64,000 bases of DNA. It comes from Cryobacterium sp. PH31-L1. Lineage in GTDB: Bacteria; Actinomycetota; Actinomycetes; Actinomycetales; Microbacteriaceae. Location: the NCBI RefSeq assembly GCF_030063145.1, contig NZ_JASISM010000002.1, positions 310,001 through 374,000 of the forward strand, in the 5' to 3' direction. The notes beneath the pieces were generated by a model. That model was given only the letters and a program-made list of their open reading frames with translations. It was not told where the DNA came from and did not search any database. Position numbers and translations under genes: made by a program. Of the stretch, positions 1-64,000 are shown piece by piece (the first letter of the stretch is position 1; the number at the start of each line of letters is the position of its first letter).

Positions 1-39
1 TTGCCTGGCCTTGATGGTCGTGGCGGCAGCCGTGGTCAT
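1..39 (-). CDS. pstC: PstC phosphate permease, N-terminal fragment
   Basis: Only the first 13 codons are inside the window (MTTAAATTIKARQ), read leftward from an ATG at position 39. An AGGAGA ribosome-binding site lies just upstream at 45-50. Identity rests on position: the gene directly downstream of pstS in actinobacterial pst operons is pstC, an inner-membrane subunit of the high-affinity phosphate ABC importer. The visible residues alone are not diagnostic. Confidence 0.6.
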   Translation of the reverse strand, partial: MTTAAATTIKARQ

Positions 40-140
40 GCCGGTCTCCTAAGTAGCGTCGTACTGGTGAAATTGTGCAGAAGCTCGGGTGGAGAGCGGC
101 GTGACGCAAGTGGCCGCACACCCAGTCTGCCCGATCCGCC

Positions 141-156
141 CTCGCGAATGTGCGAG
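141..156 (-). other. Small hairpin between pstS and pstC
   Basis: A 5-bp stem (CTCGC/GCGAG) with a 6-nt loop lies in the pstS-pstC gap. Such hairpins often partly terminate or stabilise upstream mRNA so that the binding protein is made in excess over the permease. The stem is short and has no U-tract, so this reading is weak. Confidence 0.2.
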
Positions 157-183
157 AACGGACCGGGCAGGTGTGTTCAGTTG

Positions 184-1278
184 TTACTTGACGGTCGCAA
201 GAACATCAGCGACGTTCGCCTCGAGCTCAGACGAGAGCGGTGCAACGCCGGCGGCGTCTTTCGCGACGATCTGGCCTTCAGCGCTGGCGATGTATTCGAT
301 GTAGGCCTTGACGAGCTCGCCCTGGGCGGCATCCGCGTAGGTGTTGCAAACGATCGCGTAGCTCACCAGAACCAGCGGGTACTCGGCCGGGTTGGTGGTC
401 TTGCGGTTCAGGTTGAGCGCGAGGTCATCGGCAGCGCGGTCGGCCACGAGGGGCGATCCGGCGACAACTTCGGCCGCAGCCTCGGGGGTGTAAGCAACGA
501 AGTCGCTTCCGACCATGAGCTTGGCGGTCGAGAGCGAGCCGGCCTGCGAGGCGTCGGCGTAGCCGATGGTGCCCACGCCGTTGGTGACGGCCGAAACGAC
601 ACCCGAGGTGCCCTGTGCGCCATCGCCCGAGGAGAACGGGAAGGTGTCAGAGGCCTTTTCGGTCCACACATCGGGTGCGGTCTGGAAGAGGTAGTCCGAG
701 AAGTTCTTGGTGGTTCCCGAGTCGTCCGAGCGGTGCACGGCGGTGATCGGGGTGGCCGGGAGAGTCGCGTCGGGGTTCAGCGCGGCGATTGCGGCGTCAT
801 CCCAGCTGGTGATGGTGCCCGCGAAGATCTTGGCCAGCGTGTCGGCGTCGATGTTCAGCTCGGTGAGGCCCTCGACGTTGAAGATGACGGCGATGGGGGA
901 GATGTAGACCGGAAGGTCGACAGCCTTGGAGTCGGGAGCGCAGGCGGCGAACGTGCCGGCCAGCTCGTCGGTGCTCATGAAGGAGTCGCTACCGGCGAAG
1001 TCGGTGCCGCCGGCGATGAAGGCTTCGCGGCCCGCGCCGGAACCGGTGGGGTCATAGTTGACGGTGACGTCGGGGTTCGCGGTCTGGAACCCGGCGCGCC
1101 AGGCTTCCTGCGCTGCACCCATGGACGAGGCGCCGGCGCCGTTGATCGTGCCGGACAGCGTGCTGGCCGCTGCGTCGTCGGAGGCCGGGGTGGCACCTTC
1201 GTTTGCGGCACAGGAGGACAGTGCGAGGCCTGCAACGATGGCGATGATCGCTGGGCGGCCGAAGCGCTTGAAGTTCAC
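184..1278 (-). CDS. pstS: Phosphate ABC transporter substrate-binding lipoprotein PstS
   Basis: 364 aa with a GTG start preceded by AAAGGAAA. It binds inorganic phosphate outside the membrane and delivers it to PstCAB. The N-terminus is a lipoprotein signal with lipobox LSSC and acylated Cys at residue 23. The typical PstS ligand loops are visible: GAGASSMG near residue 47, TGSGAGREAFIAGGTDFAGSD around 77-97, and HRSDDSGTT near 180. It is first in the operon with pstC downstream. A perfect PHO box about 100 bp upstream implies induction by phosphate starvation through the SenX3-RegX3 pair encoded in this window. Confidence 0.95.
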   Translation of the reverse strand: MNFKRFGRPAIIAIVAGLALSSCAANEGATPASDDAAASTLSGTINGAGASSMGAAQEAWRAGFQTANPDVTVNYDPTGSGAGREAFIAGGTDFAGSDSFMSTDELAGTFAACAPDSKAVDLPVYISPIAVIFNVEGLTELNIDADTLAKIFAGTITSWDDAAIAALNPDATLPATPITAVHRSDDSGTTKNFSDYLFQTAPDVWTEKASDTFPFSSGDGAQGTSGVVSAVTNGVGTIGYADASQAGSLSTAKLMVGSDFVAYTPEAAAEVVAGSPLVADRAADDLALNLNRKTTNPAEYPLVLVSYAIVCNTYADAAQGELVKAYIEYIASAEGQIVAKDAAGVAPLSSELEANVADVLATVK

Positions 1279-1378
1279 GTGTTTTCCTTTTCGAGGGTTA
1301 TCAAGACTGTGTTATTGATGCAGAGCCGGTGCTGGCCCGACAACGAGGCTAGAGATCTCAAGTAACCACCGACCATCC

Positions 1379-1400
1379 TGAAGGTAAACAGAAGGTAAAC
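1379..1400 (-). promoter_or_regulatory. PHO box (RegX3/PhoP operator) of pstS
   Basis: On the minus strand there are two adjacent 11-nt direct repeats, GTTTACCTTCT (1390-1400) and GTTTACCTTCA (1379-1389). This matches the actinobacterial PHO-box format of GTTCACC-like heptamers at 11-nt period, bound by PhoP in Streptomyces and RegX3 in mycobacteria. It lies about 100 bp before the pstS start, in sense orientation. Confidence 0.8.
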
Positions 1401-1450
1401 GAGAGATAACGCTTGCCGCCATCGCCTTGGCGCGAGGCGGCCTGCGGAAC

Positions 1451-2392
1451 TCAGGCAGTCGCGGGGTACGTCTCTACGGCGAGAATGCCCGCGGCCGGAT
1501 TCTCCGACGACAGGTGCACGATCGAGAACCCTCCCGTGTCCAAATGAGCCGCGTCCGACAGCGCCGCAGACGGCTGCGACCCCGTCGCCAGGGCGATCTC
1601 CCGCAGGATCTCCGGAAGCACCGGCCCGTGGCTGCACAAGACCGCCGTCTTGCGGGCCCGCACCCGCTTGCCGACGACGGTGCGAACATCCGCTTCGCCG
1701 GTTTCGAGGGCGTCCTGACTGATCAGCTCGGTCTGCTTGATCGGAATGCCGGTGAACGCAGCAAGCGGAGCCACCGTCGTGACACACCGCGTTGCGGTGC
1801 TCGAGAGGATGCGCAGCGGGCGCCAGGCCGTGATCGTGTCGACCAGGCTCGCGGCCTGCTTTACTCCGCGAGCGGTCAGCGGGCGACGCGCGTCGAGCCC
1901 CATGCCGGTACGCGGTGCTGCCTTGCCGTGACGCAGCGCGATCAGGGCGAACGTGCGGGTCACGCCGGCATCGACCAGCGCGGAGAACGTCTCGAGAATC
2001 TCCACATCGGCTGGGAAGGTCAGGTAAGTGCGGGCCTTCTTGATCGTGACCCACTCGATGGCAGCGACCTCGCCGTTCGGCACGAACGTCGACTTCGCGA
2101 TGGCCTCCGGCGTGATCTCAGCGGCCCAGTAGTGCACGATCTTGGTGCGGCCGTCGGGCATATCGTAGTGCGACACCCCGAGCGGAACCCCCAGCGCCAC
2201 GGCCAGCCCGGTCTCCTCTTCGACCTCGCGCACCGCGGTGCGGGGCAGGGTCTCGCCCGGATCAACCTTGCCCTTGGGGATGGTCACGTCGCCGTGCACC
2301 GTGCGGTGAATGAGCAGCACGTGCATGCGGCCGTCGACCAGGCGCCAGCAGACCGCTCCGGCGGCGTAAACGTCGGTCGATTTCACGGCCAC
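1451..2392 (-). CDS. mutT1: MutT1-like Nudix hydrolase fused to histidine phosphatase
   Basis: 313 aa with two domains. The N-terminal Nudix domain carries the complete Nudix box (GX5EX7REUXEEXGU) at residues 41-63. The C-terminal half is a histidine-phosphatase domain with an LRHGKA motif near residue 150. Mycobacterial MutT1 has this architecture: it hydrolyses 8-oxo-(d)GTP and diadenosine polyphosphates, and the phosphatase domain processes the products. The GTG start shares one base with the ppk stop (TAGTG), so the two are translationally coupled. The mutT1-ppk pairing is also found in mycobacteria. Confidence 0.88.
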   Translation of the reverse strand: MAVKSTDVYAAGAVCWRLVDGRMHVLLIHRTVHGDVTIPKGKVDPGETLPRTAVREVEEETGLAVALGVPLGVSHYDMPDGRTKIVHYWAAEITPEAIAKSTFVPNGEVAAIEWVTIKKARTYLTFPADVEILETFSALVDAGVTRTFALIALRHGKAAPRTGMGLDARRPLTARGVKQAASLVDTITAWRPLRILSSTATRCVTTVAPLAAFTGIPIKQTELISQDALETGEADVRTVVGKRVRARKTAVLCSHGPVLPEILREIALATGSQPSAALSDAAHLDTGGFSIVHLSSENPAAGILAVETYPATA

Positions 2393-4563
2393 TAGCGACG
2401 CCCGGTCGGCCGCTTGCGCGCACTGATCTGCTGCATCAACTTGTTCTGCATGTCATCCAGGTGCACGCCGTTCTCGTCGACGTCGTGGCGGGTCCACTTT
2501 CCGGTCTCGTCGAGCCACCAGCTCGACGTGCGCGGATCCATCGCCCGCTCGAACAGCGCATCGATCTCGACCAAGTGCTCCGGGTCGACCAGCCGCACGA
2601 GGGCTTCAACCCGGCGGTCGAGGTTGCGGTGCATCATGTCGGCGCTGCCGATGTACACCTGGGTGCCGCCGAGGCTGTGAAAGCTGAAGATGCGTGAGTG
2701 TTCGAGATACCGGCCGAGAATCGACCGCACCCGAATGTTCTCGCTCATGCCCGCGACGCCCGGCCGCAGGCTGCAGATGCCGCGCACCCAGATATCCACC
2801 TGCACGCCGGCCTGGCTGGCCCGGTACAGCGCGTCGATGATGTCCTCATCGACCATGGAGTTCACCTTGATCCGGATGCCGCTGGTTTTGCCGGCGAGCG
2901 CGTTCTCTGTCTCCCCAATGATGTGCTTCAGCAGCGCCTTGCGCAGGTGCAGCGGAGCCACCAGGAGCCGCTTGAACTTCTTCTCAATCGCGTAGCCCGA
3001 CAACTCATTGAACAGGCGGGTAAGGTCTTTGCCGACCTGGGCATCCGCTGTGAGCAGGCCGAGGTCTTCATAGATGCGACTGGTTTTCGGGTTGTAGTTT
3101 CCGGTGCCGATGTGGCTGTAGTGCCTCAGCACGCCCTTCTCATAGCGCACCACGAGGGCGAGCTTGCAGTGCGTCTTCAGGCCGACCAGGCCGTAGACCA
3201 CGTGCACGCCGGCCTTTTCGAGCTTGCGCGCCCAGGTGATGTTGGCCTGTTCGTCGAAGCGGGCCTTGATCTCCACCAGCGCGAGCACCTGCTTGCCGCT
3301 GTCGGCCGCTGCGATGAGCGCCTCGACGATGGGGCTGTCGCCCGAGGTGCGGTACAGCGTCTGCTTGATGGCGAGCACGTTCGGGTCGGCGGCGGCCTGC
3401 TCCAGGAACGCCTGCACGCTGGTCGCGAAGGACTCGTAGGGGTGGTGCAGCAGCACGTCCTGCTTGGCGACGGCGGCGAAGATGTCCTGCTCGGCGTTGG
3501 GCTCGCTCGGCAGCAGCTGCGCGGCCGTGGTCGGCACGTGCTTGACGAAGTGCAGGTCGGGCCGGTCGATGCGCAGGTCGAACAGGCCGCCGAGGTCGAG
3601 CGGCGCGGGCAGGTGGTAGACCTCCTGCTCGGTCACGTCGAGCTCGCGCACGAGCAGGCCGAGGGTGACCTCGTCCATGTCCTCGGTGATCTCGAGGCGG
3701 ATGGGCGGGCCGAACCGGCGACGCAGCAGCTCCTTCTCGAGCGCCTTGATCAGGTTCTCGGTCTCGTCTTCGTCGATCTCGACGTCTTCGTTGCGGGTGA
3801 CCCGGAACACGTGGTGCTCGAGAATCTCCATGCCAGGGAACAGGTCGCCGAGCTGGTTGGCGATGAGATCTTCGAGCGCGATATAGCGGATGCGATCGAC
3901 CGACTCGGTGCGATCGACCCGTACGAAGCGCGGCAGCATGGGCGGCACCTTGAGCCGGGCGAACTCCTGCTTGCCGGTCTTGGAATTGCGCACCCGCACC
4001 GCGAGGTTCAGCGACAGCCCGGAGATATAGGGAAACGGATGCGCCGGGTCGACAGCCAGCGGCATCAGCACCGGAAAGATCTGGTTGGAGAAGTAGGTGC
4101 GCAGCGAGCGACGGTCGGCGTCTCCAAGGCTGTCCCAGGAGACGACGTCGACGCCGGCCTCGGCGAGGGCGGGGCGCACAAGGTTCTGGAACGCGAGGGC
4201 GTGGCGATCCTGCAGGGCGTGGGCGGCGGCCGAGATGTCGCTCAGAACGTCCTGCGCGGCCCGGCCCACGTTGGTCGGCACCGCCAGCCCGGTGAGGATG
4301 CGGCGCTTCAGGCCGGCGACGCGCACCATGAAGAATTCGTCGAGGTTGCTGGCGAAGATCGCCAGAAAGTTGGTGCGCTCGAGCACCGGCAGGCTCTCGT
4401 CTTCGGCCAGTTCGAGCACGCGCTGGTTGAAGGCGAGCCAGCTCAGCTCGCGGTCGAGGTAGCGGTCGTCGGGCAGCGCGGGGTCGACTTTCTCGATGAG
4501 TGGGTCAAAGTCGTCATCGAAGTCTGTGAGTCCCGAGTCTGCTTGGGTGATTTCGCCGTCCAT
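2392..4563 (-). CDS. ppk: Polyphosphate kinase 1
   Basis: 723 aa, the normal length for PPK1. It reversibly polymerises the gamma-phosphate of ATP into polyphosphate. Family motifs are visible, including the phospholipase-D-like region with KTHCK and HIGTGNYNP, the latter holding the conserved autophosphorylated His. ATG start at 4563 behind AGGATGG. It lies in a phosphate-homeostasis neighbourhood (pstS, phoU, senX3-regX3) and is coupled to the downstream mutT1. Confidence 0.96.
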
Positions 4564-4714
4564 CTGACCATCCTGACACCGTTGGTCGCGCCGTCGCGAC
4601 GAACCGGGTGAACGTCACGCGAAATTATCCCCGTGCTGTTGACTTTGCGGCGTGTCGCCCGCGTCAACTCGGCCTGTTACCTTCTGTGCCGGCCGGAGTT
4701 CCACCGCCCCACGC

Positions 4715-4806
4715 GCATAACTCCTGCAATTTGCGCCCGGCCGATTCTGGCACCGCGGAATCACGCGGAACTTGCGGCGGCGTCCGAGAATTTGCAGGAG
4801 TTATGC
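4715..4806. repeat. 92-bp intergenic element with 15-bp perfect terminal inverted repeats
   Basis: GCATAACTCCTGCAA at 4715-4729 is exactly reverse-complemented at 4792-4806. The 62-bp interior has a smaller imperfect inverted repeat (GATTC/GAATC). It lies in the gap between mshD and ppk, with no coding potential seen. It resembles a MITE or REP-type element. A structurally similar but different-sequence element lies at 9641-9710. Confidence 0.65.
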
Positions 4807-4850
4807 TGCCTGACCGTGTGCACGGACCTCGTTTAGGGGCTGGAGCGGCG

Positions 4851-5990
4851 TCAGTCGGTGAGGCGGCGGTACTGCACGTCGACGGTGTGGTCAACGAAGC
4901 CGAGCGCCCGATACAGGTGCACCGGGCCCAGGCTGTCGGCCTCGACGTAGAGCGCGGCGGTCGTGCAACCGTGGTCGGCCAGGCGTTTCAGGCCGGCCTG
5001 CATCAGCACGCGGCCGAGCCCGCGGCCAGCGGCATCCGGATGCACCCCCACCACATAAATCTCGCCGATCGCCCCGTCAACCTTGAGCCAGTTGTAGCCG
5101 ATCATGCGGCCGTCGGCGTCGCGCAGAATCAGAAAGTCATCGGCATCGAACCAGCCCTCGGCCTGCCGCGCGGCCAAGTCGGCCTCGGTGATCGCGCCCT
5201 GCTCCGGGTGGCTCGTGAACACCAACGAATTGAGCGCCACCCATTCAGCGTCGTCGACCCCCACCCGAAATCCCGAAATACTCGCATCGCCCAAAACGGA
5301 TACCCCCGCCCCGCCGTCGCCTGCAGCTCCGGTTCCGGCCAGCTCGGCTTCCGATGCGGCTGCCTCGGCTTCCGATGCGGCGTCAGACGCGCCTGCCTCG
5401 GTCTCCGGCGCAGCTCCCGTTCCTGCCGTCCCCGCCTCGGGCTCAGCGGCGGGTCCAGCGGAAAAGAGCGGCTTGCGCAATTCCAGCAACGTGCGAACGG
5501 CCACGAACCGAAGTTCGCTCGCGAGGGCCCTGGCGGCCGGATGATCGCCGTGCGACCAGGCTGTCACCTCGTGTGGTTCCAAATCGGCGAGTTCGCGAAA
5601 GGCCGTTCGGCCAAACCCGCGTCGTCGATGTTCCGGGCTGATAACCAGGTCGATTTCGCCGCGTCCCGCCAGGGCCGCTCCCGTAACAGTGTCGCTCTCC
5701 GAGAACCCATGGTTCCCCAACACGTCGCCGTTTCCCGCGACGTCGTTCCCAACTCCGCTGGTCGAGCTTGTTGAGACCGCCATTCCGGGTTCGCGAGCTG
5801 TCTCGAAATCGCCAGGGGGCACGGTGACCAGATACGCCGTCCGAAGCCCAGCCTGCAGGTCATACAGCGCCTGCTCATTGAACGGCGCGTACCCATCAAA
5901 GGCAAGCGCCTCCGCGGCGACCCGATGAAAGGTAGCCAGGCCCGCCGCATCCGCTGTACTAAGCGCGAACAGAATTCGGAACTCGTTCAT
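4851..5990 (-). CDS. mshD: Mycothiol synthase (tandem GNAT acetyltransferase)
   Basis: 379 aa. MshD performs the last step of mycothiol synthesis, acetylating Cys-GlcN-Ins with acetyl-CoA. There are two GNAT domains: the N-terminal one has an [12 protein letters not shown] acetyl-CoA loop, and the C-terminal catalytic one has [14 protein letters not shown]. The domains are separated by an unusual Ala/Glu/Gly/Thr-rich linker of about 60 residues (about 170-230), which makes the protein longer than the about 315-aa M. tuberculosis homologue. I chose ATG 5990 because GAAGAG precedes it; ATG 6002 in the same frame lacks a ribosome site. It overlaps glnR by 32 bp. The order glnR-mshD near pst genes is as in mycobacteria. 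Confidence 0.88.
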
Positions 5991-6651
5991 CGTTCTCTTC
6001 ATGCACATTGAACCGGTAGCCGACGTTGCGCACCGTGCCGATGAGCGACTCCTGGTCGCCGAGCTTGGCGCGCAGGCGCCGCACGTGCACGTCGACCGTG
6101 CGGGTACCACCGAAATAGTCGTAGCCCCAAACCTCGCTCAGCAGCTGCTCGCGAGTGAACACCCGGGACGGATGCGCCGCCAAAAACCGCAGCAACTCGA
6201 ACTCCTTATAGGTGAGGTCGAGCGGCTTTCCGTGCACCTTCGCCGAATAGCTCGCCTCGTCGATGACGACTCCGGCAGCGCGAATCGTGTTCGACGGGGA
6301 GGTTTGGGCGAGGCGGCCTGCGGTCAGGCGGATGCGGGCATCCGCTTCGGCCGGGCCGGCCGTGTCGAGGATGACGTCGTCGACGCCCCAATCGGGGCTG
6401 ACGGCGGCGAGGCCGCCCTCGGTGATCACGAGCAGCAGGGGAGTGGAGCTGCCCATGGTGCGCAGAATCTGACAGAGCGACTTGGCTGCGGCGAGATTGC
6501 TGCGGGCATCGACCAGAATGAGGTCCGAATCGGGCGCATTGATGAGCTGGTCCGCCTGGGCGGGAATCAGCCGGGCGCTGTGCGACAGCAACGCCAAGGC
6601 GGGGAGCACGTCATTGTTGGCCGCCGAGGTCAGGATCAACAACTGCGCCAC
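5959..6651 (-). CDS. glnR: GlnR-type OmpR-family transcriptional regulator
   Basis: 230 aa, GTG start behind GGAGG. The N-terminal half is an atypical receiver domain (LILVDARS around residue 48) and the C-terminal half a winged helix ([28 protein letters not shown]). There is no adjacent kinase, as expected for the orphan GlnR regulators that control nitrogen assimilation in actinobacteria. The assignment leans on synteny (GlnR directly upstream of mshD) as well as sequence. The divergent neighbour is the small membrane-protein gene at 6724. Confidence 0.8.
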
Positions 6652-6723
6652 TCGCGCCCTCCAAGTATCTCGAATTTCATACTAGCGTGCCATGGAACGC
6701 GGGCGGTCGGGCACAATAGAGAC

Positions 6724-6975
6724 GTGAGCTGGCACTGGAAAACGATTGCGACCGTGTGGGTATTGGCGATTGTTGGCGCCGTCCTCACCGGTGTGCTCGC
6801 CACACCCGCCTCCACCATCAGCTGGATCGGGCTCACCCTGGCACTGTGCACCCTCGTCACGCTCGGCCTGCAGATCGCCACCCGCACCAAAGAGGGCTAC
6901 GTCAAACGGGTCACCATGAGCATCACCGGGGCCATCGTCATCCTCGTAGTGGCCACAATCGTCGCCTTGGTCTGA
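6724..6975 (+). CDS. Small three-helix membrane protein
   Basis: 83 aa, GTG start. Three hydrophobic segments (about residues 7-27, 31-53 and 64-83) are separated by short loops, with a basic stretch (TRTKEGYVKR) between the last two. CACAAT lies six bases upstream of the GTG, suggesting a leaderless transcript. I do not recognise the family. It is divergent from glnR and followed by another tiny membrane protein gene. Confidence 0.7.
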   Translation: MSWHWKTIATVWVLAIVGAVLTGVLATPASTISWIGLTLALCTLVTLGLQIATRTKEGYVKRVTMSITGAIVILVVATIVALV

Positions 6976-6986
6976 CGCGCTCCCAC

Positions 6987-6992
6987 TAGACT
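6987..6992 (+). promoter_or_regulatory. -10 box TAGACT, leaderless start of the 6999 gene
   Basis: TAGACT followed by exactly six bases and an ATG, the geometry of a leaderless mRNA whose first base is the A of the start codon. The same TANNNT-N6-start pattern recurs through the window. Confidence 0.45.
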
Positions 6993-6998
6993 CGCAGC

Positions 6999-7112
6999 AT
7001 GGATCTGTTAGCGCTAGAACTTTTCTTCCTGGGCCTCCTGGGGCTTGCCAGCTTGTCGATCGCCTGGGTATCGGGCATGGTCGTATTCAAGCTGTTCCGG
7101 GGGCAGCGGTAA
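6999..7112 (+). CDS. 37-aa single-pass membrane peptide
   Basis: A short reading frame, MDLLALELFFLGLLGLASLS onward, ending in the basic tail FKLFRGQR. One transmembrane helix covers most of it. The correctly placed TAGACT -10 box and the tight spacing (6 bp) to the following FABP-like gene support it as a real gene. It has no recognised family and may be co-expressed with the downstream heme-binding-like protein. Confidence 0.55.
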   Translation: MDLLALELFFLGLLGLASLSIAWVSGMVVFKLFRGQR

Positions 7113-7118
7113 GTACGT

Positions 7119-7949
7119 ATGTTTGACCTTCCGGTCGGTCTGCCGTCCGAACTTGTTCCACTCTCCTGGTTGATCGGAGTCTGGGAGGGCTCCGGCGTGC
7201 TCGAATACAAAATCGGCGAGGAGTCGGTCAGCCGCACCTTCGGCCACCGCATCAGCTTCAGCCACGACGGCCTGCCGCACCTGAACTACAGCTCCTACAC
7301 CTGGCTCGAGCCCGAATCCGAAACGGATGCCGCCGCGTCCGCCGCCGCGTCCGAAACGGATGCCGCCGCTCGCGCGGCCGCGTCTGAATGGGATGCCGCC
7401 GCTCGCGCGGCCTCCACCTCGACAGCCTCCGCCGTGCCCGCCGAAACGGATGCCGCGGCACCCGGCACGGACACCGCCCGCTCCGAAACGGATGCCGCAG
7501 CATCCGCTGAAACGCACGCCATGAACTTGCCGCCCGAGCTGATCTCGGACGAAAGAACCCCCCTGGTCACCGAAACCGGATACTGGCGGCTCAGTCGCCA
7601 TCAGGGCGACGGCGACCCCGGACCCGGCATGCTGCCCGGCACCGGGGAACGTCCATTCACCTCGGCTGCGGCTGTGGAAACGTTGCGCAACCGTGACGGA
7701 GGCTTCGACATCGAGGTCACCCTCGTGCATCCCGGCGGCGTCGCAGAGCTCTACCTCGGGCAGGTCAAGGGTCCGCGCATCGACCTCGCAACGGATGCCG
7801 TGCTCCGCACCGCGGGTGCCAAACCCTACGCGGCCGCCACGCGCCTCTACGGCCTCGTCGACAATCACCTGCTCTGGGCCTGGGACATTGCCGCCCTCGG
7901 CCAGGACCTGCGCACCCACGCCTCCGGCCGCCTGGCCCGCGTCCAGTAG
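7119..7949 (+). CDS. FABP/nitrobindin-like protein with low-complexity insert
   Basis: 276 aa. The fold is the small beta-barrel of the FABP-like / THAP4 heme-binding (nitrobindin) family, with the GXWXGXG-type motif (LIGVWEGSGV) near residue 20. Usual family members are about 160-200 aa. The excess here is an Ala/Asp/Thr-rich insert at about residues 66-133 made of repeated ETDAAA-type units encoded by repeats of ACGGATGCC. Heme or nitric oxide binding is inferred from the family only. Confidence 0.75.
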   Translation: MFDLPVGLPSELVPLSWLIGVWEGSGVLEYKIGEESVSRTFGHRISFSHDGLPHLNYSSYTWLEPESETDAAASAAASETDAAARAAASEWDAAARAASTSTASAVPAETDAAAPGTDTARSETDAAASAETHAMNLPPELISDERTPLVTETGYWRLSRHQGDGDPGPGMLPGTGERPFTSAAAVETLRNRDGGFDIEVTLVHPGGVAELYLGQVKGPRIDLATDAVLRTAGAKPYAAATRLYGLVDNHLLWAWDIAALGQDLRTHASGRLARVQ

Positions 7950-7965
7950 CCCCGTCTTCTTTGTT

Positions 7966-8031
7966 CCGGGCCCGGGCCCGGAAACTGGGCCCATGTTCTA
8001 TCGTGGGCCCGGTTGCATAAGGTGGGCCCGG
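7966..8031 (+). repeat. GGGCCC palindromic post-stop element, copy A
   Basis: Begins 17 bp after the preceding stop. Architecture: CCGGGCCCGGGCCCGG lead, then a hairpin whose arms contain GGGCCC, then AAGGTGGGCCCGG. In this copy the right outer arm has diverged (GGTTGCATAAGG). It pairs with copy B, 160 bp downstream. A terminator or mRNA-3'-end function is inferred. Confidence 0.8.
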
Positions 8032-8125
8032 TCGAGCGCGTGAGGCCCGTCGTGCGCGTCCGTTTGGCCAGTGAACGGTTGTCTGCCGACCCATGTCGTG
8101 TGCCCGCTCCCGAACCTCTTTTTTA

Positions 8126-8191
8126 CCGGGCCCGGGCCCGGAAACTGGGCCCATGTTCTATCGTGGGCCCAGTTTCCGAAGGTGGGCCCGG
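8126..8191 (+). repeat. GGGCCC palindromic post-stop element, copy B
   Basis: The best-preserved copy. The arm GAAACTGGGCCC is matched by GGGCCCAGTTTC around a short loop, flanked by the GGGCCCGGGCCC lead and the AAGGTGGGCCCGG tail. It is preceded by a T-run (8119-8124). Confidence 0.8.
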
Positions 8192-8293
8192 TCGCCCGAG
8201 CAATAGTCCCACCCCGAATAAAACGCGCACCCGTACTGTTGATACGGATGGAACCCCCAGCCGCCGTCAACCCGGCCGGCAGAATTGAGCGAC

Positions 8294-9568
8294 ATGACTG
8301 ACCCGGCAACCACCACCCGTGAATCCCCGCTGCTGACCCTGCCCGGCGCGGTGCAGTCCGAAGGAATCGACGCCGGCGTCGCCGCCCACTATGGCAACCC
8401 CATGATCGAGCAGCGCACCCTCGCTGCCGGCCGGGCCATCGTCGACCTCTCGCACCGCGGCGTGCTCTCCGTCGCCGGCCCCGACCGCCTCACCTGGCTC
8501 AACTCGATCGCCAGCCAGGAGCTGAAAGCCCTGAAACCGGGCGAATCCACCGAGATGCTGCTGCTCGACCCCACCGGACGCCTCGAATTCGCCATCCGCG
8601 TGCTCGACGACGGCGTCGAAACCTGGCTCCTCCTCGAAGCCGCCGAGCTGCCAGCCCTGCACACCTTCCTCGACCGCATGAAGTTCATGCTGCGCGTTCA
8701 GGTCGTCGACCACACCCTCGCCTACGCCACGATCGGCGCCATGACGGATGCCCCCGCCACTGTCGGCCTCGCCGCCGCCGCCCCAAACGACGTGCCCCTG
8801 ACCTGGCTGGACCCCTGGGCCTCCGTCACCCGCGGCGGCTACCAGTACGCCGAGACCCCCGTCCACCCCGGAACCCTCTGGACCTACACCGAAACCCTCG
8901 TACCGCGCGCGAGCCTGCCAGCCCTGCGCGATGCCCTCGCCGCCGGCACCCTGATGGTAACGCCCGCGCTCGGCATGCCCGACACCCGAACCGCGCCCGA
9001 CACCCGAACCGCGCCCGCCCTCGAGACCGGTGCCGCCGCATCCGCTTCACCAGTGAAACCGGCCGGACTCCTCGCCCTCGAGGCCCTGCGCATCGCCGCC
9101 TGGCGGCCGCGTCGGGCCCGCGAGGTCGATGAGAAGAGCATCCCGCACGAGCTGGACTGGCTGCGCACCGCCGTGCACCTGAGCAAGGGCTGCTACCGCG
9201 GGCAAGAGACCGTGGCGAAGGTGCACAACCTCGGCCACCCGCCGCGCCGCCTCGTCATGCTGCACCTCGACGGCTCGGAGGGCGTGCTGCCCGCACCCGG
9301 CGACCCCGTGCAGGCCGACCGCGTGCGGCCAGAGCAAGAAGCCGAGCGGGTCACCGTCGGCGCCATCACCTCGAGCGGAATCCATTACGAGCTCGGCCCG
9401 ATCGCGCTCGCAGTGATCAAGCGCACCATTCCGGCCGCGTCGACGCTCTACGTCGAGTCCGATGGAATCAGCATCTCGGCCGCCCAGGAGATCATCGTGC
9501 CGCAGTCCGCCGGATCCGTCGCCGACATCCCCCGCTTGCCCCGCCTCGGAGTGCGCACCGCGCACTAG
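8294..9568 (+). CDS. ygfZ: YgfZ/GcvT-like folate-binding protein
   Basis: About 424 aa from ATG 8294; a TTG three codons upstream is possible. The YgfZ signature KGCYRGQE is intact (about residue 297), with the GcvT-like tetrahydrofolate-binding fold before it. YgfZ supports maturation or repair of certain Fe-S enzymes using folate. A proline/threonine/alanine insert around residues 227-256 contains a tandem PDTRTA repeat, unusual for the family. The two GGGCCC elements separate it from the upstream gene. Confidence 0.85.
   Translation: MTDPATTTRESPLLTLPGAVQSEGIDAGVAAHYGNPMIEQRTLAAGRAIVDLSHRGVLSVAGPDRLTWLNSIASQELKALKPGESTEMLLLDPTGRLEFAIRVLDDGVETWLLLEAAELPALHTFLDRMKFMLRVQVVDHTLAYATIGAMTDAPATVGLAAAAPNDVPLTWLDPWASVTRGGYQYAETPVHPGTLWTYTETLVPRASLPALRDALAAGTLMVTPALGMPDTRTAPDTRTAPALETGAAASASPVKPAGLLALEALRIAAWRPRRAREVDEKSIPHELDWLRTAVHLSKGCYRGQETVAKVHNLGHPPRRLVMLHLDGSEGVLPAPGDPVQADRVRPEQEAERVTVGAITSSGIHYELGPIALAVIKRTIPAASTLYVESDGISISAAQEIIVPQSAGSVADIPRLPRLGVRTAH
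8978..9013 (+). repeat. 18-bp in-frame tandem repeat inside ygfZ
   Basis: Two identical 18-bp copies of CCCGACACCCGAACCGCG (8978-8995 and 8996-9013), encoding PDTRTA twice. Perfect identity indicates a recent slippage duplication within the low-complexity insert. Confidence 0.85.
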
Positions 9569-9582
9569 CCCGCGATCACCTA

Positions 9583-9603
9583 AATATAGCTACGGGCTAT
9601 ATT
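9583..9603 (+). terminator. AT-rich hairpin after ygfZ
   Basis: AATATAGC and GCTATATT form an 8-bp stem around a 5-nt loop, followed by TTC, 15 bp after the ygfZ stop. It is AT-rich against a GC-rich background. It could be a weak terminator or part of a degenerate insertion. Confidence 0.4.
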
Positions 9604-9640
9604 TTCACGGCCTCGGCCCGAGCTGGGTGCCCTGCAACTG

Positions 9641-9710
9641 CTGCGGAGATTCTCATTCGCAGCCCCTGAAAGATGGCAGATTGGGCCTGGTCCCTCCGAA
9701 ATCTCCGCAG
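9641..9710. repeat. 70-bp intergenic inverted-repeat element
   Basis: CTGCGGAGATT at 9641-9651 is exactly reverse-complemented at 9700-9710, and similarity extends a few bases outward (AACTG on both sides). The interior is non-coding. Layout (short terminal inverted repeats around a 50-60 bp core) and the AACT..ATT border resemble the 4715-4806 element, but the sequences differ. Confidence 0.5.
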
Positions 9711-9832
9711 TTTTGTCAGCCGACACGAAGAGGATGCGGCCGCGCGCGCAATCACGCGGGTGGCGGCATCCGTTGTGGCCCGACTTACTGCTGCAGCCAA
9801 CGCCTTCCCGCGCACACACTGACCACCCTCGA

Positions 9833-9838
9833 TAGAGT
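9833..9838 (+). promoter_or_regulatory. -10 box TAGAGT of gpmA (leaderless)
   Basis: TAGAGT, six bases, then the gpmA ATG. No ribosome-binding site is visible, so initiation at the A of the ATG is likely. Confidence 0.45.
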
Positions 9839-9844
9839 GGGCAC

Positions 9845-10597
9845 ATGTCTGCCCCCTACACACTCGTCCTCCTCCGCCACGGCCAAAGCACCTGGAACCA
9901 GCAGAACCTGTTCACCGGCTGGGTGGACGTTCGCCTCAGCGAGCAAGGCACCACCGAGGCCGCGCGCGCCGGCGTGCTACTGAAGGACGCCGGCCTGCTC
10001 CCCGACGTGCTGCACACCAGCCTCCTCTCCCGCGCCATCCAGACCGCGAACCTCGCGCTCGAAGAGGCCGACCGCATGTGGATCCCGGTGAAACGCTCCT
10101 GGCGCCTCAACGAACGCCACTACGGCGGACTGCAGGGCCTCGACAAGGCCGCCACCCAGGCCAAGTTCGGCCAGGAACAGTTCATGCTGTGGCGCCGCTC
10201 CTACGACACCCCGCCGCCCGTGCTCGACGACGCCAGCGAATTCTCGCAGGCGCACGACGCCCGCTACGCCGACCTCGGCACCGACCTGCCCCGCACGGAA
10301 TGCCTCAAGGACGTCGTCGAGCGGATGCTGCCCTACTGGCAGTCCGACATCGTTCCCGACCTGCAGGCGGGCAAGACCGTGCTGGTGACCGCGCACGGCA
10401 ACTCGCTGCGAGCCCTGGTCAAGCACCTCGACGGCATCAGCGACGCGGACATCGCCGAGCTGAACATCCCCACCGGAATCCCGCTGGTCTACCAGCTCGG
10501 CGAGGACTTCATGCCGCTTAGCCCTGGCCAGTACCTCGACCCCGAGGCCGCAGCCGCGGGCGCGGCCGCCGTAGCCGCCCAGGGCAACAAGAAGTAG
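9845..10597 (+). CDS. gpmA: 2,3-bisphosphoglycerate-dependent phosphoglycerate mutase
   Basis: 250 aa, normal length. It interconverts 2- and 3-phosphoglycerate in glycolysis. The N-terminal [10 protein letters not shown] motif provides the phospho-histidine (His12), and [10 protein letters not shown] provides the second catalytic His near residue 183. SRAIQTAN and [12 protein letters not shown] are typical of dPGM. A strong terminator follows the stop. Confidence 0.96.
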
Positions 10598-10605
10598 GGC
10601 ACGTG

Positions 10606-10638
10606 AAAGGCCCCGCGAGCGGATGCTCCGGGGCCTTT
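10606..10638 (+). terminator. Intrinsic terminator of gpmA
   Basis: A 10-bp perfect stem AAAGGCCCCG/CGGGGCCTTT around a 13-nt loop (which contains GCGGATGC), 8 bp after the stop. Confidence 0.75.
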
Positions 10639-10790
10639 CCCATGCGCGGGGCACCCGCGCTGGCTCGCCGCGCCCCCTGTCGGTCAGCGCTCCAGCTAGA
10701 ACTGGCGCGCTCACCGGTAACTGGCGCGCGCACGGGGCGGTGGCATCGCGGCGGCCACCGTGACCGGGCGGCGACATTCGTTCATGCACG

Positions 10791-10820
10791 AAGGCCCCGA
10801 AGCGCATGCTCCGGGGCCTC
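10791..10820 (-). terminator. Hairpin downstream of phoU
   Basis: An 8-bp stem (AGGCCCCG/CGGGGCCT) 15 bp beyond the phoU stop, nearly the same stem sequence as the gpmA terminator. There is no clear U-tract on the minus strand. The gap between the two hairpins (10639-10790) shows only a short direct repeat AACTGGCGCGC and no gene. Confidence 0.5.
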
Positions 10821-10834
10821 TCACGAGCAACAAA

Positions 10835-11491
10835 TCAGACGTTGTCGTCCTGGTGCCAGGCCCCGGTGCCGAGGTACTGAACCTTCTTGGCGATGGACAC
10901 GGCATGGTCCGCGAAACGTTCGTGGTACCGGCTGGCCAGCGTCGCGTCGACGGTATCGGCCGCGAGCCCCTTCCAGGTCTCGCCGAGCACGGCGTCGAAC
11001 ACGCTCAGGTGCAGGGCGTCGACCTTGTCATCCTCGTTGCGGATGGTTTCGGCGAGGTGCATGTCCTGGTTGGTGAGCAGCTCGGTGAGCATATTCGCGA
11101 TGACCACGTCGAGGGTGCCCATCTCGGCGAAGGTGCCGCGCAGCCCCTTGGGGATGACCTTGTCCGGGAACCGGTAGCGGGCCAGCTGGGCGATGTGGGT
11201 GGCGAGGTCGCCCATCCGCTCGAGGGAGGCGCTGATGCGCAGGGCGCTGACCACGATGCGCAGGTCGCGGGCGACCGGCTGCTGGCGCGCGAGAATGGTG
11301 ATGGCGAGTTCGTCGAGCTCGACCGTGAGCTCGTCGATCTTCTCATCTTCGGTGATGGCCTCTTCGGCAAGCCCCACGTCGCTCTCATTGAAAGCGCGAG
11401 TGGCCTTGTCCATGGAGATCGCGACGAGGCGCGAGATTTCCACGAGTCGCTTCTGGACTTCGGCGAGTTCTTGTTGGAATACATCGCGCAT
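10835..11491 (-). CDS. phoU: Phosphate-specific transport accessory protein PhoU
   Basis: 218 aa from the ATG at 11491, which has GGAAGGA upstream. It is an all-helical PhoU protein with two repeats of the three-helix PhoU domain, containing the conserved metal-cluster-type motifs (ASLERMGDLATHIAQ, ASRYHERFADHAVSIAKKV). PhoU couples the Pst transporter to the sensor kinase and represses the Pho response when phosphate is ample. It is divergent from senX3, as in mycobacteria and streptomycetes. Confidence 0.94.
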   Translation of the reverse strand: MRDVFQQELAEVQKRLVEISRLVAISMDKATRAFNESDVGLAEEAITEDEKIDELTVELDELAITILARQQPVARDLRIVVSALRISASLERMGDLATHIAQLARYRFPDKVIPKGLRGTFAEMGTLDVVIANMLTELLTNQDMHLAETIRNEDDKVDALHLSVFDAVLGETWKGLAADTVDATLASRYHERFADHAVSIAKKVQYLGTGAWHQDDNV

Positions 11492-11638
11492 GGGGGTGAT
11501 CCTTCCTTGCCGCGCGAACACGCACGATCGGTTTATGATGTCGAATTCAGGTTAACGGCAGGTGCCGCAGACTTGAACACTTTCTAAAGTACAGGCTCCC
11601 GCACACCGACGCTGCGAACGACGACCGAAGACTGTCAG

Positions 11639-11644
11639 TAATCT
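11639..11644 (+). promoter_or_regulatory. -10 box TAATCT of senX3 (leaderless)
   Basis: TAATCT, six bases, then the senX3 ATG at 11651, implying a leaderless mRNA. No convincing PHO box was found in the phoU-senX3 gap. Confidence 0.45.
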
Positions 11645-11650
11645 GTAGAG

Positions 11651-12832
11651 ATGGAATCGACGTGGCTGGTGTTGCTGTCGCTGGCACTCGGACTCGGGGT
11701 TGGTGCCGGATTCGTGTCGCTCGTGCACGTCGCCGAGCGTCACGGTCGCCGCGCCTCTGAGGTCGTGAACCCCGCAGTGCCGGACGGTATCGATCAGGTG
11801 CTCGACGCCCTCGAGACTGCCGGGGTCGTGCTCGACCCGTCGAACAACGTGATCAAGACCAGCCCGGGTGCCCTCACCCTCGGCCTGGTCTGGAACCAGC
11901 AGCTTGTGCACCCCGAACTGCTCGAACTGGCCCGCCGGGTGCGGCTGACCGGCGAGCCGATCAGTGAAGACCTCGTGCTGTCCCGCGGCCCGTTCGGCGA
12001 CGCGAGCATGCGTTTCCGGGTGCGCCTGGCCCGACTCGGCACCCGCTATGTGCTGCTCCTGGCCGAGGACCGCACCGAAGCGTTTCGCCTCGACGAGGTG
12101 CGCCGAGATTTCGTGGCCAACATCAGCCACGAACTGAAAACCCCCATCGCCTCCGTCGGGCTGCTCGCCGAGGCGCTCGACAAGGCAGCGGATGAACCGG
12201 AGCAGGTTCGCCGGTTCGCCAACCGGTTAACGACAGAGTCGGCCAGGCTCGGTCGCCTCACCCAGGAGATCATCGAACTCTCCCGGCTGCAGGCGCAGGA
12301 TGCCCTCGCCGAGCCCGAGATTCTCAAGGTCGACGACATCGTCGCCGCTGCGGTCGACCAAAGCCGGGTAGTCGCCGAGGCCGAGCGCATCACGATCGTC
12401 ATCGGCAAGAAGTCCGGCGCCCTGGTCTTCGGTGACGAGGCCCTGCTCACCGTGGCCGTGCACAACCTGGTCGCGAACGCGGTGAATTATTCGGTCGAGG
12501 GGTCCCGGGTCGGCGTCGGCGTGCGCTTGCAGAAGGGCATCGTTGAGATCACCGTGACCGACCAGGGTGTCGGAATCGCCGAAGCCGACCTCGACCGGGT
12601 GTTCGAGCGGTTCTTCCGCGTCGACCAGGCCCGGTCCCGGCACACCGGCGGTACCGGCCTCGGGCTGTCCATCGTCAAGCACGTCGTGCAGAACCACGGC
12701 GGCGACATTCGCGTCTGGTCGCAGCCTGGCAGCGGTTCCACCTTCACCATTCGCCTTCCAGAAGCGGCGAAGCCCGTCGACACCATCCAACCGAAACGAG
12801 CCGTCCGTGTGGCGGCAGGAGACACACTATGA
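11651..12832 (+). CDS. senX3: Sensor histidine kinase SenX3
   Basis: 393 aa. One N-terminal membrane helix (about 5-25), a PAS-like middle region, HisKA with phospho-acceptor His in FVANISHELKTP (about residue 160), and HATPase_c with N and G boxes (NLVANAVNY, DQGVGIAEADLDRVFERF, GGTGLGLSIVKHVV). It senses phosphate status through PhoU/Pst. It overlaps regX3 by 4 bp. Confidence 0.93.
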   Translation: MESTWLVLLSLALGLGVGAGFVSLVHVAERHGRRASEVVNPAVPDGIDQVLDALETAGVVLDPSNNVIKTSPGALTLGLVWNQQLVHPELLELARRVRLTGEPISEDLVLSRGPFGDASMRFRVRLARLGTRYVLLLAEDRTEAFRLDEVRRDFVANISHELKTPIASVGLLAEALDKAADEPEQVRRFANRLTTESARLGRLTQEIIELSRLQAQDALAEPEILKVDDIVAAAVDQSRVVAEAERITIVIGKKSGALVFGDEALLTVAVHNLVANAVNYSVEGSRVGVGVRLQKGIVEITVTDQGVGIAEADLDRVFERFFRVDQARSRHTGGTGLGLSIVKHVVQNHGGDIRVWSQPGSGSTFTIRLPEAAKPVDTIQPKRAVRVAAGDTL

Positions 12833-13512
12833 CACGCATCCTCTTGGTTGAAGACGAGAGCGCACTGAGCGAGCCGCTCAGCTTTCTGCTCGAACGTGAG
12901 GGCTATGAGGTCGTCGTGGCCGAAGACGGCCCGAGCGCGATCAGCGAGTTCGACCAGAACGGCACCGACCTGATTCTGCTCGACCTGATGCTGCCCGGGG
13001 TTCCGGGCACCGAAGTGTGCCGGGAGATTCGTACCCGGTCGACCGTGCCGATCATCATGCTCACCGCGAAGGATTCCGAAATTGACATCGTCGTCGGGCT
13101 CGAGCTCGGCGCCGACGATTATGTCACCAAGCCCTATTCCACCCGGGAACTGGTCGCCCGCATTCGCGCGGTGCTTCGCCGGCACGAAGACCAGAGCACG
13201 GCCGACGCGGACACCATGCTCACCGCCGGCACCGTGCGCATGGATGTGGAGCGGCACGCCGTGACCGTCTCCGGCGAGCTCGTCAACATGCCGTTGAAGG
13301 AATTCGAACTGCTCGAATTTCTGCTGCGCAATGCCGGCCGGGTGCTCACCCGCGGCCAGCTCATCGACCGGGTCTGGGGCACCGACTACTTCGGTGACAC
13401 CAAGACCCTCGACGTGCACATCAAACGCATCCGCTCGCGCATTGAGACGGCGCCCTCCGAACCGGTCATGCTCGTCACCGTTCGCGGGCTGGGTTACCGG
13501 TTCGAAGCGTAG
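12829..13512 (+). CDS. regX3: Phosphate response regulator RegX3
   Basis: 227 aa OmpR/PhoB-type regulator. The receiver domain has acidic pocket residues EDE near the N-terminus and the phospho-acceptor Asp in LILLDLMLPG (about residue 52). The C-terminal winged helix ends in VTVRGLGYRFEA. ATGA overlap with senX3 means coupled translation. It is the expected binder of the PHO box before pstS. Confidence 0.94.
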   Translation: MTRILLVEDESALSEPLSFLLEREGYEVVVAEDGPSAISEFDQNGTDLILLDLMLPGVPGTEVCREIRTRSTVPIIMLTAKDSEIDIVVGLELGADDYVTKPYSTRELVARIRAVLRRHEDQSTADADTMLTAGTVRMDVERHAVTVSGELVNMPLKEFELLEFLLRNAGRVLTRGQLIDRVWGTDYFGDTKTLDVHIKRIRSRIETAPSEPVMLVTVRGLGYRFEA

Positions 13513-13523
13513 CCCGAAAGACA

Positions 13524-13561
13524 GCTCAGGCCGCCGCCCCGTAGGGGGTGACGGCCTGAGC
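13524..13561. terminator. Bidirectional terminator between regX3 and the LpqE-like gene
   Basis: A 10-bp perfect stem GCTCAGGCCG/CGGCCTGAGC with a small inner CCCC/GGGG stem, midway between two convergent stop codons. Confidence 0.75.
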
Positions 13562-13571
13562 CAGAAGAACG

Positions 13572-14099
13572 TTACGCGGCGGGCGTTGCCGTCGGCGTCG
13601 GTGTTTCGGTGGGAGTCTCGGTCGGTGCCAGCGTGGGCAGCAGGGTCGAATACTCGCCCTGAGTGCCAGAGAGAACGGGCAGCAGCAGTTCGATGCCGGT
13701 CTCTTCGCCGTACTGGAAGAACACCGGAAACAGCGAGCCGGGCTGGCTGTCCATGTTCTCCAGAACGACCGAGGCCGCTCCCTCGGTGCCGAACGTCACG
13801 GTCGTGTTGGCTTCCACCGGAATGTCCTGGGAGACCTTGCCGGTGCTGGACTCGTACTGCACGAGCACCTGTTGCAGGGTGTCGGTGGGGTTCACGACGG
13901 AGACGACCAGGTTGGCCAGTTCGCCGTCGTCCGAGAGCAGCAGGGCGTTGCGAATGTGAATGTCGCCGACGTCCCCGCTGACGCCGTCGCTCGCGTTGTA
14001 CTGGATCAGGGTGGCCTGCGGTGCGAAAAACCCGCACGCGCTCGTGCCCAACAGAATGCCAGCCGCCAAGACGACGGATGCAGCGATTCGCGCTCTCAC
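13572..14099 (-). CDS. LpqE-like secreted lipoprotein
   Basis: 175 aa from a GTG at 14099 with GGAGG upstream; longer readings start in unsupported sequence. The lipobox LGTSAC gives a lipidated Cys near residue 22. The mature part is an Ig-like/beta-rich domain (VVSVVNPTDTLQQVLVQYES), and the C-terminus is a TPTETPTPT tail. Its position divergent from carD equals that of lpqE in M. tuberculosis, whose exact function is unclear; LpqE-type proteins have been linked to copper handling in corynebacteria, which is not shown here. Confidence 0.7.
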   Translation of the reverse strand: MRARIAASVVLAAGILLGTSACGFFAPQATLIQYNASDGVSGDVGDIHIRNALLLSDDGELANLVVSVVNPTDTLQQVLVQYESSTGKVSQDIPVEANTTVTFGTEGAASVVLENMDSQPGSLFPVFFQYGEETGIELLLPVLSGTQGEYSTLLPTLAPTETPTETPTPTATPAA

Positions 14100-14275
14100 A
14101 AGACCTCCACTTACTAAAAGCAACGATCGATAGGGCCGACGCTGCAAAATTCGCTTTGTCACTAGCTTAGCGGCGTGTGTGAGCGCACGATTGTCGGCCG
14201 GTGCCTCGCGGGGGCGCGCGTACTGTAGCACGTCGAAGCTGTGGTATCCTAGACGTTGCTGAAGGGATCACATCC

Positions 14276-14758
14276 ATGCTGTTTCAGGTTGGCGAAACCG
14301 TCGTATATCCCCACCACGGTGCTGCGGTGATCACCGAGGTTAAGACCCGCATCATCAAGGGCGAAGAGAAGCTGTATCTCAAGCTGAATGTCACCCAGGG
14401 TGATCTCACCATCGAGGTTCCCGCCGAAAACGTCGATCTCGTCGGCGTTCGCGATGTGATCGGCCAGGACGGCCTCGACAAGGTGTTCGAAGTGCTGCGC
14501 GCACCGTTCACCGAGGAGCCCACCAACTGGTCCCGCCGGTACAAGGCCAATCTCGAAAAGCTGGCCAGCGGCGATGTGATCAAGGTGTCAGAGGTCGTGC
14601 GCGACCTGTGGCGCCGCGACCAGGACCGTGGACTGTCCGCCGGCGAGAAGCGCATGCTGGCCAAAGCCCGCCAAATACTGATCAGCGAACTGGCCCTGGC
14701 TGAAAAGACCGACGAAGAGAAGGCATCCACCGTTCTCGACGAGGTTCTCGCTTCCTAA
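14276..14758 (+). CDS. carD: CarD-family RNA polymerase-binding regulator
   Basis: 160 aa, full length. CarD binds RNA polymerase beta through an N-terminal Tudor-like domain ([17 protein letters not shown]) and stabilises open complexes with its C-terminal helical DNA-binding domain. The conserved Trp that wedges DNA is in [13 protein letters not shown] start behind GAAGGGA. The downstream MEP-pathway genes keep the mycobacterial order. Confidence 0.95.
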
Positions 14759-14776
14759 CAAACTTTTTTCGTGAGG

Positions 14777-14802
14777 GGCGGCGCCGTGAGGTGCCGCCTT
14801 TT
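14777..14802 (+). terminator. Intrinsic terminator of carD
   Basis: GGCGGCGCC/GGTGCCGCC stem (9 bp including one G-U pair), GTGA loop, then TTTT; 18 bp after the carD stop. Confidence 0.85.
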
Positions 14803-14825
14803 GCACGTTCCCTGACGCAGATAGA

Positions 14826-14831
14826 TACCCT
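14826..14831 (+). promoter_or_regulatory. -10 box TACCCT of ispDF (leaderless)
   Basis: TACCCT, six bases, then ATG 14838, directly after the carD terminator. This indicates that ispDF-cysS-rlmB has its own promoter. Confidence 0.4.
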
Positions 14832-14837
14832 CCAGAT

Positions 14838-16151
14838 ATGACTGTTCCTCCCGCCTCCGTGGCCGCGCCCCTGCCCGGCGCTCACGTCGACCCCCCGATC
14901 GCCGACCCTGCGGCCACTACGGTCGCCGTCATCGTGGTCGCTGCCGGCAGCGGAACCCGCCTCGGCCACGCCGAACCCAAAGCATTCGTTCTGCTGCATA
15001 TGCGCCCCCTGCTCGACCATTCCTTAGATTCCATTTTCGGCATGAGCGAGCCGGTGCAGATCATCGTCGTCGCCCCCGGCGACCGGGTAACGGATGCCCG
15101 CGGCATCGCCGTCCGCGCCGCAGCCCGTCGCGCGGCGCCCACCGGGATCGTGACCGTGGTCGCCGGGGGACGCACCCGTCAGGACTCCGTGGACCAGGGC
15201 ATGAACGCCCTGCTACCGAGCGTCGACGTGGTGCTCGTACACGACGCCGCCCGCGCCCTCACCCCCGCAGCACTGTGCGATGAGGTCGTCGCCGCCGTGC
15301 GCGCCACCGGGCACGGCATCATTCCGGGCCTGCCCGTAGTCGATACCATCAAGCGCGTCGCCCAGTCCGGTGCCATTCTCGGTACCGTCGACCGTTCGGA
15401 ACTTTCCGCAGTGCAGACCCCGCAAGGGTTTCCCCGCGCCATGCTCGAGGCAGCCCGCGCCTGGGCAGTGCAGAACGGACGGTTCGAAGCGCTCACCGAC
15501 GACGCAGCGCTCGTGGCTGACGCCGGGCACCCGGTGAGCGTGATCGGTGGGCATCCGCTGGCCTTCAAGATCACGACCCCGGAAGACCTGGAGCGTGCCG
15601 ATCTAATTCTGCACGCTGCGTCCCCGCAGCCCCCGCTGCTTCCGCGCATCGGCACCGGGCTCGACGTGCACGCCTTCGCGGCCGAGGACACAACCGAACT
15701 CTGGCTGGCCGGCCTGTTCTGGCCCGGGGAGCGCGGACTCAGCGGACACAGCGACGGCGATGTCGTCTGCCACGCCATCTGCGATGCCCTGCTCGGAGCT
15801 GCCGGACTCGGCGACATTGGCAGCGTATTCGGCACGGCCGATCCGCGCTTCAGCGGCGCCCACGGCGACGTTTTTCTCGAGGAAACCGTGCGCCTGGTTG
15901 CGACCGCGGGCTTCCGGGTCGGGAACGTCTCCGTGCAGATCATCGGTAACCGCCCCAAGTTTTCACCGCGTCGGGCCGACGCCGAAACGCGACTCGCCGG
16001 CATCCTCTCTGCTCCGGTCAACATCGCAGCGACCACCACGGATGCGCTCGGCTTCACTGGACGCGGTGAAGGCATCGCGGCAACGGCTACAGCGCTGCTG
16101 TACCCTGCGCCCGGTCCGGGTCAGACCCCTGACCTAAACTGGGAGGCGTGA
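14838..16151 (+). CDS. ispDF: Bifunctional IspD-IspF (MEP pathway)
   Basis: 437 aa fusion. The N-terminal IspD (MEP cytidylyltransferase) has the CTP-binding loop [11 protein letters not shown] and the conserved AEPKAF. The C-terminal IspF (MEcPP synthase) starts near residue 270 with [11 protein letters not shown] (Asp-x-His metal ligands), [19 protein letters not shown] and the ending [17 protein letters not shown]. The fusion carries out steps 3 and 5 of isoprenoid precursor synthesis. Fused ispDF is common in some actinobacteria and alpha-/epsilon-proteobacteria; mycobacteria keep two genes at this locus. Confidence 0.96.
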
Positions 16152-16153
16152 CC

Positions 16154-17563
16154 ATGCAACTGTACGATTCGAAGGCCCAGGCCTTGCGCGACTTTGTCCC
16201 CCTCGAGGCGGGCCAGGTCTCGATGTACGTCTGTGGTCCCACCGTGCAGTCCAGCCCGCACATCGGTCACCTGCGCAGCGCCCTGGTCTACGACCAGTTG
16301 CGTCGCTGGCTCAGCTACCGCGGTATGAATGTCACCTTCGTGCGCAACGTCACCGACATCGACGACAAGATTCTGATCAACGCGAAGGGCTCGAGCGAGC
16401 AGTGGTGGGCGCTCGCCTACCGCTACGAACTCGAATTCACCGCCGGGTACCAGCGCCTCGGCATTCTCGCCCCCACCTACGAGCCGCGCGCGACGGCGAG
16501 CATCACCGAGATGCAGACCCTCATTTCCACCCTGATCGAGCTCGGCCACGCCTATGCTGCCCCCGATTCCTCCGGCGACGTCTACTTCGACAGTGCCAGC
16601 TGGGCCGCCTATGGGGCGTTGACCCACCAGTCGCCCGGCAATATGGAAGCGGCAACGGATGCCTCCCCGCGCGCCAAGCGCGACCCCCGCGACTTCGCCC
16701 TGTGGAAGGGTTCCAAGGCCGGCGAACCTGCCTCCGCAGCCTGGGCCTCGCCGTGGGGCCAGGGCCGGCCCGGCTGGCACATCGAGTGCTCGGCCATGGC
16801 CGCACGCTACCTCGGCGACCACTTCGATATTCACGGCGGCGGACTCGACCTGCGGTTTCCGCACCACGAGAACGAACTGGCTCAATCGAACGCGGCCGGC
16901 AGCGACTTCGCGAACTACTGGGTGCACAACGGCCTGGTCAACGTGAACGGGCAGAAGATGAGCAAGTCGCTCGGTAATTCGGTGTTCGCGGCCGAGCTGC
17001 TCGATCAGGCCCGCGCCATCGTCGTGCGCTACTTTCTGGGCGCCGCCCACTACCGATCCACCATCGACTACAACGACGGCTCGCTGGCCGAGGCCGAAGC
17101 CGCCCTCGAACGGGTCGAGATTTTTCTTGACCGCGCCGATCGACGGCTGGCCGGTACCCGGTTCGCCGGTACTGGCGTCGAGGTTGTGCCCGATGATTTC
17201 GCCGCGGCGATGGACGACGACCTCGCCGTTCCGCAAGCGCTCGGCGTTCTCCACGACACCGTGCGCGCCGGCAACGCCGCGCTGGATGCCGAAGACCTTC
17301 ACGCTGCGGCATCCGCTCGCAGTGAAGTACTCGCGATGAGCGAAGTGCTGGGAATCAACCCTTTGTCGCCCGGCTGGGCCGTGGCAACAGACGAACCGGC
17401 CATGGTGGCCCTGAGTGCGTTGGTCGAGCGCATGCTCGGCGACCGCAGCGAAGCCCGCGACAACCGCGACTACGCCGCCGCAGACCGAATCCGGGACGAA
17501 CTCGTCGCCGCCGGAATCACCATCGAAGACACCCCGTCGGGTGCCCATTGGAGCTTTGACTGA
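16154..17563 (+). CDS. cysS: Cysteinyl-tRNA synthetase
   Basis: 469 aa class I synthetase charging tRNA-Cys. The HIGH motif is SPHIGHL and the KMSKS loop is GQKMSKSLGNS. Zinc ligands are expected in YVCGPTV, HIECSAM and FPHHENELAQ. ATG 16154 is preferred because GGGAGG lies 7 bases before it; a GTG two codons earlier overlaps the ispDF stop. One-base overlap with rlmB. Confidence 0.95.
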   Translation: MQLYDSKAQALRDFVPLEAGQVSMYVCGPTVQSSPHIGHLRSALVYDQLRRWLSYRGMNVTFVRNVTDIDDKILINAKGSSEQWWALAYRYELEFTAGYQRLGILAPTYEPRATASITEMQTLISTLIELGHAYAAPDSSGDVYFDSASWAAYGALTHQSPGNMEAATDASPRAKRDPRDFALWKGSKAGEPASAAWASPWGQGRPGWHIECSAMAARYLGDHFDIHGGGLDLRFPHHENELAQSNAAGSDFANYWVHNGLVNVNGQKMSKSLGNSVFAAELLDQARAIVVRYFLGAAHYRSTIDYNDGSLAEAEAALERVEIFLDRADRRLAGTRFAGTGVEVVPDDFAAAMDDDLAVPQALGVLHDTVRAGNAALDAEDLHAAASARSEVLAMSEVLGINPLSPGWAVATDEPAMVALSALVERMLGDRSEARDNRDYAAADRIRDELVAAGITIEDTPSGAHWSFD

Positions 17564-18714
17564 TGAAGAATCTTGACCGCAAATCGCGCACCGGATCGGT
17601 GCGCAAGGGCAGCCGCGGAGCCCAGGTCGGCTCCGGCGGCCAGGGCCGTCAGGCGCTCGAGGGCAAAAAGCCCACCCCCAAGGCCGAAGACCGTCCGTAC
17701 CACCCCGCCGGCAAGCGCAAGGCCGCCGCCGAGCGGTTCACCGCAGCCGGTGGCTTCAACTCGCGCCCCGCAGCGGATGCTTCGGCCAACCGTGGCAACG
17801 CCCGCGGCGGCACCCCGGCTCGCGGCAGCGCCCCGCGCGGTGGCGCCCGCGGAGCGTCGCAGGGTGCACCCCAGCGCGGCACCGGCAACACCGGCGGCGG
17901 CGGAGCCTCGACCCGTCGCGCCAAGCAGATCGACGAGCACGAGATTGTCACCGGCCGCAACTCGGTGCTCGAGGCGCTGCGCGCCAAGATCCCCGCGTTG
18001 ACCCTCTACATTGCCGCGCGCATCGAAATGGATGAGCGGGTAAAAGAGGTGCTGCTTATGGCGACCAGCCGCAACATCCCGATCCTCGAGGTCATGCGCC
18101 CCGAACTCGACCGCCTCGCCGGTCGTGACGCCGTGCACCAGGGCCTCGCTTTGAAGGTGCCCGCGTACGAGTACGCGCATCCGATGGAGCTGCTCGAACT
18201 CACGATCAGCCGCGGCCACAAGCCGTTGTTCGTGGCCCTCGACGGCATCACCGACCCGCGCAACCTGGGCGCGATCATCCGCTCGACCGCTGCGTTCGGC
18301 GGCCACGGCATCATCGTGCCGCAGCGTCGCTCGGTCGGCGTGACGGCGTCAGCCTGGAAGACCAGCGCCGGCGCCGCGGCCCGCACGCCCGTCGCCATGG
18401 CGAGCAACCTCACCCAGACGCTCAAGGCGCTCAAGGCGCAGGGCGTGTTCGTGCTCGGACTCGACGGTGGCGGCGACGTGTCGCTGCCCGACCTGGGCAT
18501 CGGCTTCGCCGAGCGCCCGATCGTGATCGTCGTCGGCAGCGAGGGCAAGGGCCTGTCTCGCCTCGTCACCGAGACCTGCGACGCGATCGTCTCGATTCCG
18601 ATCAGCGCGGCGACCGAGTCGCTCAACGCCGGAATCGCCGCCGGCGTCACCCTGTACGAGGTCGCGCGTCTCCGAGCCCAAATCAAGCAGGCCAAGCTCG
18701 CCGCGAAGCTCTAG
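17563..18714 (+). CDS. rlmB: 23S rRNA 2'-O-ribose methyltransferase RlmB-like (SpoU)
   Basis: 383 aa. The C-terminal about 250 residues are a SPOUT methyltransferase: substrate-binding domain (EIVTGRNSVLEALRA), then DGITDPRNLGAIIRSTAAFG, VGSEGKGLSRL and the knot SIPISAATESLNAGIAAGV. The first about 125 residues are a Gly/Arg/Ala/Lys-rich disordered extension, common in actinobacterial homologues and probably RNA-binding. Start overlaps the cysS stop (TGATG). The expected target is G2251 (E. coli numbering), inferred from the family. Confidence 0.9.
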   Translation: MKNLDRKSRTGSVRKGSRGAQVGSGGQGRQALEGKKPTPKAEDRPYHPAGKRKAAAERFTAAGGFNSRPAADASANRGNARGGTPARGSAPRGGARGASQGAPQRGTGNTGGGGASTRRAKQIDEHEIVTGRNSVLEALRAKIPALTLYIAARIEMDERVKEVLLMATSRNIPILEVMRPELDRLAGRDAVHQGLALKVPAYEYAHPMELLELTISRGHKPLFVALDGITDPRNLGAIIRSTAAFGGHGIIVPQRRSVGVTASAWKTSAGAAARTPVAMASNLTQTLKALKAQGVFVLGLDGGGDVSLPDLGIGFAERPIVIVVGSEGKGLSRLVTETCDAIVSIPISAATESLNAGIAAGVTLYEVARLRAQIKQAKLAAKL

Positions 18715-18735
18715 CCCTCGCTCTCTTCTCTGTGC

Positions 18736-18802
18736 ACGGGCCCGGGCCCCGAACGCGGGCCCGTGATAGATCATGGGCCCGCTTTCGTCAGGTGGGCCCC
18801 GG
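18736..18802 (+). repeat. GGGCCC palindromic post-stop element, copy C
   Basis: 22 bp after the rlmB stop. The stem carries GC..GC next to the GGGCCC arms where copy B has CT..AG, so pairing is preserved with different bases. The inner loop is GTGATAGATCAT. Confidence 0.8.
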
Positions 18803-18846
18803 TCGCTGCGGTGGCCCCGCGCCCGCGCTTTCCCCATCTTCTCCGA

Positions 18847-18912
18847 CCGGGCCCAGGCCCGGAAAGCGGGCCCATGATAGATCATGGGCCTGGTTCCGTA
18901 AGGCGGGCCCGG
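18847..18912 (+). repeat. GGGCCC palindromic post-stop element, copy D
   Basis: Second element after rlmB, 111 bp from copy C, somewhat degenerate (GGGCCCAGGCCC lead, GGGCCTGG right arm). From here to 19042 no gene is seen. The whole 18715-19042 gap consists of the two elements, their 44-bp spacer and about 130 bp of plain intergenic sequence. Confidence 0.75.
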
Positions 18913-19042
18913 CCGGGGACGCAGCCACAGCCACGTACGACATCTGCCCGCAGTGCCTCCTCCACAGCGGAGGCCGCCGTCCGATATGCACAAATCCGTC
19001 GACCAGACATCGCTCACGGCCTACGCCCGGTAAAAATTGGCC

Positions 19043-20029
19043 ATGCTTGACCACCTGAACACACCGAATGCCGGTAACGAGGGCCTCATGCTCGCCGAAT
19101 CCCTGCGCGCGGCGGGCCTCACCACCCATGCCGTGCGCGCCCTGCTTGCCAATGGCGAGCTGGTCCGCATCCGTCGGGGAATTTATGCTCTGGGGGACAC
19201 CTGGCGCGGAGCCGAGAACGACGACAAATATCGATTGTTCGTTCGTGCCACCGATCTCGCCGCTGAGCGACCACTTCTCCTGTCGCATCAGTCTGCGGCG
19301 GCGCTCCACGGCCTTCCGATCATCGGGCCCTGGCCGCAGGTAGTTCATGCGATCAACAACGACACCGCCGGCGGCAGCAGCGCCCGATTCACGACGAGTC
19401 ATCGGAGCGTGGTCGAACCCGAAACCGTGATCGTAAACGGATGCGCCGTCACCACACTCGCGCGCACCCTCATCGACGTGGCGGCCAGCTCCACCTTTCT
19501 CGTCGGCGTCACCATGACGGACCACGCTTTGCGCGTGGAGCAGGAGCGCGCGAACGAGCAACGTCGTCGGGGTGCCGTCGGCGCGCCGCCTTTGTCCAAA
19601 GACGACCTCTACGAGGAACTCGCGAGGGTGCATCCGCGAACCGGCGGCGCTCAAGCGCGCCGGGTGATTCAATTCGCGAATCCGCTCTCGGCCAACCCAG
19701 GCGAGTCGCTCAGCCGCGTTCGCATGGAAGAATTAGGATTCGAGATTCCTGAACTCCAGGTGCTCTTCGTCGTGAAGGGCCGCGAGTATTGGGTCGACTT
19801 TTTCTGGCGAAGTGTGAGCAAGATCGGCGAGTTCGACGGCAAGATCAAGTACACCCGGGGCGCAATTCTGGGCGACCGGCACCCTTCAGAAGTCGTCGTC
19901 GTCGAAAAGAATCGGGAGAACCTGTTGAGACCTGGCGTTAGCAGCTTCGACCGCTGGGATTGGGACACGGCCTACTCGCCCCGCCGATTCTACGAATTCC
20001 TGCTCGAGCACGGCGTTCCCCGCGCGTAG
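19043..20029 (+). CDS. AbiEi-antitoxin-like HTH fused to DUF559-like nuclease fold
   Basis: About 328 aa from ATG 19043; TAAAAA six bases upstream suggests a leaderless start. The N-terminal about 90 residues look like the winged-helix AbiEi type-IV antitoxin domain (LTTHAVRALLANGELVRIRR then GIYALG). The C-terminal third resembles a very-short-patch-repair/DUF559-type PD-(D/E)XK fold: YWVDFFW, then IGEFDGKIKY, then VVVEKNRENLLR. No AbiEii-type toxin is adjacent. Such solo proteins are frequent in Microbacteriaceae. Role unknown: transcription factor or defence-type nuclease are both possible. Confidence 0.6.
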   Translation: MLDHLNTPNAGNEGLMLAESLRAAGLTTHAVRALLANGELVRIRRGIYALGDTWRGAENDDKYRLFVRATDLAAERPLLLSHQSAAALHGLPIIGPWPQVVHAINNDTAGGSSARFTTSHRSVVEPETVIVNGCAVTTLARTLIDVAASSTFLVGVTMTDHALRVEQERANEQRRRGAVGAPPLSKDDLYEELARVHPRTGGAQARRVIQFANPLSANPGESLSRVRMEELGFEIPELQVLFVVKGREYWVDFFWRSVSKIGEFDGKIKYTRGAILGDRHPSEVVVVEKNRENLLRPGVSSFDRWDWDTAYSPRRFYEFLLEHGVPRA

Positions 20030-20032
20030 ACG

Positions 20033-20269
20033 GGCAGCGGATGCCTGTCGCCTCGCGATCCGATCGTGGACCACGCGCGGTGTCTGGGCGTTCCGGGCCC
20101 ACCTTACGGAACCGGGCCCATGATCTATCGTGGGCCCGGTTTCCGGGCCCGGGCCCGGTCGAAAAAAAGAGGGGCACGGCGCGGCAGCGGATGCCTGTCG
20201 CCTCGCGATCCGATCGTGGACCACGCGCGGTGTCTGGGCGTTCCGGGCCCACCTTACGGAACCGGGCCC
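20033..20269. repeat. 87-bp perfect direct repeat, period 150
   Basis: 20033-20119 is identical to 20183-20269. Each copy starts with a GCAGCGGATGCCTG segment and ends inside a GGGCCC element, so the duplication carried part of the palindromic element with it. Complete identity implies a recent event. Confidence 0.9.
20093..20160 (-). repeat. GGGCCC palindromic post-stop element, copy E
   Basis: Full element in minus orientation, i.e. sense to the leftward DUF4032 gene that ends at 20293. The stem uses CC..GG beside the GGGCCC arms (copy B has CT..AG), again a compensatory change. Confidence 0.8.
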
Positions 20270-20279
20270 GGGCCCGGTC
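20243..20279 (-). repeat. GGGCCC element, copy F (truncated, hairpin lost)
   Basis: 14 bp after the stop of the leftward gene. It keeps the outer GGGCCC tail and the GGGCCCGGGCCC lead but lacks the central hairpin, as if deleted between GGGCCC repeats. Confidence 0.75.
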
Positions 20280-20292
20280 CATGTTGGCGGGG

Positions 20293-21603
20293 CTAGACCT
20301 TGAGCATCCAGTCGTCGGCATCGTCGGGGTCGGGGGCGGTGTCGTCGCCGAGCTGCGTGCGAATCGGCAGGGTGATGGCCTCGGTGACGGGACCCATCAT
20401 GGTGGCCTCGTCCCGGCGGTGGCGCAACACGTCCTGCACGTAGGAGGTTACGGCCTCGGCGAGCGGGATATCCCGGGACTGGTTCTGCGCCATGTACCAG
20501 CGGTGGTCCAGCAGCTGGTGAAACACCTGCGCCCGCTCGAGCTTGCCCTGCAGTTCCTCGGGAATGGCCCGCACCACCGGCTCGAACACCCGCACCAGCC
20601 ATTCGTGGGCGACCATTTCCTCGTCGGCGGCCGGCGAACCGTAGGCGGCCCGGTACGAATCCAGGTCGTTCAGCAGCCGTCGGGCTTGGTTCTCTTCGGC
20701 GTCGAGGCCGGTCAGGCGCAGCAGTCGTCGTTGGTGGTGGCCGGCGTCGACGACTTTGGGCTGAATCCGCACGCTCGAGCCAGCGCTGTCGGTCTTGATC
20801 GCCAGCTCCTCGATGTCGAATCCAAGGTCGTTGAGGCGTTGCACGCGCTGGGTGATGCGCCAGCGTTCGGAGTTGGAGAACGACTCAGACCCGGTGAGTT
20901 CCTTCCAGAGCAGCCGGTAGGCGGCGACGATTCCGTTGCTGACCCGAATCGGGTCGAGCTCGTCGGCGACTCGGCCGCCGGCTTCGAGGTCCATGAGTTC
21001 CCCGGCGATGTTAACCCGGGCAATTTCGAGGTCGTTCTCGCGCTGCCCGTTCGACAATCCGCCCGAGTACAACTGCCCGGTTTCGGCATCGACGAGATAG
21101 GCAGCAAAGGCACCGGCATCGCGCCGGAACAGGGTGTTCGACAGCGACACGTCGCCCCAGAAAAACCCGATCATGTGCAGCCGCACGAGCAGCACGGCGA
21201 GGGCATCGACCAGTCGGGTGGCGGTATCCGGGCGCAGGGCGTGCGAGTACAGGGCGCGGTAGGGGAGTGAGAACTTGAGGTGACGCGTGACCAGAACCGA
21301 ATTCAGCGGGTCGAGGTCGGCATCCGTTCTGTTGGTGATGACGGCGACCGGCTCGACGCAGGGGATCTCGAGGTTGGCCAGGGTTCGCAGCATGTCGTAC
21401 TCACGCTTGGCCATCTCGCTCGTGGTCTCTTTGATGGCGACCACCCGCCCACTCAGGTGGGCGAACCGCACGAGGTGGCGCGAAATGCCCTTGGGCAGCG
21501 AGGCGATGTTCTCATTCGGCCAGGCGTCGAGGGGCAACTGCCACGGCAGGTCGAGAAGCGCAGGGTCGGCCGTGGCCGCGATGATATTGAGGGAACCGCT
21601 CAT
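20293..21603 (-). CDS. DUF4032 protein-kinase-like protein
   Basis: 436 aa. The middle resembles an atypical kinase (LPS-kinase/RIO-like): VVAIKETTSEMAKREY provides a candidate ATP-binding Lys and Glu, GFFWGDVSLSNTLF a catalytic-loop-like Asp and Asn, and YLVDAETGQLY a metal-binding Asp. DUF4032 proteins are widespread in Actinobacteria and commonly adjoin the sugar-ABC ATPase gene found here upstream. Substrate unknown. ATG start with TAGGGT-N6 upstream, i.e. probably leaderless. Confidence 0.78.
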   Translation of the reverse strand: MSGSLNIIAATADPALLDLPWQLPLDAWPNENIASLPKGISRHLVRFAHLSGRVVAIKETTSEMAKREYDMLRTLANLEIPCVEPVAVITNRTDADLDPLNSVLVTRHLKFSLPYRALYSHALRPDTATRLVDALAVLLVRLHMIGFFWGDVSLSNTLFRRDAGAFAAYLVDAETGQLYSGGLSNGQRENDLEIARVNIAGELMDLEAGGRVADELDPIRVSNGIVAAYRLLWKELTGSESFSNSERWRITQRVQRLNDLGFDIEELAIKTDSAGSSVRIQPKVVDAGHHQRRLLRLTGLDAEENQARRLLNDLDSYRAAYGSPAADEEMVAHEWLVRVFEPVVRAIPEELQGKLERAQVFHQLLDHRWYMAQNQSRDIPLAEAVTSYVQDVLRHRRDEATMMGPVTEAITLPIRTQLGDDTAPDPDDADDWMLKV

Positions 21604-21609
21604 TGTTTG

Positions 21610-21615
21610 ACCCTA
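21610..21615 (-). promoter_or_regulatory. -10 box TAGGGT of the DUF4032 gene (leaderless)
   Basis: On the minus strand TAGGGT is followed by six bases and the ATG. It lies downstream of the ugpC terminator, so the gene has its own promoter. Confidence 0.45.
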
Positions 21616-21626
21616 ACTTACGAAAA

Positions 21627-21658
21627 AACGGCTGGAGGGAGAAGTCCCTCCAGCCGTT
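21627..21658 (-). terminator. Intrinsic terminator of the sugar ABC ATPase gene
   Basis: A 14-bp perfect stem (AACGGCTGGAGGGA and complement) with a 4-nt loop, followed on the minus strand by TTTTTT. It is one of the strongest terminators in the window. Confidence 0.9.
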
Positions 21659-21716
21659 CCCTGAATCAAGTGGATGCGCCGGCCGGGCACGTCCGCCCGG
21701 CCAGCGCCCAACCGGA

Positions 21717-22814
21717 CTAGTCGGTGACGGCGCCGCCGAGGCGCAGGCCGCTTTCCGCGTCGAACACGTGCAGGTGGTTCGGGGTGGCCGTGAGGTACAC
21801 CGTCTCGCCGGCGTTCGGGTGCGAGCGGCCGTCGACGCGAGCGACGATGTCGGTGCGCTTGCCCTCGATGGTGGAATGACCGTAGAGGTAGCCGTCGGCG
21901 CCGAGTTCTTCAACCAGGTCGACCTCGATCTGCAGGCCGTCGCCGGCGGTGGAGGACATCTGGATGTCCTCCGGGCGAATGCCCACGGTGACCTTCTTGC
22001 CGCTCGAGCTGGCGAGGGTCTCGCGCTGAACCGGAACGGTCGCGGTGCCGAACTTGATGCCGCCGTCGACGGTGTCGGCGAGGAACAGGTTCATCGCGGG
22101 GCTGCCGATGAAGCCGGCCACGAATACGTTCTGCGGCTTCGCATACAGGTCGCGGGGCGAACCGACCTGCTGCAGAATGCCGTCCTTCAGTACCGCGATC
22201 CGGTCACCCATGGTGAGCGCCTCGGTCTGGTCGTGGGTCACATAGACCGTCGTGACGCCGAGGCGGCGCTGCAGCGACGCGATCTGCGTACGCGTCTGCA
22301 CGCGCAGCTTGGCGTCGAGGTTGGAGAGCGGCTCATCCATCAGGAACACCTGAGGCTGACGCACGATCGCGCGGCCCATGGCAACGCGCTGACGCTGACC
22401 ACCGGAGAGTGCCTTCGGCTTGCGGCTGAGGTAGGGCTCCAGGTCGAGCAACTTGGCGGCTTCGAGCACGCGGGCGGCGCGCTCGTCCTTGTTGATGCCG
22501 GCGATCTTGAGGGCGAAGCCCATGTTCTCGGCGACGGTCATGTGCGGGTACAGCGCGTAGTTCTGAAAGACCATGGCGATGTCGCGGTCCTTCGGCGGGA
22601 CATCCGTCACGTTGCGGTCACCGATGAGAATGTTGCCGTCGTTGACCTCTTCGAGGCCCGCGAGCATTCGCAGCGAGGTGGACTTGCCGCAGCCGGACGG
22701 GCCGACCAAAACCAGGAATTCGCCATCGGCGACCTGCAGGTCGAGCTGGTCAACAGCCGGCCTCGTGGAACCGGGATAGAGCCGGGTTGCCTTGTCAAAG
22801 GTCACTGAAGCCAT
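21717..22814 (-). CDS. ugpC: Sugar ABC transporter ATP-binding protein (UgpC/MsmK type)
   Basis: 365 aa. ABC domain with Walker A GPSGCGKST, Q-loop FQNYALYPHM, signature LSGGQRQRVAMGRA and Walker B VFLMDEPLSNLDAKLR, then the C-terminal TOBE/OB regulatory domain of CUT1 sugar importers. No permease or binding protein is nearby, so it is probably a shared ATPase energising several distant CUT1 transporters, as MsiK does in streptomycetes. The gap 22815-23024 separates it from the divergent DsbA-like gene. Confidence 0.9.
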   Translation of the reverse strand: MASVTFDKATRLYPGSTRPAVDQLDLQVADGEFLVLVGPSGCGKSTSLRMLAGLEEVNDGNILIGDRNVTDVPPKDRDIAMVFQNYALYPHMTVAENMGFALKIAGINKDERAARVLEAAKLLDLEPYLSRKPKALSGGQRQRVAMGRAIVRQPQVFLMDEPLSNLDAKLRVQTRTQIASLQRRLGVTTVYVTHDQTEALTMGDRIAVLKDGILQQVGSPRDLYAKPQNVFVAGFIGSPAMNLFLADTVDGGIKFGTATVPVQRETLASSSGKKVTVGIRPEDIQMSSTAGDGLQIEVDLVEELGADGYLYGHSTIEGKRTDIVARVDGRSHPNAGETVYLTATPNHLHVFDAESGLRLGGAVTD

Positions 22815-23024
22815 GATTATTACTCCTTCACCGGCAGGAACGTGCCGGACGATCCGTTGTGAATAGGATTTGTGCGTCGCACGCCAAAGCGCACGACATT
22901 TCCATTATTACACGACGGATGCCGCGGCGCCGGTCTGACCCCTGTTTGGTCGTTTCCCAGTCAGGGCATCTACTATTTCAGAGGTGCATTCACGCGCGCC
23001 CCTACTTCTCGAAAGCGATTTTTT

Positions 23025-23939
23025 ATGACTATTGGCGGACCAAGCGACAGCAGTCCCTCAAAGAACCGGCGGCGTGATGCCGCCCGGGTCAAGGCCAAGC
23101 AGCTTCGAGTGAGTCAAAAGAAGAAGGACCGCCGCAACAAGCTGTTCCTGCAGGGTGGCATTGCTATCGCCGCCGTCGCCATCGTCGCTCTGGTTTCCGT
23201 CATCATCGTGAATTCGATCAAACCGGCAGGTCCTGGCCCGAAAAACATGGCTAGTGACGGCGCGTTCATCGGCGAGGGCATGGTCACCGCGCTGACGCCC
23301 GCGCTGCAGCCCGACGCGAACCTGCGGGCATCCGAACCCGATACCTCCGGCGCCGTCGCCAACATCCGCATCTATGTCGACTACCTCTGCCCGCTGTGCG
23401 GCGACTTCGAAGACGCCAACAACGAACAGATCGCCAACTGGGTCGATTCCGGAGCTGCGACCGTTGAAATTCACCCGGTGGCCATTCTCACGAGCAAGTC
23501 CGCCGGCACCAAATACTCCCTGCGGGCGGCGAACGCTGCAGCCTGCGTCGCCAACTACTCGCCAAATGATTTTTTCGCCTTCAGCTCGGCCCTCTTCGTC
23601 GACCAGCCGGAAGAGACGTCGCCCGGCCGCAGCAACGATGAGATCAAGGCCATCGTAAAGGATTCCGGCGTGAGCACGGCGGTCTCCAACATCAACTCCT
23701 GCATCGATGACGGCACCTATGAATCGTGGGTCAAGGCGGCAACCAATCGCGCGCTCGACGGCCCCATTCCCAACTCCTCGATCAAGGCGATCACGAGCGC
23801 CCCCACCGTGCTGGTCAATGGCAAGCCGTACACCGGGTCGATCGAAGACCCGAAGGAATTCGCGTCCTTCGTGCAGGTGGCCCTCGGCGAGACGTACTCC
23901 ACCTCGACGCCGACGCCCGAACCGACACCCGGCGGGTAG
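23025..23939 (+). CDS. Membrane-anchored DsbA-family thioredoxin
   Basis: 304 aa from ATG 23025. A Lys/Arg-rich cytoplasmic N-terminus (to about 47), one transmembrane helix (about 48-70), then an extracytoplasmic thioredoxin fold of the DsbA/Thioredoxin_4 type with active site CPLC in YVDYLCPLCGDFE and cis-Pro region SAPTVLVNGKPY. The tail is TPTPEPTPGG. It likely oxidises or isomerises disulfides in exported proteins. Confidence 0.85.
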   Translation: MTIGGPSDSSPSKNRRRDAARVKAKQLRVSQKKKDRRNKLFLQGGIAIAAVAIVALVSVIIVNSIKPAGPGPKNMASDGAFIGEGMVTALTPALQPDANLRASEPDTSGAVANIRIYVDYLCPLCGDFEDANNEQIANWVDSGAATVEIHPVAILTSKSAGTKYSLRAANAAACVANYSPNDFFAFSSALFVDQPEETSPGRSNDEIKAIVKDSGVSTAVSNINSCIDDGTYESWVKAATNRALDGPIPNSSIKAITSAPTVLVNGKPYTGSIEDPKEFASFVQVALGETYSTSTPTPEPTPGG

Positions 23940-24031
23940 TCACCAGCGGTTGCCCCACGCGCATCCACTTGACCGTTGCCCGTGGCGGCCCCGAAATCAT
24001 TTAGGATGGTCTTTCGAGGCTTAGGCCTCAT

Positions 24032-24104
24032 GCCGGCCTGGCGCAATTGGTAGCGCACCACTCTTGTAAAGTGGGGGTTACGGGTTCAAGTCCCGTGGCC
24101 GGCC
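24032..24104 (+). tRNA. tRNA-Thr (TGT)
   Basis: 73-nt cloverleaf: 7-bp acceptor GCCGGCC/GGCCGGC, D-arm GCGC/GCGC, anticodon loop CTTGTAA reading TGT, T-arm ACGGG/CCCGT with loop TTCAAGT. An encoded CCA follows (24105-24107). Confidence 0.93.
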
Positions 24105-24110
24105 CCACAG

Positions 24111-24143
24111 ACCCCTACTCCCAACTGGGACGTAGGGGTTTTT
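24111..24143 (+). terminator. Terminator after tRNA-Thr
   Basis: ACCCCTAC/GTAGGGGT stem followed by TTTT, directly after the tRNA. Confidence 0.8.
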
Positions 24144-24261
24144 GTCTGCCGGTTAGAGGCTCTGTCCCCAGGGCCACACACGGCCGCCACGTACACTGAT
24201 GGCTGGGGTTGTACAAGCGGATGCCCGCCCCCGCGCACCCGCGCCCCGAAAGGAAACACGC

Positions 24262-25857
<1,596 letters not shown>

Positions 25858-25876
25858 CCCCCGCTGTCTAGACTTT

Positions 25877-25942
25877 CCGGGCCCGGGCCCGGACACTGGG
25901 CCCACGATAGATCATGGGCCCAGTTCCCCAAGGTGGGCCCGG
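25877..25942 (+). repeat. GGGCCC palindromic post-stop element, copy G
   Basis: 20 bp after the ABC-F stop. Full architecture with loop ACGATAGATCAT between GGGCCC arms. Confidence 0.8.
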
Positions 25943-26025
25943 CGAAACTCACCCCCCGGCTGCCCGCCCGAGTGGATGCCTGCTCCGCGCAGCCCCTGAC
26001 CTCAGCGGCACTGTACTTCTCGCGA

Positions 26026-26091
26026 CCGGGCCCGGGCCCGGACACCGGGCCCATGATAGATCATGGGCCCAGTTCCTCAAGGTGGGCCCGG
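26026..26091 (+). repeat. GGGCCC palindromic post-stop element, copy H
   Basis: 149 bp downstream of copy G and 36 bp before the next start. The central loop is the perfect palindrome ATGATAGATCAT. Confidence 0.8.
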
Positions 26092-26115
26092 AGGCATTCC
26101 GCGCCCGGTACCTCG

Positions 26116-26121
26116 TAGTAT
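26116..26121 (+). promoter_or_regulatory. -10 box TAGTAT of the DMT transporter gene (leaderless)
   Basis: TAGTAT, six bases, GTG start. The promoter lies just after copy H. Confidence 0.45.
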
Positions 26122-26127
26122 TGCCAG

Positions 26128-27171
26128 GTGACCCAGGCCCGCGCGCAGATCCGAACCGATGGGACCGTCGCGCCCGCAGTATCCGCTGTGCCGGTCTGGC
26201 TGGCCCTGGTCTTCTCGGTGCTGATCGGGGCGCTGTACGCGGTGCAATCGCGGGTGAACGGCGAACTCGGGCACCAGATCGGTGACGGATTCACCGCCGC
26301 CGTCATCTCCTTCGGCTCCGGCCTGGTCATCCTCAGCCTCGGCCTCATCGTGGCCAGAAGCGGGCGCCGCGGCCTGCAACTCGTCGCCCGCGGCGTGAAA
26401 GCGAAGCACCTGTCCTGGTGGCATCTGCTCGGTGGCCTGGCCGGCGCCCTGTTCGTGCTGTCCCAGGGCCTCGTCGCCGCGCCGCTCGGCATTGCACTGT
26501 TCACCGTGGCCGTCGTGGCCGGCCAGACCGTGAGCGGCGTGCTCATGGACCGCTTCGGCATCGGTCCTGGTGGGCGTCGAACCCTGCACGCGTCCAAAAT
26601 CGTCGGTGCCGCGCTCGCCCTGGCGGCCGTCGCGTTCACCGTCAGCGGCGAACTGCACGGCAGCGGCGCCCTCTGGTTGCTCGCACTGCCGCTGATCGCC
26701 GGCATCGGGCAGGGCTGGCAGCAAGCCGTGAACGGTCAGGTGCGGGTCACCGCGCAGAGCGCCCTCACCGCGACCTTTCTGAATTTTCTCACTGGCACCA
26801 TTGCTCTCGTGCTCGCCGCGATCGTGCACGGCCTGCTGGTCGGCTTCGCGCTCGACCTGCCGAGCAACCCGTGGCTCTACACCGGCGGACTGATCGGCTG
26901 CATCTTCATCGCCGGGGCCGCGCTCGTCGTGCGCACCACCGGCGTGCTCATGCTCGGTCTCTGCATCGTCGCCGGCCAGCTGCTCTGCGCCCTCGCGTTG
27001 GATCTGCTGGCGCCGTCGGCCGGGCATCCGCTTGGCCTGACGACCATTGCCGGCACGGCTCTCGCCCTGGTGGCCGTCGTCATCGCCGCGGTGCGCTGGC
27101 GCCGGCCCGACCACGCACGGGGCACCCCGCGAACACCTGGCCATTCTGACGCACAAAGCGAACGGCTGTGA
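26128..27171 (+). CDS. DMT-superfamily transporter, DUF606/YdcZ type
   Basis: 347 aa, GTG start. About ten hydrophobic helices arranged as two related halves (AVQSRVNGELG in the first, GWQQAVNGQVRV in the second), characteristic of the duplicated DUF606 (YdcZ) branch of the drug/metabolite transporters. Substrate unknown. It overlaps the downstream amidotransferase by 4 bp (GTGA), so co-expressed. Confidence 0.82.
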   Translation: MTQARAQIRTDGTVAPAVSAVPVWLALVFSVLIGALYAVQSRVNGELGHQIGDGFTAAVISFGSGLVILSLGLIVARSGRRGLQLVARGVKAKHLSWWHLLGGLAGALFVLSQGLVAAPLGIALFTVAVVAGQTVSGVLMDRFGIGPGGRRTLHASKIVGAALALAAVAFTVSGELHGSGALWLLALPLIAGIGQGWQQAVNGQVRVTAQSALTATFLNFLTGTIALVLAAIVHGLLVGFALDLPSNPWLYTGGLIGCIFIAGAALVVRTTGVLMLGLCIVAGQLLCALALDLLAPSAGHPLGLTTIAGTALALVAVVIAAVRWRRPDHARGTPRTPGHSDAQSERL

Positions 27172-27878
27172 GTGTGAAACGAATTTTAGTGGTCGAACAC
27201 GAGGCGAATGCTGGTGTGGGGCTGGTCGGGGAGCGAATCCTCGCGGCCGGCATCGCCCTGGTTCGGGTCGGCCCGGATGCCGGGGCGCCGATTCCCGGTC
27301 GTGCCGACGCTTTCGATGGTGTCGTTGTGCTCGGCGGAACGACCGGGCCGATGGACGACGAACGAGCAGCCTGGCTGCCCCGAGTTCGTGAACTCATCGC
27401 CGACTGCCTCCAGAACGAAGTTCCGCTCCTCGGGATCTGTCTGGGAGCCCAGATGCTCGCCGTCGTAGCCGGTGGAACGGTCGGCGGGGTGCGGCGGGGC
27501 GCCGAGATCGGCTTCAGCGGTCTCAAGCTGACCCACAGCGCCGCCGCGGATCCACTGCTCCATGACCTGCCGACGCCGCTCCGGGCACTGCAGTGGCATT
27601 CGCTCGAAGTACACGACCTGCCGGCGAACTCCGTGTCGCTGTGCACCAGCGATCGTTGCCCCAACCAGGCTTTTCGAGTCGGGCCTGCGGCGTGGGGGCT
27701 GCAATTTCACCTGGAGGCTTCGGCGGCGACCGCCGAAGCCTGGGCGGAAAGCGACAGCGACGATGTGCGTTCCGCCGGCTACCTGCCGGAACACGTCATC
27801 GACCCCATGCGCGAGAACGCAGAAGAACTTCGGCGGGTCTGGTCAGAAGTTGCCGACCGATGGATCGGCCTCGTCTGA
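27168..27878 (+). CDS. Class-I glutamine amidotransferase-like protein
   Basis: 236 aa. GuaA-N-like GATase with nucleophile Cys in LLGICLGAQML (about residue 90) and the His-Glu pair in LQFHLEAS. There is no synthetase domain, so it is a stand-alone type 1 GATase of the GMP-synthase-like/glutamine-hydrolysing family. The acceptor is unknown. Convergent with the nitroreductase gene, one base apart. Confidence 0.82.
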   Translation: MSVKRILVVEHEANAGVGLVGERILAAGIALVRVGPDAGAPIPGRADAFDGVVVLGGTTGPMDDERAAWLPRVRELIADCLQNEVPLLGICLGAQMLAVVAGGTVGGVRRGAEIGFSGLKLTHSAAADPLLHDLPTPLRALQWHSLEVHDLPANSVSLCTSDRCPNQAFRVGPAAWGLQFHLEASAATAEAWAESDSDDVRSAGYLPEHVIDPMRENAEELRRVWSEVADRWIGLV

Positions 27879-27879
27879 C

Positions 27880-28452
27880 TCACAGAACCCCGAGAAACTC
27901 CTCGGGGTCGATCGGCAGCCGCACGCCCGGCTTCGAATCCTCCGGAATGCCGCCGACATAGAGCCAGCCGAGCAGCTCTTCGTTGTCGCCGAGGCCGTGC
28001 AGGTCCCGCACCGCCGTCGTACGCACGAGCGGTCCAGTGCGCCACATCGCGCCCCACCCCGCGTCATCGAGAAGCAGCGACAGTAGGTGCGCGACCCCTG
28101 CCGCCGCAGCATCCTGTTCCCAATCGGTCACCTTGAAACTGACCCGACGTGACGCGACGACCGCGATCAGTAGCGGTGCCCGCAGCGGCTTGGCGGCCAG
28201 CTTGAGCGCATCACTACCTTCACAAGCGGATGCCGCCACGAGCGCCGCCCCCAGCCGCTCGCGGGCGTCGCCGCGCAGCTCCACCAGCCGCCACGGACGC
28301 AGCGCGCCGTGATCCGCGACCCGCGCCGCCGCGGCAACGAGGGGCAGCAGCTCGGCTCGGGTCGGTGCCAATTCGCTCACTTTGGAGTAGCTGCGCCGAT
28401 GATTGACGGCCCGAACGACAACCGAGGTGGCAGCATCCGTTGTCGACAGCAC
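27880..28452 (-). CDS. Nitroreductase-family protein (YdjA-like)
   Basis: 190 aa. The N-terminal R-x-x-R-S-Y-type motif (NHRRSYSKV) and the GWGAMWRTG region match the small single-domain FMN nitroreductases. These reduce nitro compounds or quinones with NAD(P)H. GTG start with TCGACAACGGATGC at its head. It probably forms an operon with msrB 4 bp upstream, an oxidative-stress pairing. Confidence 0.8.
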   Translation of the reverse strand: MLSTTDAATSVVVRAVNHRRSYSKVSELAPTRAELLPLVAAAARVADHGALRPWRLVELRGDARERLGAALVAASACEGSDALKLAAKPLRAPLLIAVVASRRVSFKVTDWEQDAAAAGVAHLLSLLLDDAGWGAMWRTGPLVRTTAVRDLHGLGDNEELLGWLYVGGIPEDSKPGVRLPIDPEEFLGVL

Positions 28453-28456
28453 CGCT

Positions 28457-28858
28457 CTACTCGGCGGGCGTGAAGTTGAGCGAGATCGAGTTCATGCAGT
28501 ACCGGTCGCCGGTCGGCGTGCCGAATCCGTCGGGAAAAACGTGGCCCAAGTGTGAGCCGCAGTTCGCGCAGCGCACCTCGGTGCGCACGCTACCCAGGGA
28601 ACGGTCTTCGAGTAATTCGACCGCGTCGGGCCGTACCGACTCGTAGAAGCTCGGCCAGCCGCAGCCGGAATCAAACTTGGTGCCGCTCTTGAACAGCTCG
28701 GCGTTACACGCACCGCAGGTGTAGGTGCCGGAGCGCTCTTCGTCGAGCAGTTCGCCGGTTCCGGGGCGTTCGGTTCCGGCTTCACGCAAGACCTTGAACT
28801 TCTCCGGGCCCAGCTCGGAGCGCCACTCGTCGTTTGACTTCTTGATTGCGTAGTCCAT
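28457..28858 (-). CDS. msrB: Peptide-methionine (R)-S-oxide reductase MsrB
   Basis: 133 aa, usual length. Four zinc-binding Cys as two CXXC pairs (CGACN, CANCG); the resolving/catalytic region is RYCMNSISLNF with the selenocysteine-equivalent Cys. GCGWPSFYESV is the signature. Repairs methionine-R-sulfoxide using thioredoxin. ATG 28858 has AAGGGA upstream. Confidence 0.95.
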   Translation of the reverse strand: MDYAIKKSNDEWRSELGPEKFKVLREAGTERPGTGELLDEERSGTYTCGACNAELFKSGTKFDSGCGWPSFYESVRPDAVELLEDRSLGSVRTEVRCANCGSHLGHVFPDGFGTPTGDRYCMNSISLNFTPAE

Positions 28859-29086
28859 GGTGGACGTCCCTTCGATCCGGCTGTCCGCACCCGGACAACC
28901 TCTACCCAGCCTAAACTCGTGCGGCTGCACGCGCATTCCTGGCCGCTAGGTTTCGCAGCGTTTGCACGGCCACCGGTCGTTCGACTGCGCCGTTCCGGGC
29001 GTGCCGGAGGCAACATCCAGCCGCCCGCAAATAGGATGAGCCCGTCGGATAACCCGTCGAAACTGCCCTGGGGGAGAGACACAGCA

Positions 29087-29404
29087 ATGAGTGAGAGTAC
29101 ATCGACCCCAGCGCAACGCACCACTCTGCCGGCCGGCAACGCCCCGATTTCGACCCAGCTCAGCGAGCGCGACGAAGCCGTGCTCGCCTTTGAACGGCAA
29201 TGGTGGCGGCACGTCGGTGCCAAGGAAGAGGCCATTCGCGCCACATTCGGCCTCTCGGCTGCCCGGTACTATCAGCTATTGGGGGCGCTGGTCGATTCAC
29301 CGTTGGCGCTCGCCTTCGACCCGATGCTCGTGAACCGACTGCAGCGGATGCGTTCCGCACGATCCGAGGCGCGCGCCAGTCGTTCGCTGCCCACCCACGA
29401 CTAG
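29087..29404 (+). CDS. DUF3263 protein
   Basis: 105 aa, ATG behind GGGGGAGAG. DUF3263 is a short helical domain (LSERDEAVLAFERQWWRHV, then ATFGLSAARYYQLLGAL) typical of Actinobacteria. The helix-turn-helix appearance suggests DNA binding, but no function is established that I know. It commonly precedes the LytR_C gene, as here. Confidence 0.82.
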   Translation: MSESTSTPAQRTTLPAGNAPISTQLSERDEAVLAFERQWWRHVGAKEEAIRATFGLSAARYYQLLGALVDSPLALAFDPMLVNRLQRMRSARSEARASRSLPTHD

Positions 29405-29486
29405 TACCTGACCGCTTTCCGCCAGTACCGGGCCGCAACGCATCGCTCGATTCCGGCCTGGCTGGCCAACCAAGGATTCAATCACC

Positions 29487-30050
29487 ATGGCGCGAAAATT
29501 TGCGAAAGACCGTTTCGACACCCACACGCATGCCCTCGACCGGGTGGGTGCTCACCGTGCTCCCGGCAAGAAGGGCCGCGGCTGGATCGGGTTCTGGTGG
29601 GCGCTCGGCTCCACCGTGCTCTTGATCGCGGTGGGCGTGGTCGGAATCTTCGCGATCAACAATCGCCTCGACTTCTCCAATATTCCGGGACTGTCCTCGG
29701 CCAGCTCGACTCCGATCCCCACCGAGACCGTCATTCCGACCGCTGAAGCCACCGTCGACCCGGCGCTGACCGTGAATGTGCTGAACGGCTCTGCGACGAA
29801 CGGTGTCGCAGCATCCGTCAGCGACACCCTCACCGCCGCCGGCTGGGTGGTCAGCGCCACCGGCAACGCGAGCACAGACACCGAACCTTCCACCGTCATC
29901 TACTACGGCGATGCCAGCCAAGAAGGTGCCGCACGCGGCATCGCGGCGTCACTGCCGGGCTCGACGATCGTCGTCTCGACCAACTTCATTGATTCAGGCG
30001 CCGCTCTGACGGTCGTTGTTGGCAACGACTACGTCATTCCAGCTGGCTGA
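29487..30050 (+). CDS. LytR C-terminal-domain membrane protein
   Basis: 187 aa. Basic N-terminus, one transmembrane helix (about 35-57), Thr/Pro linker, then the LytR_C domain (LTVNVLNGSATNGVAASVSD). Stand-alone LytR_C proteins face the cell wall and probably interact with wall polymer ligases. ATG start with AAGGA about 10 bases upstream. Confidence 0.85.
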   Translation: MARKFAKDRFDTHTHALDRVGAHRAPGKKGRGWIGFWWALGSTVLLIAVGVVGIFAINNRLDFSNIPGLSSASSTPIPTETVIPTAEATVDPALTVNVLNGSATNGVAASVSDTLTAAGWVVSATGNASTDTEPSTVIYYGDASQEGAARGIAASLPGSTIVVSTNFIDSGAALTVVVGNDYVIPAG

Positions 30051-30190
30051 CCCGCACTCGAAACCGCCGACTTAGCGGGCATTATCTGATTCGTCAAGCC
30101 CCTTTTCTTCCGCTGCGACTTCAGTAATATCTGGTTTTGGTCACACATTTTGTTCGGGCAATACCCGCCCGGATCAAGAACGCTCGCCCA

Positions 30191-30219
30191 AGGTAACTTG
30201 CACCAGTAGGTAACTTGCA
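30191..30219 (+). promoter_or_regulatory. Two 12-bp direct repeats upstream of the cold-shock gene
   Basis: AGGTAACTTGCA occurs at 30191-30202 and 30208-30219, period 17, about 115 bp before the csp start. The spacing suggests a dimeric regulator operator or a leader-RNA feature. The rest of the 284-bp gap (30051-30334) is relatively AT-rich and consistent with a long cold-shock leader; no gene seen. Confidence 0.4.
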
Positions 30220-30334
30220 ACAGAAGACTTGCTCTCGGGGATTTGCTGCTCGTTCAGAATGAACGCAGTCTCTGCGGCAGGGCCCGGAACAGCCAATGGG
30301 CGGTTGCCGTTGAAAACTGAGCAAGGAGTAACAC

Positions 30335-30538
30335 ATGGCGAACGGAACCGTTAAATGGTTCAACGCTGAAAAGGGTTTCGGCTTCATCACTGTCGACGGG
30401 GGAGGGCAGGACGTCTTCGTCCACTACTCCGCCATTGACATGAGCGGGTACAAGGTTCTCGAAGAAGGCCAGCAGGTCGTCTTCGAGGTCGGTGCCGGTG
30501 CGAAAGGCCCCCAGGCTGAATCGGTTCGACCGGCTTGA
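30335..30538 (+). CDS. cspA: Cold-shock protein (CspA family)
   Basis: 67 aa, single OB-fold. RNP1 (KGFGFI) and RNP2 (VFVHYSAI) motifs are intact. Binds single-stranded nucleic acid as an RNA chaperone. Strong AAGGAG ribosome site. The long 5' region suggests post-transcriptional cold regulation. Confidence 0.95.
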
Positions 30539-30568
30539 CCCACTCGTAAACGGGGTCTGTCCCCATCT

Positions 30569-30596
30569 AACGCCGCCCGCTGCAACGGGCGGCGTT
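30569..30596 (+). terminator. Intrinsic terminator of cspA
   Basis: An 11-bp perfect stem AACGCCGCCCG/CGGGCGGCGTT with 6-nt loop. The right arm ends in the -10 box of the next gene. Confidence 0.8.
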
Positions 30597-30601
30597 AGTG
30601 T
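30596..30601 (+). promoter_or_regulatory. -10 box TAGTGT of the DUF3048 gene (leaderless)
   Basis: TAGTGT, six bases, GTG 30608. The box begins on the last base of the cspA terminator, a compact terminator-promoter arrangement. Confidence 0.4.
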
Positions 30602-30607
30602 TTACCG

Positions 30608-31663
30608 GTGACCAAGAAAAAGACCGCCCGCACCATTCGACCGCTGAAGACCGCGGGTCTGCTCGCCCTGATCGTTCCGGCATTGCTGCTGAGCGGATGC
30701 ACCGGCAGTAGCGCGACGCCGACCCAGACCCCGACGGCCGCCGCCTGGACGTCGAAGTATGTCGCTCCCGCGGCCACAGAGATCGCCCCGCTCACCGGCC
30801 TGACCGTTGCAGTCGGGTCGTCGGCACATCCCTCGCTCGCGGCCAAGATCGACAACCACGTGGCCGCCCGACCGCAGGTCGCGATCGACCGTACCGACCT
30901 CGTGTTCGAAGAGCTGGTCGAGGGCGGCATCACCCGGTACGTCGCCGTGTGGCAATCCAGCATTCCCGACCAGGTCGGACCGGTGCGCTCGATTCGCCCG
31001 ATGGACCCCGACATCATCGCGCCGTTCGGCGGACTCGTCGCCTTTTCGGGCGGGCAGCAACGATTCGTCGACTCGATGAACGCGACCGGTCAGATCAGCG
31101 CCATCTTCGACTACGACACGACTGGGCTATTTTCCCGCTCCAAGGCCACAGCCGCCCCGCACAACGTCATCCTCGCGGCTTCCGAATTCGTCAACCGCAA
31201 CGCCACGGTCGCACCGCCCACCCAGCAGTACGCCTATGCGGCCACGCTCGCCGGGGCATCCGCTGTCGTAGACGGCACCCCGATCTCGGTGATCAACACC
31301 CGATTCTCCAACTCGAGTGCCCGCAGCTGGAACTGGAACGCCGAGGCCGCCGCGTACCTGCGCGCGCAGGACGGCGCGCCCGATCTGACTCCGGAAGGCG
31401 CGCAACTGAAGGCGACGAACGTCGTCGTGGTGCGGGTGAACGTGACCGTCGACCAAAGCATCCCCAAGACCGAGCTGATCGCGTCGGGTGAAGCGTCGAT
31501 CTCCAGCGGCGGAAAGACCATCGCGGCCACCTGGAGCAAGGGCTCCCAGACCGCGCCGATCCGCCTCCTTGATGCCAACGGAGTGACAATTCGCCTGGCA
31601 CCGGGCAATACCTGGTTTCAGCTTGTGCCCAACGGCACCGGCTCGGTCGACCTCGTTCCCTGA
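30608..31663 (+). CDS. DUF3048 (YerB-like) lipoprotein
   Basis: 351 aa, GTG start. Signal with lipobox LLSGC (Cys near residue 31). The DUF3048 N-terminal region (AAKIDNHVAARPQVAIDRTD) and C-terminal region (RLAPGNTWFQLVPNGTG) are both recognisable. Secreted, cell-envelope-anchored protein of unknown function. Exponentially common in Gram-positive bacteria next to wall or DNA-repair genes. Confidence 0.85.
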   Translation: MTKKKTARTIRPLKTAGLLALIVPALLLSGCTGSSATPTQTPTAAAWTSKYVAPAATEIAPLTGLTVAVGSSAHPSLAAKIDNHVAARPQVAIDRTDLVFEELVEGGITRYVAVWQSSIPDQVGPVRSIRPMDPDIIAPFGGLVAFSGGQQRFVDSMNATGQISAIFDYDTTGLFSRSKATAAPHNVILAASEFVNRNATVAPPTQQYAYAATLAGASAVVDGTPISVINTRFSNSSARSWNWNAEAAAYLRAQDGAPDLTPEGAQLKATNVVVVRVNVTVDQSIPKTELIASGEASISSGGKTIAATWSKGSQTAPIRLLDANGVTIRLAPGNTWFQLVPNGTGSVDLVP

Positions 31664-31701
31664 CCGTCTGCAGATAGCTCGGCGTCACCCCCGGATGCTC
31701 G

Positions 31702-31728
31702 CTTGCACTCTCGACCCCAGAGTGCCAG
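31702..31728 (+). promoter_or_regulatory. Upstream CIRCE-like operator
   Basis: CTTGCACTC, 9-bp spacer, GAGTGCCAG. The core GCACTC-N9-GAGTGC is perfect and the outer bases diverge from consensus. It lies 7 bp upstream of a better CIRCE, giving a tandem pair. Confidence 0.7.
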
Positions 31729-31735
31729 AATCGTT

Positions 31736-33434
<1,699 letters not shown>

Positions 33435-33453
33435 GTCCCGCCAGAAGTACACG

Positions 33454-33488
33454 AAAATGGGCGTCTCCTTCGGGAGGCGCCCATTTTT
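33454..33488 (+). terminator. Intrinsic terminator of groEL
   Basis: A 15-bp stem (one G-U pair) with a TTCG tetraloop followed by TTTTTT. A degenerate copy is found at 38370-38398. Confidence 0.93.
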
Positions 33489-33604
33489 TGTGCGTTCCGC
33501 GTCGAGCCATGAGTTCGGTCCACCCGACAGAGTCATCCTTGCGAGGTAGCGCGCAACGACTCGGGACGGACGACCGCGCGGTCGTGACCTAGCAGGCTGG
33601 AGAT

Positions 33605-34045
33605 ATGAAAATGATCCAGCTCCTCCCCGTTCTCGCCGCCGCAGCGCTGACCGCCCTCGCGCTCACCGGGTGTTCGAACATCATCGAACAGGTCCAGCGC
33701 GAGAAGTCGCTCGAATTCCCGTCTGTGCCGATCCTCACCGAGGAATGGGACCAGCGTGCGGACTGGCTGCCCGCTGATGCGACCCAAATTACGATCCGGG
33801 AGGCGGCGGCCGGCGGCGGTCCGGCCATCCTGGCGGCGACAACCAACTCGGACCTCGACCCAATGCAGTGTGCGGAGACCGACCGGCAGTCGGCACCGAC
33901 CTACGCCGAAGACTGGTCACCGGATGACGTGTACGTGGATCGTGTCTTCGCCTGTGCCAACTGGGCCGTAATCAAGACCGCCGACGGCTGGTACGGCTGG
34001 ACGCCGAACGACCCAGACGAGCTGGCCGTGTCCCCCGCGCAATGA
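33605..34045 (+). CDS. Putative small lipoprotein
   Basis: 146 aa. Signal peptide with lipobox LTGC (Cys near residue 23); the mature part (EEWDQRADWLPADATQITIR) has two Cys (MQCAET, FACANW) that could form a disulfide. Family not recognised. It is first in a segment that continues with a two-component system and may be an accessory sensor. GGAG precedes the ATG. Confidence 0.7.
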   Translation: MKMIQLLPVLAAAALTALALTGCSNIIEQVQREKSLEFPSVPILTEEWDQRADWLPADATQITIREAAAGGGPAILAATTNSDLDPMQCAETDRQSAPTYAEDWSPDDVYVDRVFACANWAVIKTADGWYGWTPNDPDELAVSPAQ

Positions 34046-34064
34046 TCGCCGGTCATTCACCGTC

Positions 34065-34070
34065 TACGGT
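34065..34070 (+). promoter_or_regulatory. -10 box TACGGT of the sensor kinase gene (leaderless)
   Basis: TACGGT, six bases, ATG 34077. Confidence 0.4.
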
Positions 34071-34076
34071 TGAGTC

Positions 34077-35339
34077 ATGATCCGCAGCCTCTCCCGCCCG
34101 CAACTCGTGGTGGATGCTGCGGTCGCCGTGATCGCGATCCTTGCGCGCAGCGTGCTGGGCTATGACGCTGCGGTGGTGTTCTGGGTGACCGTCGGCATGG
34201 CCGGTGCCCTGTTCCTCAGGCGGCTCAGTCCGGGTATCGCGCTCGGGCTAGCGTGGTGCACCGTGGCCGTTCAACTCTCCGCATCGTTGCCTCCCGACAT
34301 CGCGAACGCGGCCGTTCTACCCGTGCTGTATGCCACGGCCGCCTACGGTTCCCGAACCGTACGGTGGGCCGGTCTCGCATCGGTGCCCATCGGTGCGGTG
34401 ATCGCGACCGTGTACGTGCTCTTCCTACAGTCCGGCGGCCTCGACGGGCTCACCAGACTCGCGCTGCAGGTACGAACCGGCGAGGCCTTCCAGGGTGGAG
34501 CCCCCGGGGTGATCGGTTTCGTCTCTGCCGTGGCGCTGTTCGGGCTGAGCTGGGTTCTCGGACTGCTCGTGGCTACCTGGCGCACCGCCCGCGAGGGCAG
34601 GGCGGCTCTCCGTTCGGCGGCAGCCGAGCAGGCCGACGCCCTGCGCGAAGTGGCCGTGGAGCAGGAGCGAACCCGCATCGCCCGCGACATGCACGACGTG
34701 GTGGCGCATTCCCTGGCCGTCGTCATCGCCCAGGCCGACGGCGGCCGCTACGCCCGTGCCGCCAACCCCGAGGCAGCGGATGAAGCATTCCGCACCATCG
34801 CAAGCACGGCCCGGTCAGCCCTCGCCGACGTGCGAGTACTGCTGGGCCAGTTGCGCGCCAACGATGAGGCCGCTCCCAGTCGCGACGGATCAGACCGGTC
34901 CGTCACGGCGGCACCGCAGCCGAGCCTGGACGATCTCGACCGGCTGGTCGACCAGTTCCGTGCCTCCGGCCTCACCGTGGAACGTAACGAAACCGGCCCA
35001 GCTGCCCAGCTCGGCGCCGGTCACCAGCTTGTGATCTACCGCATCGTGCAGGAATCGCTCACCAACGTGCTCCGCCACGGCGACGCCGCGAGCACCGTGG
35101 CCGTCGGCTTCCGCTGGCAGTACGACGTTCTCACGGTCACGATCGACAGCGGGCTGCTCGTGCCCCGCGACAGAGGCGCGGTACCGGACGGGCACGGCAT
35201 CGACGGCATGCGCGAACGGGCGGTGTTGGCCGGCGGGTCATTCTCGGCGCGGGAGATCGGGGATCGTTTCGTCGTGTGCCTGACTCTTCCGGCGCTGACC
35301 GCGGCGCCGCCGCTCTCCGACGAGGCGGTGTCCGAATGA
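34077..35339 (+). CDS. NarL/DesK-type sensor histidine kinase
   Basis: 420 aa. Four to five N-terminal membrane helices (to about residue 175), then HisKA_3 with phospho-acceptor in RIARDMHDVVAHSL and an HATPase_c domain (YRIVQESLTNVLRHG, DGHGIDGMRERAVLAGG). The signal is unknown. It overlaps the response regulator by 4 bp and is followed by an ABC exporter, a common antibiotic/envelope-stress module. Confidence 0.88.
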   Translation: MIRSLSRPQLVVDAAVAVIAILARSVLGYDAAVVFWVTVGMAGALFLRRLSPGIALGLAWCTVAVQLSASLPPDIANAAVLPVLYATAAYGSRTVRWAGLASVPIGAVIATVYVLFLQSGGLDGLTRLALQVRTGEAFQGGAPGVIGFVSAVALFGLSWVLGLLVATWRTAREGRAALRSAAAEQADALREVAVEQERTRIARDMHDVVAHSLAVVIAQADGGRYARAANPEAADEAFRTIASTARSALADVRVLLGQLRANDEAAPSRDGSDRSVTAAPQPSLDDLDRLVDQFRASGLTVERNETGPAAQLGAGHQLVIYRIVQESLTNVLRHGDAASTVAVGFRWQYDVLTVTIDSGLLVPRDRGAVPDGHGIDGMRERAVLAGGSFSAREIGDRFVVCLTLPALTAAPPLSDEAVSE

Positions 35340-36004
35340 GCGCTCCCATCCGCGTCGTCCTTGTCGACGACCAGGCGCTGTTCCGCGCCGGTCTCCGACT
35401 GCTCATCTCGTCGCAGGCCGACCTCGAATGCGTGGGCGAAGCCGGAAACGGGGCCGATGGCATCCGCTTGGTGGAAAGTGCCCGGCCCGACGTGGTTCTC
35501 ATGGATATCCGCATGCCGGTCATGGACGGCATCGAAGCCACCACGCGCATCGTCGACGCGGCGACCGCGGCGGGCGGGGGCGGCCCCCGCATCATCGTGC
35601 TAACCACCTTCGACCTCGACGAAGCCGCGGCGCGGGCGATTCGCGGGGGCGCGAGCGGTTTCGTGCTCAAAGACGCCGACCCGGAGTTTCTGCTCGCGGC
35701 CATCCGCACCGTGCACGCGGGCTCCTCCGTCATCGCTGCCGCGCAGATCATCGAACTGTTCGAGAACTTTGACACTAAGCGGATGCCGCCGGCCCCGCCG
35801 GTCGCCTATACCCGGCTCACCCCGCGCGAGCAGGAGATCTTCGCGCTCGCGGCCCGGGGGCTCAGCAACGCCGAGATCGCGGCGGCGGAGTATCTCAGTG
35901 AGGCGACGGTGAAGACGCACATCAGTCGAACCCTGGCCAAGCTTGAATTGCGCGATCGTGTTCAGCTGGTGGTTTACGCCTACGAGAACTCGCTCATCGC
36001 CTAG
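35336..36004 (+). CDS. LuxR/NarL-family response regulator
   Basis: 222 aa from the ATG that overlaps the kinase stop (ATGA). Receiver domain with DDQ acidic pair and phospho-acceptor in VVLMDIRMPVMDG; the C-terminal HTH is LTPREQEIFALAARGLSNAE to TVKTHISRTLAKLELRDRVQ. Likely controls the ABC transporter genes 80 bp downstream. Confidence 0.9.
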   Translation: MSAPIRVVLVDDQALFRAGLRLLISSQADLECVGEAGNGADGIRLVESARPDVVLMDIRMPVMDGIEATTRIVDAATAAGGGGPRIIVLTTFDLDEAAARAIRGGASGFVLKDADPEFLLAAIRTVHAGSSVIAAAQIIELFENFDTKRMPPAPPVAYTRLTPREQEIFALAARGLSNAEIAAAEYLSEATVKTHISRTLAKLELRDRVQLVVYAYENSLIA

Positions 36005-36085
36005 CCAGCCGATCATCCCTGCGATGTAGCACAACCATCCTTCGGCCGGACTCGCAAGCTGAGTCGGCTCTGCAGACTGGAAAAC

Positions 36086-36843
<758 letters not shown>

Positions 36844-36847
<4 letters not shown>

Positions 36848-38244
36848 ACCTCACCGTGCACACTCTGCGCGAGCATGCGCCGAGCATCCTGGTGGCGGGC
36901 TTGTCGACGGCGTTCGGTGTCAGCCTGATCTCGATCACCGGTGTTCTCGCCGAGGTGATCGGCAATTCCGGGCTCAACAGCGCCACGCTCACGTTCATCC
37001 TGTCGTTCATCGCGGCCGTCTTCATCGTCATCGCGCTCTACGTCGGAGCCCTGGTCACCGCGAACACCTTTGCCACCATCATCGCCGGCCGGGTTCGTAC
37101 GATTGCCCTGCTGCGGCTGATCGGTGCCAGCGCCGCCATGCAGCGCCGCGCTGTGGCCCGCGAAGGTTTCACGGTGGGTGTGGCCGGAGCTGTCATGGGC
37201 GGCATCGTCGGCGTGCTGTTTCCTATTCTCGTGGTCTCGGTCGGGGTGCAGTCCGGTACAATCCCACCGGGAACCTACAGCTACCTCAGCGCCCAGATGC
37301 TGCTGCCGGTCGTGGCCGTGGCGCTCACCACGACCGCGGCGTCTTGGGCCGGGTCGCGGCGCGTACTGTCGGTGTCGCCGATGGACGCCCTCGGGGCGGC
37401 CGGCGAGTCATCGCTCGGCGCGCAGAGCGAGCGCCGAACCCGAAACCGGGTTGCTCTCGCAGTTTTCCTCGTCGGTGATGTGATCCTCGTGCTGGGAATG
37501 CTGGTGGGCCTCGTGCATCCGCTCGGCGTGCTCATCGGCCTCCTCGGGGGGATACTGTCGTTCAGCGGTGTCGTGCTGGGAGCTGCCGTGGTCATGCCGC
37601 GAGCCCTGCGCGTGGTCGGCCGGGTGTTCGGAACGAGCGCGACCGCCCGGCTGGCACGCGAGAACGCCGTGCGCTACCCGGAGCGGAGCGCCCGCACGAC
37701 GATCGGTCTCGTCATCGGCGTCACCCTGATCACGACGTTCGCCGTGACCGTTGCGAGCTACCAGACCATCATCAAGGCGGCGCAGGAGGCTCAGCCGGGG
37801 GTGTACGAGGGCGTCGACCCGATTCTGGCCATCACCGTGGGCGTCTTCTCGGTGCTCATGGGCTTCAGCGCCCTGATCGCCGCCGTCGGAATGGTGAACA
37901 ACCTCTCGCTCAACGTGCTGCAGCGCACCCGAGAACTCGGCCTGCTGCGCGCACTCGGGTTCACCGCCCGGCAGATCCGCCGCATGATCCTCATCGAGAG
38001 CGCCCAGCTCAGCGCCGCGGCCGTGGTGGTCGGGTTGGTGCTCGGCACCTTCTACGGCTGGGCTGGCGCACAGTCGCTCATTGGGGGAATCCAAGGTTCA
38101 CCGGGCATCGTCATGCCGACCGTGCCGCTCTTGCTGGTTGCGGTGATCGCGGTAGCAGCGGCGGCCCTCACAGCGGTCGCCTCCGTGGCGCCCTCTCGTC
38201 GGGCCACCCGCATCACCCCGGTCGCGGCCCTCGCGACTGAGTAG
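36844..38244 (+). CDS. FtsX-like ABC transporter permease
   Basis: 466 aa. Two FtsX-type halves, each with hydrophobic helices (NMFLSF-like region around 15-60; VFSVLMGFSALIAAVGMVNN near 340) and the conserved TRELGLLRALGFTARQIRRMI motif before the last helices. It forms an exporter with the preceding ATPase, probably under control of the adjacent two-component system. Substrate unknown; antimicrobial peptides are typical. Confidence 0.88.
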
Positions 38245-38328
38245 GCGTAGCTGGCCGAGCGGGTGTGGTGCCACCCGGAGGGTCGCCGGCCGGAGCCGAG
38301 TTCTTTTAGCCTGGTCGGCAACGACCGC

Positions 38329-38398
38329 CTCGGTGGCATGGACTTCTGAGTCCAGCTATGACGACAGAAAGTGGGCGTCTCCTTCGGAGGCGCCCACT
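38329..38398 (+). pseudogene. Remnant copy of the groEL 3' end and terminator
   Basis: Positions 38329-38353 repeat the last codons of groEL (GGTGGCATGGACTTCT then TGA in place of TAA, then AGTCC), reading GGMDF-stop. A hairpin at 38370-38398 repeats the groEL terminator (GGGCGTCTCCTTC and complement). No upstream groEL sequence is detectable. It lies between the FtsX permease and betA and may now serve as their shared terminator. Confidence 0.75.
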
Positions 38399-38465
38399 GT
38401 TCCGTCCCGCGTTCCGCCGGCGGGCAGACCCGAGCGGCGGGCAGACCAGAGCGGCGGGCTGCTGG

Positions 38466-40046
38466 TTAGCGGATGTTGCGGCTCGCCTTCACGAGTTCGG
38501 CGCACCGCTCGCCGATCATCATGGTGGTGATGTTCGGGTTGACGGTCACCAGTTCGGGCATCACCGAGGCGTCGGCGACGCGCAGGCCCGTGACGCCCTT
38601 CACCCGCAGTTCGGGGTCGAGCGGCGAGCCGAGGTCGTCGACGGCGCCCATGCGCACGGTGCCGGCCGGATGGTAGACCGTGTTGTGGGTCTTTTCGATG
38701 TAGTCGGTGATCTGGGCATCCGTTTGAACGTCGATGCCCGGGTACAGTTCAACGCCGGCCCACTCGGCCATGGCCGGCTGGGCAACGATCTCTCGCGCCC
38801 GGCGAATGCCGGCCACCATCACGCGCATGTCGTGCGGGTCGGTGAAGTAGCGCGGGTCGACCATGGGCTTGTCGCGGTAGTCGCTCGAGCGCAGCTTGAC
38901 CGTGCCGCGCGAGCGGGCATGCGTCACGTTCGGGGTCAGGCAGAAGCCGTTCTCCGTGGTGGGGTAGCCCTGGCGGGCTGTGTGCATGTCGAACGGCACC
39001 GAACCGTAGTGGAACATGAGGTCGGGGCGGTCGAGCCCCTCCTCGGTGGTCGTGAAGATGCCGGCCTCCCACCACTGGGTGGATTCAGTGGTCATCGGCT
39101 GCTTCGCCTCCCACTGGATGACGCCCTCGGGGTGGTCCTGCAGGTTTTCGCCCACGCCGGGGGAATCGGCGAGCACCTCGATGCCGAACTCGGCCAGTTG
39201 TGCGGCCGGGCCGACGCCGGAGAGCATGAGCAGTTTCGGCGAGTCGATGGCGCCGGCCGAGAGGATGACCTCGGCGCGCGCGGTGAGCCGGTGCGTCTTG
39301 CCGAAAGCGGCGTCGACGACGTCCACGCCGATGCAGCGCTTATTCGCGTCGAAGACGAGCCTGCGCGCGCGCAGGTCGGTGAGCAGGGTGAAGTTCTCGC
39401 GCTGCATGATGGGGTGGATATAGGAGACCGACGACGACGCGCGCGTGCCGTCGGCCTGCCGGTTGATCTGAAAGAAATTCGCGCCATTCACCACGGTCGT
39501 GCCGGAATTGAACGTCGTGCGCGGAATGCCCGCCTGCTCGCAGGCGTCCAGCAGGGCGACGCCGCACGGATCGTTGGCGGGCACGTTCATCAGGTGCACG
39601 GGACCGTCGTGGCCGTGATGGGACGTCTGGTCTTCGTTGGTTTCGAGCTTGGTGAACAGGGGGAAGGTGTTCGCGGCCTCCCAGCCGGTCGCGCCGTGCT
39701 TGCCGGCCCAATCGTCGAGGTCTTCGGCCGGCGCCCAGAAGGCGATGCAGGAATTGTGACTCGAGCAGCCGCCCATCACCTTAGCCCGGGCGTGCCGCAT
39801 GAACGAGTTGCCGTGCTCCTGCGGTTCGATCGGGTAATCCCAGTCGTAGCCGCTCTCGAGCAGTTCCATCCAGCGGTCGAGTCGCAGAATGGCGTCGATG
39901 CCGCGGTCGTCTGGTCCGGCCTCCACGAGGGCGACCTGAACGGCGGGGTCTTCCGAGAGTCGCGCGGCGACGGCGGCTCCCGCCGACCCGCCCCCGATGA
40001 CGATGTAGTCGAATTCGGTGGGCACAGCTGGTGTTGCAGTGGTCAA
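38466..40046 (-). CDS. betA: GMC oxidoreductase, choline dehydrogenase-like (BetA)
   Basis: 526 aa, TTG start behind AGGAA. FAD-binding Rossmann motif VIGGGSAGAAVAARLSED, second GMC signature AGAIDSPKLLMLSGVGP, and C-terminal active-site region VYHPAGTVRMG plus NPNITTMMIGERCAE. Choline dehydrogenase oxidises choline to betaine aldehyde. The specificity is supported by the betB and betT genes upstream in the operon rather than by unique residues. Confidence 0.85.
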   Translation of the reverse strand: MTTATPAVPTEFDYIVIGGGSAGAAVAARLSEDPAVQVALVEAGPDDRGIDAILRLDRWMELLESGYDWDYPIEPQEHGNSFMRHARAKVMGGCSSHNSCIAFWAPAEDLDDWAGKHGATGWEAANTFPLFTKLETNEDQTSHHGHDGPVHLMNVPANDPCGVALLDACEQAGIPRTTFNSGTTVVNGANFFQINRQADGTRASSSVSYIHPIMQRENFTLLTDLRARRLVFDANKRCIGVDVVDAAFGKTHRLTARAEVILSAGAIDSPKLLMLSGVGPAAQLAEFGIEVLADSPGVGENLQDHPEGVIQWEAKQPMTTESTQWWEAGIFTTTEEGLDRPDLMFHYGSVPFDMHTARQGYPTTENGFCLTPNVTHARSRGTVKLRSSDYRDKPMVDPRYFTDPHDMRVMVAGIRRAREIVAQPAMAEWAGVELYPGIDVQTDAQITDYIEKTHNTVYHPAGTVRMGAVDDLGSPLDPELRVKGVTGLRVADASVMPELVTVNPNITTMMIGERCAELVKASRNIR

Positions 40047-40096
40047 TTGATTCCTAGTCTGGTCGATCTGTTCACACGATATGCGGATGCCCGCAG

Positions 40097-41584
40097 CTAC
40101 CGCTGCTGAAACCAGCCGGTCACGGCCGGGGCTGTGTTCTGGTAGATATGCTTGGTTTCCTGGTATTCACCGAGGCCCATCGGCCCGAGTTCGCGGCCGG
40201 ACCCTGACTGGCCGTAGCCGCCCCACTCGGCCTGCGGAAGGTAGGGGTGAAAGTCATTGATCCAGACGGTGCCGTGGCGCAGGGCCTTGGCGATGCGCTG
40301 AGCCTTGCCGGCGTCCTGGGTCCAGACCGCTCCGGCCAGGCCGTAGACGGTGTCGTTCGCGATCCGCACGGCTTCGGCTTCGGTCTCGAAGGTTTCGATG
40401 GTCACGACCGGTCCGAACGCCTCGTCGATCACGACGGACATGCCGCTGGACACCTGGTCGAGGATGGTGGGCGTGTAGTAGAACCCCTCGGTCAGGTCGC
40501 CGTCGCCCCAGGTTCCGCCCGATCGGAGGCGGGCTCCCTCTGCCAGGCCCTTGGCTACGTAGGCGGTGACCTTGTCGCGGTGGGCGGCGCTGATCAGCGG
40601 TCCGGTCTCGGCGTTCGGGTCGAATGGCCCACCGAGGCGAATCTGATCGGCCCGGCGCACCAGCTCGTCGACAAACTTCTCCGCAATGGATGCCTCCACC
40701 ACGATGCGCGCGCCGGCGGAACATACCTGCCCCGAGTGCACGAACGCGCCGTTGAGCGCGTTGTCGACCGCGGCATCGAAGTCTGCGTCGGCGAAGATCA
40801 CGTTCGGGTTCTTGCCGCCGAGTTCGAGGGCGACCTTTTTGACGGTTCCGGCGGCCGCGGCGGCGATCTTCTTGCCGGTTTCGAGCCCGCCGGTGAACGA
40901 GACGAGATCAACGTCGGGGTGGCTGGCCAGCGGGGCTCCGGCCACGGCGCCCGCGCCGAGCACGAGGTTGGCGACCCCGGCGGGCAGGCCGAGGTCGTCG
41001 AGCAGTCCCATCATGAGCATGCTGGTGTGCGGGGTGAGCTCGCTCGGCTTGAGCACGAAGGTGTTGCCCGCCGCGAGGGCCGGGGCGATCTTCCACGCAG
41101 CCTGCAGTAGAGGGTAGTTCCACGGCGCGATCAGGCCGCAGACTCCGACGGGTTCGTGCACGATGCGGCTGATGACGCTCTCGTCGCCGGCATCGACCAT
41201 GCGGCCGCTGTCCTGTCCGGCGAGCTTGCCGAAGTAGGTGAAGCAGTTGGCGATGTCGTCCATGTCGATTTCGCTCTCGACCAGGCGTTTGCCGGTGTCG
41301 AGGGTCTCGGCGCGGGCGAACTCGGCCCGGCGCACCCGCAGCTCAGTGGCCACCCGCAGAAGAAAGTCGCCGCGGGCGGGCGCCGGCACTGTGCTCCAGA
41401 TTCCGCTGTCGAAAGCGGTGCGGGCGGCGCGGATTGCGGCGTGGACATCCGTTGTGGTGGCTTCGCTGACGGTACCGACCAGTGTTTGATCGGCCGGGCA
41501 ACGGATCTCTCTGCTGCCGGCGTCGCTTGCCGGTACCCAGACCCCGCTGATGAACAGTGTGGCCGGTGCGGTGGTGGTGCTCAT
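40097..41584 (-). CDS. betB: Betaine-aldehyde dehydrogenase-like protein (BetB)
   Basis: 495 aa NAD(P)-dependent aldehyde dehydrogenase. Catalytic Cys in SGQVCSAGARI, general-base Glu in LELGGKNPNV, and the Asn in PWNYPLLQ. Oxidises betaine aldehyde to glycine betaine. Overlaps the betT stop by 4 bp (ATGA), so translationally coupled. Confidence 0.88.
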   Translation of the reverse strand: MSTTTAPATLFISGVWVPASDAGSREIRCPADQTLVGTVSEATTTDVHAAIRAARTAFDSGIWSTVPAPARGDFLLRVATELRVRRAEFARAETLDTGKRLVESEIDMDDIANCFTYFGKLAGQDSGRMVDAGDESVISRIVHEPVGVCGLIAPWNYPLLQAAWKIAPALAAGNTFVLKPSELTPHTSMLMMGLLDDLGLPAGVANLVLGAGAVAGAPLASHPDVDLVSFTGGLETGKKIAAAAAGTVKKVALELGGKNPNVIFADADFDAAVDNALNGAFVHSGQVCSAGARIVVEASIAEKFVDELVRRADQIRLGGPFDPNAETGPLISAAHRDKVTAYVAKGLAEGARLRSGGTWGDGDLTEGFYYTPTILDQVSSGMSVVIDEAFGPVVTIETFETEAEAVRIANDTVYGLAGAVWTQDAGKAQRIAKALRHGTVWINDFHPYLPQAEWGGYGQSGSGRELGPMGLGEYQETKHIYQNTAPAVTGWFQQR

Positions 41585-43737
41585 TGTTTGACCTCGTCCG
41601 AATCGAAATCGGCTTCCCAGTTGTCTTTGGCCACCTGGTCCTCGGCGAGGGCGGTGTTTCCCGGTTCGGCACGGTTGAGGTGCAGAAAGTCGAGGTGTGT
41701 TTCGTAATGATCGAGCACGTCGGTGATGACCTGCTCCTTGCTGTAGCCCATGAGGTCATAGCCGTGGCTGCCCTCGAGGGAGAACACCTCCATGCGGTAG
41801 TACTTGGCGCTAGCGCTGGCCGCGCGCACGGCATAGGTGGGGGTGTCGAACTGCACGGGGTAGATCTGGTACTTGAACCCGCGCTCGTCACCCATCGACA
41901 CGTTCAGGTCGAGGTGTGAGATGTGCAGGCCGTCGACGACGCCCTTGGACAGGGTAACTTCGGCCCCCTGGGTGCGCAGCTCGTCGCGCACTTCCTGCAG
42001 GGCCGGCGTGGCCACGTCCGACACGAACCGTTCGGCTTGTCTTGGTCCGGGATAGCTCATGGCGCGGCTGAGGCGCTGACGCCAGTTGCGGGCGCGAGCC
42101 GGATCGGTACTGCGGCCCGACAGCAGACCGGGCAGGCTCGCCCGATAGCTGTCGGTCAGGGACTGCTCGACGCGGAGCGCCTTGTAAAGCCCCAGCATCA
42201 CGAGCATGAGCACGATCGAGAACGGCAGCCCCATGATGATCGTGGCATTCTGAAGGGTGGGAATGCCGCCGACCAGCAGCATGGCGAGCGTGAGAACACC
42301 CGTCGTCACCGCCCAGAAGATGCGCAGCCACTTCGGGCCATCTGAGTCGGAGTCCTTGAGCCGGGAAGTGAAGTTCGACATGACCAGGGCGCCCGAGTCG
42401 GCGCTCGTGACATAGAATAGCAATCCGGTGAACGTGGCGATCGCCGCCGTCGCCGGTGCGAATGGGAACTCGGCCAGGAGCGAATAGAACCCGCGCTCCG
42501 GCGAATTCATGGCGACCTCGCCGAAGCCGGCGTCGCCGCCGATCACGATCGCGAGGGCACTGTTGCCGAAAATCGAGATCCAGAGCAGGATGAACGCGAA
42601 CGGCACGATCATGGTGCCGGCAACGAACTCCCGAATGGTGCGTCCGCGGGAGATGCGGGCCAGGAACAGGCCCACGAACGGTGCCCAGGCGATCCACCAG
42701 GCCCAGAAGAACAGCGTCCACCAGTTCAGCCAGTCGTCGGGGCGGTCGTAGGCGAACGTGTTCAACGTCATTGCCGGGAACCGGCTGAGCGTGTCGCCGA
42801 TGTTGAGCACGATGGCATCGAGCAGAAAACTGGTGTTGCCGGCTATGAGCACGAACAGCATCAGGCCGACGCTCAGCAGAACATTGAGCTCCGACAGCCG
42901 GCGGATGCCCTTTTCCACGCCCGACACGGTGGAGATCGTGGCCATGACCACGCTCAGCGCGATCAGCGACCCCTGCACGAAGAGAGACTCGGGGGTGCCG
43001 AACATGAAGGCGAGGCCGTAGTTGAGCTGGGCGACGCCGATACCGAGGCTCGTAGCGATGCCGAAGATGGTGCCCAGGATGGCGGCGATGTCGACGATGT
43101 CGCCGATCGGGCCATGGATGCGCTTGCCGAAGATCGGGTACAGGGCCGACCGGATGCTCAGCGGCAGGTTCTGCCGATAGGCGAAGTAGCCCAGGGCCAG
43201 GCCCATCAGAGCGTAAAGCGCCCAACCGGTGATGCCGTAGTGGAAGAGGGTCCAGACCATGGCCTGTCGCGCGGCTTCGAGGGTGCTGCCGTCGCCGGTC
43301 GGCGGTGCCAGATATTGCGTGACCGGTTCGGAGACCGAGAAGAACATCAGGTCGATGCCGATTCCCGCGGCGAACAACATGGCCGTCCAGGTAAAGAGGC
43401 TGAACTGGGGACGCGAGTGGTCCGGGCCCAGTCGCGTCTTCCCGACGCGGGAGAGGGCGATGATGATCACGAACGCGAGCACGACGGTGACGATGAGAAA
43501 GTAGTACCAACCGAGATTGACCGACACCCAGCCGACGACGGCGGCGATGACGTCGTTGGCCTGGGTGGGGGCGAGGATCGCCCACAGCGCTATCGCGATG
43601 ATGCCGGAGGCGGAGCCGACGAAGACTGTTTTATTGACCCGGGTCTTGTTCTCCGGTGGCAGGTCGGCGAATCCCGACGGTGGGCCGGCGGCGGGACTCT
43701 CCGGGGGAAGAGCGGGAGTGTGGGCAGAGAGAGTCAT
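41581..43737 (-). CDS. betT: BCCT-family choline/betaine transporter (BetT-like)
   Basis: 718 aa. Twelve membrane helices (about residues 38-540) with the BCCT signature around WTLFFWAWWIAWAPFVGLFLARISRGRT. A C-terminal cytoplasmic domain of about 160 residues (from about 555) resembles the long osmosensory tail of BetT. Imports choline with proton or sodium. First gene of the operon, ATG behind AAGGATGAG. No BetI repressor gene nearby. The 268-bp region upstream (43738-44005) shows nothing further. Confidence 0.9.
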   Translation of the reverse strand: MTLSAHTPALPPESPAAGPPSGFADLPPENKTRVNKTVFVGSASGIIAIALWAILAPTQANDVIAAVVGWVSVNLGWYYFLIVTVVLAFVIIIALSRVGKTRLGPDHSRPQFSLFTWTAMLFAAGIGIDLMFFSVSEPVTQYLAPPTGDGSTLEAARQAMVWTLFHYGITGWALYALMGLALGYFAYRQNLPLSIRSALYPIFGKRIHGPIGDIVDIAAILGTIFGIATSLGIGVAQLNYGLAFMFGTPESLFVQGSLIALSVVMATISTVSGVEKGIRRLSELNVLLSVGLMLFVLIAGNTSFLLDAIVLNIGDTLSRFPAMTLNTFAYDRPDDWLNWWTLFFWAWWIAWAPFVGLFLARISRGRTIREFVAGTMIVPFAFILLWISIFGNSALAIVIGGDAGFGEVAMNSPERGFYSLLAEFPFAPATAAIATFTGLLFYVTSADSGALVMSNFTSRLKDSDSDGPKWLRIFWAVTTGVLTLAMLLVGGIPTLQNATIIMGLPFSIVLMLVMLGLYKALRVEQSLTDSYRASLPGLLSGRSTDPARARNWRQRLSRAMSYPGPRQAERFVSDVATPALQEVRDELRTQGAEVTLSKGVVDGLHISHLDLNVSMGDERGFKYQIYPVQFDTPTYAVRAASASAKYYRMEVFSLEGSHGYDLMGYSKEQVITDVLDHYETHLDFLHLNRAEPGNTALAEDQVAKDNWEADFDSDEVKQ

Positions 43738-44005
43738 CTCATCCTTGGTGCTCGGTGTGATGTCTCGATGGCGCCAGTGGCCGAAATGCGAACTGGCAAT
43801 CCGAGTGGCCGCGGTGGCGGCGTGGTGCGCATCTGTCAGTCTAGCAAGGCAAGATCCGCGTCTTTCCGGGCTTCTTCGGGGTTCAGGGTGTTATCCCGCG
43901 CGTGGTATCACAGATTCCTGGTTGTGAGTTTCTACCGCCGAGGCATGAGATTCACGCCGCTTTTCGCGAAAATCGGCCCAAGGCTCACACCTCGGTGCAG
44001 CGCAC

Positions 44006-44296
44006 CTACCGGGCGAAGAGGCGGGTATTGGCCTGCTCGGTCTCGGCGTACTGCTGACCCGCCACGCTCAGCGCCTGGTTGAGCACGGTCAGGCTGTCCT
44101 CCAGCTGCTGGTGCATGCCGCGCCACTCGGCGAAAGCGCCCTGAAAGGCGGCGGAGGCCTGACCTGTCCAAAACCCTTCAAGACTGGTCAGCTGGGCGTT
44201 GAGATCGCCCACATCGGCCTGCACTCGCGCGATGGTGCCGCGGGCGGTGCTAGCGGTACTCTGCACCGCATCGCTGTCGACCTGAAAGCTCGTCAT
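44006..44296 (-). CDS. WXG100 (ESAT-6-like) protein
   Basis: 96 aa, the standard length. Predicted helix-turn-helix hairpin with the WXG turn as FWTGQAS near residue 43. ATG behind GGAGAAGGG. WXG100 proteins are secreted as dimers by type VII (ESX) systems. No ESX gene (EccC, EccD, EccB) or partner lies in this window, so it is an orphan that would rely on a secretion system encoded elsewhere. Confidence 0.88.
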   Translation of the reverse strand: MTSFQVDSDAVQSTASTARGTIARVQADVGDLNAQLTSLEGFWTGQASAAFQGAFAEWRGMHQQLEDSLTVLNQALSVAGQQYAETEQANTRLFAR

Positions 44297-44420
44297 GGTG
44301 TGCCCTTCTCCTACTTAACAGTGGTTGGTGACTGTGAGAGTAGAAGAGGAACGGCAGCATCCGCTTGTCAGGCGCAGATCGGTGAGCGGACGCCGCCGCC
44401 CGCGCCCTGTGGAGGAGTCG

Positions 44421-46154
44421 TTAGGGGATGACGGGCTGGGCGTGCTGCGGGGCGCTCGGCGTTCCGGCGAGGGGCAGCGAGACCCGGAAAGTGGCACCCC
44501 CGCCGGGGGTGTCGACGACGTCGACGGTGCCGTTGTGGCTCGCGATGATCGCGGCGACGATGGCGAGTCCGAGGCCGCTGCCGCCGGTTTCGCGGGCGCG
44601 AGACGAGTCGGCGCGCCAAAATCGCTGGAAGATCTTCTCCCGAATCTGCGGCGGAATGCCGTCGCCGTGGTCGATCACGGCGATGGAAGCTCGCTGGGCG
44701 TGCGGGTTGACCGTTACCTCAAGCTCGATCGGGCTGTCCGAAGCGGTGAAGCGCATCGCATTGCCCATCAGGTTGGTGATGACCTGGCGAATCTTGTTCT
44801 CTTCGGCCATGACGATGGGCGGCAGTTGCGGCTCCACCAGCAGTGCAGTCTGGTCGGCCTCGGGCAGAACGACCGTTCCTCGACGCGGTTTGCGGGTGCG
44901 CAGCCGGGCCAGGGTGGCGCCGGCGAAGGCGATGGCTCCGGTCGGCGTGGCGGTACCGGACGGCCGGGTGATGGCGCCGGTGGTGACGCTCTCCAACGAC
45001 TCATTCTCAAGCGGCGCAATTTCACCGGAGTCGACGTCATCGTGCCCGTCCAGGTCGCCAGGGAGCGGCCCGAAAACGGCCGGGGGAGTGAGCACGGTGA
45101 CCTGGCGGCCCGGTGAACTCGCCATGGCGTCGAGCGCGGCGTCGCGGGCGAGCGGGACGAGGTCGACCGGGGTCAGCGCGAGCGGCTTGGTCTCGTCGAG
45201 GCGGGCCAGTTCGAGCAGGTCCTCGACCAGGCCGCCCATGCGGATCGCCTCTTTTTCGATGCGTTCCATCGCCTGGGCCACGTCTTCGGGGGTCTGCAGT
45301 GCGCCCATGCGGTACAGCTCGGCGTAGCCGCGTACCGAGACAAGGGGGGTGCGCAACTCGTGGCTCGCATCGCCGACGAAGCGGCGCATCTGGTCGATGG
45401 TGCGGGCTCGGTCTTTGAAGGCGCGGTCGATGCGGCTGAGCATGATGTTGAGCGAGCGGTTGAGGCGACCGACCTCGGTGTTCGGGGTGGCGCCGCCGAG
45501 TCGCTGGCTGAAGTCGCCGTCGGCGATGGCCGCGGCGGTCTGTTCGGCTTCACGCAACGGCACGAAGGTGGTCGTGACGAGCACCCGGGTGAGCATGGCG
45601 CCAATCAACACGACTCCGGCGCCGAAGCCCAGAAAGATCGTGAGATAGGTGGCCATCGTGTTCTCGGTCGGCCGCAGCGAGACGGCCATGACGAGGGTGC
45701 CGTAGGTGCCGGTGGGGCTGATCACCACGGGCACCATGATCGCGTGAAACTCGGTGTCGTGGGCAGCGTCCCACAGTGTCTGAATCTGCCCGTCGAGCTG
45801 CGACACCCGCTTCAGGTCGAGCGGCATACCGACCACCGGCAGTTCAGCGTGGTCGCGTTCCTGCCAGGTGCGGGTGATCAGGGCGCCGTCCTGGTCATAC
45901 AGGGCCACGAAGTAGTCCGAGGCCACGCCCTGGGTGTCACCCTGCGAGAACACGCTCGATGAGTAGCCGCTGAGCGCGGTCTGCGTGTCGACCTGCAGCT
46001 GCGTGTCGACCTGGGTCACCACATACTGCTTGAGCATGGCCATGGTGCCGATGCCCGAAACGAGCAGGCCGAGCGTGAGCATCAGCACCGTGACACCGGT
46101 GATCTTGGAACGGAGGGAGATGCTGCTCCACCGCCTGGACAGGGTTTCGTGCAT
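44421..46154 (-). CDS. Membrane sensor histidine kinase (TcrY/MprB-like)
   Basis: 577 aa. Two membrane helices (about 18-42 and 170-190) flank an extracytoplasmic sensor; HAMP about 190-245; HisKA with phospho-His in VGDASHELRTP (about 265); HATPase_c from about 445 (NLMGNAMRF, DHGDGIPPQ, GGSGLGLAIVAAI). A 90-residue insert (about 356-445), rich in Thr/Pro/Ala and then basic, separates HisKA from HATPase, where the usual gap is short. Pairs with the regulator 46 bp upstream. Confidence 0.88.
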   Translation of the reverse strand: MHETLSRRWSSISLRSKITGVTVLMLTLGLLVSGIGTMAMLKQYVVTQVDTQLQVDTQTALSGYSSSVFSQGDTQGVASDYFVALYDQDGALITRTWQERDHAELPVVGMPLDLKRVSQLDGQIQTLWDAAHDTEFHAIMVPVVISPTGTYGTLVMAVSLRPTENTMATYLTIFLGFGAGVVLIGAMLTRVLVTTTFVPLREAEQTAAAIADGDFSQRLGGATPNTEVGRLNRSLNIMLSRIDRAFKDRARTIDQMRRFVGDASHELRTPLVSVRGYAELYRMGALQTPEDVAQAMERIEKEAIRMGGLVEDLLELARLDETKPLALTPVDLVPLARDAALDAMASSPGRQVTVLTPPAVFGPLPGDLDGHDDVDSGEIAPLENESLESVTTGAITRPSGTATPTGAIAFAGATLARLRTRKPRRGTVVLPEADQTALLVEPQLPPIVMAEENKIRQVITNLMGNAMRFTASDSPIELEVTVNPHAQRASIAVIDHGDGIPPQIREKIFQRFWRADSSRARETGGSGLGLAIVAAIIASHNGTVDVVDTPGGGATFRVSLPLAGTPSAPQHAQPVIP

Positions 46155-46200
46155 AAGTGGCTTTAGTCTACGAAGGCTCGCTGTGCCTAAGCCCCATGGA

Positions 46201-46893
46201 TCATGCCTTGGCAGCCTTGAGCATGTAGCCGAAGCCGCGCTTGGTCTGGATCAGCGGTTCGCTCGAGTGCACGTCAACCTTGCGGCGCAGGTAGGAGATG
46301 TAGCTCTCCACGATTCCGGCGTCACCGTTGAAGTCGTACTCCCAGACGTGGTCGAGGATCTGCGCCTTTGACAGCACCCGGTTGGGGTTCAGCATGAGGT
46401 AGCGCAGCAGCTTGAACTCGGTCGGGCTCAGCTCGATGGCCTCGGTGCCAACGAGAACCTCGTGGGTGTCCTGATCCATTGTGAGCTCGCCGGCGCGGAT
46501 TACGGCATCCTCGTCGGCGTGCATGGTGCGGCGCAGAATGGCCTTGATGCGCGCGACGATCTCGTCGAGGCTGAACGGCTTGGTCACGTAATCATCGCCG
46601 CCGACGGTGAGGCCGGTGATCTTGTCCTCGGTGTCGTCTTTGGCCGTGAGGAAGAGGATCGGTGCGGTGTAGCCCGCTGAACGCAGGCGCTTGGTGACCC
46701 CGAATCCGTTCATGTCGGGGAGCATGACGTCGAGAATGATGAGGTCGGGTTCCTCCTCGAGCACGGCGGAGATGGCCTGCGCACCATTGCCAACGGCGCG
46801 CACGGCGAAGCCGGCGAAACGGAGGCTGGTGGTGAGGAGGTCGCGGATATTGGGTTCGTCATCGACGATAAGGATGCGGGGGCCGTCAGTCAT
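46201..46893 (-). CDS. OmpR-family response regulator (TcrX/MprA-like)
   Basis: 230 aa. Receiver with VDDEP, phospho-acceptor Asp in LIILDVMLPDMNG, and TAKD; the winged helix is LSPTEFKLLRYLMLNPNRV to LIQTKRGFGYML. GATACT six bases before the ATG suggests a leaderless start. Partner of the downstream kinase. Signal unknown. Confidence 0.9.
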   Translation of the reverse strand: MTDGPRILIVDDEPNIRDLLTTSLRFAGFAVRAVGNGAQAISAVLEEEPDLIILDVMLPDMNGFGVTKRLRSAGYTAPILFLTAKDDTEDKITGLTVGGDDYVTKPFSLDEIVARIKAILRRTMHADEDAVIRAGELTMDQDTHEVLVGTEAIELSPTEFKLLRYLMLNPNRVLSKAQILDHVWEYDFNGDAGIVESYISYLRRKVDVHSSEPLIQTKRGFGYMLKAAKA

Positions 46894-47035
46894 GCCCCCA
46901 GTATCTGCGCGTTAGCTGGAGCTTTGCTGAGAGTGGGCGGTGCGTGCTGGGATCGGCGGGCGCGGATCCGTTGTGCAGCACGAATTACCGACATGATGGG
47001 AGGAGCAATCGACCTGTTTCAACCCGAGGACCCCT

Positions 47036-47950
47036 ATGACCCGAACCAGAATCAGCTCGGCCCCGGCCTTGACGCTGCCTGAACTGGATGCCCCGCGCCG
47101 GCTGATCGGTGGCCGCACCTTCGACTTCGATCGCGAGGTCGCCGTGATGGCCATCATCAATCGCACGCCGGACTCGTTCTATGACCAGGGCGCAACGTTC
47201 GCGCTCGACGCATCCGTCCTGGCCGCGCATCAGGCCATCGCCGACGGGGCCGACTGGATCGACATTGGCGGCGCCAAGTTCGCGCCCGGACCGGCCGTGC
47301 CAATCGAGCAAGAGATCGACCGGGTGGTGCCGGTGGTCGAAGCCCTGCGCGGCTCCGGGGCGGTCATCTCGGTCGACACTTTTCACCCCGCCGTCGCCGC
47401 CGCGAGCATTGCCGCCGGCGCCCACGTGATCAACGACACGACCGGGGTGCATGACCCCGCGATGGCCGATGTCGTTGCAAACAGCGATGCCACCCTGGTG
47501 ATCACGCACAGCCTCGCGGCGCCGCGCATGCCGTACCCGGCGCCGCATTATGACGATGTTGTGGCCGAGGTGAGCGCGTTTCTGCTCGCCAGGGTCGACC
47601 GTGCGGTCGGGCGCGGGGTGCCGCCCGAACGCATCATCATCGACCCGGGCCACGACCTGAACAAGACCACGCGGCACTCGCTCGAACTGACCCGTCGGCT
47701 CGGTGAGATCACCCGGCTCGGCCTGCCCACCCTGGTGGCCGTGTCGAACAAGGATTTCGTGGGGGAGAGCCTGGGCCGTGAGCGCGGCGAACGGGTCGAG
47801 GGGTCGCTGGCCGCCATGACGGTCTGCATTCTGCAGGGCGCCCGCATCGTGCGCATGCACAATGTGCGGGCCGCCGTCGACGCCGTGCGCATGACCGAGG
47901 CCATCCTCGGGTTTCGCGAGCCCGCCTACGAGCGTCACAACCTCGCCTGA
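47036..47950 (+). CDS. FolP2-like dihydropteroate synthase homologue
   Basis: 304 aa TIM-barrel of the pterin-binding family. The first signature is AIINRTPDSFYDQGATF rather than the classical NVTPDSFSDGG, and the second is IDIGGAKFAPG rather than GGESTRPG. DPGHDLNKTTRHS is also FolP2-like. The mycobacterial paralogue FolP2 lacks dihydropteroate synthase activity, so the true reaction here is uncertain. Stop overlaps the next gene start (TGATG). Confidence 0.8.
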   Translation: MTRTRISSAPALTLPELDAPRRLIGGRTFDFDREVAVMAIINRTPDSFYDQGATFALDASVLAAHQAIADGADWIDIGGAKFAPGPAVPIEQEIDRVVPVVEALRGSGAVISVDTFHPAVAAASIAAGAHVINDTTGVHDPAMADVVANSDATLVITHSLAAPRMPYPAPHYDDVVAEVSAFLLARVDRAVGRGVPPERIIIDPGHDLNKTTRHSLELTRRLGEITRLGLPTLVAVSNKDFVGESLGRERGERVEGSLAAMTVCILQGARIVRMHNVRAAVDAVRMTEAILGFREPAYERHNLA

Positions 47951-48744
47951 TGGGGGCCGAGCTGCCGCCCGGGGCGGAGCCGTCGGTGCGGGCCCAACTA
48001 CCGCCGAGCTCTGAGCCTTCCGTGCGCGCCGAACTGCCGCCACGGGCCGAATTGATCGACCGTTACCGGGTGGTCGACCGCTCGGTGCCTTGGGTGCGCG
48101 TGAATTTCATCGCGAGTCTCGATGGCGCAGCCACGGTTGACGGCCTCAGTGGGGGACTGAACAACGCCGACGACAAGCTGGTCTTCGACACGCTGCGGCT
48201 CCTCACCGACGTTGTTCTGGTCGGCGCCGGAACGGTGCGCGCCGAGGGCTACGGCGGCAGTCTCCTGCCAGCGGATGACGCGGCCTGGCGCGTGCAGGCG
48301 GGCCTCGCCGCCCAGCCCCCCGTTGCGATCGTGTCCGGGCGGCTGGATCTTGAGCCGGGGCATCCCGTTTTCGTTGATGCGGCGACCCGGCCGATCGTGC
48401 TGACCCATGCTGCCGCACCGGCCGACCGCCGCGCCGAGCTCTCCGCAGTGGCCGACGTCGTCATCTGCGGCGACGAGGCGATCGACCCACGCCGGTTGGT
48501 GGCGGAGCTCGCGGCGCGGGGCCTGCCGCAGATTCTGTGCGAGGGCGGTCCGCACCTGTTCGGCGATCTGGTTGCGGCGGATCTGGTCGACGAGCTCTGC
48601 CTGAGCCTGGCGCCGGTGCTCGAGGGCGGCTCCGCCGGGCGCATCGCGGTCGGGGAGGCCGCTGCGACCCGCGGCATGGAGCTGCGCCACGTGCTGCGCG
48701 CCGGCGACATGCTCTTTCTGCGTTACGTGCGCCGCGCCGGCTGA
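47950..48744 (+). CDS. RibD C-terminal / dihydrofolate-reductase-fold reductase
   Basis: 264 aa. DHFR-like RibD_C domain: VRVNFIASLDGAATVDG, VLVGAGTVRAEGYGG, LPQILCEGGPHLFGDL. No deaminase half, so a stand-alone pyrimidine/pterin reductase. The N-terminus carries three 12-residue repeats (AELPPGAEPSVR, AQLPPSSEPSVR, AELPPRAELIDR) whose DNA has diverged synonymously. M. tuberculosis Rv2671, a homologue, can supply DHFR activity; coupling to the FolP-like gene fits a pterin role. Confidence 0.8.
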   Translation: MGAELPPGAEPSVRAQLPPSSEPSVRAELPPRAELIDRYRVVDRSVPWVRVNFIASLDGAATVDGLSGGLNNADDKLVFDTLRLLTDVVLVGAGTVRAEGYGGSLLPADDAAWRVQAGLAAQPPVAIVSGRLDLEPGHPVFVDAATRPIVLTHAAAPADRRAELSAVADVVICGDEAIDPRRLVAELAARGLPQILCEGGPHLFGDLVAADLVDELCLSLAPVLEGGSAGRIAVGEAAATRGMELRHVLRAGDMLFLRYVRRAG

Positions 48745-48769
48745 GCGCGCGGGTGGGCCTCATCCGCTC

Positions 48770-48836
48770 GGCCCACCTTGCGAAACTGGGACCATGATCG
48801 AACGAAAACGGCCCCAGTTTCCGGGCCCGGGCCCGG
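48770..48836 (-). repeat. GGGCCC palindromic post-stop element, copy I
   Basis: Minus orientation, 25 bp after the stop of the leftward XPB gene. The central loop has changed (GATCGAACGAAAACG) and one arm is GGTCCC paired with GGGGCC through a wobble, while the outer GAAACT/AGTTTC arms are exact. Confidence 0.7.
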
Positions 48837-48860
48837 AAAGAAGTAGTAGGGGGACGCGGG

Positions 48861-50513
48861 TCAGACAGCCAGGGGTGCCTCGAGGCTTTGGGCATCGAGG
48901 ATCGTGTAGCTGTAGCCCTGTTCGGCCAGAAAACGCTGGCGATTCTGCGCGAAATCCTGGTCGACCGTGTCGCGGGCGACCAGCGTGTAGAAGTTCGCTG
49001 ACAAGCCGGACTCCTTGGGACGCAGCAGCCGGCCGAGGCGCTGGGCCTCCTCCTGGCGGGAGCCGAACGAGCCCGACACCTGGATGGCCACGGTCGCTTC
49101 GGGGAGGTCGACCGAGAAATTCGCGACCTTCGAGACGACGAGCACCTTCACCTCGCCCACTCGGAACGCCTGGTACAGCCGCTCGCGTTCGTCGATCGGC
49201 GTGGCTCCGGTGAGCTGCGGGGCGTGCAAGACCTCGGCGAGTTCGTCGATCTGGTCAAGGTACTGACCGATCACGAGGATGCGCTCACCCTCGTGCTTGG
49301 CAATCAGCGCCTGCACAACGCCGAGCTTGGCCGGTGCGGTCGCGGCCATGCGGTACCGCTCGTCGTCGGCCGCTGCCGCGTAGCTGAGTCGCTCGGACTG
49401 CGGCAGGTCGATGCGTACCTCGTAACAGTTGGCCGGGGAGATGAAGCCCTGGGCCTCGATCTCTTTCCACGGGGCGTCGAAGCGCTTCGGGCCGATCAGG
49501 CTGAACACGTCGCCCTCCCGGCCGTCCTCGCGCACGAGCGTGGCCGTGAGGCCGAGTCGGCGGCGGGCCTGCAGCTCGGCAGTGAGCTTGAACACGGGCG
49601 CGGGCAGCAGATGTACCTCGTCGTAGATCACGAGGCCCCAGTCCATCGCGTCGAGCAGTTCAAGGTGCGCGTACTCGCCCTTGCGCTTCGCGGTGAGAAT
49701 CTGATAGGTCGCAATGGTGACCGGCTTGACCTCTTTCACCTGGCCGGAATACTCGCCGATCTCCTCCGCGGTGAGGGTCGTGCGTTTGAGCAACTCGTCC
49801 CGCCACTGGCGGGCGGAAACCGTGTTTGTCACCAGAATGAGTGTGTTGGTCTTGGCGGTGGCCATGGCTCCGGCGCCGACGAGGGTTTTGCCGGCGCCAC
49901 AGGGCAGCACGACGACGCCGCTGCCGCCGTCGAAGAAGCTCGCGACGGCCTTGTTCTGATAGTCGCGCAGGGCCCAGCCGTCTTCCAGCAGATCGATGTC
50001 CTGCGGGGTTCCGGGCGTGTACCCGGCGAGGTCCTCGGCCGGCCACCCAAGCTTGACCAGCTCCTGCTTGAGCTGTCCGCGTGCCCATGCCTCGACCAGG
50101 TAGGTCTCCGGTGACGGATGCCCGATCAACAGTGGCGCGATTCGCTTGGCTCCGGCGATTTCGGTCAGCACAGCCTGGTCGCTGCTGTGCAGCACGAGGG
50201 CGCCCTCTGAGTCGCGCTCGATGACGAGCCGACCGTAGCGCCCGACGGTCTCGGTGATGTCCACGCTGACCGTTTGCGGTATGGCGAATTTAGAATACTT
50301 CTCGAGCGTTGCGAGCATGTCCGACGCATCGTGCCCGGCCGCACGGGCATTCCACAGGCCGAGCCGCGTGATGCGGTAGGTGTGGATGTGTTCGGGCGCG
50401 CGTTCCAGCTCGGCGAAAACGGCGAGGTCGTGACGAGCATCCTCGGCAAGAGGGTGGGCGACTTCGAGCAACACCGTGCGGTCACTTTGGACAATCAGGG
50501 GGCCATCAGACAT
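48861..50513 (-). CDS. XPB/ERCC3-like DNA repair helicase
   Basis: About 550 aa from ATG 50513. SF2 helicase: motif I LPCGAGKTLVG, motif II VIYDEVHLLPA, motif III LTATLVREDG, a RED-type motif (VREDGRE) typical of XPB, and C-terminal motif VI QEEAQRLGRLLRP. The N-terminal damage-recognition-like domain spans residues 1-170. Actinobacterial XPB homologues have 3'-5' helicase activity in vitro. It pairs with the helicase-associated protein gene upstream, as in mycobacteria. Confidence 0.9.
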   Translation of the reverse strand: MSDGPLIVQSDRTVLLEVAHPLAEDARHDLAVFAELERAPEHIHTYRITRLGLWNARAAGHDASDMLATLEKYSKFAIPQTVSVDITETVGRYGRLVIERDSEGALVLHSSDQAVLTEIAGAKRIAPLLIGHPSPETYLVEAWARGQLKQELVKLGWPAEDLAGYTPGTPQDIDLLEDGWALRDYQNKAVASFFDGGSGVVVLPCGAGKTLVGAGAMATAKTNTLILVTNTVSARQWRDELLKRTTLTAEEIGEYSGQVKEVKPVTIATYQILTAKRKGEYAHLELLDAMDWGLVIYDEVHLLPAPVFKLTAELQARRRLGLTATLVREDGREGDVFSLIGPKRFDAPWKEIEAQGFISPANCYEVRIDLPQSERLSYAAAADDERYRMAATAPAKLGVVQALIAKHEGERILVIGQYLDQIDELAEVLHAPQLTGATPIDERERLYQAFRVGEVKVLVVSKVANFSVDLPEATVAIQVSGSFGSRQEEAQRLGRLLRPKESGLSANFYTLVARDTVDQDFAQNRQRFLAEQGYSYTILDAQSLEAPLAV

Positions 50514-50624
50514 AGCGCCCAATCCTACTCTCGTCAGTCTGCGGTCCTGTCCAGTGGCTGGTCTTTGCGCTCACACTCTCGTCGGTCGTCGGTCGCGTCC
50601 AGCCGATGCCGGGGCGCAGGCCGG

Positions 50625-52517
50625 TCAGGGCGCCGGTGTGATGCTGAGGATGCTCTTGAGCGGCAGGGTTCGCTCGATATCGGCACGGCGGTCTCGAGCC
50701 CGAAAGCGTCCGTTGCTGACGCTGGCCGGTTCGAGCAGGTAGTCCACCACAGCGCCGCCGGGCATCGCAATGCTCACCAGAATGGTCTGCTTGGCCTTGA
50801 TCGCTGTGTCGAGTTGGCGGGTGAGCCAGGCATCCGCGACCGAAATACCACTTTCGGCGCCGAGTCGTAGCTTCTCGACCAGGTTGCGGGCGGTATCAAC
50901 CGTCGGCGTCAGCGTGACGTGGGCGATCTGGTGGCGGCGCAGGTGCACGATCTCACCGAGGTCGTCCTCGGCGGCGACCGGATAGCGCGCGTCACTGAGT
51001 GCCCAGAACACGGCGTCACCGGCGAAGCGGCTGAGTAAGTTTGCGCTGTCGCCGGCGCGCACGAGAGCGAGTGGCGCCAGAGTCTGGTCGACGGCGATCG
51101 TGCCGAGCAGCGCGGCATCCGCTGAACAGACGTAGCTCAGAAAAACGGACTCATCGCCGACCGGAGCGACCGGAGCGTTCGGTGCGCCGGTGAGGCTGCC
51201 CACGCGAACCCGACCGTACCGCGAAGCCGACTCTTTGATGAGGTAATCGACCGGCTGCGGAATGCCGGTGAGCGAGATCGACGAGAGAAAAGCCAGTAGC
51301 GAGTCAGCGTTCTCGCCCGCGGCCAGCGCGCGATTGACGGATGCCGCGGTGATGCGATAACTAGACGCCAGCTCGCGGCTTTCCACATCGGCCATCCCGC
51401 GCAGGCGGGAGTCGATGGACGGTGCGAGCGGGCCGGGCGCAACAATCGAGAGGTCGTGCTGCAGATACACCGCGCCGACCTCGGTCGGCAGCGCGATCGC
51501 CATGGTGTCCACGGCCGCCTCGAGGTCGCCGCGCAGTATGCTCGCGCCGGCCGTGCTGGTGGTGTCGTGGGCGGTGACCCCGAGCAACTCGGCGTCGCGG
51601 GCGAACTCGGTGAGCTGGGCGAGCATCCACTCGCCGCCGGCCGGATACAGCCAGGCGATGAAGGCGGTGAGACCGTCACCCCAGAGCAGCCCCGCCTGAC
51701 GCGGCAGGATATCGGCCACGATCGGCGGAAGCGCCGCCTGCCAGGCTGCGGCCAACGCCGACCACCGCGCGGTCGTGCGTTCGAGCAGCCATGCTTCGCC
51801 GGCCTCGGTCTCCATCCAATAACCGTCGGAGCGGGCGAGCAGGTCGGCCCGCGATGCCAGGGCCAGGATCGGGGCCACCAGATCGACGTCGACCGTCATC
51901 ACGGTGGACAGTCGCTTGGTGTCGGGCAGGCCGAGCCCACCCCGGCTGAGCTGCCGGGCCGGCTCGCGGCTGAGCTCGTTGACCAGCTCGGCGATCGATG
52001 ACACGACCGCAAAGGCGCGTTCGGCGGCCAGCTGGTCGATGAACGCGACCTCGGTGTCGGGGACAGCGGTGAGGGATGCCGGGGGCAGTGCGACGGCAAG
52101 GTCGCCGGCACCCGGCAGGCCCTGGGCCGGCCAGCGTGCCAGGTGAGCCGACACGGCGTCGTAAGGAATGCAGCATCCGTCGACGTGATCGGCGAGGAGC
52201 TGGGCGTGCAGGGTGTCGACCCGGCTGATTACATCGGTCAGCGTGACCTCGGTCGACCCAAATTCGCGCAACCGGTTCGTCACCGCCTGGAGAGTGGGAA
52301 CGGCATTGTTGCTCGTGAGTTGCCCAGCTACCGCCAGAACGGCGAGCGTCGAACGGTCGAGGTGGCTCAAGGCCAGTTGCACATTGCCCGGGTCGAGCAG
52401 AGCCTCGGCCAGATCGAAGAAGTCATGGATACCGCTGGCAGAAATGCCGCGCACCCCGATAACGCGCCGCAGCTCGGCATCGGGCATGGCCCGAAGTCTC
52501 GATGCGAGGCCGAGCAT
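50625..52517 (-). CDS. Helicase-associated domain protein, XPB partner candidate
   Basis: 630 aa from ATG 52517. Contains the XPB/Ssl2-like N-terminal helicase-associated domain in its C-terminal half (VYLQHDLSIVAPGPLAPSID, YGRVRVGSL) and a winged-helix-like N-terminus (LSHLDRSTLAVLAVAGQLTS). No ATPase motifs. Its start shares one base with the stop of the small membrane-protein gene (TAATG). It is encoded just upstream of XPB in many Actinobacteria, suggesting a complex analogous to XPB-Bax1; this is inference. Confidence 0.8.
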   Translation of the reverse strand: MLGLASRLRAMPDAELRRVIGVRGISASGIHDFFDLAEALLDPGNVQLALSHLDRSTLAVLAVAGQLTSNNAVPTLQAVTNRLREFGSTEVTLTDVISRVDTLHAQLLADHVDGCCIPYDAVSAHLARWPAQGLPGAGDLAVALPPASLTAVPDTEVAFIDQLAAERAFAVVSSIAELVNELSREPARQLSRGGLGLPDTKRLSTVMTVDVDLVAPILALASRADLLARSDGYWMETEAGEAWLLERTTARWSALAAAWQAALPPIVADILPRQAGLLWGDGLTAFIAWLYPAGGEWMLAQLTEFARDAELLGVTAHDTTSTAGASILRGDLEAAVDTMAIALPTEVGAVYLQHDLSIVAPGPLAPSIDSRLRGMADVESRELASSYRITAASVNRALAAGENADSLLAFLSSISLTGIPQPVDYLIKESASRYGRVRVGSLTGAPNAPVAPVGDESVFLSYVCSADAALLGTIAVDQTLAPLALVRAGDSANLLSRFAGDAVFWALSDARYPVAAEDDLGEIVHLRRHQIAHVTLTPTVDTARNLVEKLRLGAESGISVADAWLTRQLDTAIKAKQTILVSIAMPGGAVVDYLLEPASVSNGRFRARDRRADIERTLPLKSILSITPAP

Positions 52518-52792
52518 TACTCGCGGTCTCGTCGAGCTTCGCGACTGCGGCGAATTCCCACAGAAATCATGAGCGCGATGATGAGCACGAACCCGACGGG
52601 CAGGCCATAGAGCGGCAGAATGAAGATCGGCGGCCAAATACCGCGGCTGAATCCGTCATTGGCGCCGACGCCCATCGCCGTTGCGATGATCACGGCGACG
52701 AAGGCCAGAATCGACAGCCCCACCACGCTCGCCACCATGTAGGCAAGAACGCGCTCAAGCCGGCTGACGGGATGTGGAGTTTGATTGGTCAC
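52517..52792 (-). CDS. Small two-helix membrane protein
   Basis: 91 aa, GTG start with TATCCT six bases upstream (leaderless). Two hydrophobic helices (about 16-40 and 55-77) and a strongly charged C-terminus (RRSREARRDRE). Coupled to the helicase-associated gene by TAATG. Family unknown to me. Confidence 0.75.
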   Translation of the reverse strand: MTNQTPHPVSRLERVLAYMVASVVGLSILAFVAVIIATAMGVGANDGFSRGIWPPIFILPLYGLPVGFVLIIALMISVGIRRSREARRDRE

Positions 52793-52798
52793 AGCCTA

Positions 52799-52804
52799 AG
52801 GATA
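52799..52804 (-). promoter_or_regulatory. -10 box TATCCT of the small membrane protein-XPB operon
   Basis: On the minus strand TATCCT is followed by TAGGCT and then the GTG, giving the TANNNT-N6-start geometry. Confidence 0.45.
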
Positions 52805-52885
52805 CGGGCACGCCGGTGCTCCAACCGAATATGCTGGGTTCACATCCCGCGCACTTCTGTGCGCCCAAAACTCAGTGAGGTTCAG

Positions 52886-53266
52886 ATGCCCACCGGCAAG
52901 GTCAAGTTTTACGACGAGGAGAAAGGCTTTGGCTTCATCACATCCGATGACGGTCAAGAAGTCTTTCTCCACGCTTCCGCCCTGCCCTCCGGCGTAACCG
53001 TCAAGGCCGGCGCGAAGCTCGAATTCGGCATCGCCGACGGTAAACGCGGCGCCCAGGCGCTCTCGGTACGCGTGATCGAGGCACCGCCGAGCCTGAGCAA
53101 GTTCAACCGCAAGCCGGCCGACGATATGGCCATCATTGTGGAAGACCTCGTGAAGCTGCTCGACGGTATCGGTACCAACCTCAAGCGCGGACGCTACCCC
53201 GAGTCGAGCCACAGCAAGAAGATCGCGGCGATGCTTCGCAAGGTTGCCGAGGAATTGGATGCCTGA
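52886..53266 (+). CDS. CspB-like cold-shock-domain protein with C-terminal extension
   Basis: 126 aa. The N-terminal OB-fold (MPTGKVKFYDEEKGFGFI, VFLHASALP) has RNP motifs. The C-terminal about 60 residues (MAIIVEDLVKLLDGIGTNLK) form a helical extension as in the longer actinobacterial CspB. Ribosome site GTGAGG. The last 8 bp overlap the DUF3027 gene. Confidence 0.9.
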   Translation: MPTGKVKFYDEEKGFGFITSDDGQEVFLHASALPSGVTVKAGAKLEFGIADGKRGAQALSVRVIEAPPSLSKFNRKPADDMAIIVEDLVKLLDGIGTNLKRGRYPESSHSKKIAAMLRKVAEELDA

Positions 53267-53888
53267 GCTGACGGACGCTCTGCCCACCGCAGCGGAACCC
53301 ACGCAGCCGACCGACGCCACCCTGCTTGCGGCCGTCGAGCTGGCCCGAACCGCGTTGCTGGAGATCACGACCGACGACACCATCGGCGAGGTCATCGGCC
53401 ACATCGACGAGGGCGACCTGGTGGTGTCGCTGCTGTTCGACTGCCTGATGACGGGCTACCCGGGCTGGCGCTGGACCGTCAGCCTCGCACGGGTCGACGA
53501 GAGCTCCGAGCCGAAGGTGCTCGAAACCGAGCTCACGCCCGGCGATGACTCGCTGCTCGCACCCGAGTGGGTGCCGTGGTCGGATCGCCTCGTCGACGAC
53601 GAAGGTGACGACGACAGTGAAGCGGATGCTGACGACACCGACGACGACGAGTCAGACGATGACGACGACAACGAGTCGGATGACGATTCAGACGACGACG
53701 CGGACGACGACGCAGAGTCGGTGGACGACGACGCGGATGACTCGCTCGACGCGCTCGACGGCATCGACTTCGACGAGGCGTTAGCGGCGGCGGAACTGCA
53801 CCCAGGCGAGCCCGACGAGGCCGAGGCCGACGCCGATCACAGTGCACCACAGCCACCAACCCGCTCCCGGCGCGCTCGCCGCGCCTGA
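53259..53888 (+). CDS. DUF3027 protein with acidic tail
   Basis: 209 aa from ATG 53259 (GAGGA upstream), overlapping the cold-shock gene by 8 bp. The N-terminal about 110 residues match DUF3027 (GDLVVSLLFDCLMTGYPGWRW, WVPWSDRL). The rest is an Asp/Glu/Ser-rich disordered tail, then basic RSRRARRA at the end. Acts unknown. The last 108 bp are antisense to the DUF2530 gene. Confidence 0.85.
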   Translation: MPELTDALPTAAEPTQPTDATLLAAVELARTALLEITTDDTIGEVIGHIDEGDLVVSLLFDCLMTGYPGWRWTVSLARVDESSEPKVLETELTPGDDSLLAPEWVPWSDRLVDDEGDDDSEADADDTDDDESDDDDDNESDDDSDDDADDDAESVDDDADDSLDALDGIDFDEALAAAELHPGEPDEAEADADHSAPQPPTRSRRARRA

Positions 53889-54041
53889 GCCTGTCGCTCT
53901 CGGCGCCGTGACCTCAACGACGAGGGCGGTGCCGAGAGCCACCAGCCAGACGATGGTGCCCGCGAACAGGGCTTTGCGGGCATCCGTTCTTGCGGGCAGC
54001 GGATCGGGCCGACGCTCGCTGTCTTTCAACCAGAGACGCAT
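53781..54041 (-). CDS. DUF2530 membrane protein
   Basis: 86 aa. Two hydrophobic helices (about 25-46 and 62-80) with a charged N-terminus and RRR end. DUF2530 adjoins serC/DUF3027 in Actinobacteria such as M. tuberculosis. Function unknown. Its 3' end overlaps the opposite-strand DUF3027 gene by 108 bp. Confidence 0.75.
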   Translation of the reverse strand: MRLWLKDSERRPDPLPARTDARKALFAGTIVWLVALGTALVVEVTAPRATGSGAASAPGAGWWLWCTVIGVGLGLVGLAWVQFRRR

Positions 54042-54059
54042 GACCCGATCCTTACTTCG

Positions 54060-55178
54060 CTAGTTTCCGAGGTGTCCGACGACGTGCTCGATGGACGCGA
54101 CGAGCTTCTTGACGTCCTCAGGGTCGATCGCCGTGAAGGTCGCGATGCGCAGCTGGTTGCGGCCGAGCTTGCGGTACGGCTCGGTGTCGACGATGCCGTT
54201 GGCGCGCAGCGTCTTACTGATGGCCGAGGCGTCGATGGCGTCGTCGATGTCGATCGTGACGACGACCTGCGAGCGGTGCGTGGGGTCGGCCACGAACGGG
54301 GTCGCGTAGTCGACGCCGGCTGCCCAGTCATACAGAACGGATGACGATGCCTGCGTTCGCGCGGACGCCCACGCCAGTCCGCCGCTCTGGTTGATCCAGT
54401 CGATCTGGTTTTCCATCAGCAACAGGGTGCTGAGGGCCGGCGTGTTCAGCGTCTGGTTCAGGCGCGAATTGTCGATGGCGTTCTTGAGGCTGAGGAACTC
54501 CGGAATGTACCGGCCGCTCGCGGCAACGCGTTCAACGCGCTCAAGCGCAGCGGGGGAGAATAGCGCGATCCACAGGCCACCGTCGGAGGCGAGGTTTTTC
54601 TGCGGGGCGAAGTAGTAGACATCCGCTTGGCTGGCATCGAAGTCGATGCCGGCGGCGGCGCTGGTGGCGTCGATGACTGTGAGTGCGCCGGCATCGCCGT
54701 CGACCCGGGTGACCGGGGCCATGACGCCGGTCGAGGTTTCGTTCTGGGGCCACGCGTAGACGTCGATGCCGTCGCGCACCACGAAGTCGCTGCGCGAACC
54801 GGTGTCGGCTTTGATCACATCGGGGGCTTCGAGCCAGGGGGCAGCGGCAGCCTTGGCGAACTTGCCGCCGAACTCGCCGAAGACCAGGTTCTGCGCGCGG
54901 GTTTCAATGAGGGAGAAGGCGGCGGCATCCCAGAACGCGGTCGAGCCGCCATTGCCGAGCACGACTTCATAGCCGTCCGGAATGCTGAAGAGTTCGGCTA
55001 GGCCAGCGCGCACGCGGCCGACGAGGTCTTTCACGGGTGCCTGGCGGTGCGAGGTGCCAAGCACTCCGGTACCGAATCCGAGCAGGTGGTCGAGCTGTTC
55101 GCGTCGAATTTTCGAGGGGCCGCAGCCGAATCGTCCGTCGAGGGGGAGCAGATCGGTGGGTATCAGTAGGTCGGCCAT
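54060..55178 (-). CDS. serC: Phosphoserine aminotransferase
   Basis: 372 aa, PLP-dependent class V aminotransferase in serine synthesis (3-phosphohydroxypyruvate to phosphoserine). FGCGPSKIRREQ at the N-terminus, the PLP-binding Lys in FAPQKNLASDGG and Asp in VIDATSAAAGID. The actinobacterial SerC type. TAGAAT-N6-ATG upstream suggests a leaderless mRNA. Confidence 0.94.
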   Translation of the reverse strand: MADLLIPTDLLPLDGRFGCGPSKIRREQLDHLLGFGTGVLGTSHRQAPVKDLVGRVRAGLAELFSIPDGYEVVLGNGGSTAFWDAAAFSLIETRAQNLVFGEFGGKFAKAAAAPWLEAPDVIKADTGSRSDFVVRDGIDVYAWPQNETSTGVMAPVTRVDGDAGALTVIDATSAAAGIDFDASQADVYYFAPQKNLASDGGLWIALFSPAALERVERVAASGRYIPEFLSLKNAIDNSRLNQTLNTPALSTLLLMENQIDWINQSGGLAWASARTQASSSVLYDWAAGVDYATPFVADPTHRSQVVVTIDIDDAIDASAISKTLRANGIVDTEPYRKLGRNQLRIATFTAIDPEDVKKLVASIEHVVGHLGN

Positions 55179-55184
55179 GTGGCG

Positions 55185-55190
55185 ATTCTA
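55185..55190 (-). promoter_or_regulatory. -10 box TAGAAT of serC (leaderless)
   Basis: TAGAAT on the minus strand, six bases, then the serC ATG. Confidence 0.5.
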
Positions 55191-55311
55191 GTTGCCTGCC
55201 ACGCGGCGGGTAGGCTTGTGACGCTGTGCGGGCCATCGCCGAGGCCGCCAACGAGGCGCCTGTCCGTCACCGGATGAGGGGTGCGCGCACGAGCTGAACG
55301 AAGGGCTGCGG

Positions 55312-56031
55312 ATGAGCGATCTGATCGACACCACCGAAATGTATCTCCGCACGATCCTCGACCTGGAGGAAGAGCAGATCGTGCCGTTGCGGGCGCGCAT
55401 CTCCGAACGCCTCGGGCACTCGGGCCCCACGGTCTCGCAGACCGTCGCGCGCATGGAACGAGACGGCCTCGTCATCGTGTCCGGCGATCGACACCTGGAA
55501 CTCACCCCGGCCGGCCGCAGCAAGGCCGTGCACGTGATGCGCAAACATCGCCTGGCCGAACGCCTGCTCAGCGACGTGATTGGACTCGAGTGGGAGTTCG
55601 TGCACGACGAGGCCTGCCGCTGGGAACATGTAATGAGCGAACAGGTCGAACGCAAGATTTTGGAGTTGCTCGGTCACCCAACCGAATCGCCCTACGGAAA
55701 CCCGATTCCGGGCCTCGACGAGTTCGGTGAGTCTGCGGCCGTTGCCTTCATGGCCGGGGTGACCAACGTGCTGTCGGTGGTGGCGAGTTCGCCCGCGCCG
55801 GTGACCGCGGTCATCCGTCGGCTCGGTGAACCCGTGCAGTTCGACCCGGAGCTGCTGCTGCAGCTCAAGCAGAGCGGCGTGATGCCCGGTGCGACCGGGG
55901 CGTTCTCGGCCGCCGGATCGTACGTTTTAGTACAGGTCGAGGGTTTTGGTGCCGGATTAGAGCTGCCCAACGAGGTAGCCGGACACATTTTCGTGACCAC
56001 GCCGACCGGCTACAGCCCGGTCCCTCACTGA
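55312..56031 (+). CDS. DtxR-family metal-dependent regulator (IdeR/MntR-like)
   Basis: 239 aa. N-terminal winged helix (SDLIDTTEMYLRTILDLEEE, LGHSGPTVSQTVARMERDGL), dimerisation/metal-binding domain with HRLAERLLSDVIGLEW and EHVMSEQVERK, and a C-terminal SH3-like FeoA domain (VPHEV-type, GATGAFSAAGSYVLVQVEG). The metal-site residues resemble IdeR. Iron versus manganese cannot be settled by eye. Divergent from serC. Confidence 0.87.
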   Translation: MSDLIDTTEMYLRTILDLEEEQIVPLRARISERLGHSGPTVSQTVARMERDGLVIVSGDRHLELTPAGRSKAVHVMRKHRLAERLLSDVIGLEWEFVHDEACRWEHVMSEQVERKILELLGHPTESPYGNPIPGLDEFGESAAVAFMAGVTNVLSVVASSPAPVTAVIRRLGEPVQFDPELLLQLKQSGVMPGATGAFSAAGSYVLVQVEGFGAGLELPNEVAGHIFVTTPTGYSPVPH

Positions 56032-56125
56032 CATCGCGCGGGGTTCGAAGCGCAGCGAATCGAGCCAGTCGTCTCGACCTGCTGGCCGGTCCGTTACCAA
56101 TCCGTTAGAAAAGTGTTACTTCAGG

Positions 56126-56154
56126 GTGACAAATGGGCGCAGTTCTTGTAGCCT
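56126..56154 (+). promoter_or_regulatory. Promoter of the NlpC/P60 gene
   Basis: GTGACA (-35, 56126-56131) and TAGCCT (-10, 56149-56154) with a 17-bp spacer. It predicts a transcript start near 56160 and a leader of about 140 nt before the TTG start. The leader contains hairpins GACC/GGTC (56168-56181 region) and ACAAC/GTTGT. I could not match it to a known riboswitch. Confidence 0.5.
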
Positions 56155-56299
56155 CGGGGATGTCCCACAGACCATAAAAGGTCGAAGGACTCTAGTCAAG
56201 ACGCCTTCTCGCCCCGTCTCTTGATTCGGAACACACCCGCGATTAGCGAAGTGGACGGGACAACGACCTAGTGTTGTCGAGGCGCCGGAGGTTAAAACT

Positions 56300-57118
56300 T
56301 TGGCTGCATTAGGAACCAGAAGGTCTAAACGCGGGCCGAGCCGAACGTCCGATTCCCTAGAAAAAGTGGAATCGTCGGCACGCTCCCACCGAGCACTACC
56401 GCGCGCGACCCCGAAGAAGCGCCGTGGCGGTTTCGCCAACATTGTCGTCATGACTCTCGCCACCGGCCTCGTTGCCACGATGGCTCTCCCGGCATATGCC
56501 TTCGCTCCCGGTTCGAAGGACGCCTCCTTCAAGGCCACCGAGTCCACGGAGATGTCCAAGGCTCAGGCGCAGGCTGTTGAAGTCGATGCGCAGGCCGCAA
56601 CCGTGAGCGTGGCTCGCGAGGGTTTCACCGCGACCACTCCCGAAGAACTTGCTGCGGCCGTTGCTGCCGCCGCCGCGGAAACCCGCCGTGTCGAGGTTGC
56701 CGCTCAGATGACTTCCTACGCCGCAAGCTATTCGGGCCCGAGTGTTGCCGACTTCCTGGCCAACCCGACCTACCCGAATTTTGATCTCGCATCCGTTTTC
56801 AATGTGGCCTCGCAGTATCAGGGCACACCCTATGTTTACGGTGGCGCCACCCCGGCCGGCTTCGATTGCTCCGGCTTCATCATGTACGTCTACGCGCAGT
56901 TCGGCATCAGCCTGCCGCACTCTTCGGTGGGCCAGGGAGCTGCCGGAACGAAGATCTCGATCGAGGATGCCGTGCCCGGCGACCTCGTGATCATGAACGG
57001 TCACGACGGCTTCTATGCGGGCAACGGAAATATTCTGCACGCGCCGTACACAGGCCAGTCCGTGCGGATCCAGCCCATCTGGACCAGCGATTATTACATC
57101 GTGCGGATCGGCATCTAG
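56300..57118 (+). CDS. Secreted NlpC/P60 peptidoglycan hydrolase
   Basis: 272 aa, TTG start behind GGAGG. A basic 44-residue N-terminal extension precedes the hydrophobic signal/anchor (about 45-67, ending LPAYAFA). An Ala-rich coiled region (about 85-140) follows, then the NlpC/P60 domain from about 165 with catalytic Cys in FDCSGFIMYV (residue 190) and His in NGHDGFYAG. Probably a D,L-endopeptidase cleaving wall stem peptides during division or growth. Confidence 0.9.
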   Translation: MAALGTRRSKRGPSRTSDSLEKVESSARSHRALPRATPKKRRGGFANIVVMTLATGLVATMALPAYAFAPGSKDASFKATESTEMSKAQAQAVEVDAQAATVSVAREGFTATTPEELAAAVAAAAAETRRVEVAAQMTSYAASYSGPSVADFLANPTYPNFDLASVFNVASQYQGTPYVYGGATPAGFDCSGFIMYVYAQFGISLPHSSVGQGAAGTKISIEDAVPGDLVIMNGHDGFYAGNGNILHAPYTGQSVRIQPIWTSDYYIVRIGI

Positions 57119-57153
57119 TTCGCCTCCTCCCGTGAACACTAGGTAACAGCTCA

Positions 57154-57194
57154 CACAAATGGCGCATACAGGTTCACCTGTTGCGCCATTTGTG
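57154..57194 (+). terminator. Very strong hairpin after the NlpC/P60 gene
   Basis: CACAAATGGCGCA, one bulged T, ACAGG, TTCA loop, CCTGT, TGCGCCATTTGTG: an 18-bp stem with one bulge, 35 bp after the stop. No T-tract follows on the plus strand, so it may be a terminator or an RNA-stability structure. Confidence 0.7.
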
Positions 57195-57242
57195 GGTTAA
57201 CCTAGTGCCCTGATGTAGTTTGTAGGGCCGTGAGGAGAGCCA

Positions 57243-57356
57243 ATGCATGAGCGACGCACTATCCACACCATGGATGTGCGCGGTCGCGAGTGCTTTCGGC
57301 GTAGTTGTCAGAGCGAGAAGAGCTGTGTGAGCAGCCAGAAGGCGTTGTCATTGTGA
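57243..57356 (+). CDS. Candidate 37-aa Cys-containing peptide in a short transcription unit
   Basis: ATG 57243, behind AGGAGAG, reads a 37-residue frame (MHERRTIHTMDVRGRE start) with three Cys and stops inside the following terminator. A second frame from ATG 57247 (27 aa, MSDALSTPWM start) has better spacing to the same ribosome site. One of the two could be a leader peptide, or the region may be a small RNA. No family recognised; support is context only. Confidence 0.3.
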   Translation: MHERRTIHTMDVRGRECFRRSCQSEKSCVSSQKALSL

Positions 57357-57371
57357 CGGCGCCTTTTTTTG
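57339..57371 (+). terminator. Intrinsic terminator bounding the 57.2-57.37 kb unit
   Basis: A 12-bp stem including two G-U pairs (AAGGCGTTGTCA/TGACGGCGCCTT), TTG loop, then seven Ts. It lies upstream of, not after, a known gene, so something short must be transcribed into it. Confidence 0.88.
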
Positions 57372-57464
57372 TACTCTTTTTCGCTTTGCCACGCTCCTGT
57401 TCTTTCCGCATTGGATGTAGTTCGAATGGCTGGAAGCCGTCCAGCCTCCTTCGAAAGGGAGCGC

Positions 57465-57962
57465 ATGCGCACACTGGTACTCAATGCGGGCTATGAGCCC
57501 CTCGCCGTCGTCTCGTTCAAACGAGCGCTCATTCTGGTGATGAATCAGAAGGCCACGATCGTACAGTCGGATCAGAACCACCCCGTTTTCGCGGCCTCGG
57601 GCTCGTGGGATCGTCCGAGCGTCATTTTGCTCACCCGCTACGTGCGCATCCCCATGTCGCGCCTGGTGCCGGTGAGCCGCCGCGGGGTGTTGCGCCGCGA
57701 CGAGCATCGTTGCTGCTATTGCGGCAAGTCGGCGGCCACAATCGACCACGTGCTGCCGCGGTCGCGCGGTGGCCGCGACACCTGGGACAACCTCGCGGCC
57801 TGCTGTCTGCGCTGCAACAACCTCAAGAGCGACCACACCCCGGCCGAGATGGGCTGGGAGCTGCGCTTCACCCCACGGATGCCGCAGGGCACGACCTGGA
57901 TCGTACGCGGCGTCGAGAGGCCCGAGCAGGAATGGGATGCCTACCTGGCGCCCGCCGCGTAG
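57465..57962 (+). CDS. HNH endonuclease-domain protein
   Basis: 165 aa from ATG 57465 (AAAGGGAG upstream). A short N-terminal domain (MRTLVLNAGYEPLAVVSF) is followed by the HNH nuclease with zinc Cys pairs (CCYCGK, CLRCNN) and HNH residues in ATIDHVLPRSRGGRDTWDN. This single-copy HNH protein is widespread in Actinobacteria; its biological role is not defined. Confidence 0.87.
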   Translation: MRTLVLNAGYEPLAVVSFKRALILVMNQKATIVQSDQNHPVFAASGSWDRPSVILLTRYVRIPMSRLVPVSRRGVLRRDEHRCCYCGKSAATIDHVLPRSRGGRDTWDNLAACCLRCNNLKSDHTPAEMGWELRFTPRMPQGTTWIVRGVERPEQEWDAYLAPAA

Positions 57963-57972
57963 GCTTTTGGTC

Positions 57973-58362
57973 ATGCGAATCAACATTACGAGCGTGTTCG
58001 TCGACGACCAGGTGAAGGCGCTGCGGTTCTACACCGAGGTGCTGGGCTTCGTTAAAAAGAACGACGTTCCGCTGGGTGAGGACCGCTGGCTGACGGTGGT
58101 ATCCCCGGAGAACCCTGAGGGTACCGAACTGTTGCTGGAACCGAGCCGCCACCCGGCAGCGAAGCCGTTCACGGATGCCCTGGTCGCCGACGGCATCCCG
58201 TTCACCCAGTTCGCTGTCGATGACGTTCCGGCGGAGTATGAGCGGCTGCGCGGCCTCGGGGTGCGCTTCACCCAGGACCCCACGGTCATGGGGCCGGTGA
58301 CCACGGCGGTTCTCGACGACACGTGTGGCAACCTCATTCAGATTGTGCACATGGCCAGTTAG
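57973..58362 (+). CDS. VOC-family (glyoxalase-like) protein
   Basis: 129 aa. Two beta-alpha-beta-beta-beta units with RINITSVFVDDQVKALRFYT at the start and DDTCGNLIQIVHMA at the end, where metal ligands normally sit. Similar to Glo_EDI-type glyoxalase/bleomycin-resistance proteins. Substrate unknown. The stop codon of the HNH gene contributes to a TAGGCT-N7-ATG possible leaderless start. Confidence 0.85.
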   Translation: MRINITSVFVDDQVKALRFYTEVLGFVKKNDVPLGEDRWLTVVSPENPEGTELLLEPSRHPAAKPFTDALVADGIPFTQFAVDDVPAEYERLRGLGVRFTQDPTVMGPVTTAVLDDTCGNLIQIVHMAS

Positions 58363-58446
58363 CTGGCCCAAGGCCACAGGCGTTCGGGTGAAGCGGACCC
58401 GCCATCGAGCGGGCGGACCGGCGCGACCGGCTAAACTTGCCGAACC

Positions 58447-58518
58447 GCCTCTGTAGCTCAGTGGAAGAGCAATTCCGTCCTAAGGAAATGGCCGGGGGTT
58501 CGAATCCCTCCAGGGGCA
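58447..58518 (+). tRNA. tRNA-Arg (CCT)
   Basis: 72-nt cloverleaf: acceptor GCCTCTG/CAGGGGC, D-arm GCTC/GAGC, anticodon loop GTCCTAA reading CCT, T-loop TTCGAAT. CCA is not encoded. The accessory-type gene content to its right makes it a candidate integration site. Confidence 0.9.
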
Positions 58519-58531
58519 CGACGCTATACGG

Positions 58532-58570
58532 CCCTGCATCCCTTGTAAACACTGGGCTGTAGGGTTTTTT
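58532..58570 (+). terminator. Terminator after tRNA-Arg
   Basis: CCCTGCA/TGTAGGG stem extended by CCC/GGG, followed by TTTTTT. Confidence 0.8.
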
Positions 58571-58667
58571 GGCTCCACAGGGTCGGGAGAACTAACCCAT
58601 GTCAGGTTTATAGCGAGGACCTGCACGAACGCACGGCGCACGCGGATCGCGAATGGGGACACCGCGC

Positions 58668-59381
58668 CTAAATCATGATGCGACTGCTGATCACGTTTGC
58701 GGCGCTTGTGTGCATCGGCTCTTGATGCGAGCGGGCGTGCTCGCGCAGCCGCTGGAAAGCTTCATCCATGTTGATACCGTTGCGTTGAGCGATGACTCCC
58801 TTGGCCTGCTCGATGAATACTCGGCTGTTGAGGGCACGCTGTAGCTGTTCGTTTGTCGTTGCGTTCTCTCGAGCCGTGCGTTCATGGAGGATGCTGATTG
58901 TAGCGACGTCGGCTAGGGCCTGGCCGATTGTCGCGTCTTCATCACTCAACACGCCTTTCTCCGTTCGAAACAGATTCAGCGCCCCGATGGTGTGCGGACG
59001 AAAGCGCATCGGAAGGGCATGAACGGACTGGAATCCCTGGGACAGTGCCTCGGCCTGAAAACTGGGGTAGAGATCCCCGCTGGTGGCGATATCGCTGAGC
59101 GTGACGACCTTCCCGGTCCGGAACGCATCTATGCAGGGACCTGCTCCGGCTTCACGTTGCAAAACTTCAACGATCCGGCTTTCTTCACTCGTGGAGGCGA
59201 CAACCTGCAGGTTGCCGTTGTGGTCCGTCAGGAGGATGCCAGCTGCGGTGGCGTCAAGTAACACCACGCATTGGTCGACCAGGGTGTGCAAGAGATCGAG
59301 CACGTCATATTCGCCGACCAGTGCGTCGGCTAGTTCTACGAATGCTCCGCTTACCAGCGCGGCCCGGGTCATGCTCGTCAT
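58668..59381 (-). CDS. GAF-ANTAR RNA-binding antiterminator-type regulator
   Basis: 237 aa. The N-terminal GAF sensor domain (LVDQCVVLLDATAAGILLTD, GALNLFRTEKGVL) is followed by the three-helix ANTAR domain (about 178-222: QRALNSRVFIEQAKGVIAQ, INMDEAFQRLREHARSH). ANTAR proteins bind paired RNA hairpins and prevent termination. No kinase or obvious target hairpin pair lies next to it, so the target is probably elsewhere. Confidence 0.9.
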   Translation of the reverse strand: MTSMTRAALVSGAFVELADALVGEYDVLDLLHTLVDQCVVLLDATAAGILLTDHNGNLQVVASTSEESRIVEVLQREAGAGPCIDAFRTGKVVTLSDIATSGDLYPSFQAEALSQGFQSVHALPMRFRPHTIGALNLFRTEKGVLSDEDATIGQALADVATISILHERTARENATTNEQLQRALNSRVFIEQAKGVIAQRNGINMDEAFQRLREHARSHQEPMHTSAANVISSRIMI

Positions 59382-59870
59382 GCTGTTGAGTGTGGCCCTG
59401 AACTCTTAGCGGATGCCGCGTCAGAGCCGAATGTCAGTCCTTTGGCAGGTTGAACGATCCTCCTCCAACGTACGAGCGAGCAGGGCCACACGTCTAGCGA
59501 ACACGGGGCTGTGACAGGTTGCGGATCCGGTGAAGATTGCGACCTGAATCAGGCGGCCAGAGCCGGAAACTCGAATCCAAGAAGTAGTGGCGCGATTGGA
59601 AAACCGGTGTCTGGCCTTGCCCCGGTTCGTGGACACGGGTTAAGCGATTCGATGCGCGATCAACTATTACAAAGGTAAAGACGGTGAGGAAGGACGACGC
59701 GGCGACCCTCGCCGCACACTAGGACGAGATCCGACGTTCCGTCAACAATGCGAAAGCAACAATGCTAAAATCCAGCGGCTGGCATCTTCTAACCCACTTC
59801 GCACGGTCAGTAAAACCCAGGGTTTGGTGAAGTTGTCCGGTGGAGGATGCGCGTCCGTCCTTATCGCCCG
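59382..59870. other. 489-bp region without a recognised gene
   Basis: Between the GAF-ANTAR gene and the frameshifted gene. Base composition looks less GC-rich in places (e.g. 59640-59690, 59740-59810) and all frames are broken by stops or have atypical codon use. It may be decayed coding sequence. No repeat or RNA gene recognised. Confidence 0.5.
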
Positions 59871-60490
59871 TCAAACAGCGTCCGCGAGACGAACGTGTTC
59901 GTCGGCGAGGGTGATGACCCAACCAGTGAAGCTCTCGTCGCCCTCATCGAATACCGGGTATCCCGTTCGATTCGCGTGACCGTGCTCATCCGGCGCGGAT
60001 GCCGCCCCCCCCACACAATCCGGCGCTCCGGCCGACGAGTGGCGGCGGTCGTCTCCAACCGTTCCAGAGTCGCTGTTTCCACGGCCGGCGCCCAGCCCAG
60101 CGATTTTCGGGTCAAGCTGACATAAGCCGCGTCGATGGAGACGATGACCCCCGAGATCGTCGCAGTTTTGCGCCCACCGCTCGCGACCTGGGCGAAGCGA
60201 TCGAAGACCAATTCGATTTCGTCCAACTCGGTGCCGTAGAAATTCGGGGTGATCGTGACCGCGAGTCGCTCCAGCCGATCCCCTACAACGAGCACTTCGC
60301 CGTATTCTGCCTGCTCGGAGGCGGTGCACAACACGTCAAGCATTCCCCCATCATGCATCGCGATGGGATTAATGCTGAACAGACCACCGATGGACGCCAA
60401 AATTCCGATCACACCGCTCGACTCTGCGGCATGGCGAGGTAATTCAACAGGCGCGGTCAAAATCTGCGCATGCGTGCGGCTTACGTGCAT
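59861..60490 (-). CDS. Hypothetical protein with probable frameshift at a G8 run
   Basis: 209 aa as it stands. ATG 60490 has TAGGCT-N6 upstream (leaderless), supporting this start. The N-terminal about 155 residues (GEVLVVGDRLERLAVTITPN, ISGVIVSIDAAYVSL) look like a real protein of unrecognised family. After the homopolymer at 60005-60012 (eight Gs on the coding strand) the frame turns Arg-rich. Adding one G restores a natural-looking end (GYPVFDEGDESFTGWVITLA) finishing at 59871. So the gene is either genuinely frameshifted, phase-variable or a sequencing error. Confidence 0.55.
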   Translation of the reverse strand: MHVSRTHAQILTAPVELPRHAAESSGVIGILASIGGLFSINPIAMHDGGMLDVLCTASEQAEYGEVLVVGDRLERLAVTITPNFYGTELDEIELVFDRFAQVASGGRKTATISGVIVSIDAAYVSLTRKSLGWAPAVETATLERLETTAATRRPERRIVWGGRHPRRMSTVTRIERDTRYSMRATRASLVGSSPSPTNTFVSRTLFDGR

Positions 60491-60496
60491 CCGCGC

Positions 60497-60502
60497 AGCC
60501 TA
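60497..60502 (-). promoter_or_regulatory. -10 box TAGGCT of the frameshifted gene (leaderless)
   Basis: TAGGCT on the minus strand, six bases, ATG 60490. Confidence 0.35.
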
Positions 60503-60614
60503 CCTAAAACCCGATCCCGATCCCGATCGGTGGATTGACGGCAAGGCTGCCGCGCACGTCCCTTAGAGGGTTCCCCTTGAGGCACGACCGGCTCCGCCAT
60601 GGACCGATGGCCAC

Positions 60615-61007
60615 ATGGCATTTGGGGTTCACCACATTGAGATTTGGGTGGCTGACCTCGACAGCGCGCGAAGGCACTGGAGCTGGCTCCTCGTGAGGCT
60701 CGGATGGTCGGTCGATCAGGAGTGGAACGGCGGGATGTCCTGGACGTGTGGTGACGCCTACCTTGTGATCACACGACCGCCGGCCCTCTCTGGCGACGCG
60801 CATGACCGGAGACTCCCCGGAATCAACCACGTCGCGCGTCATGGAGGATCCGCGGCCGACGTCGACCGCATTGTTGGCGAAGCGATAGGCCACGGTTGGA
60901 GTTCTCTCGACGCGGATCGCTATCCCCACGCTGGAGGCCCCGACCACTACGCCGCATACCTCGAAAACGAAGCCGGCTTCAAGGTCGAGGTAGTGGGCGC
61001 ATCCTGA
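60615..61007 (+). CDS. VOC-family protein (glyoxalase-like)
   Basis: 130 aa. Starts FGVHHIEIWVADLDSARRHW and ends HYAAYLENEAGFKVEVVG, the normal VOC pattern with candidate metal ligands His (HHIE) and Glu near the end. Substrate unknown. A monocistronic gene in the accessory stretch. Confidence 0.85.
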   Translation: MAFGVHHIEIWVADLDSARRHWSWLLVRLGWSVDQEWNGGMSWTCGDAYLVITRPPALSGDAHDRRLPGINHVARHGGSAADVDRIVGEAIGHGWSSLDADRYPHAGGPDHYAAYLENEAGFKVEVVGAS

Positions 61008-61091
61008 CCCAGAAGGGTTCGGGTTACGGTCAGCATTCGTGAACGGGGTGCGAGACAGTCACGTAGTGGCTCGGGAACTAGGGTGGAAGGC

Positions 61092-61583
61092 ATGTTGCGT
61101 GCGTTGCCGGTCCTCATCTCTACGGCACTGCCCACGGCCGCTGAAGCCGAGGGTGTGTCCCTTCGATACTACGAGGACATTGTGGGTCGCTTCCACGGGC
61201 GTCCCGCGTCTCGGCAGGAGGTCTTGGACGCTCAGGCAGGGTACCCCAGTGATGACCTCATCGCTCCAACCGGGCTCCTTCTGCTCGCCCGCCAGGGGCG
61301 CACCGTGCTCGGCTGCGCAGGAATGAGGGTTCACCCCGGAGCGATCGGTGAGGTGACCCGAGTCTTCGTCGAGCCGACTGCCCGTGGTAACGGCGTGGGG
61401 CGGCGTCTCATGGAAACTCTGGAACGCGAATCCCGCGGCTTGGGGGTTATCGCGTTGCGGTTAGACACGCGAACCGACCTCGTTGAGGCTCGAAGTCTCT
61501 ATGTGTCGCTTGGCTTCATTGAGGGCGAAGCGCACAACGCGGACCCGTATGCAAACCACTGGTTCCGAAAAGAACTGCGATGA
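61092..61583 (+). CDS. GNAT-family N-acetyltransferase
   Basis: 163 aa from ATG 61092; GTG 61083 in frame is an alternative with GGAAGG between them. Acetyl-CoA motif in VFVEPTARGNGVGRRLMETL, and LYVSLGFIEGEAHNADPYANHW at the end. Acceptor unknown. It ends 4 bp before the next VOC gene, so co-transcribed. Confidence 0.85.
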   Translation: MLRALPVLISTALPTAAEAEGVSLRYYEDIVGRFHGRPASRQEVLDAQAGYPSDDLIAPTGLLLLARQGRTVLGCAGMRVHPGAIGEVTRVFVEPTARGNGVGRRLMETLERESRGLGVIALRLDTRTDLVEARSLYVSLGFIEGEAHNADPYANHWFRKELR

Positions 61584-61587
61584 ACCC

Positions 61588-62025
61588 ATGACAAGCGCGG
61601 AAACCACGCCGGGTCCAGACCTCGTCCCGGAGCTCCTGGTCACCTCACTGGACAAAAGTTTAGATTTCTGGTGCGGTCTCTGTGGATTTGAGGTCTTCTA
61701 CGATCGCCCAGACGACGGGTTTGCCTATATCACCAGAGGCAGGGCGCACATCATGCTCGAGCAACGGGGCGCAGGACGAAACTGGATACCGGCGGCGCTG
61801 GAGCAACCATTCGGTCGCGGCATCAATTTCCAGATCACTGTCGCGTCGATCCAACCGCTAGAACATGCTCTCCGTGCTGCTCGCTGGCCGCTCTTCATGG
61901 AACCGGAGACAAAATGGTACCGAACAGGCGGGTCCGAGGCCGGTGTGGCTCAGTTTCTTGTGCAGGACCCGGACGGATATCTGATCCGATTCCAAGCGTC
62001 GATCGGCCGGAGGTCTACCGCATAA
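61588..62025 (+). CDS. Bleomycin-resistance-like VOC protein
   Basis: 145 aa from ATG 61588. VOC fold typical of drug-sequestering proteins: VPELLVTSLDKSLDFWCGLC, AHIMLEQRGAGRNW, FLVQDPDGYLIRFQASIG. Together with the coupled GNAT gene this is a plausible small-molecule resistance pair, but no specific drug can be assigned. Confidence 0.85.
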   Translation: MTSAETTPGPDLVPELLVTSLDKSLDFWCGLCGFEVFYDRPDDGFAYITRGRAHIMLEQRGAGRNWIPAALEQPFGRGINFQITVASIQPLEHALRAARWPLFMEPETKWYRTGGSEAGVAQFLVQDPDGYLIRFQASIGRRSTA

Positions 62026-62166
62026 GCCGTTTGGTCTACGTGGCGTCCATCCCAGGCCTTGGGGGCGCCAACCGGCAGTGGCGAAGTGTATGGCCATCTT
62101 GCCGACGGTGACTAGTAGGAAAGTGGCAGTTGGAGTCATGCGGCCTTCCTGCCTCTTTCGGAAGGC

Positions 62167-62637
62167 TCAGATGAGGTTCTTGAGCATCTTCACCGAAGTT
62201 GTTTCGTACCCCAGCGAGTCGTAGAGCCCCCTGGCGCCGGTGTTGAATCCGAAGACGCTCAGGCCGAGAGAATGCGCACCATGTGAGCGTGCGTATTCCT
62301 CGCCGATGAGCATTGCCGCTCTCCCGAAACCATGACCACGCTGGTCAGGGTTGATGACAACGTCCCAGACCCACCACGCCCCTGGATCGGCGCTGACATC
62401 CTGTCCGATCCACAGGTATCCCACGGTCGCACCGGCCTCGTTCATGACATGAAAGACCTCATTGCCAGGGCTCGGAGCACCATCCGGGAACGAACGATTC
62501 ATGCTCTCCGCCGCTACGCGTTGAGCTTCTTCGTGCGATCGACCCTGGGTAACCAAATCACCGACGAATTCGGTGCAGCTGCGGTCCAACCACGACGGGA
62601 ACTCGCTCGTGAGAATTCGCTGAAGAGTCACGGTCAT
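62167..62637 (-). CDS. GNAT-family N-acetyltransferase
   Basis: 156 aa. Acetyl-CoA loop VINPDQRGHGFGRAAMLIGE, and FNTGARGLYDSLGYETTSVKM at the end. Ribosome site GAGAG before the ATG. Substrate unknown. The 141-bp gap before 62167 shows no gene. Confidence 0.85.
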   Translation of the reverse strand: MTVTLQRILTSEFPSWLDRSCTEFVGDLVTQGRSHEEAQRVAAESMNRSFPDGAPSPGNEVFHVMNEAGATVGYLWIGQDVSADPGAWWVWDVVINPDQRGHGFGRAAMLIGEEYARSHGAHSLGLSVFGFNTGARGLYDSLGYETTSVKMLKNLI

Positions 62638-62674
62638 CTCTCAATTCTTCCAGACAAGAATCGACACTAGCGCC

Positions 62675-62704
62675 AGCCCAAGATTGCTCGAATAGGGTTG
62701 GGCT
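62675..62704. terminator. Hairpin upstream of the SRPBCC gene region
   Basis: AGCCCAA/TTGGGCT stem with a 16-nt loop in the 62638-62896 gap. No T-tract on either strand. Nothing else is recognised in this gap. Confidence 0.3.
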
Positions 62705-62896
62705 ATCAGGCGGTCAAAGCGACCCTGGCGTCAGATCGCATGTAACCCATTTCGTCGAAGCGGCGGTCGAATCACACAGGCGCCGGGCACGAGTGTTGTC
62801 CTCCGCCGTTCCACACCGCCGAGTTGCGGAGCCCGTCGACCAACCGGCCCTGTAGGCGATCTTGCGCCGCCAGGGTGTCTCGGTTATACAAGGACC

Positions 62897-63337
62897 ATGG
62901 AGAGTCTTCGATTCAGCGTCGATGTGGGCGCTCCGGCGCAGCACGTCTGGAACGTCATGCTCGACCTCGACACCTATCGCGAATGGACGGGCGCCTTCCA
63001 CGAGGGATCGACCTACGAGGGCAGCTGGAACGAGGGTGACGAGATCCGGTTCCTCGGCCCGAACGCCGACGGCACGGCGAGCGGTCTCTTCGGTACCATC
63101 GTCGAGAATCGGCCCCACGAGTTCGTGTCTATCCGCTATCTCGGCGATATCGAGAACGACGTCGAGAACCGCGCGGGGCCCGCCGTCGGGCTGCACGAGA
63201 GCTACTCGTTCAGCGAGACCGACGGGGTGACGACTCTCGTCGTTGAGCTCGAGGTGCCCGACGAGTGGGCCGACGACATGCGCGGCATGTGGGCGGAGGC
63301 CATCGTCACGATCAAACGGTTGGCAGAGCAGGCCTAG
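62897..63337 (+). CDS. SRPBCC-family (START-like) protein
   Basis: 146 aa. Begins ESLRFSVDVGAPAQHVWNVM with the conserved Trp-Asn-Val core and ends in the long C-terminal helix ADDMRGMWAEAIVTIKRLA, typical of the polyketide-cyclase/AHSA1-like ligand-binding fold. Ligand unknown. TATACA six bases before the ATG, with AAGGA close by. Confidence 0.82.
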   Translation: MESLRFSVDVGAPAQHVWNVMLDLDTYREWTGAFHEGSTYEGSWNEGDEIRFLGPNADGTASGLFGTIVENRPHEFVSIRYLGDIENDVENRAGPAVGLHESYSFSETDGVTTLVVELEVPDEWADDMRGMWAEAIVTIKRLAEQA

Positions 63338-63457
63338 GTGTGCGAAATCCTGACCCGGTCTGGATTAGCGACAGCCCCGAGAGCGTGGCGAAGGTAGCTT
63401 TCCAGTGGGCGGCACGACCGACCTACAGTTCTCAGCACCACCGGCAGAGGAGTAGAG

Positions 63458-63748
63458 ATGTCATTCCAGGCGTACCTCGACAACATCGAAGACAAGACGG
63501 GACTGACCCCGCGCCAGTTCATCGCGCTGGCCGAGGCGAAGGGTTTCGACGATCCGTCGACGAAAGCTGGGGTGATCGTCGATTGGTTAAGAACGGACTT
63601 CGACTTGGGCCGCGGTTATGCCATGGCTCTGGTGCACGTCATCAAGAACGGCGAAAAGATCGACACCAAGCATGTGGGCACCGGTGCCGCGCACAGCGAC
63701 CCATCCGACACGCTGTGGCTCGACGGGAAACAGAACCGCCCCGCGTGA
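63458..63748 (+). CDS. DUF4287 protein
   Basis: 96 aa. Matches the DUF4287 small domain (SFQAYLDNIEDKTGLTPRQF, VDWLRTDFDLGRGYAMALVH). GAGGAG ribosome site. Function unknown; often found near SRPBCC or VOC genes in actinobacterial genomes. Confidence 0.85.
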   Translation: MSFQAYLDNIEDKTGLTPRQFIALAEAKGFDDPSTKAGVIVDWLRTDFDLGRGYAMALVHVIKNGEKIDTKHVGTGAAHSDPSDTLWLDGKQNRPA

Positions 63749-63861
63749 GCCATTCGCATCTGGTCGGCGCGTCCAGGATGGGCGCTCGCGGATGGGTGCC
63801 GATGATCGTGTCTTTCATCAAGTTCTCCTGTTTCGAAGGGGATGCTCGGTGTAGTTAACGT

Positions 63862-64000
63862 TCACGAGAGCCGGGCGGTCAGGTGCACGGTGACGTCGTC
63901 GCCCACGCTCTTCGTGTCGCTAGCTATGCAGAAGGTCCTCGACCGCGTGCCGGCGACCCGCCTGACTGAAGCGGATGCTCGGACCGCCGCCCGCATCGCG
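63862..64000 (-). CDS. Possible C-terminal part of a gene entering from the right
   Basis: An open frame without stops runs leftward from the window edge for 45 codons to a TGA at 63862-63864, ending DDVTVHLTARLS. It uses GC-rich third positions and contains the GCATCC motif. Too short to name a family; coding status is uncertain. Confidence 0.3.
   Translation of the reverse strand, partial: AMRAAVRASASVRRVAGTRSRTFCIASDTKSVGDDVTVHLTARLS

Follow-up and report, generated by a model that had tools for sequence, protein, structure and literature searches.

What lies between the NlpC/P60 gene and the HNH endonuclease gene in the 64,000-nt stretch of Cryobacterium sp. PH31-L1 analysed here (the window)? 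The original prediction described a stand-alone, terminator-bounded transcription unit with no known gene, which could yield a small RNA, a leader peptide/attenuator for HNH, or a small protein. We found that the interval is instead a conserved leader of the downstream HNH gene in the Microbacteriaceae. This nuclease gene leader resembles an attenuator and is retained in much of the family; we found no description of it. Of the three options we retain the HNH leader, since strong model matches lie only beside HNH, HNH lacks a -10-like site of its own, and the leader frame reaches the terminator; a free-standing small RNA and a small protein are disfavoured. Our main reading, with a probability of about 0.68, is that the interval is the 5' leader of HNH and acts as an attenuator of the pyrBI kind: the ribosome that completes translation of the leader would cover the terminator. 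Translation thus probably decides whether HNH is switched on. The features of the locus are as follows.

57118: end of the NlpC/P60 gene, the upstream neighbour (reading of the window)
57132-57147, +: GTGAACACTAGGTAAC, an 11-bp-spaced repeat resembling an MtrA box (pattern scan; candidate site)
57154-57194, +: strong hairpin lacking a T run, located 3' of the NlpC gene and 5' of the leader promoter (folding)
57198-57203, +: TAACCT, predicted -10 of the leader promoter (TANNNT scan of filtered loci)
57233-57239, +: AGGAGAG, leader ribosome binding site (reading of the window; GGAG alignment columns)
57243-57356, +: leader ORF of 37 aa, MHERRTIHTMDVRGRECFRRSCQSEKSCVSSQKALSL, with a TGA stop within the terminator
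57247-57330: overlapping 27-aa frame, start at 57247 (ORF list)
57255-57280, +: stem-loop within the leader ORF (covariation, 44 sequences)
57294-57296, +: leader codon 18, TTT in the window (read off the ORF)
57337-57370, +: intrinsic terminator, the proposed attenuator (stem and T-run scan, covariation)
57422-57454, +: second hairpin, in the HNH 5' UTR (covariation, 54 hand-picked loci)
57465-57962, +: HNH endonuclease gene of 165 aa, ATG at 57465, the proposed regulated gene (Pfam)

The predicted ribosome site and both tiny frames are present, as is the seven-T terminator ahead of HNH, which is kept with covariation. The absence of a known gene also stands as far as tested. No covariance-model match to any Rfam 15 family was found in 56000-57500 up to E 5, and none fell in the interval at the gathering threshold when the whole window was searched. 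Six leader peptides had no match in NCBIfam, and the sole Pfam match for four leader peptides was P53_tetramer, insignificant at E 0.16 and below its cut-off. Among the matches listed from the open-licence literature, no title describes this leader element.

For 80 genomes, 70 from the family and 10 from other families of the order, we retrieved the 600 bp preceding HNH; among the upstream regions listed, most family members keep the same order of parts. An ORF filter, which required a stop within -10 to +40 of the terminator and gave points for an Ile-Arg motif, passed 82 of 137 upstream sequences (L144 included) and failed 55. L059 and L144 were omitted as repeat places of L030 and L046. A covariance model was built from 44 of 50 picked leaders (39 of 56 in the first alignment).

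A leader frame that runs into its terminator

The terminator consists of a 14-bp stem (57337-57367) and a T7 run (57364-57370). It is the sole terminator-like site in 55500-59500; the shuffle mean was 2.7, so the pattern by itself is not rare. In the 44 aligned sequences 97.3% of its cells are paired and 5 of 11 pairs are changed on both sides. The ORF stem-loop has an inner stem (57261-57265 with 57271-57275), a CACCA loop and outer pairs below; 7 of its 9 pairs are changed on both sides, with 86.4% of cells paired (44 sequences). Together the two structures have 92.4% of cells paired and 72 cells changed on both sides, which none of 500 shuffles equalled and slid controls fell far below, with shuffles that ignore relatedness and a structure derived from the same 44 sequences. 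Conservation of RNA structure across relatives, one of the checks suggested with the original prediction, is therefore seen in both elements.

The reading frame is tied to the terminator. The GGAG columns are invariant or nearly so in both alignments (A1 and A2), and 44 of 51 loci have a start-to-terminator distance of 2 mod 3, over eight lengths from 62 to 116 nt; the remaining seven comprise six at 0 mod 3 and one at 1 mod 3, over four lengths. Stops were counted without the ORF filter: 77 of the 80 named loci with a model match were used, and start and terminator were called in 70 of these 77. Frame 0 is open to, into or through the terminator in all 70, and frames 1 and 2 reach it in 41 and 40. 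The leader stop falls at the hairpin base in 14, inside the hairpin in 27 and beyond it in 29; in Agromyces it lies beyond the hairpin in 17 of 17. At several loci from Cryobacterium and Agromyces, among them L162, L166 and L174, the leader frame crosses the terminator and the HNH 5' UTR, and sometimes the HNH start codon. Judged from sequence, translational coupling is possible in these leaders.

The leader is not intact everywhere. Of the 39 own-genus loci, 37 were examined, and 5 of these have no start codon at the usual place; the same is true of 4 of 21 named Cryobacterium loci, drawn partly from the same genomes. In four of the five own-genus cases an in-frame upstream ATG was called (L029, L031, L037, L038), and most of the leader appears by eye to be lost in L034. 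The element in Cryobacterium is partly decaying or shifted. In genus g79 (L047, L048, L053) the leader is rewritten and encodes a 20-aa His/Cys-rich peptide, MGTMRHHSHHCFHHHCAWNC in L047, with its stop at the terminator base.

In the pyrBI attenuator of Escherichia coli, where polymerase pausing in the leader is sensitive to UTP, the leader ORF enters the terminator, and a trailing ribosome blocks the hairpin without the need for an antiterminator. The leader ORF here likewise overlaps or abuts its terminator, and we propose that a ribosome behind the polymerase would prevent the hairpin without an antiterminator. Unlike pyrBI, the gene is an HNH nuclease rather than a pyrimidine gene, and the leader has a covarying stem-loop in its ORF and, in many genera, AUA enrichment. 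More generally, a short ORF with a ribosome site lies between a promoter and a terminator ahead of one gene, as in ribosome-mediated attenuators. The element would be a new variant of ribosome-mediated attenuation, not a new category.

We infer the following sequence of events. Transcription would begin just 3' of TAACCT (57198-57203) and cross the leader ORF. The terminator would be conditional: by default, transcripts would end at 57337-57370, giving a short RNA of ~160 nt. A ribosome close behind RNA polymerase that reaches the end of the leader would act as the anti-terminator, covering the left arm so that polymerase enters HNH; with the stop inside the terminator and a ribosome over the left arm, the hairpin could not form. 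In most other genera AUA codons would set the delay between ribosome and polymerase, and a ribosome stalled at AUA would leave HNH off.

Folding agrees with this model. The predicted probability of the terminator averages 0.95 without a ribosome (81 leaders) and 0.95 with a ribosome footprint at the first AUA (51 leaders). With a blocked footprint at the stop codon it is predicted to be 0.01, by construction, since that footprint covers a terminator arm. One leader, L075, has a weak terminator (0.33). According to the portion of PMC4824070 drawn on here, termination in E. coli fell from ~90% to <10% once a stop codon was shifted to a position 5 bp ahead of a terminator. Taken with the folding, these E. 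coli data, as that portion gives them, make translation-dependent read-through the simplest model. The same portion states that a terminator within ~100 nt of the start is usually out of the ribosome's reach unless polymerase pauses. As the distance from start codon to terminator is 62-116 nt in these leaders, the model calls for a pause, and the ORF stem-loop is a candidate signal that could synchronise ribosome and polymerase. If correct, the model would couple control of a widely retained HNH nuclease to translation, and the family would supply dozens of natural variants (stop at the base, inside or beyond) for trailing-ribosome control of terminators in actinobacteria.

Classical attenuation would instead rely on competing terminator and antiterminator hairpins that sense one amino acid. 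Attenuators of the trp/his type, including Corynebacterium ilvBNC, are arranged as a promoter, a short ORF with special codons, a terminator and a structural gene. The parts here follow the same order, with enriched codons in a short ORF ahead of the terminator, and in L115 a ribosome at AUA is predicted to free a strong upstream competitor of the terminator (1.0). L115 is the exception among 81 leaders. Unlike the trp/his type, the leaders have no general antiterminator for the left arm, whose upstream pairing averages just 0.01-0.06 in the computed states, and the stop is not well upstream, as in all 70 loci the frame extends at least to the base of the terminator. For amino-acid attenuators, the portion of PMC4824070 drawn on here gives a distance of >20 bp, whereas these leaders end at, in or beyond the terminator. 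We therefore regard classical attenuation as unlikely.

The leader can also be set beside the regulatory RNAs that precede amino-acid genes in Actinobacteria, reportedly cis leaders, some with small ORFs. It shares the phylum and the cis arrangement; it has no amino-acid gene downstream and no Rfam or NCBIfam match.

AUA codons in the leader

The in-frame codon AUA is enriched in leaders of most other genera examined. Across 55 filtered leaders from other genera, we counted 62 in-frame ATA triplets and 4 out of frame. At least one ATA is found in 50 of these 55, a proportion biased upward because the filter drops frames running far past the terminator and awards the Ile-Arg points. ATA occupies codon 18, which is TTT in the window, in 29 of the 55. 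This could reflect a single conserved RNA word, so we repeated the count without codons 17-19 and with a single entry per genus and position, which left 20 in-frame and 4 out-of-frame occurrences. ATT and TTT have no such frame bias, and ACA, AGA and GTA lean to another frame.

The bias extends to other sets of sequences. The 42 filter-rejected ORFs outside the genus have 19 ATA in frame versus 8 out (3 + 5). Named loci outside Cryobacterium and Agromyces have 38 in frame and 4 out, with ATA in 29 of 37 leaders; this count is only partly independent, as 23 leaders among the 77 named loci are identical to ones fetched earlier (another 5 are identical to a model sequence). The 27 previously unseen leaders outside the two genera exclude those 23 and give 25 versus 3, with ATA in 20 of 27. 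ATA density per kb is 11.5 in the leader ORF, against 0.85 in the terminator-HNH gap and 3.0 over the 50 nt that precede the start. In 39 long ORFs of the window, ATA makes up 29 of 579 Ile codons. Other codons, CAA, AGG and TGT among them, are also over-represented in the leaders, about threefold compared with about tenfold for ATA, on a baseline of this one genome's usage.

Cryobacterium itself is reversed, with 1 ATA in frame and 15 out in the filtered own-genus set. The named Cryobacterium loci have 0 in frame versus 7 out (in-frame AUA in 0 of 17), in-frame AUA is found in 0 of 18 Agromyces leaders, and the window's own leader has no AUA.

Given the enrichment seen in most of the other genera examined, the switch may be set by AUA decoding, and in-frame AUA is a concrete candidate signal read from the leader sequences. 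A stronger version, which we put forward tentatively and consider rather improbable, is that in most genera of the Microbacteriaceae AUA decoding acts as a gate on the nuclease gene, HNH being made only when AUA is read quickly. If so, the leader would test the reading of the rare AUA by lysidine-modified tRNA-Ile2; tRNA-Ile2 supply (e.g., from a tRNA-carrying phage) or a slowed RNA polymerase would turn the nuclease on, and in Cryobacterium and Agromyces the AUA-dependent part of the gate would have been lost. Separately, L137, from another family of the order, has upstream of HNH a small ORF with three in-frame ATA and a terminator, which suggests AUA leaders beyond the Microbacteriaceae.

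Co-occurrence with the HNH gene

By blastn, 57195-57375 matched 37 of 37 genus genomes (its own included), 25 of 299 family genomes in 8 of 85 genera (own included) and none of 23 further genomes from the order. The covariance model reached further. At E<=2e-5 it matched 79 of 120 family genomes, with one match per genome, each directly upstream of HNH on the same strand; 31 of the 79 genomes supplied model sequences and match by construction, and 48 did not. These E-values are rough, as the model was briefly calibrated; many loci are related. At E<=0.01 there were 105 matches, of which 83 adjoin HNH at a median gap of 81 nt and the other 22 are weak (best 1.1e-4). HNH itself was matched at E<=1e-30 in 103 of the 120 genomes, and 20 of these 103 have no adjacent model match at E<=0.01 (24 at 2e-5). 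The 17 genomes without an HNH match at that threshold had no strong model match, two weak ones (0.004, 0.006) and none in the other 15. Among 149 genomes of the order, 25 matched at E<=0.01; the 10 strong matches are family genomes, and the other 15 are weak (5e-4 or worse), many of them to the terminator only, so we do not claim the element outside the family.

TANNNT is an actinobacterial -10 pattern, and TAACCT at 57198-57203 fits it. All 81 filtered loci carry the pattern 20-75 nt ahead of the leader start (38.7 expected), at a median distance of 42 nt and mostly 39-47 nt. Between the terminator and the HNH start it was found in 3 of 81, versus 28.3 expected; expected counts come from shuffles keeping single-base content only, with relatedness uncorrected, and the gap was scanned for TANNNT alone. 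Because the pattern is rare after the terminator, HNH seems, from its sequence, to draw on the leader promoter.

These data bear on a free-standing small RNA of ~160 nt acting in trans, for which adjacency to HNH would be mere conserved gene order. Such an RNA is in keeping with the separate -10-like site, the terminator, the covarying structure and the high sequence conservation within the genus, and the default product of our model is just such a short RNA. Yet at E<=2e-5 none of the 120 family genomes has a site away from HNH, and the 17 without an HNH match have no strong site at all. HNH would also be left with no promoter-like site, and the constraints on frame and AUA would be unexplained. 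We consider a trans-acting RNA quite unlikely, and favour a leader of HNH.

The HNH protein matches Pfam HNH_5 (2.2e-13) and HNH (4.7e-11). Its closest PHROG is an HNH endonuclease family (3.2e-34), and solved structures match the HNH domain only, namely IscB-like and Cas9-like nucleases and an HNH endonuclease. A defence role was rejected, as PADLOC gave weak matches (best 1.5e-7) that fall on the shared HNH core.

The second hairpin, in the HNH 5' UTR, has an AGCCG loop closed by A-U and an outer stem that abuts the HNH ribosome binding site. In the alignment, 86.6% of cells are paired and 10 of 12 pairs are changed on both sides, counts that lean towards the hairpin since the 54 loci were picked by hand from 137, mostly where it was visible. 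A simple loop pattern fits 50 of the 54 picked loci. The hairpin is possibly a second control layer or a means of autoregulation. It was rejected as a repeated regulon motif, as the exact core occurs once in its own genome, and with <=2 mismatches it is found 13 times forward and 16 times in reverse, versus 12 and 13 for the control.

The leader peptide and the upstream region

Could the 37-aa frame encode a functional small protein, or a dual-function RNA? Its ribosome site, start and frame are kept in most loci, and 76 of 81 filtered peptides are gapless and insertion-free through residue 22, with TIHTMD and RHSS residues common to many leaders. However, the shared residues overlap the conserved stem-loop, the C-terminal half is not conserved, and there is no family match at cut-off. 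A synonymous excess appears in genus g33 (p 0.02) and is absent in the other clades tested; a wrong-frame test gave the same p of 0.02 (g1c, frame 2). The pooled test (101 distinct blocks, 204 close pairs, taking in 28 of the 77 named loci additionally) found no synonymous bias over codons 2-22, with fractions of 0.312, 0.294 and 0.301 in frames 0-2 and differences even over codon positions. With the g33 signal isolated, the wrong frame equal to it and the pooled test flat, we do not claim a conserved peptide, and a functional small protein is highly unlikely. Evidence for translation of the attenuator leader accordingly comes from the frame, the start and AUA.

The suggested check of frame conservation separated the two tiny frames: the 37-aa frame is kept family-wide, and the 27-aa frame is not conserved outside its own clade. 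The latter was rejected, with 3 synonymous among 18 changes versus 5.2 expected in 11 own-clade loci, over a compared stretch that extends beyond that frame's stop.

Upstream of the leader, 57119-57215 folds at -45.9 kcal/mol (z -7.3), and 0 of 200 shuffles were equally stable. The hairpin at 57154-57194 is thus as strong as first described; it lacks a T run, so a role as intrinsic terminator of the NlpC gene is at most putative. The 3' arm of the hairpin comes close to TAACCT at 57198-57203. By eye, a hairpin occurs at this place in many species, with a stem sequence that varies between them.

By tblastn on the fetched DNA, the gene upstream of the leader is NlpC in 50 of 81 loci, a DtxR-type gene without an NlpC match in 10, and undetected in 21, where it may still be present as the fetched sequences were short. 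A very improbable alternative is that the second hairpin terminates read-through from NlpC and that HNH has a promoter of an unscanned type: NlpC is indeed the usual neighbour and TANNNT was the one pattern scanned in the gap, but the leader also occurs behind other upstream genes, a promoter-like site is conserved after the NlpC gene, and the leader is absent where HNH is absent.

Of 25 own-genus loci, 16 carry the MtrA-like pattern 60-170 nt ahead of the leader start (0.01 expected); in the same zone it occurs in 11 of 55 other loci (0.00 expected). The pattern scanned is looser than the C. glutamicum MtrA consensus, RTAACAATttnRTAACAAT as given in the portion of PMC3353115 drawn on here. 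By eye, four GTTAC/GTTAG/GTGAC half-sites with an 11-bp period, resembling an MtrA box, lie before the NlpC gene (56093-56130), and a similar box precedes the HNH leader (57132-57147).

Elsewhere in the window, an msiK RNA (RF01747) lies on the minus strand at 22817-22874 (62 bits). An ORF on the minus strand at 58668-59381 looks from its sequence like a putative GAF-ANTAR regulator.
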